Source of the DNA: a bacterium
Lineage (GTDB): Bacteria > JAMCPX01
Length of the DNA stretch: 20,510 nt
Direction of reading: 5' to 3'
Assembly: GCA_021789095.1 (NCBI GenBank)
Contig: JAJYJX010000018.1
Span: 1 to 20,510 of the forward strand
A model generated the notes under the pieces. It worked only from the letters and a program-made list of their open reading frames with translations. It ran no database searches and was not told the origin of the DNA. Both the position numbers and the translations under genes were made by a program. Below, one piece after another: positions 1-20,510 of the stretch; within the stretch, counting starts at the first letter, position 1, and each line of letters starts with the position of its first letter.

Positions 1-72
1 ATACTTAACCCCGGCACTGTGGTGAATGGTATAGTAGATATCATTTCACCCGGCATATTGAAAATGAAATGA
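1..72 (+). CDS. 3' end of an upstream gene, possibly TetR-family regulator
   Basis: Frame 1 is open from the window edge to a TGA at 70-72, and the other two forward frames stop within 25 bases. The last residues read ILNPGTVVNGIVDIISPGIL followed by KMK. The pattern of an N-P, a short amphipathic helix and a terminal G-[IL]-L-K resembles the C-terminal helix of many TetR-type repressors, which often head efflux operons. That identification is inference from 23 residues only. The stop lies 8 bases before the tolC-like start and overlaps its ribosome binding site, so the two genes are probably co-transcribed. Confidence 0.35.
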   Translation: MLNPGTVVNGIVDIISPGILKMK

Positions 73-80
73 GGAGATGC

Positions 81-1409
81 ATGAAGATAAGAATCGTATT
101 ATCTTGTTTGTTAATCATTACAGCGGCTTTACCGTATAAAGCAACTGCCTGCGAGACATTAAATCTTGATGAAGCAGTCAGACTTGCGATAAATAATAAT
201 AAGGATATAAAGCAGGTACAGGAAGAAAAAAATGCGGCACATGCCCGCCTTATCCAGGCACGGGCGGGATTCATGCCGAGCGTTACAGCCTCAGGAATTT
301 ATACCTTCACCCATCAGGTACCCATGATTCCCATACCTGCCGGCTCGTTTGGGTCCAACTTACCGCCTACTACACTGAATGTGAGGCTTGATACTACATT
401 TGAATACATTGCAGGGTTCAATGCGGTATGGCCGTTATTTTCGGGAGGCATGGTATGGCATAACTATTCGGCTTCAAGATACCTTTACGAATCTGCGTCC
501 GAGGCGGAACAGGCGGAAAAACAGAATATCATATACCAGGTTAAAAAGGCTTACTACAACCTGCTGCTCGCATCAGAATCCGTTGATGTCTTAAAACACT
601 CGATGGACCTGGCATCGGAGCATTTCAGGGTCACCAGGGACAGGTACAATGCAGGTGAGGCATCGGAGCTCGATATGTTGAATGCCAATGTCAGCCTTTC
701 AAACCTGGAGCCGCAGTTTATAGCGGCCGGGAACAATGTAAAAATAGCAGCACTTGCATTAAAGAACCTGCTCGGCGTTGATTTTACCGGGGATGTGTGT
801 GCAAACCCGGATGTAATGATACCGCAATTTTCCAACGATCTTGGTTATTATCAGACACAGGCAGAGCAGGATAATTACCAGTTGAAAATCCTGGATAAGC
901 AGATTTCTGCAACGAATGATTACAAAAAACTGTCTATCGGCAGGTTTTCTCCGACCCTTGCACTCGCAGGCAATTACAACTGGCTGACCAATAGTTTTTC
1001 AGGTGCCTGGCAGGATATATACCAGGCTGAGTTGGTCCTTGCGATACCGCTGTTCAACGGCGGAGCCGATGTAGGAAGGGTAAAAGAAGCGTCTTCAAAT
1101 TATTACAAACTCGTGTTTGCCAAATCAGAGGCAGAAGACAATATAAGGATCTCTACGGAAGCGGCGTACTCAAATGCATCGGTGTCCGAGAAAGAGATTC
1201 AATCCGCTAAAAATGCACTGGACACGGCACAGAAGGCGGAAAACATTGCAGAAGAGCAGTACAGGATAGGCATGGCTACAAACCTTGACGTGCTCAATGC
1301 AAACCTTGGTCTTAAAGAAGCACAGATGAACTACATAAAGGCCAAGTATAATTATCTTCTCGCCATTGCCGAACTGGAAATGATTATAGGTTCGGCTTCT
1401 GCCGAGTAG
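81..1409 (+). CDS. TolC-family outer membrane efflux channel protein
   Basis: Trimeric outer-membrane/periplasmic channel that completes a tripartite efflux pump with the EmrA- and EmrB-like proteins encoded just downstream. The 442-residue product starts with a signal peptide (hydrophobic stretch at about residues 5-17, likely cleavage after ATA before Cys24). It then shows the two internally repeated halves of the family: LNLDEAVRLAINNN near the N terminus, RAGFMPSVTASG, a LDMLNANVSL segment, the second-half strand region RFSPTLALAGNYNW, and LDVLNANLGLKEAQMNY before the terminal helix. The start at 81 is preferred over an in-frame ATG at 69 because GAGGAG at 71-76 sits 4 bases upstream of it. 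Cys24 could be read as a weak lipobox, but the -3 residue is not Leu, so a non-lipidated protein is more likely. The stop is TAG. Confidence 0.93.
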   Translation: MKIRIVLSCLLIITAALPYKATACETLNLDEAVRLAINNNKDIKQVQEEKNAAHARLIQARAGFMPSVTASGIYTFTHQVPMIPIPAGSFGSNLPPTTLNVRLDTTFEYIAGFNAVWPLFSGGMVWHNYSASRYLYESASEAEQAEKQNIIYQVKKAYYNLLLASESVDVLKHSMDLASEHFRVTRDRYNAGEASELDMLNANVSLSNLEPQFIAAGNNVKIAALALKNLLGVDFTGDVCANPDVMIPQFSNDLGYYQTQAEQDNYQLKILDKQISATNDYKKLSIGRFSPTLALAGNYNWLTNSFSGAWQDIYQAELVLAIPLFNGGADVGRVKEASSNYYKLVFAKSEAEDNIRISTEAAYSNASVSEKEIQSAKNALDTAQKAENIAEEQYRIGMATNLDVLNANLGLKEAQMNYIKAKYNYLLAIAELEMIIGSASAE

Positions 1410-1457
1410 CCGGGATACGAAAAAACAATTCTTAAATAAGAAGAAAGGAACCCAAAC

Positions 1458-2420
1458 ATGGAAGAAACGATAAAACCGCATACGGGCAAAAGCAAGAAAA
1501 AACTCCTGCGTCAGCCAAGGGTGTTCATCCCTTTAATCCTGATAATCCTCGGACTCATCTTTGGCCTTGTATGGTGGAGATACTGGGCAAATTTTGTTTA
1601 TACGGAGGACGCACAGGTGGACGCACATTTGATCATACTAAGCTCTCCCCTGCCCGCCTATATCTCGCAGCTCAATGTGGACGAAGGGAATACCGTCGTC
1701 AAGCAACAGCCGCTCGCAGTCGTTACCTTATCCAGCATAATAACCGACAAGGACCTCAAATCGGCCCGGGCCGAGGCACACATTCAATATCAACGGGCGC
1801 AAAACGCTGTTGACGTGTTGAATGCCCAATTGCTCGATGACAGGAAAAACATGGAAAGACTTGAACGCATATACAAAAAGGGCGGTACAAGCGAACAGAA
1901 TCTGCTGGACGCTAAAACCAGGTACGAGGTAACAAAGGCGCAGTACGAATCCGCCCAGATCACGTTAGGGCTTGCCAGTAATATATTGGATGCCACCTAC
2001 AACAGGCTCGAAGGCATTGTGCTGAAAAGCCCGATCAACGGAAGGGTTTCCCAGAGATATGCAAACCTTGGGCAGAATATGTCCCCGGGAGAACCGATCT
2101 TTGGACTTGTAGACCTCAATGATGTGTGGATAGAGGCAAACATAAAAGAAACCCATGTAGGTTCTGTAAGACCCGGGCAAAGGGTTGATATAGATGTCGA
2201 TACCTATCCTGGTGTCCCGTTTACAGGAACAGTCCTGCACGTGGAGTCTGCCACGGTAGGCGCTTACTCGGTCATACCTTCAGAAAACCCTTCAGGCACA
2301 TTCATCAAGATCGTCCAGCGTGTACCCATAAAAATAGCGGTTGACACAAGGGGCTATACCCTCAGGCCCGGCATGTCGGTAGAAGTGAAGATCCATGCAA
2401 GAAAATTTTCATGGCTGTAA
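1458..2420 (+). CDS. emrA: EmrA-like HlyD-family membrane fusion protein
   Basis: Periplasmic adaptor linking an inner-membrane MFS drug pump to the TolC-like channel. The 320-residue protein has a short basic cytoplasmic N terminus, one transmembrane helix (about residues 22-40), and the split biotinyl/lipoyl domain around YTEDAQVDAHL (48-58) and LKSPINGRVS (189-198). Between these lies an alpha-helical coiled-coil hairpin at about 95-185, followed by the beta-barrel region. The segment NPSGTFIKIVQRVPIKI (277-293) is typical of EmrA-type adaptors. An AAAGGA motif precedes the ATG. The gene overlaps emrB by 10 bases, implying translational coupling. Family assignment is firm; the substrate cannot be told from sequence. 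Confidence 0.94.
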   Translation: MEETIKPHTGKSKKKLLRQPRVFIPLILIILGLIFGLVWWRYWANFVYTEDAQVDAHLIILSSPLPAYISQLNVDEGNTVVKQQPLAVVTLSSIITDKDLKSARAEAHIQYQRAQNAVDVLNAQLLDDRKNMERLERIYKKGGTSEQNLLDAKTRYEVTKAQYESAQITLGLASNILDATYNRLEGIVLKSPINGRVSQRYANLGQNMSPGEPIFGLVDLNDVWIEANIKETHVGSVRPGQRVDIDVDTYPGVPFTGTVLHVESATVGAYSVIPSENPSGTFIKIVQRVPIKIAVDTRGYTLRPGMSVEVKIHARKFSWL

Positions 2421-4006
2421 ACGGCAACACTCCCGACATCAACGGTAACAACAAGTCATACAAGTGGTGGGTCCTTGCCATTGTCATGATAGGCAGCTTC
2501 ATGGGGGTGCTGGATAATTCCGTTGTCAATGTCGCCCTTCCCCACTTCATGGTCGCATTCGGTGCAAACACGGAGCAGGTGGAATGGATCGTCACGGCGT
2601 ACATGCTCGCATTTGCCATCCTTATGCCGCTGGCAGTATGGTTGAGGAACCTTCTTGGTCTGAAGGTGGCATTCCTGTTTGAGCTTGCATTGTTTGTTAT
2701 AGGTTCTTTTTTGTGCAGTCTTTCCTGGAGCCTTGAGTCACTCATCGTATTCAGGCTCGTACAGGCAATTGGCGCCGGTGATATCATGCCCACAGGCATG
2801 ACGCTGATCTCAGAGGTCTTCCCGAAGGAGGAAAGGGGGTTTGCCCTCGGCATGTGGGGTATGGGTATAACGGTTGCACCTGCTATAGGACCAACACTTG
2901 GCGGGTATCTTCTGGATCATGTAAGCTGGCACGCACTTTTTTACATCAACATCCCGATAGGAGTAATTGCATTCTTCTGGGGACTGAGTATTTTAAAACC
3001 CGCAAAAGGCGATATGAATGTTTTAAAGAGCTTTGATTTCATAGGCTTTATAACCTTTGGCTTATTCCTCGGCACCTTGCTGGTGGCACTTACAAAAGGA
3101 GAAGAAAAGGGCTGGTCGTCCGGTTATATACTGAACCTGTTTGCAGTATCATATTTTTCCTTCTTCCTTTTTATCATTACGGAGTTTTCGGTCAAGAAAC
3201 CGATCATAGACCTGTCCATATTCAGGAACTATAATTTTGTTCTCCTCAATATCCTCGGGATCATGAGGTCCATAGCCCTTTTCGGCACCGTTTTCCTGCT
3301 TCCGCTGTTTTTCCAGAACCTTATGGGATATTCGGCGACGATGACCGGCATGCTTTTGATTCCTCAGGCCGTCATGGTATCGTTCGGCATGCCTCTGGCA
3401 GGTAAGATCGTGGATAAGATGGGTCCGAAATTTCCTCTTATATTCGGGATACTGCTGACGTCCTTTTCTCTCTATTACTTTTACTCGCTTTCCCTGCTTT
3501 CCGATTATACGTTTATCGCAGTCGGGTTGATGATGCGCGGATTCGGCATAAGCTTTATCATGGCGCCTGTTACAAGCGCGGCCATCAATTCTCTGAAACC
3601 CGAGGAGATTAACCTCGGATCGGGCATGCTGAATGTTATCATGCAGACAGGCGGCACATTCGGAATAGCAATGCTCGGCACTATCCTTGATATGAGAACA
3701 GACTTTCATATGGCAACGTATGCAGGTCATTTCTACCCATCTTCACCGCTGACCCAGACATTTCTCCACAGGATTTCAGAATATGCTGTACTCAAAGGCG
3801 CCAGCTTCTACAATGCTGCAATAGCAGGAAAGGGAGGTTTCCTGATGTACCTGCATCAATGGGCAATGGTGAATGCATTTGATGATGCATTTCTGGTTAC
3901 GGGCATCATAGTGTTTATAGGCATAATTCCGGCCTTAATGTTCAGGAACATTGTTTTCAGAAAGAAAAAACCTTCCAAAGAAGATATAGAGCTAATGGAG
4001 ATGTAA
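2411..4006 (+). CDS. emrB: EmrB/QacA-type (DHA2) MFS drug efflux transporter
   Basis: Proton-driven multidrug transporter of the 14-helix DHA2 branch of the major facilitator superfamily, located in the inner membrane. The 531-residue length fits the family. Near the N terminus is the LDNSVVNVALPHF signature of helix 1, followed by QVEWIVTAYMLAFAILMPL. The antiporter motif C region is WGMGITVAPAIGPTLGGYLL, followed by ALFYINIPIG. Long hydrophobic segments continue through the C-terminal half, and a basic cytoplasmic tail ends the protein. The ATG lies inside the last codons of emrA, with no strong ribosome binding site of its own, so translation probably depends on emrA. The tolC-emrA-emrB order makes a self-contained tripartite pump. 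No dedicated terminator was seen after the stop. Confidence 0.95.
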   Translation: MAVNGNTPDINGNNKSYKWWVLAIVMIGSFMGVLDNSVVNVALPHFMVAFGANTEQVEWIVTAYMLAFAILMPLAVWLRNLLGLKVAFLFELALFVIGSFLCSLSWSLESLIVFRLVQAIGAGDIMPTGMTLISEVFPKEERGFALGMWGMGITVAPAIGPTLGGYLLDHVSWHALFYINIPIGVIAFFWGLSILKPAKGDMNVLKSFDFIGFITFGLFLGTLLVALTKGEEKGWSSGYILNLFAVSYFSFFLFIITEFSVKKPIIDLSIFRNYNFVLLNILGIMRSIALFGTVFLLPLFFQNLMGYSATMTGMLLIPQAVMVSFGMPLAGKIVDKMGPKFPLIFGILLTSFSLYYFYSLSLLSDYTFIAVGLMMRGFGISFIMAPVTSAAINSLKPEEINLGSGMLNVIMQTGGTFGIAMLGTILDMRTDFHMATYAGHFYPSSPLTQTFLHRISEYAVLKGASFYNAAIAGKGGFLMYLHQWAMVNAFDDAFLVTGIIVFIGIIPALMFRNIVFRKKKPSKEDIELMEM

Positions 4007-4052
4007 GATGTACAGCACCCATACCCTTATTATGCTATGAGCGTAAGTTTGA

Positions 4053-4081
4053 TTGACACATAAGTGCTGAGCATATATTTT
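4053..4081 (+). promoter_or_regulatory. sigma-70-like promoter of the LolA-like gene
   Basis: A perfect TTGACA box at 4053-4058 is followed after 17 bases by TATTTT at 4076-4081. Transcription would begin near 4088, just before the GGAGG at 4093-4097. This supports the start codon at 4103 over the upstream in-frame ATG at 4064, which would lie before the transcription start. Prediction from consensus only. Confidence 0.5.
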
Positions 4082-4102
4082 TCAGAAATCATGGAGGTAG
4101 AT

Positions 4103-4837
4103 ATGAAAAAGTTAAGCTTGTTTTTAATGGTACCGCTTGTGATCCTACTTGTTAATGCATCCGCACCTTTAACCGGCAACGAGGTGCTTAAAAAGATAGA
4201 CGACCAGCAATTGACAAAGGACAAGATTAGCGTGGCACAGATGAAACTGATAGACAGCAGCGGTACAACCACTGAACGGACATTAAAGATGTATACAAAG
4301 GGTTCCGACGACCACCTTATAAGGTTTCTTTCGCCTGAGGATATCAAGGGAACCGGGTTCCTGTCGCGCAGCAGTGACAACATGTGGCTGTATCTGCCGT
4401 CCCTCGGCAAGGTCAGGAGAATAGCGGGCCATGTATCACACGGCAACTTCATGGGCTCTGATTTCAGCTACAAGGATTTAAGCTCGACAGGCCTGGAAAA
4501 GGATTTTACGGCAACAGTTGAAAGCTACAAGAATGGAGAATATCAACTGCTGCTTAAGCCCAGGTCAAGCGATTCCTCGTACAGCATGATAAAGCTTTGG
4601 GTGAAAGACGACACCTTCGTACCATTGAAAATGGAGTTCTATGACCCTTCAGGGAAGCTTCTCAAGATACTTGTAAACACGGAGTTTAAGGAGATCGGCG
4701 GAAAATGGTTCCCGATGTCCATGGATATGCATAATGTTCAGGAAAATCATAAAACAGAAATTGTTGTAAAAGAACTGAAGATCGACACAGGACTGAAAGA
4801 CAGCATGTTCACCGAGAGAACGCTGAAAGAACAGTAA
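4103..4837 (+). CDS. LolA-like outer membrane lipoprotein-sorting protein
   Basis: Predicted periplasmic protein of the LolA-like 'outer membrane lipoprotein-sorting protein' family, whose members have an open beta-barrel fold thought to carry lipids or lipoproteins. The 244-residue product starts with a signal peptide (KKLSLFLMVPLVILLVNASA), then GNEVLKKIDDQQLTKDK. It carries the diagnostic block MWLYLPSLGKVRRI followed by GSDFSYKDL, and a later WFPMSMDMHN strand. The ATG at 4103 has GGAGG 5 bases upstream. Relatives are commonly encoded beside an MMPL/RND-type exporter, but none lies in this window; the nearest transporter is the EmrAB-TolC operon 96 bases upstream. Its own promoter suggests independent transcription. 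The exact cargo is unknown, and it is distinct from housekeeping LolA. Confidence 0.85.
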   Translation: MKKLSLFLMVPLVILLVNASAPLTGNEVLKKIDDQQLTKDKISVAQMKLIDSSGTTTERTLKMYTKGSDDHLIRFLSPEDIKGTGFLSRSSDNMWLYLPSLGKVRRIAGHVSHGNFMGSDFSYKDLSSTGLEKDFTATVESYKNGEYQLLLKPRSSDSSYSMIKLWVKDDTFVPLKMEFYDPSGKLLKILVNTEFKEIGGKWFPMSMDMHNVQENHKTEIVVKELKIDTGLKDSMFTERTLKEQ

Positions 4838-4884
4838 ACCCCATTACAAAGTCAGCCTTAATAAAACGGAGGCTTAATACATTC

Positions 4885-4914
4885 TGCGCGGGATTGGCAT
4901 GCCAATCCCGCGCA
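4885..4914. repeat. 30-nt perfect palindrome
   Basis: TGCGCGGGATTGGCA is followed directly by its exact reverse complement TGCCAATCCCGCGCA, with no spacer. The palindrome begins 47 bases after the LolA-like stop. As RNA it would form a strong GC-rich hairpin, but no T-run follows on either strand, so it is not a standard intrinsic terminator. It could be a transcription-attenuating hairpin, a dimer-binding operator or a dispersed palindromic repeat. Confidence 0.85.
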
Positions 4915-4953
4915 CTTCCCGGTGGATCTATAAATGACTTCATTAATGTTTTA

Positions 4954-4973
4954 ACATAACATTTTTGTAATAT
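4954..4973. promoter_or_regulatory. Putative enhancer/operator site upstream of the barrel-permease operon
   Basis: ACATAACATTTTTGTAATAT is an imperfect inverted repeat (ATAACA-N4-TGTAAT). It matches, at 17 of 20 positions, the perfect palindrome at 9217-9236 upstream of the P-II gene. A partly overlapping ATGTT-TT-AACAT repeat lies at 4946-4957. The centre is about 115 bases upstream of the predicted sigma-54 start site, a normal distance for an enhancer-binding activator. The protein that binds it is unknown. Confidence 0.55.
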
Positions 4974-5052
4974 AGTGTAATCTCTTCTAAAAAACATCTG
5001 TATACCCCGAAAACCCGCATCAAAAGCCTATCCTGACTATTTCTGCACATAC

Positions 5053-5068
5053 TGGCATGTACTGTGCT
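5053..5068 (+). promoter_or_regulatory. sigma-54 (-24/-12) promoter
   Basis: TGGCATGTACTGTGCT matches the TGGCAC-N5-TTGC consensus, with the invariant GG (5054-5055) and GC (5066-5067) correctly spaced. The predicted start is near 5079, giving a 13-base leader that just contains the AGGAGGTGA ribosome binding site. It would drive the outer-membrane protein, permease, phosphatase and probably the kinase. Activity requires a sigma-54 activator, for which the repeat at 4954-4973 is the candidate site. Confidence 0.65.
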
Positions 5069-5091
5069 TTTGCAAGCTTTAGGAGGTGACT

Positions 5092-5838
5092 ATGAAACAG
5101 ATAAAGCTTGCGGGGTTTATGATACTGGCATTGATTTTGGGAGCGGCGACCAAGGCGTTTGCAACACCTTCAACCACATATTGGACACCGGATATAATGG
5201 ATATTCAGACATACGGTGTTCCCCATCTTGGCATAGACAACTATTATACGATTGATAACAGGGCAAATGGAGGCAGTGCGTTCCCCACGGATCTGGGACT
5301 TACCATAGGGGTACTGCCGTTTGATAAGGTTCAGATGGAGGTCGGCGTTGACGCAATGGAACCGTCCAAATACCCCTACATGTTCAATGCAAAGATCGGT
5401 AAACCGGAAGGATTGCTGTTCAACGGTTCGCCGGGATGGGGCATCGGCATATTCGACGTGGGTACGGAACCGCAGGTCACGGGGTATGACATAGGCTACG
5501 TGCTCATCGGTAAAACAATACCCTATTTCGGCAGGTTTACCCTCTCTTACTATTACGGCAATCACGGTACACTTGTGAACAGTGACGGTAATCCTGAGAA
5601 TCAGGGCTGGATGATAGCCTGCGACAGAACGATTATCAATATCAACAAAGACTGGATGGATTCCATCGCGCTTGCAGCAGACTATGCATCAGGAAAGAAC
5701 TACATAGGCGGCGGAGGATTCGGGTTGTATTTCAATTTCACAAAGAACATGGATGTCCTCACAGGTCCGGTATGGTTCAACGATGTCAAAATGAACGGCG
5801 ACTGGAAGTGGACCACACAGCTGGACATAAACTTTTAA
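5092..5838 (+). CDS. Putative outer membrane beta-barrel protein, function unknown
   Basis: The 248-residue product has a clear signal peptide (KQIKLAGFMILALILGAATK, cleavage after AFA). The mature part is made of short alternating hydrophobic/aromatic strands separated by Gly/Asn/Asp-rich turns, and it ends in LDINF with a terminal Phe, the usual outer-membrane barrel signature. I do not recognise a named family. A porin-like or channel role is inferred from the fold pattern and from the amino-acid permease encoded 12 bases downstream. The ATG at 5092 lies 3 bases after AGGAGGTGA; an in-frame GTG at 5086 falls inside the ribosome binding site and is rejected. A sigma-54 promoter lies immediately upstream, suggesting expression under nitrogen limitation or a similar stress. 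Confidence 0.75.
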   Translation: MKQIKLAGFMILALILGAATKAFATPSTTYWTPDIMDIQTYGVPHLGIDNYYTIDNRANGGSAFPTDLGLTIGVLPFDKVQMEVGVDAMEPSKYPYMFNAKIGKPEGLLFNGSPGWGIGIFDVGTEPQVTGYDIGYVLIGKTIPYFGRFTLSYYYGNHGTLVNSDGNPENQGWMIACDRTIININKDWMDSIALAADYASGKNYIGGGGFGLYFNFTKNMDVLTGPVWFNDVKMNGDWKWTTQLDINF

Positions 5839-5850
5839 AAGGAGCCACTT

Positions 5851-7410
5851 ATGAATCAGGAAAAAACAAACACACAGGTTAAATCGACACTTGGTTTGAC
5901 AGGTGTAACGGTAAATGCGATGGCACTGATCGCACCGGGCGCGTTCTTGTGGATCACGTATCAGATGCAGGCCGCTGCCACGGCACCGAGCGGCGCATCG
6001 GTGGCGTCCGATATATGGTCGGGCATAGTCTTTGCGCTTATATTGGCGTTCCTTACAGCGCTCTCCTATGCAGAGCTTGCAAGGATATATCCCGAGGCGG
6101 GGTTCGGCAGTTCCTACTATTTCGCGGAAAAAGCGTTTCTTGACCGTGAGAACACGCAACATCACAGATGGGCACGGCTTGCCAAGCTGGTCACCGGATG
6201 GGCTGCACACCTCTTCTACTGGGTATATCCCGGTGTGATGGTCGCCATGATGGCGATACTGATAGGATACATATTTACGGCGTTCACAGGGTATACCATG
6301 ACAAACACGGAGCTTACCGTCATAGCCGTGGCTTTTGCCGCTGTTGCAGGATACATAGCATACCGCGGTGTTACGGGATCGACACTCACGGCCTTTATCA
6401 TTAATGTAGTCCAGTTGATCTCGTTGATCGGCTTCAGCATTGCGGCGATCATCTACAGACTGCACAACCCGGCACACGCCGCAACATGGGCGTTCAGCAG
6501 TGCATGGGACGTGGTCAAGATACACTCTATACAGGGCGTACTGATACAGTCCACGATTGCGATCCTCATACTTGTCGGATTCGAAAGCTCTACTGCGTTC
6601 GCGGCAGAGGCAAAGAACCCGAAACGCGACATCCCGAGGGCCGTGATCATCTCGCTCATTATCCAGGGACTGTTTGCATACCTCTTCGAATATTTTGCGG
6701 CAGGCTACATGGTAAACGAAAAGCTGATCAACACGGCTGTCAACGGCGCTGTCAGCACGACCGTAACAGGCCTGGCTGCGGCCGGGGCATCGAGTGCGCC
6801 AATGGGCGATATGTCCATACTTTTGGGGAACACCCTGCTCCGGGGCATAGGGTTCGGTTTGATGATCACCATAGCTATTACGGTGGCACTTGCAATCCTC
6901 GGAACAACACTTAGTTGTATGAATACGGCTGTTCGTGTAAGTTATGCTATGGCACAGGACAAAGAAATGCCCAATATATTGAACGCCTTGCACGGACGCT
7001 TTGCAACACCCCATAGGGCTATATGGGTGCTCGTTATCGTGTCCTCGCTTATCGCGGCTATCGGCGTACGCTCTGTTGTCGGATTGACAGGCATAACCCT
7101 TGCATCGAACTTCGGTACCTTTGTGCTGTACGGACTGACATGCCTTTGGACCATCGTTGCATTTGCAGAGCATAAGCAATTCAATACAATAAAGCATATA
7201 GTGATTCCGGTACTCGGGCTTATAGCCAATCTGGCGATGCTGGGCGCAATCCTGTACCTGTACATTATAGGTAACAGCGATGCCAAACACGAGGCTTATA
7301 TCTGCTTTGCTATAGCGGGTATATGGGCGATTGCAAGCGCAGTGTACGTGCTGGTCAGCAGCAGGAAGGCCGGCCGGCCGATTATAGGTCTCCAGTATAA
7401 AGGACAGTGA
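5851..7410 (+). CDS. APC-superfamily amino acid permease
   Basis: Inner-membrane amino acid transporter of the APC superfamily, 519 residues, with about 12 hydrophobic helices. Helix 1 contains GLTGVTVNAMALIAPGAFL, matching the G-x-G-type substrate-binding loop region. It is followed by LSYAELARIYPEAGFGSSYY, the conserved loop after helix 2 in this superfamily. Later, GFESSTAFAAEAKNPKRDIP is the strongly conserved helix 6 to cytoplasmic loop motif of amino acid permeases. AAAGGAG precedes the ATG. Its stop codon overlaps the start of the PP2C phosphatase gene (GTGA), so the two are translationally coupled, which is unusual for a permease. Substrate specificity is not readable; uptake of amino acids as a nitrogen source is inferred from the sigma-54 promoter and nearby P-II gene. 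Confidence 0.92.
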   Translation: MNQEKTNTQVKSTLGLTGVTVNAMALIAPGAFLWITYQMQAAATAPSGASVASDIWSGIVFALILAFLTALSYAELARIYPEAGFGSSYYFAEKAFLDRENTQHHRWARLAKLVTGWAAHLFYWVYPGVMVAMMAILIGYIFTAFTGYTMTNTELTVIAVAFAAVAGYIAYRGVTGSTLTAFIINVVQLISLIGFSIAAIIYRLHNPAHAATWAFSSAWDVVKIHSIQGVLIQSTIAILILVGFESSTAFAAEAKNPKRDIPRAVIISLIIQGLFAYLFEYFAAGYMVNEKLINTAVNGAVSTTVTGLAAAGASSAPMGDMSILLGNTLLRGIGFGLMITIAITVALAILGTTLSCMNTAVRVSYAMAQDKEMPNILNALHGRFATPHRAIWVLVIVSSLIAAIGVRSVVGLTGITLASNFGTFVLYGLTCLWTIVAFAEHKQFNTIKHIVIPVLGLIANLAMLGAILYLYIIGNSDAKHEAYICFAIAGIWAIASAVYVLVSSRKAGRPIIGLQYKGQ

Positions 7411-8192
7411 ATCCGCTCTTGCCGAAATTCGATTTCTTCGAGCTGACGGACAAGGGACCGGTCAGGGAAAACAACGAGGACGCAATAAAGTTCTGGCAGT
7501 ACGAAGACGGAGTCCTGATGATCGTGGCAGACGGACTGGGTGCCCACAATGCAGGCGAGGTTGCGAGCACCCTTGCCGTTGAGGTAATTGAAAGAGAGAT
7601 GTCAGGAGCATCAGGTGCCGGGTTGTCAATGAAAAACCTGAAGCATGCGGTACAGCAGGCAAACCTTGAAATCTATCAAAAAGCCATAACAGTGCCGGAG
7701 CTGTATCGTATGGGAGCTGCGACAACGGTCAGCATGCTCACCGGCAGTATGCTATTCACGGCCAATATCGGTGATTGCAGGTTATACATGCTGCGCAATG
7801 GAACATTGACCCAGCTTACAAAAGATCACACATGGGTAGGTGAGCGTGTTCTGTTCGGAATTATTACACCTGAAGAGGCGCGCACGCACCCAAACCGCCA
7901 CCTCCTTACCCGCTATCTGGGATATGAGCTGCTTGCTGCAATAGACTTTTTAAAAATAGATGTTCAGGCAGGTGATGTGATTTTTCAGTGCAGCGATGGT
8001 GCTTATGAAGTACTTCTTGACTCAGAACTGTCTGAACTGCTGCAGACGCACAAACCTGAGGATGCCTGTAAAGCCATTGTTCAACAGGCAAGGGATGCCG
8101 GAGCCTCTGATAATATAAGCATACAGGTACTCTCGATCATTTCATGCGGAGCTCAGGCGGAACAGCCGGTATGGTGGCGGTTCTGGCGGTGA
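7407..8192 (+). CDS. PP2C-family Ser/Thr protein phosphatase
   Basis: Metal-dependent phosphoserine/phosphothreonine phosphatase of the bacterial PP2C (Stp/PrpC) type; soluble, 261 residues. The PPM motifs appear in order: RENNEDA (20-26), VADGLGAHNAGEVAS (40-54), ANIGDCRLYMLRNG (119-132), the TRYLG region (168-172), CSDG (195-198) and ASDN (233-236). The metal-binding aspartates D25, D42, D197 and D235 are all present, so it should be active. The usual GDSR is GDCR here. The start is a GTG overlapping the permease TGA by 4 bases. The protein ends in PVWWRFWR, an unusual Trp/Arg-rich tail that may touch the membrane. The next gene is a Hanks-type kinase, giving a classic opposing pair. Confidence 0.94.
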   Translation: MNPLLPKFDFFELTDKGPVRENNEDAIKFWQYEDGVLMIVADGLGAHNAGEVASTLAVEVIEREMSGASGAGLSMKNLKHAVQQANLEIYQKAITVPELYRMGAATTVSMLTGSMLFTANIGDCRLYMLRNGTLTQLTKDHTWVGERVLFGIITPEEARTHPNRHLLTRYLGYELLAAIDFLKIDVQAGDVIFQCSDGAYEVLLDSELSELLQTHKPEDACKAIVQQARDAGASDNISIQVLSIISCGAQAEQPVWWRFWR

Positions 8193-8248
8193 GGGATGTA
8201 CTGTAATAATTTGACAACCCGTTATCTTTTCGTTAGGTAAAGCCTCAT

Positions 8249-9181
8249 ATGAGTGAACTCGCTCCAGGACAAACGCTTGACCGGTATCAGCTTCTGGACA
8301 TCATAGCCCACGGAGGCATGGCAACAATATTCCGCGCCCGTGATACAGAGAACAACCGGATAGTGGCGCTGAAAGTGCCGCACCTGCAGTATGCAAGCGA
8401 TATCGTCTTCCACCAGCGGTTCCTGCGGGAAGAGCAGATCGGCCTCATGCTTGATCATCCCCGCATTATCAAGATACTGCCTGCAAAAGAAAAGAGCCGC
8501 CTCTACCTCGTCATGGAGTACGTGGAAGGTGAACTGCTCAGCAAAATGCTTGGGCGTGAACACCGGCTGCCCGTCTCAACCGCCGTTGATTTTGCGATCC
8601 AGCTTGCCGATATTCTCATCTACCTGCACGACCGTAACATCGTGCACAGGGATCTGAAACCCGACAACATCATGATCATGCCGGGCAATAAGATAAAGCT
8701 GATAGACTTCGGCATTGCATTTGATGCCGCACTGCGCAAGATCACGTGGTCCGGACTATCCCAGCCCGTAGGTACACCCGATTATATGGCACCTGAGCAA
8801 ATAAAAGGACAGCGCGGAAGCGTGCGTGCGGATATCTACAGCCTTGGCATTATCCTGTATGAAATGCTGACGGGCGAGATGCCGTTTCAAGGTCATAACA
8901 TCTACACGGCAATGCAGGCGAAGATGTTGGAAAACCCGATGCCTCCGAGTAAATTCCGGCATGATATATCCCCGCAGCTCGAGGAGATCATACTGCATGC
9001 GATTGAACGAAACCCTCACGAACGGTTCGGCAAAGTTCAGGAATTCCGCGATGCACTGCTTCATCAGGATAAGGTGGTTGTAACAAACCGTGCTACTCGT
9101 CAGTTCCCAAGATCAAAAATAGCATTCTGGTTATGGAAACTGCGCGCATTTGCAATGGGTATACCGTCCTCAGAAAAATAA
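8249..9181 (+). CDS. Hanks-type (eukaryotic-like) Ser/Thr protein kinase
   Basis: Protein Ser/Thr kinase, 310 residues, consisting almost wholly of a kinase domain (about 13-270). Glycine-rich loop AHGGMATIFRA (20-30), ATP-binding Lys42 in VALKV, helix-C Glu at 61/62, catalytic loop HRDLKPDN (133-140, Asp135), DFG (153-155), GTPDYMAPEQ (175-184) and the late Arg259 are all intact, so it should be active. It has no transmembrane helix and no PASTA or other sensor domain. The C terminus is basic with a hydrophobic/aromatic patch (IAFWLWKLRAFAMG), perhaps membrane-associating. It lies 56 bases after the phosphatase gene and probably shares the operon transcript; a TTGACA at 8211 has no good -10 box. 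Likely targets include the permease and the phosphatase's partners, but this is inference. Confidence 0.94.
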   Translation: MSELAPGQTLDRYQLLDIIAHGGMATIFRARDTENNRIVALKVPHLQYASDIVFHQRFLREEQIGLMLDHPRIIKILPAKEKSRLYLVMEYVEGELLSKMLGREHRLPVSTAVDFAIQLADILIYLHDRNIVHRDLKPDNIMIMPGNKIKLIDFGIAFDAALRKITWSGLSQPVGTPDYMAPEQIKGQRGSVRADIYSLGIILYEMLTGEMPFQGHNIYTAMQAKMLENPMPPSKFRHDISPQLEEIILHAIERNPHERFGKVQEFRDALLHQDKVVVTNRATRQFPRSKIAFWLWKLRAFAMGIPSSEK

Positions 9182-9216
9182 AGATGCCTAAGGGATGCAA
9201 AATAACATAAAAGATT

Positions 9217-9236
9217 ATATAACATTATTGTTATAT
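9217..9236. promoter_or_regulatory. Putative enhancer/operator palindrome upstream of P-II
   Basis: ATATAACATTATTGTTATAT is a perfect inverted repeat with 8-bp arms and a TTAT centre. It is near-identical to the site at 4954-4973. Extra half-sites flank it: ATAACAT at 9202-9208 and ATTATTGT at 9243-9250. Its centre lies about 85 bases upstream of the predicted sigma-54 start site, 30 bases (about three helical turns) closer than at the other promoter. It is AT-rich and lacks a following T-run, so a terminator role for the kinase gene is unlikely. Confidence 0.6.
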
Positions 9237-9285
9237 TTATTCATTATTGTCCCATCATACAACTTATTTCCGAGGGAGGAACAGT

Positions 9286-9301
9286 TGGCACAGATTGTGC
9301 G
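9286..9301 (+). promoter_or_regulatory. sigma-54 (-24/-12) promoter of the P-II gene
   Basis: TGGCACAGATTGTGCG carries the full TGGCAC -24 box and a GTGC -12 box, with GG (9287-9288) and GC (9299-9300) at the required spacing. The predicted start is near 9312, with a 45-base leader to the ATG. Sigma-54 control of glnB/glnK genes is well established, which raises confidence. Confidence 0.78.
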
Positions 9302-9344
9302 TCATTGTATCAATGGATTTTTCGGTCCGGGAAGAAGAACATAA

Positions 9345-9695
<351 letters not shown>

Positions 9696-9742
9696 GGAGC
9701 CCTGCACTAAGGAAGTTTGTGTAATGAGTGTAACACAGGTTT

Positions 9743-10969
9743 TTATGCGCCGAACTTCTTGAGCCGCATGCCGTGTGCAAGCATCAAGGGCAGAATATCC
9801 GTTGCGTGAAAGATCCCGAGCTCTCCCTTCAGGCATTCACGCTCTGTAAAGAACGCTGACGTTTTGCCGAACACATACCTGCTCTTCAGAAGCACCGGCA
9901 CGGGATGCCAGCTGTGTCCTTTTATCAACGCCGGGGTTGAATGATCCCCTGTGACAACAAGTACATCAGGATTCAACGACAGGATGCCTGGCAGGTTAGC
10001 ATCAAATTCCTCTATAACCCTGCACTTGCCGTCGAAGTTGCCGTCCTCCCCGTTTGAATCGGTCTTCTTTATATGGACATAAAAGAAATCATATTTACCG
10101 TAATTATCCTTTAATGCCTGGACCTCCTGGACAATGCCTCCTTCGGGCTTGATTGTGTCCATGCCCAGCAGCTTCGCGACGCCGAGGTACATGGGATACG
10201 TTGCGATTGCAAGGGCCTTTACCCCGTACACGTCGTTAAACTTCGGTATCTTTGGCACGGATGAAAAACCCCTCAAGAGTATGTAGTTTGCCTTGTCCTG
10301 ATCCCGCAGTAGTTTAGCCGCCTTATCGACAAACTGAAGGGCGATATCGGCAACATGTTTTGCCTGTTTGCCCGACGGCGAAGGTGTTATCGGCTCAAGC
10401 CCTTCTTTCTGGGGATCCGTATCTTCAATAAGATCGGCGCCTTTTTTCAGTGCATTCTTAAACCTGAGAACGAGTGCGAACCTGTGTTCCATGCCCGGCA
10501 ACAGTATTACCTGCGCGTCTTCTATCCGCTTGATCTTTTCCTGGAGCATTCCAGTGATCTTTTTACTCTGGTCGGTTGGAATCCTGCCTGCCCTTCTGTC
10601 CTTTACAATAATCTTTGTGTCTTCATGAACCGTTGTTGCATAGTTGCACCTTATTGCTATGTCATTTTCGGTAAGGTGTATTCCAAGGCCCAGTGCCTCA
10701 AGCACCCCCCTTCCTATCTCGTGTTCAAAGGGGTTGTAGCCAAATATTCCGAGGTGTCCCGGCCCGCTGCCGGGTGTAATACCGTATGCAACGGGTACCT
10801 GCAACCCGCATGCAGAACCGTTGGCAAGAAGGGACAGATTGGGGGCATCTGCCTTCTCAAGCTCGCTTACCCCGTCAACCGGCAGACCGCCCAAACCATC
10901 CAGCACAACAAGTATGAGTTTTGTAATGTTAGGCTCTATAAGTGGTTTCAGTAGTTCATGGTTATTCAT
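9743..10969 (-). CDS. apgM: 2,3-bisphosphoglycerate-independent phosphoglycerate mutase, archaeal type
   Basis: Interconverts 3-phosphoglycerate and 2-phosphoglycerate in glycolysis/gluconeogenesis; cytosolic member of the alkaline phosphatase superfamily. The 408-residue length is normal for ApgM. The metal-binding VVLDGLGG (21-28), the nucleophile region TPGSGPGHLGIFGY (Ser68), and the C-terminal TGDHSTP metal site followed by HSWHPVPVLL are all present. The ATG at 10969 is preferred over one 13 codons upstream because AAAGGAG precedes it by 5 bases. It is the last gene of a minus-strand run behind the polysaccharide deacetylase (81-base gap), and it converges on the P-II gene with 47 bases between stops. 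Confidence 0.93.
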   Translation of the reverse strand: MNNHELLKPLIEPNITKLILVVLDGLGGLPVDGVSELEKADAPNLSLLANGSACGLQVPVAYGITPGSGPGHLGIFGYNPFEHEIGRGVLEALGLGIHLTENDIAIRCNYATTVHEDTKIIVKDRRAGRIPTDQSKKITGMLQEKIKRIEDAQVILLPGMEHRFALVLRFKNALKKGADLIEDTDPQKEGLEPITPSPSGKQAKHVADIALQFVDKAAKLLRDQDKANYILLRGFSSVPKIPKFNDVYGVKALAIATYPMYLGVAKLLGMDTIKPEGGIVQEVQALKDNYGKYDFFYVHIKKTDSNGEDGNFDGKCRVIEEFDANLPGILSLNPDVLVVTGDHSTPALIKGHSWHPVPVLLKSRYVFGKTSAFFTERECLKGELGIFHATDILPLMLAHGMRLKKFGA

Positions 10970-11009
10970 AACAGCTCCTTTGCGGTTAATCATTTTCCCT
11001 TTTATCAAT

Positions 11010-11039
11010 CAATGCATTGTTTGGCAATGCATTTTTTGG
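11010..11039. repeat. Tandem 15-bp direct repeat between deacetylase and apgM
   Basis: CAATGCATTGTTTGG (11010-11024) is followed at once by CAATGCATTTTTTGG (11025-11039), differing at one base. The first copy contains the self-complementary decamer CAATGCATTG. It lies 41 bases upstream of the apgM start on the minus strand, so it could be a tandem binding site or a simple local duplication. Confidence 0.7.
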
Positions 11040-11050
11040 ATTGAATTAAC

Positions 11051-12151
11051 CTAAAACCAGCCATACAGAGTTTTGTACAGTGTAACAAGTATTCTTGACC
11101 TGTGAAGAAAGAAATACCGCTTAAACCACCTTATGTTGGACCTGTAAACCTTGAACCGCTTTATCCTGTACGGATCCCCGCCTTTGACATTCGCACCCTT
11201 GTCGGTTGTTATTGCGCCATTGTATCCGAGTTTTTTTAATATCTGTAGAAGCGTTTTGTTGTACTGTCCCCAGGGGAAGCAAAAAAAAGCAGGGTTGGCA
11301 CCGGTGTGTTCTGTAATTAATCTTTTGCTTTTTTCTATATCCTCTCTGCACCGGTTTCTATAGCCGTCCTCAGATTCATAGATAAATTTCACAGGATTCC
11401 GTGTCCTGTAATTCCTGTATGCCTTTTTCAGCATGTCCATTGTTTTGGGATCGGAAGGATCAAGATTACTGCTTTTAACTATATTCGTAAGGTAATCGTT
11501 AAGCTTATAATCACCCGTGAAATTTCTGTGCGTAAGATAAGAGCCCGTTTTATACCTTACGGTGCCGGAACGCTTGTCGCCCCATACAGGCCAGTCAAGC
11601 TCAACACCGGTGTTAAAACCTTCAATGCGGTCACTTATATATATACTGTCGTGGAACAGGCTGTGATCTTCTACCTGCACAAGCCCCGATTCTGTCATAA
11701 GTTTTAACTCGTTCCATGCTGCAAATCTCCCGGATGCATTATTGTTTGTGCCCATCCTTGAGGGGTAGCCCCTGGCGTCTTCCCTGTAACCGGGAGATGA
11801 TATCTGCCTCCTGACACCTGAAACAACAAACACCGTTGCTTTAAGATTATATTTTTTCAGAATCGGCAGAAGGTAATGATAATTGCAGTAAAACCCGTCA
11901 TCAAAAGTAAGCACGAAGCTTTTTCTCGGGACAGTTCCCCTGCCTGATATGAATTCATACAGCAGGCTTAATGATATTGAATTATACCCTTTTGACAACA
12001 GGTATTTCATCTGCGCCTCAAAAACCTCGGGTGTTATAGGATCGGCCGGTTCGACATGATGGTAGTAGAGAACGGGTATCGAGTATGCCTTGAATTCCAG
12101 GTACCATGTCATGACAGCGAGTAACGCTATAAGAAGAGCAAGATATATCAT
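11051..12151 (-). CDS. Polysaccharide deacetylase (CE4/NodB domain), membrane-anchored
   Basis: Predicted metal-dependent deacetylase acting on cell-surface or exopolysaccharide N-acetyl groups. The 366-residue product has an N-terminal membrane anchor or uncleaved signal (residues 1-17), then IPVLYYHHVEP, as in PgaB/IcaB-like members. The NodB metal site is present: TFDDGF (82-87, with D84/D85) and the H-S-x-x-H motif at His163-His167, followed later by FCFPWGQYN (290-298). The segment between the H-S-x-x-H motif and the FPWG block is long for a minimal NodB domain and contains many charged/aromatic residues. The ATG overlaps the stop of the upstream glycosyltransferase (ATGA), so the two are translationally coupled and probably work on the same glycan. 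The substrate is unknown. Confidence 0.9.
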   Translation of the reverse strand: MIYLALLIALLAVMTWYLEFKAYSIPVLYYHHVEPADPITPEVFEAQMKYLLSKGYNSISLSLLYEFISGRGTVPRKSFVLTFDDGFYCNYHYLLPILKKYNLKATVFVVSGVRRQISSPGYREDARGYPSRMGTNNNASGRFAAWNELKLMTESGLVQVEDHSLFHDSIYISDRIEGFNTGVELDWPVWGDKRSGTVRYKTGSYLTHRNFTGDYKLNDYLTNIVKSSNLDPSDPKTMDMLKKAYRNYRTRNPVKFIYESEDGYRNRCREDIEKSKRLITEHTGANPAFFCFPWGQYNKTLLQILKKLGYNGAITTDKGANVKGGDPYRIKRFKVYRSNIRWFKRYFFLHRSRILVTLYKTLYGWF

Positions 12152-13221
12152 AAGAGAATGCTGAAAAGGTCCTGTGTTTTTTTTGCCACAACCTGAACCG
12201 AAAAGTTTTGCTCAATTGTTTTGCGCGCCTGTATGCCGAGCGCATGCGCATGCTGCATATTGCCGAGGAGGCCGCACACGGCGTCCGCTATGGCTTTGTC
12301 AGAGCCGGGCTGCACAAACATGCCGTTCTCATTGTGGGTAATGACATCGAGCATACCCCCTGTCCTGCTCACAACAACAGGCCTTTGCATTGACATGGCC
12401 TCAAGCAGGGAAGTGCCAAGCCCTTCCACGATGGACGGAAACACGAACACGTCCATTGCCTTGAGGTACGGCCTGACATCCTGCTGAAACCCTGCGAACA
12501 GGATCTTTTCCCTTATACCAAGCCTGTCTGCGAGTTCAACAAGCTCCCGGTCATTCTCATTGATCCCAACATCCACAAAAAATGCATCAGGGTATTTCTT
12601 CAGTATCACAGGCATGGCTGCTATAAAATACTGGTGCCCTTTTTGCCGGTTTGCGTTGCCGACAGTCCCGATGACCGGTTTTTTGCCGCGGAGTCCCGGC
12701 ACAGGAGCAACAGATGCAGGGTTATAATATTCAACATCAATCGCATCCGGGATTACGGCAATATGCTTTTCCTGAACGCCTGTTCTGACAAGGCTCTGCT
12801 TTACGTCATTCGATATGGCTATCACGCGGTCCACAAACCACTCATATTTTATCTTTGCGGAGATCCTTGACGGAATGCCGTAAGGCACCCTTCTTGTCAC
12901 AACAAACCTGGCATGGGACGACAGCATATTCGCGATCATTGCAATGGTATGGGCTGTGGGCCTGTGCACATTGATAACATCAAACCTGTTCCTTTTCAGG
13001 AAGCCCGCCATACCGATCATGGTAAAGATGTCAGCCTCTTTGTTCATTCTGAAAAAATGCGTATCAACACCCTCTGCGCCAAGCCTTTTGCCGAGCTCGC
13101 TGTTGTGCGACGTTATGACCGATACGGCATTGCCCCTGTCCTTCAGGCCCTTTGCAAGCAGGTAAACCTGGTGCTGCCCCCCGCTCCATCCTGTTGACGA
13201 TGTTGCAAGAAGGATCTTCAT
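12148..13221 (-). CDS. GT-B glycosyltransferase, family 4
   Basis: Cytoplasmic sugar transferase acting in surface polysaccharide or lipopolysaccharide synthesis. The 357-residue product has the two-domain GT-B layout. The N-terminal half has the acceptor-side loop TGWSGGQHQVYLLAKGL (10-26) and DVINVHRP. The C-terminal half has IGTVGNANRQKGHQYFI (184-200), and FPSIVEGLGTSLLEAM holds the E-x7-E donor-binding motif (Glu266, Glu274). The start has only a weak ribosome binding site. It is followed, with a 4-base overlap, by the deacetylase gene. The 220 bases upstream contain an element bounded by inverted repeats, which may have supplied or displaced its promoter. Confidence 0.92.
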   Translation of the reverse strand: MKILLATSSTGWSGGQHQVYLLAKGLKDRGNAVSVITSHNSELGKRLGAEGVDTHFFRMNKEADIFTMIGMAGFLKRNRFDVINVHRPTAHTIAMIANMLSSHARFVVTRRVPYGIPSRISAKIKYEWFVDRVIAISNDVKQSLVRTGVQEKHIAVIPDAIDVEYYNPASVAPVPGLRGKKPVIGTVGNANRQKGHQYFIAAMPVILKKYPDAFFVDVGINENDRELVELADRLGIREKILFAGFQQDVRPYLKAMDVFVFPSIVEGLGTSLLEAMSMQRPVVVSRTGGMLDVITHNENGMFVQPGSDKAIADAVCGLLGNMQHAHALGIQARKTIEQNFSVQVVAKKTQDLFSILL

Positions 13222-13236
13222 GTTGGTCTTTGAATA

Positions 13237-13422
13237 AATAAGAAGGTTTGTGTAGTGAGCGAAAAACCTGCGTCAATTATGGTCTTCTTCGAATACAAGC
13301 AGAACAAGAAAAACCAAGTGCCTGCATATAAGCTTACAGAAGCATTGAACATTGATTGTATCAAAAATGCCCGGTATCTCAGGTGGATCGCAGGGTTGAG
13401 CGGACGAGCAAACCTTCTTATT
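13237..13422. mobile_element. MITE-like element with 14-bp terminal inverted repeats
   Basis: AATAAGAAGGTTTG at 13237-13250 is repeated exactly inverted (CAAACCTTCTTATT) at 13409-13422, bounding 186 bases. Subterminal CCTGCG motifs follow each end at nearly the same distance (about 29-31 bases in). If the ends are drawn one step inward, each is flanked by TA, as for IS630/Tc1-type elements. It carries no recognisable transposase. Short ORFs cross it on both strands, but none looks like a known protein. It fills the gap between the M20 amidohydrolase stop and the glycosyltransferase start. Confidence 0.5.
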
Positions 13423-13441
13423 ACATTTTTGGGGTTATGGA

Positions 13442-14617
13442 TCATATGCCGGGCTTATGGGACTGTTTGATCTGTTTCAGCAGTCCCGGTTTTTTTACCA
13501 GCGTGTATCCTGCCAAAGCAAGGGATGTCGCACCTTCTGCGATACCCTCATCAGCCGAAGCGGACACAGCAAGCTGCCTGAAATCACGCGTATGAATATG
13601 TGCACCTGTCCCAACCGGAGTGTACGCATGCAGGGTTGGGAGAATGTATGACAGTTCTCCGATATCGGATGAACCAATGCCGTGATACGGACTCACATCC
13701 GTCTGCTTCAATTTAAGCGCTGAAAGCACATCAGAGTACATGCTCATAAGGGATTCATTAACATAGAAGGGATACTGCGTGTAACCTTCCTCTACAATCT
13801 CTGCCCTTGTTTCCGTGGCTACGGCAGCACCATGAACAGCCTTCTTTACCATGCCTGCCAGTTCATCGAGTTCCCTGAGGTTTATTGCTCTTACAAAGTA
13901 ATACGCTTCAGCAAAATCCGGTATGATATTCGGTGCGGCACCCCCGTTTGTTATTATGCCGTTTGCCCTCATGTAGGGCCTGAATAAATAACGTATGCTG
14001 TTGATATTGTTGATAGCAAGTACAAGTGCTGAAAGTGCGTCCCTTCCTTCCTCCGGGTACGACGCAGCGTGTGCAGACCTGCCCTTGAACCTTATTCTTA
14101 TCTTCTTCAACGCAAGCATGTACCTGTAGACCAATCTCTTTGTTGATGCATGGCTCATCATAGCAACATCGTATGCCTTGAATACACCGTGCCTTATCAT
14201 TGCAGGCTTTCCGTATCCTGTTTCCTCCGCCGGTGTACCGATAACAGCTATACGCGCCTCTTGGGGATCAATAATCTTTGACAGTGCAATACCCGCTCCT
14301 ATACTCATTGCGCCGTTCACATTATGGCCGCATGCATGACCTATATCCGGCAGTGCATCCATCTCTGCTATGTAAGAGATCGAAGGATGTCCTGCACTCC
14401 CGTAAGTTGCGGCAAACGACGTCTTTATGCCTCCAACACCTTTTTTTATATTAAAACCATGCGCACTGAGGAATTCACACATAACGTCCCTTGTCCTGTA
14501 TTCCTCAAGTGCTACCTCAGGGTGTGACGAGATATCATGGGAAAGTTCGATAAGGGACTGCCTGAGTGTTTTAATGATCTTTATCAGCCTGTCTTCCAAA
14601 AGATACCTCTCTTGCAT
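13442..14617 (-). CDS. M20 family amidohydrolase / peptidase (AbgB-like)
   Basis: Zinc-dependent amidohydrolase cleaving an amide or peptide bond in the cytosol. Within the M20D group it resembles p-aminobenzoyl-glutamate hydrolase subunit B. Motifs: GHACGHNVNGAMSIGAGIAL with the metal-binding Cys/His, GTPAEETGYGK with catalytic/metal Glu pair, MSHAS, the dimerisation-domain RSAHAASYPEEGRDAL, GAAPNIIPD, and SSDIGELSYILPTLHAY near the C terminus. The start is uncertain. An ATG at 14665 has no ribosome binding site and overlaps pyrK by 95 bases. ATG 14617 (391 residues) has AAGGAAGG rather far upstream. A TTG at 14599 has GAGAGG 6 bases upstream and is a real alternative. All overlap the 3' end of pyrK, so the genes are coupled. 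The substrate is not readable. Confidence 0.9.
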   Translation of the reverse strand: MQERYLLEDRLIKIIKTLRQSLIELSHDISSHPEVALEEYRTRDVMCEFLSAHGFNIKKGVGGIKTSFAATYGSAGHPSISYIAEMDALPDIGHACGHNVNGAMSIGAGIALSKIIDPQEARIAVIGTPAEETGYGKPAMIRHGVFKAYDVAMMSHASTKRLVYRYMLALKKIRIRFKGRSAHAASYPEEGRDALSALVLAINNINSIRYLFRPYMRANGIITNGGAAPNIIPDFAEAYYFVRAINLRELDELAGMVKKAVHGAAVATETRAEIVEEGYTQYPFYVNESLMSMYSDVLSALKLKQTDVSPYHGIGSSDIGELSYILPTLHAYTPVGTGAHIHTRDFRQLAVSASADEGIAEGATSLALAGYTLVKKPGLLKQIKQSHKPGI

Positions 14618-15356
14618 CAAATACAGGTCCTTCCTTGCAGACCCTTTTCGTATTGCCTTCCACATCGAAGATCGTACACCCGAGGCATACTCCGAACCCG
14701 CATGCCATCCTTGCCTCCAGGGACAGATAACATTTTATGCCGTGCCGTACTGCTATGTCCTTAACCGATTTCAGCATCGGCATAGGACCGCATGCAACTA
14801 TGGTGCTGTTGTTTTTGATCCTTGTCTTTAAAAGACCCGTAAGCCTGCCATGATAACCCCTTGAGCCGTCATCCGTAGATATCAAAGGATTGTACTGCTT
14901 CATGAGTTCAGGCAAAATCAGTTCCCCGGATGTCCTTGCGCCGTAGAGCAGTTCGTAAGCAATGCCCTTGCTGTGCAGCTGCTGTACAAACGCAAAAACA
15001 GACGCAATACCAGCTCCTCCGGCAGCAATGACAGGATGGGGTGTTACAATGGCGGGAAACCCGTTGCCGTACGGGCCGGTAACAAGGATCCTCCTTCCAT
15101 TCCTGAAATCTGCTATTGCCTGTGTGCCACGGCCCACGACCTTTATCAGGAATTCGTATACTCTATTATGTTCCCTGAAAATACTGAACGGCCTGAGGAG
15201 AAGCGGATCGTAGGAATTAGGGGCATCGGAAATCTGTATCATCATAAACTGTCCCGGATTGAATACAGGGGGATCATCAATCCTCACGGAAAGCAGTATA
15301 TAATCCCGCTTGATCCTTTCTATTGATGTAACAATACCGTTATGTGTTAGCTTCAT
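14571..15356 (-). CDS. pyrK: PyrK-like dihydroorotate dehydrogenase electron transfer subunit
   Basis: Iron-sulfur flavoprotein that, in the class 1B enzyme, passes electrons from PyrD's FMN to NAD+ during pyrimidine synthesis. The 261-residue product has the FAD-binding RPFS (55-58), the GRGTQAI and TGPYGNGF segments, the NAD-domain AAGGAGIAS (111-119), and the C-terminal [2Fe-2S] cysteines Cys219, Cys224, Cys227 and Cys240 in MACGFGVCLGC...VC. The ATG at 15356 has AGGT 4 bases upstream; a GTG at 15362 lies within that site. No pyrD is adjacent in this window: upstream lies a repeat and rimI, downstream the amidohydrolase. It could therefore be the reductase subunit for another partner, although the sequence is typical of PyrK. 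Confidence 0.87.
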   Translation of the reverse strand: MKLTHNGIVTSIERIKRDYILLSVRIDDPPVFNPGQFMMIQISDAPNSYDPLLLRPFSIFREHNRVYEFLIKVVGRGTQAIADFRNGRRILVTGPYGNGFPAIVTPHPVIAAGGAGIASVFAFVQQLHSKGIAYELLYGARTSGELILPELMKQYNPLISTDDGSRGYHGRLTGLLKTRIKNNSTIVACGPMPMLKSVKDIAVRHGIKCYLSLEARMACGFGVCLGCTIFDVEGNTKRVCKEGPVFDAREVSFGRQADKDH

Positions 15357-15426
15357 GTTCACCTAAAATCACAAAATTTTACATAGTGAAATTCAATCAA
15401 ATTCGCGAACGCCCATTCTTTTCTCC

Positions 15427-15519
15427 GTCATTCCGCACCCTCCGATCGGAGTCGCGGGCAGGCTTGATGCGGAATCCAGTTTCTTGCTTTCTCTGGATTC
15501 CCGTTTGCACGGGAATGAC
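15427..15519. repeat. Dispersed-type bipartite palindromic repeat (GTCATTCC...GGAATGAC)
   Basis: The 93-base element is bounded by GTCATTCC and GGAATGAC. It holds two hairpins. The first has arms ATTCCGCA (15430-15437) and TGCGGAAT (15468-15475), with the palindrome CTCCGATCGGAG inside. The second is ATTCCCGT-TTGC-ACGGGAAT (15497-15516). CCAG (15476-15479) and CTGG (15493-15496) pair between them. Similar GTCATTCCCG-type repeats are scattered in many environmental and deltaproteobacterial genomes. With its flanks it occupies the 210-base gap between rimI and pyrK, where no gene was seen. Confidence 0.8.
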
Positions 15520-15566
15520 AAAAAAAGAATACATCATTCTCACTCACTCTACAAACTCTACTATTT

Positions 15567-16064
15567 TCAAATGAACTTTTTGGGTTCAAGCCATCTTGTC
15601 ATGAGCAGTGCATCCTCTTTATTGTCAGAATAGTATTCCCTGCGAACGCCTGTTACCCTGAACCCGTGCTTTATGTAAAGCGTTAGTGCCTGAATGTTCG
15701 ACCTCCTGACTTCGAGATAGGCTTTTGCGGCACCCTTCCTGATCGAAGTTTCCATGGACGCCTCCAGAAGTCTTGTACCTATACCATACCGCCTGTATGA
15801 AGGCAAAACAGCGATATTCAGTATGTGCAGCTCGTCCATGAGCAGCAGGTTCAATATGAACCCGGCGATCCTCTGGTCTGTCTGGTTCACGGCAACAAAA
15901 TTAAATGACTTCGGGTTATCGAGGCTGCTCCTCAGCATGTTCCTTGTCCATGGATGTTCGTACGACAGATTTTCTACCTCCTGAAGGGCATTTAAATCGT
16001 CGGCAACAGCCTGCCTTATGCTTACGGAAATTATATTTTTAAAAATTATTTTTTCTATTACCAT
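15567..16064 (-). CDS. rimI: RimI-like GNAT N-acetyltransferase
   Basis: Acetyl-CoA dependent N-acetyltransferase; RimI acetylates the N-terminal alanine of ribosomal protein S18, and related proteins modify other N termini. The 165-residue product has SIRQAVADDLNALQEVENLS at the start, EHPWTRNML matching the RimI PW motif, LHILNIAVLPSYRRYGIGTRLL (the acetyl-CoA binding R/Q-x-x-G-x-G/A motif), and ALTLYIKHGFRVTGVRREYY near the end. The ATG at 16064 overlaps the last 7 bases of fabH and is preferred to a start 17 codons upstream lying inside fabH. It is the last gene of the rib-nusB-fabH run. The RimI subfamily is probable but not certain. Confidence 0.88.
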   Translation of the reverse strand: MVIEKIIFKNIISVSIRQAVADDLNALQEVENLSYEHPWTRNMLRSSLDNPKSFNFVAVNQTDQRIAGFILNLLLMDELHILNIAVLPSYRRYGIGTRLLEASMETSIRKGAAKAYLEVRRSNIQALTLYIKHGFRVTGVRREYYSDNKEDALLMTRWLEPKKFI

Positions 16065-17053
16065 CTGACCAATGCAGACGCCCATGTAAAACCGGCGCCG
16101 AATGCCGCTATGCATATAAGGGCACCGGGCTTTAATCTGCCGTCCTCAAGTGCATCATACAGGCAGAGTGGTATTGTAGCCGCTGTTGTATTGCCGTATT
16201 TCTGGATGTTATGAACCACCTTTTCCGGCGGTATTTCAAGCGCACTGCTTACGAATTCATTTATTCTCATATTAGCCTGATGCGGTACCAGGAGGTCCAG
16301 ATCCGACACCTTATACCCATTAGCATTAAGCGCTTCCATGATCGCTTCTGGCATGCGCGTAACAGCATGTTTAAACACGTTTTTCCCTGTCATTTTTGGA
16401 TAATGCCTGCCCTGATCAAGCGACTCATGTGTCATCCTCGGGTGATAAACACTTGCAGGTATCTCGACCCATAGATCTTTGGCATACTTGCCCTCTGAAT
16501 GAAGATGGGTCGAAAGTATGCCTCTTTTATCATCATCACTCTCTCCAATGACAACCGCACCTGCACCGTCTCCGAAAAGCACCGCAACGTCCCTGCCTCT
16601 GGTCGTGAAGTCCAGGCCTGTTGAGTGGACTTCCGCGCCTATGACGAGTACGTGTTTATACACGCCTGTTTTTATAAACTGATCAGCCACTGACATGCCG
16701 TATATAAACCCTGTACACTGGTTCCGTATGTCGAGCGCACCTATTGTATCGACACCCAGCATGTCCTGTACAAGCACACCCGAGCCTGGAAAATTGAAAT
16801 CAGGACTCAACGTTGCAAGGATGATAAAATCTATGTCCTGGTTCTTCAAACCGGCATTCTTTATGGCTTCTTCCGCCGCCCTAGCCCCCATAAGCGCAAC
16901 ACCCTCGCCTTCGGCTGCAAAACGCCTCTGTTCTATACCGGTACGCTGCCTTATCCATTCATCGGTGGTATCCATGAGTTTTTCAAGATCGAAGTTCGTT
17001 ACGACCTTCTCCGGCAAATATCTCCCCACACCAAGTATGCGCGACCTCTTCAT
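16058..17053 (-). CDS. fabH: 3-oxoacyl-ACP synthase III (FabH)
   Basis: Starts fatty acid synthesis by condensing acetyl-CoA (or a branched acyl-CoA) with malonyl-ACP. The 331-residue product contains the full Cys-His-Asn triad: Cys113 in DIRNQCTGFIYG, His258 in LVPHQANMRI and Asn288 in KYGNTTAATIPL. The entry motif TTDEWIRQRTGI (29-40) and the GDGAGAVVI loop are also present, so it should be active. AGGAGG lies 8 bases before the ATG at 17053, and an in-frame GTG at 17056 is possible. It sits in a riboflavin/nusB operon rather than beside plsX or fabD as is common, and overlaps rimI by 7 bases. Confidence 0.95.
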   Translation of the reverse strand: MKRSRILGVGRYLPEKVVTNFDLEKLMDTTDEWIRQRTGIEQRRFAAEGEGVALMGARAAEEAIKNAGLKNQDIDFIILATLSPDFNFPGSGVLVQDMLGVDTIGALDIRNQCTGFIYGMSVADQFIKTGVYKHVLVIGAEVHSTGLDFTTRGRDVAVLFGDGAGAVVIGESDDDKRGILSTHLHSEGKYAKDLWVEIPASVYHPRMTHESLDQGRHYPKMTGKNVFKHAVTRMPEAIMEALNANGYKVSDLDLLVPHQANMRINEFVSSALEIPPEKVVHNIQKYGNTTAATIPLCLYDALEDGRLKPGALICIAAFGAGFTWASALVRW

Positions 17054-17056
17054 CAC

Positions 17057-17611
17057 TCAATCCTCCTTTTCTATTATAGACAAAGATGCATCGGGTAAGG
17101 CACTGACTGCACCTTTAAATGAACTTACAATATCCATCTGGGATATATTGTCCCACATCAATCCTAATTTGTATTCATATTGAGCTGCGGATGTAAATTT
17201 CAAGATACTGTATGCGACACTCTCCAATAAACCGTGTATGTCTTCGTTTATCCCGTACAGCACAGGTATTGCATGCACAAAGCTGCGGATCGAGAGCTTG
17301 GAAAGAGTATTCATAAGATCCTCTGTCAGCAATGACATTTTTCTGGGGGTAAGAGTATGCTTCCTGCCCATACCGTATACGAGTACCTTTCTTTCCGGCA
17401 TGCATGATAATCTGAGATACAACAGCATCTTTGCCTTTTCTTTACTTACAAACCTTTTTCCTGCAATCATTCTGGACAGTTCCCCGCACAGCTCCCAGTC
17501 AATCATGCCAGCACAGCCGTGCAATGGCATCTTTTCTTCAAAAAGACAGAGGGCAACCGGCTGGGCATAAGATTTATCCAGAGAAGTGTCAAGATTTATA
17601 ACAAGGCTCAC
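17057..17611 (-). CDS. Stand-alone M17 leucyl aminopeptidase N-terminal domain protein
   Basis: The 184-residue product resembles only the N-terminal, macro-like regulatory domain of M17 leucyl aminopeptidases: AQPVALCLFEEKMPLHGCAG, then IDWELCGELSRMI, then KVLVYGMGRKHTL and a helix running to SFVHAIPVLYG. The catalytic C-terminal domain with its metal site (NTDAEGRL) is absent, so it should not be a peptidase. The GTG start overlaps the nusB stop by 4 bases (GTGA), and the stop ends immediately before fabH, so translation is coupled throughout. Function is unknown; a binding or regulatory role is a guess. Confidence 0.75.
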   Translation of the reverse strand: MSLVINLDTSLDKSYAQPVALCLFEEKMPLHGCAGMIDWELCGELSRMIAGKRFVSKEKAKMLLYLRLSCMPERKVLVYGMGRKHTLTPRKMSLLTEDLMNTLSKLSIRSFVHAIPVLYGINEDIHGLLESVAYSILKFTSAAQYEYKLGLMWDNISQMDIVSSFKGAVSALPDASLSIIEKED

Positions 17612-18006
17612 GGAGTCCTGCCGATCTCTTTTGCAGTTGCATCAAGTACTGCATTTATGAAAGTAAATGAGTCCTTTGTCCCATATTTTTTGGCTATCTC
17701 CACCGCCTCATTTATAACGACCTTCATGGGTGTATGTGTCTCATACACAAGCTCATATATGGCGAGCCTGAGGATGTTCCGGTCAATTGTGGCTATCCTT
17801 GAGAGTGTCCAGTTTTTCAGGTATTTCGATATATAGTGATCTATTATACCCAGTTTTGACACAACCGCCAGAACCTTGCTCAGTGTTACAGCATCCCATT
17901 TGTTCCTTACTGAAAACTGCCGTACAGACTCTTCTTTATAATCATCAAAAATGTCTACACTGTACAATGCTCTCAGGAGCGTTTCACGTTCTTCCCTCTT
18001 GCCCAT
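17608..18006 (-). CDS. nusB: Transcription antitermination factor NusB
   Basis: RNA-binding protein that, with NusE, NusA and NusG, assembles on boxA to prevent premature termination in rRNA operons. The 132-residue all-helical protein has RETLLRALYSVD near the start, RIATIDRNILRLAIYEL in the middle, and the diagnostic TPMKVVINEAVEIAKKYG followed by FINAVLDATAKE. It overlaps the end of ribH by 34 bases and the next gene by 4. Location right after ribH is a widespread bacterial arrangement. Confidence 0.95.
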   Translation of the reverse strand: MGKREERETLLRALYSVDIFDDYKEESVRQFSVRNKWDAVTLSKVLAVVSKLGIIDHYISKYLKNWTLSRIATIDRNILRLAIYELVYETHTPMKVVINEAVEIAKKYGTKDSFTFINAVLDATAKEIGRTP

Positions 18007-18482
18007 TGCCTGTTAATCTCTCTGTCCATTTCACTTCTAAGATTGGCGAGTTCAACTGCACTCATGGCAGCCTCGTACCCTTTGTTCCCCTGTTTTGTAC
18101 CTGCCCGCTCTATGGCTTCTTCTATGGTTTCCGTTGTCAGTATCCCAAAGACAATAGGGAATCCGAGCTCAAGGGATGAGCTTGCAATGCCCTTGGTCAC
18201 CTCCGCTGCAATGTACTCATAATGCGATGTCCCGCCTTTGATAATGGCGCTTAATGCAATCACTGCATCAAAACCTTTCTTTGCCATCTCCTTTGCGAAT
18301 ACCGGAACCTCAAAAGCACCCGGTACCTTTACCAATGTTACATCATCTTCCTTTACACCCAGTCTTTGCAGGGCATCCATGGCCCCGTCAACAAGCCTGT
18401 CTGTTATGAAATGATTAAACCTGCTGGTAACTATGCCTATTTTTAATCCTTCTCCTTTTAATTTACCCTCTATTACCTTCAT
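17973..18482 (-). CDS. ribH: 6,7-dimethyl-8-ribityllumazine synthase
   Basis: Condenses 5-amino-6-ribitylaminouracil with 3,4-dihydroxy-2-butanone 4-phosphate, the penultimate riboflavin step; usually assembles as pentamers or 60-mers. Motifs: IGIVTSRFNHFITDRLVDGA, VKVPGAFEVPV, the phosphate- and substrate-binding IKGGTSHYEYIA with the catalytic His, FGILTTETIEEAIERAG and the KGYEAAMSAVELANL helix. GGAGG precedes the ATG closely. At 169 residues it is slightly longer than usual; the extra basic tail ARGKNVKRS falls in the 34-base overlap with nusB. Confidence 0.96.
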   Translation of the reverse strand: MKVIEGKLKGEGLKIGIVTSRFNHFITDRLVDGAMDALQRLGVKEDDVTLVKVPGAFEVPVFAKEMAKKGFDAVIALSAIIKGGTSHYEYIAAEVTKGIASSSLELGFPIVFGILTTETIEEAIERAGTKQGNKGYEAAMSAVELANLRSEMDREINRQWARGKNVKRS

Positions 18483-18498
18483 CTTCCCTCCTTCATTT

Positions 18499-19704
18499 CT
18501 ATTTTATATGAAGAATATGTCCCATCTTTTCCTGTTTTGTTTTCAGATATTTCTTATTTATATCGTTGGGGGTTATCTCTATAGGGACCCTTTCAACAAC
18601 CTCAAGACCGTAGCCTGCAAGCGCATGAAGTTTTTTGGGATTGTTCGTCATAAGCCTCATCTTTTTTATGCCGATGTCAGCAAGGATCTGTGCACCTATG
18701 CCGTAATCCCTGAGATCGGCTGGAAGCCCCAGTGCATTATTTGCCTCAACGGTGTCGAGTCCCTGGTCCTGCAACGTATATGTTATTATCTTGTTCGCTA
18801 GGCCTATGCCCCTGCCTTCCTGCCTCAAATACAGAATAATACCCCTGCCTTCCTGCTCTATCATCTTCATAGCCGCATGGAGCTGATTGCCGCAGTCGCA
18901 TCTCATTGACCCGAATACGTCACCCGTAACACACTCGGAGTGAACTCTCACGAGGACAGGTTCGTCTTTGCTAACATTACCTTTTACCATTACAAGATGC
19001 TGGTTGGCATCGAGGTCGTTTTCATAAACCATGGCTTTAAAATTTCCGCCGTACCTGGTTTGAACGTCTGCTTCTGCTACCTTCCTCACAAGCCTTTCCT
19101 GCTTCATCCTGTACTGGATAATATCAGCTATGGTTACTATCCCTATGCCGTATTTCTTAGAGAATTCCTCAAGATCGGGCATCCTTGCCATTGTGCCGTC
19201 ATTGTTCATAATCTCACAGATAACCGCTGCGGGTTTTAGTCCTGCCAGTTTCGCCAGATCCACGGAACCTTCTGTCTGTCCTGCCCTTGCAAGGACACCG
19301 CCTTTCTTGTATCTCAGGGGAAAGATATGACCGGGTCTTACAAGGTCCCATGGCTTTGTGGCCTCGTCTATCGAGGCCTGTATTGTCTTTGCCCTGTCAT
19401 AGGCCGATATACCTGTTGAGATCCCTTCCCTTGCATCAATGGACACCGTAAAAGCTGTGCCGAATCTCGATGTATTCTCATTGACCATCAATGACAGCTG
19501 AAGCTCATTCAGCCTTTCTTCGGTGAGCGAGAGGCATATAAGCCCTCTCCCGTAAGTTGCCATGAAGTTTACAGCATCCGGTGTTACCTTTTCTGCTGCT
19601 ATTGCGAGATCACCTTCGTTTTCCCTGTTCTCGTCATCAACAAGGATTACCATCTTCCCATCTTTTATATCCTCTATTGCTTTTGCTATGCTTATGATCG
19701 GCAT
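18499..19704 (-). CDS. ribBA: Bifunctional DHBP synthase / GTP cyclohydrolase II
   Basis: Makes both riboflavin precursors: the N-terminal domain (about 1-200) forms 3,4-dihydroxy-2-butanone 4-phosphate from ribulose 5-phosphate, and the C-terminal domain opens GTP. RibB motifs: VILVDDENRENEGDLAIAAE, MATYGRGLICLSL, RPGHIFPLRYKKGGVLARAG. RibA motifs: VRVHSECVTGDVFGSMRCDCGNQL with the three zinc cysteines, ILYLRQEGRGIGLANKI, and RLMTNNPKKL. The 401-residue length is normal for the fusion, and both active sites look complete. The ATG overlaps the ribE stop (TAATG). The ribH start follows after 16 bases. Confidence 0.97.
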   Translation of the reverse strand: MPIISIAKAIEDIKDGKMVILVDDENRENEGDLAIAAEKVTPDAVNFMATYGRGLICLSLTEERLNELQLSLMVNENTSRFGTAFTVSIDAREGISTGISAYDRAKTIQASIDEATKPWDLVRPGHIFPLRYKKGGVLARAGQTEGSVDLAKLAGLKPAAVICEIMNNDGTMARMPDLEEFSKKYGIGIVTIADIIQYRMKQERLVRKVAEADVQTRYGGNFKAMVYENDLDANQHLVMVKGNVSKDEPVLVRVHSECVTGDVFGSMRCDCGNQLHAAMKMIEQEGRGIILYLRQEGRGIGLANKIITYTLQDQGLDTVEANNALGLPADLRDYGIGAQILADIGIKKMRLMTNNPKKLHALAGYGLEVVERVPIEITPNDINKKYLKTKQEKMGHILHIK

Positions 19705-20336
19705 TATGCGAAACCTCTCTGTTTTAAGAATTCTTCTGTAATAATACTGCCTTTGTTCTTATTCAACATGCTTTCAACATATTTTGCAATTATATCAAAC
19801 TCTATATTCACTGCATTCCCGGTTTTCTTTGTGTTAAGGTTGGTGCGCTCATACGTGTAAGGTATTATTGCCACTGTAAATAACCTGCCTTTAACATCAT
19901 AAGGCGTCACACTTATTCCGTCAATTGCTATAAAGCCCTTTTCTACAAGATAATGCGTGCTCTGAGATAATTCAAATGTAAACAGGTGATACTTGCCGGA
20001 TGCTTTTATATCCGTGATAACTGCGGTTGAATCTATATGTCCGTTCACTATATGACCATGCAGTCTGTCGGAAACCCGGCTGGGGAGCTCTATATTGACT
20101 ATATCGCCGCGGCCTGTCCGCAAAAAGTTGGTCTTCTGTATTGTCTCCGGAGATATGTCAAAGACGTATACATCGTGATTCATCGATGTAAGGGTAAGGC
20201 ATGCACCGTTAACAGAAACGCTGTCACCCGTATCCACGCCTGTCAGGGAATGTACCTTCAGTGTAATGGATGCGCCTGCATCCTTCTTATCAATGCGTTC
20301 AACAGCACCCGTGTATTGTATTAATCCGGTAAACAT
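19704..20336 (-). CDS. ribE: Riboflavin synthase alpha subunit
   Basis: Dismutates two molecules of dimethylribityllumazine to riboflavin; homotrimer with two lumazine-binding repeats per chain. The 210-residue product starts with the diagnostic MFTGLI. Repeat 1 includes DSVSVNGACLTLT, and repeat 2 starts around DRLHGHIVNGHID and includes KGFIAIDGISVT. The sequence has Asn and His where many homologues read GGHxxSGH, which is within family variation. It starts 3 bases after the end of the ribD reading frame and overlaps ribBA by one base at the other end, so it belongs to the rib operon. Confidence 0.96.
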   Translation of the reverse strand: MFTGLIQYTGAVERIDKKDAGASITLKVHSLTGVDTGDSVSVNGACLTLTSMNHDVYVFDISPETIQKTNFLRTGRGDIVNIELPSRVSDRLHGHIVNGHIDSTAVITDIKASGKYHLFTFELSQSTHYLVEKGFIAIDGISVTPYDVKGRLFTVAIIPYTYERTNLNTKKTGNAVNIEFDIIAKYVESMLNKNKGSIITEEFLKQRGFA

Positions 20337-20339
20337 GTC

Positions 20340-20510
20340 CTACCATTCCGGATAGCCTTCTATAAGGCAATCTCCGTTGTGCTTTGATATCGTAACTTCT
20401 TTCAGTCCAATAGCGTTTTTCATGGTTTTCCGTAAAACACCTTTAAAGGGATAAAGTCCGTCTTCTCCTATAATATTCGGTGCGATAAAAATATGCAACT
20501 AATCCACTTG
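20340..20510 (-). CDS. ribD: 3' end of ribD (pyrimidine deaminase/reductase) with in-frame TAG
   Basis: Read on the minus strand from the window edge, the frame gives Q-V-D, then TAG (20499-20501), then LHIFIAPNIIGEDGLYPFKG and a further 33 residues to a TAG at 20340-20342. LHIFIAPNIIG is the conserved C-terminal strand of the RibD reductase domain, where homologues read V-D-[EKR]-L; the TAG replaces that charged residue. The fragment sits exactly where ribD is expected, 3 bases before ribE. With the TAG read as a stop, the protein would lose about 53 residues of the reductase domain. A single-base change from AAG (Lys) or GAG (Glu), a sequencing error, or suppression could explain it. The rest of the gene is outside the window. 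Confidence 0.75.

Follow-up and report, generated by a model that had tools for sequence, protein, structure and literature searches.

Tandem ACA-N4-TGT boxes at sigma-54 promoters suggest a nitrogen-assimilation regulon under a NifA/AnfA-type activator in an uncultured bacterial lineage

Introduction

The window analyzed in this study is a whole stretch of 20,510 nucleotides from a bacterial draft genome of 2.15 Mb, which consists of 203 contigs and is 92% complete. It contains two similar sites, ACATAACATTTTTGTAATAT at positions 4954–4973 and ATATAACATTATTGTTATAT at positions 9217–9236, which are identical at 17 of 20 positions and precede the sigma-54 promoters of a barrel-permease-phosphatase-kinase operon and of a P-II gene, respectively. 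The question raised by this locus is what the repeated element is and which activator would bind it. Control of glnA, amt and P-II usually falls to NtrC, and NifA is normally regarded as a regulator of nitrogenase.

Results

Sites and promoters in the window

The features of the window are summarized in Table 1. The first-pass annotation had described two nearly identical sites of about 20 bp, and both were recovered at those positions. As claimed there, the sites are intergenic, within the gene-free stretches 4838–5091 and 9182–9356, and the distance from the site center to the GC of the −12 box, approximately 103 and 73 bp, agrees with the 75 to 105 bases given. The −24/−12 element TGGCAY-N7-GC is present at both promoters, as TGGCATGTACTGTGC and TGGCACAGATTGTGC; nothing else in the window matches TGGCAYRN5TGC exactly. 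The genome encodes rpoN (PF04552, 1.9e-60 in the profile search), the absence of which had been named as an argument against the sigma-54 reading.

The 20-bp palindromic operator proposed earlier is a real site; however, the operator as a whole comprises two dyads in tandem rather than one palindrome. Both promoters carry two 10-bp dyads each, with the consensus ACA-N4-TGT, at a spacing of 19 bp. The sites reported at first cover one box of each pair, and the boxes at 4940–4949 and 9241–9250 had been overlooked. The offset of 30 bases, which had been taken for nearly three helical turns, arose because box B of the barrel-permease promoter had been compared with box A of the P-II promoter. This argument fails because the whole arrays differ in their promoter distance by 49 bp, not 30.

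Table 1. Boxes, promoters and genes of the two transcription units in the window.
Feature	Sequence	Position	Strand	Evidence
Enhancer box A, barrel-permease promoter	TCATTAATGT	4940..4949	+	19 bp upstream of box B; relatives have a box in register
Enhancer box B, barrel-permease promoter	ACATTTTTGT	4959..4968	+	Best window match, 15.7 bits, relatives-only matrix; core of first reported site
Sigma-54 promoter −24/−12, barrel-permease-PP2C-kinase operon	TGGCATGTACTGTGC	5053..5067	+	Pattern match; kept in 7 relatives
Predicted outer-membrane barrel-like protein		5092..5838	+	No Pfam/NCBIfam match
APC-type amino-acid permease		5851..7410	+	PF13520, 5.6e-23
PP2C-type protein phosphatase		7407..8192	+	PF13672, 9e-16
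Ser/Thr protein kinase		8249..9181	+	PF00069, 1.8e-54
Enhancer box A, P-II promoter	ACATTATTGT	9222..9231	+	Second window match, 14.6 bits, relatives-only matrix; core of second reported site
Enhancer box B, P-II promoter	TCATTATTGT	9241..9250	+	Tandem scan; 19-bp register kept in relatives
Sigma-54 promoter −24/−12, P-II gene	TGGCACAGATTGTGC	9286..9300	+	Pattern match; kept above P-II in 6 relatives
P-II nitrogen regulatory protein		9357..9695	+	PF00543, 1.9e-33

Conservation in related genomes

The permease has orthologues of 83–87% identity in seven of the eight other genomes of the family, and P-II orthologues (78–86% identical) were located in six of the relatives having the permease. Throughout the family, the permease operon starts with the gene of the barrel-like predicted secreted protein, the orthologues of which are 50–65% identical. 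All the barrel and P-II upstream regions read in the relatives show a −24/−12 promoter, and one or two dyads close to ACATTATTGT lie above it wherever the contig extends, with a start-to-start distance of 19 bp where both are clear. The array is retained upstream of orthologues, as had been proposed for checking: boxes are present at the barrel, P-II, glnA and amt promoters of the related genomes read, and the conserved dyads fall within the 30–200 bp upstream of the promoter that is expected of enhancer sites. Since the genomes are drafts, these comparisons have gaps.

In two relatives, G001 (C23) and G008 (C151), the P-II gene directly precedes the barrel-permease operon instead of following it, and each of the two units has its own array (L024, L029). 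The gene order has moved there and the regulation appears to have been kept. A second P-II gene of the window's genome (G000:C176:2032-2367, L043) has no boxes upstream, and its start region in the relatives read shows a conserved GCTTGATCTTTTT stretch instead.

Extent of the proposed regulon

When the 2.15 Mb genome was scanned for the 19-bp tandem, allowing one mismatch, three places were returned, namely the two window arrays (4940–4968 and 9222–9250, one mismatch each) and the glnA promoter on contig C80. All three are nitrogen promoters, so that the array does not occur at the random frequency that would have spoken against it. In the nine genomes of the family, 16 of the 17 tandem places lie in front of glnA, P-II or the barrel operon by our own tally, where the 19-bp spacing had, before the genome-wide scan, come to attention partly through the sites of the window itself. 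Among the patterns searched, the tandem alone proved specific. Some tandem matches with a spacing of 22 bp lie away from nitrogen genes, for example, on G004:C360 and G000:C198. The combination of a promoter and one loose box was rejected as a search pattern, where most matches were due to chance and the controls were about as high.

The C80 tandem lies just below the gene of a sigma-54 activator (G000:C80:207-1823, minus strand), which is directly upstream of glnA. In the relatives, an orthologue of this activator (79–81% identical) is likewise followed by glnA; in G003 two contigs each hold part of the orthologue, and in G005 it is interrupted. The sigma-54 promoter of glnA in the relatives has two to three boxes with spacings of 19 and 22 bp, or 41 bp in one genome with a weak middle box. 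Most relatives have one or two amt genes near glnA, preceded by two boxes about 22 bp apart. In the window's genome, a three-box promoter stands at the end of contig C80; contig C7 opens with the final part of glnA, and amt comes next. The activator gene is on a different contig from the window, which counts against its assignment, and the linkage is deduced from the relatives and the C80 contig end.

The proposed co-regulation of the permease cluster and P-II is supported; however, the regulon is larger and includes glnA and, in the relatives, amt. At the level of sequence, the arrays and promoters are established, as are the conservation of these elements and their confinement to glnA, amt, P-II and the barrel-permease-phosphatase-kinase operon. 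From these, we infer a nitrogen-assimilation regulon under an activator of the NifA/AnfA type rather than the NtrC type, in which binding and activation are predicted.

The candidate activator

The protein encoded upstream of glnA consists of a GAF, an AAA+ and a Fis-type HTH domain and has a GAFTGA loop. It exceeds the cut-off of the NCBIfam nifA model (TIGR01817) with 573.4 versus 528.85 bits. The GAF domain gives 117 bits to Nlh1 (4g3k), the best among the solved structures, 74.5 bits to Nlh2 and 57 bits to a NifA GAF domain. Oxygen-sensing NifA proteins have cysteine motifs, and VnfA and AnfA have presumed Fe-S ligands. The candidate has a single cysteine, and therefore lacks both the NifA cysteine motifs and the presumed Fe-S ligands of VnfA and AnfA. 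In the tree, from which the row adj_L093 was left out owing to a wrong reading frame, the candidate clusters with GAF-type NifA-like proteins, apart from the other activators of the genome. The candidate and the activators next to the permease of other phyla fail to group as a single clade in this tree, which counts against the assignment.

The arrays are probably bound by this NifA-like activator, a prediction drawn from the gene order, from the match with the AnfA site and from the lack of any protein reaching the NtrC model. The earlier claim of one shared site for one sigma-54 activator is supported, as rpoN, the non-random frequency and the conservation at orthologues all hold. The suggestion of an undescribed activator was too strong, since the best candidate is a GAF activator of the NifA family and the dyad overlaps the published AnfA consensus.

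It is unlikely, though of all the alternatives this deserves the most weight, that the boxes are real nitrogen-regulon enhancers bound instead by a response-regulator activator, that is, an NtrC-like protein below the cut-off. NtrC usually governs glnA, amt and P-II, and seven of the eight further sigma-54 activators in the genome have receiver domains by sequence or Pfam. However, none of these eight exceeds the nifA or ntrC cut-off; the best reaches 436 bits versus 558.6, and no protein in the 92% complete genome passes the NtrC model TIGR01818. NtrC sites of the form TGCAC-N7-GTGCA occur in the window at chance level, and it is the NifA-like gene, not the others, that adjoins glnA and, in other phyla, the permease.

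The binding unit

The dyads were compared over a list of 31 promoters, of which those of barrel, P-II and glnA were chosen by orthology and those of amt for carrying boxes. As adjacent boxes place a TGT before an ACA, the binding unit could be TGT-N9/N12-ACA, similar to the NifA site with an altered spacing, with ACA-N4-TGT as a by-product. TGT-N9-ACA is indeed found in 24 of the 31 promoters, but ACA-N4-TGT is found in all 31, the amt promoters having been selected for it. Distant loci space their boxes by 29–32 bp without any N9–N12 pairing, and at the P-II promoters of the relatives, the outer ACA and TGT are more strongly conserved than the inner pair. We consider this unit quite improbable.

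With the ACA-N4-TGT dyad taken as the unit, the boxes sit in multi-copy arrays 30–140 bp above the −24 element, which is the territory of activators and seldom that of repressors, and the dyad fits a known family of sigma-54 activators. Binding by a repressor or an architectural protein is very improbable on these grounds, even if palindromic AT-rich sites are typical of repressors too and the binding of the boxes by any protein is a prediction.

Specificity of the arrays

A matrix was trained on 28 promoters, all taken from the eight relatives and none from the window; it was seeded with exact ACA/TGT matches, and weaker boxes are consequently under-scored. With this matrix, the window sites rank first and second at 15.7 and 14.6 bits, and the next best match has 6.8 bits. 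The window was shuffled 300 times by dinucleotides: any match of at least 14.6 bits appeared in 33 of these shuffles, and among all 300 only one match was located 25–140 bp upstream of a TGGCAY-N7-GC promoter. When the pair of intergenic stretches was shuffled, the score was attained in 112 of 20,000 trials. No 19-bp tandem with one mismatch or fewer occurred in the shuffles of the window. A chance likeness of AT-rich intergenic DNA, for which the composition of the motif and the occurrence of a single box of such score in about one of nine shuffled windows might speak, is negligible in probability, as it is refuted by the in-register conservation across the related genomes and opposed by the genome-wide restriction of the tandem and the intergenic shuffles.

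Arrays beyond the family

The permease was found in 60 loci of many phyla, often with one to four P-II genes and with PP2C and kinase genes. The APC permease (window 5851–8192, loci L061–L114) forms a distinct clade, which is almost always linked to P-II and/or to PP2C with a Ser/Thr kinase. Judging from this linkage, it is predicted to be a transporter linked to nitrogen and equipped with a phosphorylation pair of its own. Several permease loci have an adjacent NifA-like activator of 43–48% identity, and related activators adjoin the permease/P-II cluster in Phycisphaerales, FCPU426 and planctomycete loci. No nifH over the cut-off was found in seven genomes with that adjacency (L066, L068, L074, L075, L079, L080 and L105).

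An unbiased dyad count was performed upstream of 54 intergenic sigma-54 promoters in permease loci of many phyla, some of which are near-copies. ACA-N4-TGT was by far the top 3+3 dyad, with 33 observed versus 1.8 expected, and the extension TAC-N6-GTA was observed 18 times versus 1.7 expected.

In metagenome-assembled genomes of diazotrophs, ACA-N4-TGT lies within 125 bp of the promoter in 6 of 12 nifH promoters (L213, L215, L216, L217, L220 and L223). It is located 123–124 bp above the −24 element in five of these, and five of the six promoters are probably related to each other. TGT-N10-ACA was found in none of the nifH promoters of these diazotrophs. ACA-N4-TGT was not found at the nifH promoter of Nitratidesulfovibrio vulgaris, for which an AnfA-like activator is predicted.

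Discussion

Proposed mechanism and meaning

The sites would be upstream activating sequences of a sigma-54 nitrogen-assimilation regulon, with arrays of 10-bp ACA-N4-TGT dyads spaced by 19 bp in the window, by 19 and 22 bp at glnA and by 22 bp at amt. Dimers of the NifA-family activator encoded above glnA would bind these arrays. Low nitrogen might be sensed via the GAF domain and perhaps P-II, as suggested by the family of the protein. The activator would then assemble on the array, loop to the sigma-54 RNA polymerase and open the promoters, and the uptake of ammonium or amino acids, glutamine synthetase and P-II would be raised together.

A NifA-family activator thus heads glnA, and its probable sites mark an ammonium, glutamine and P-II set in genomes where nitrogenase was not found, apparently replacing NtrC. 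For an uncultured lineage, a concrete regulon open to testing is thereby defined, and a cross-phylum permease-phosphatase-kinase operon is tied to nitrogen limitation. A broader reading, plausible and still on the doubtful side, is that a GAF activator of the NifA/AnfA family, not NtrC, is the general assimilation regulator in many poorly known phyla, acting via ACA-N4-TGT tandems at glnA, amt, P-II and an APC permease-phosphatase-kinase operon that had gone unnoticed. The nif-specific NifA of Proteobacteria with its TGT-N10-ACA site would then be a specialized offshoot of that older function; in several of the diazotroph genomes, the nifH promoters have ACA-N4-TGT instead. Scanning further phyla for ACA-N4-TGT arrays could address whether NifA started out as a regulator of assimilation.

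Comparison with known systems

The first-pass annotation had noted a mismatch to both the NtrC and the NifA consensus, and the counts agree. The arrays have the kinds of targets and the sigma-54 logic in common with the NtrC regulon (glnA, amtB, glnK); however, no protein exceeds the ntrC model and TGCAC-N7-GTGCA is not enriched in the window. The candidate passes the nifA model as in the NifA regulon, whereas TGT-N10-ACA is present in none of the 31 promoters and no nifH exceeds the cut-off in the nine genomes of the family, which are 80–99% complete.

AnfA is among the closest known systems. In R. capsulatus, mutation and binding experiments established the AnfA consensus TAC-N6-GTA, which occurs there as two direct repeats in each promoter (PMC7294313). 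The arrays of the present study likewise consist of two direct-repeat dyads upstream of an RpoN promoter, in tandems of 19 or 22 bp, and the ACA-N4-TGT core nests inside TAC-N6-GTA. The outer T...A bases are less strict than in the AnfA consensus: the full TAC-N6-GTA is found in 13 of the 31 promoters, and the window boxes are AAC-N6-GTA and AAC-N6-GTT, with the outer bases only partly present. AnfA is a GAF-AAA+-HTH protein of the NifA superfamily, and the candidate, whose binding is predicted, is of the same type; unlike AnfA, it has no cysteine redox motif. AnfA drives the Fe-nitrogenase, whereas the genes here are those of nitrogen assimilation in genomes without a detected nifH.

The VnfA sites of Azotobacter vinelandii, GT(T/A)C-N6-GTAC (PMC9542535), also usually come as two motifs per promoter with similar spacing, and the activator superfamily is shared. 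The VnfA motif has flanking G/C bases, and the regulon there consists of the alternative nitrogenase and transport. Nlh1 and Nlh2 of Aquifex aeolicus are GAF-type NifA-like activators, as is the candidate, and for Nlh1 a role in nitrogen assimilation, not fixation, has been speculated (review PMC9866876).
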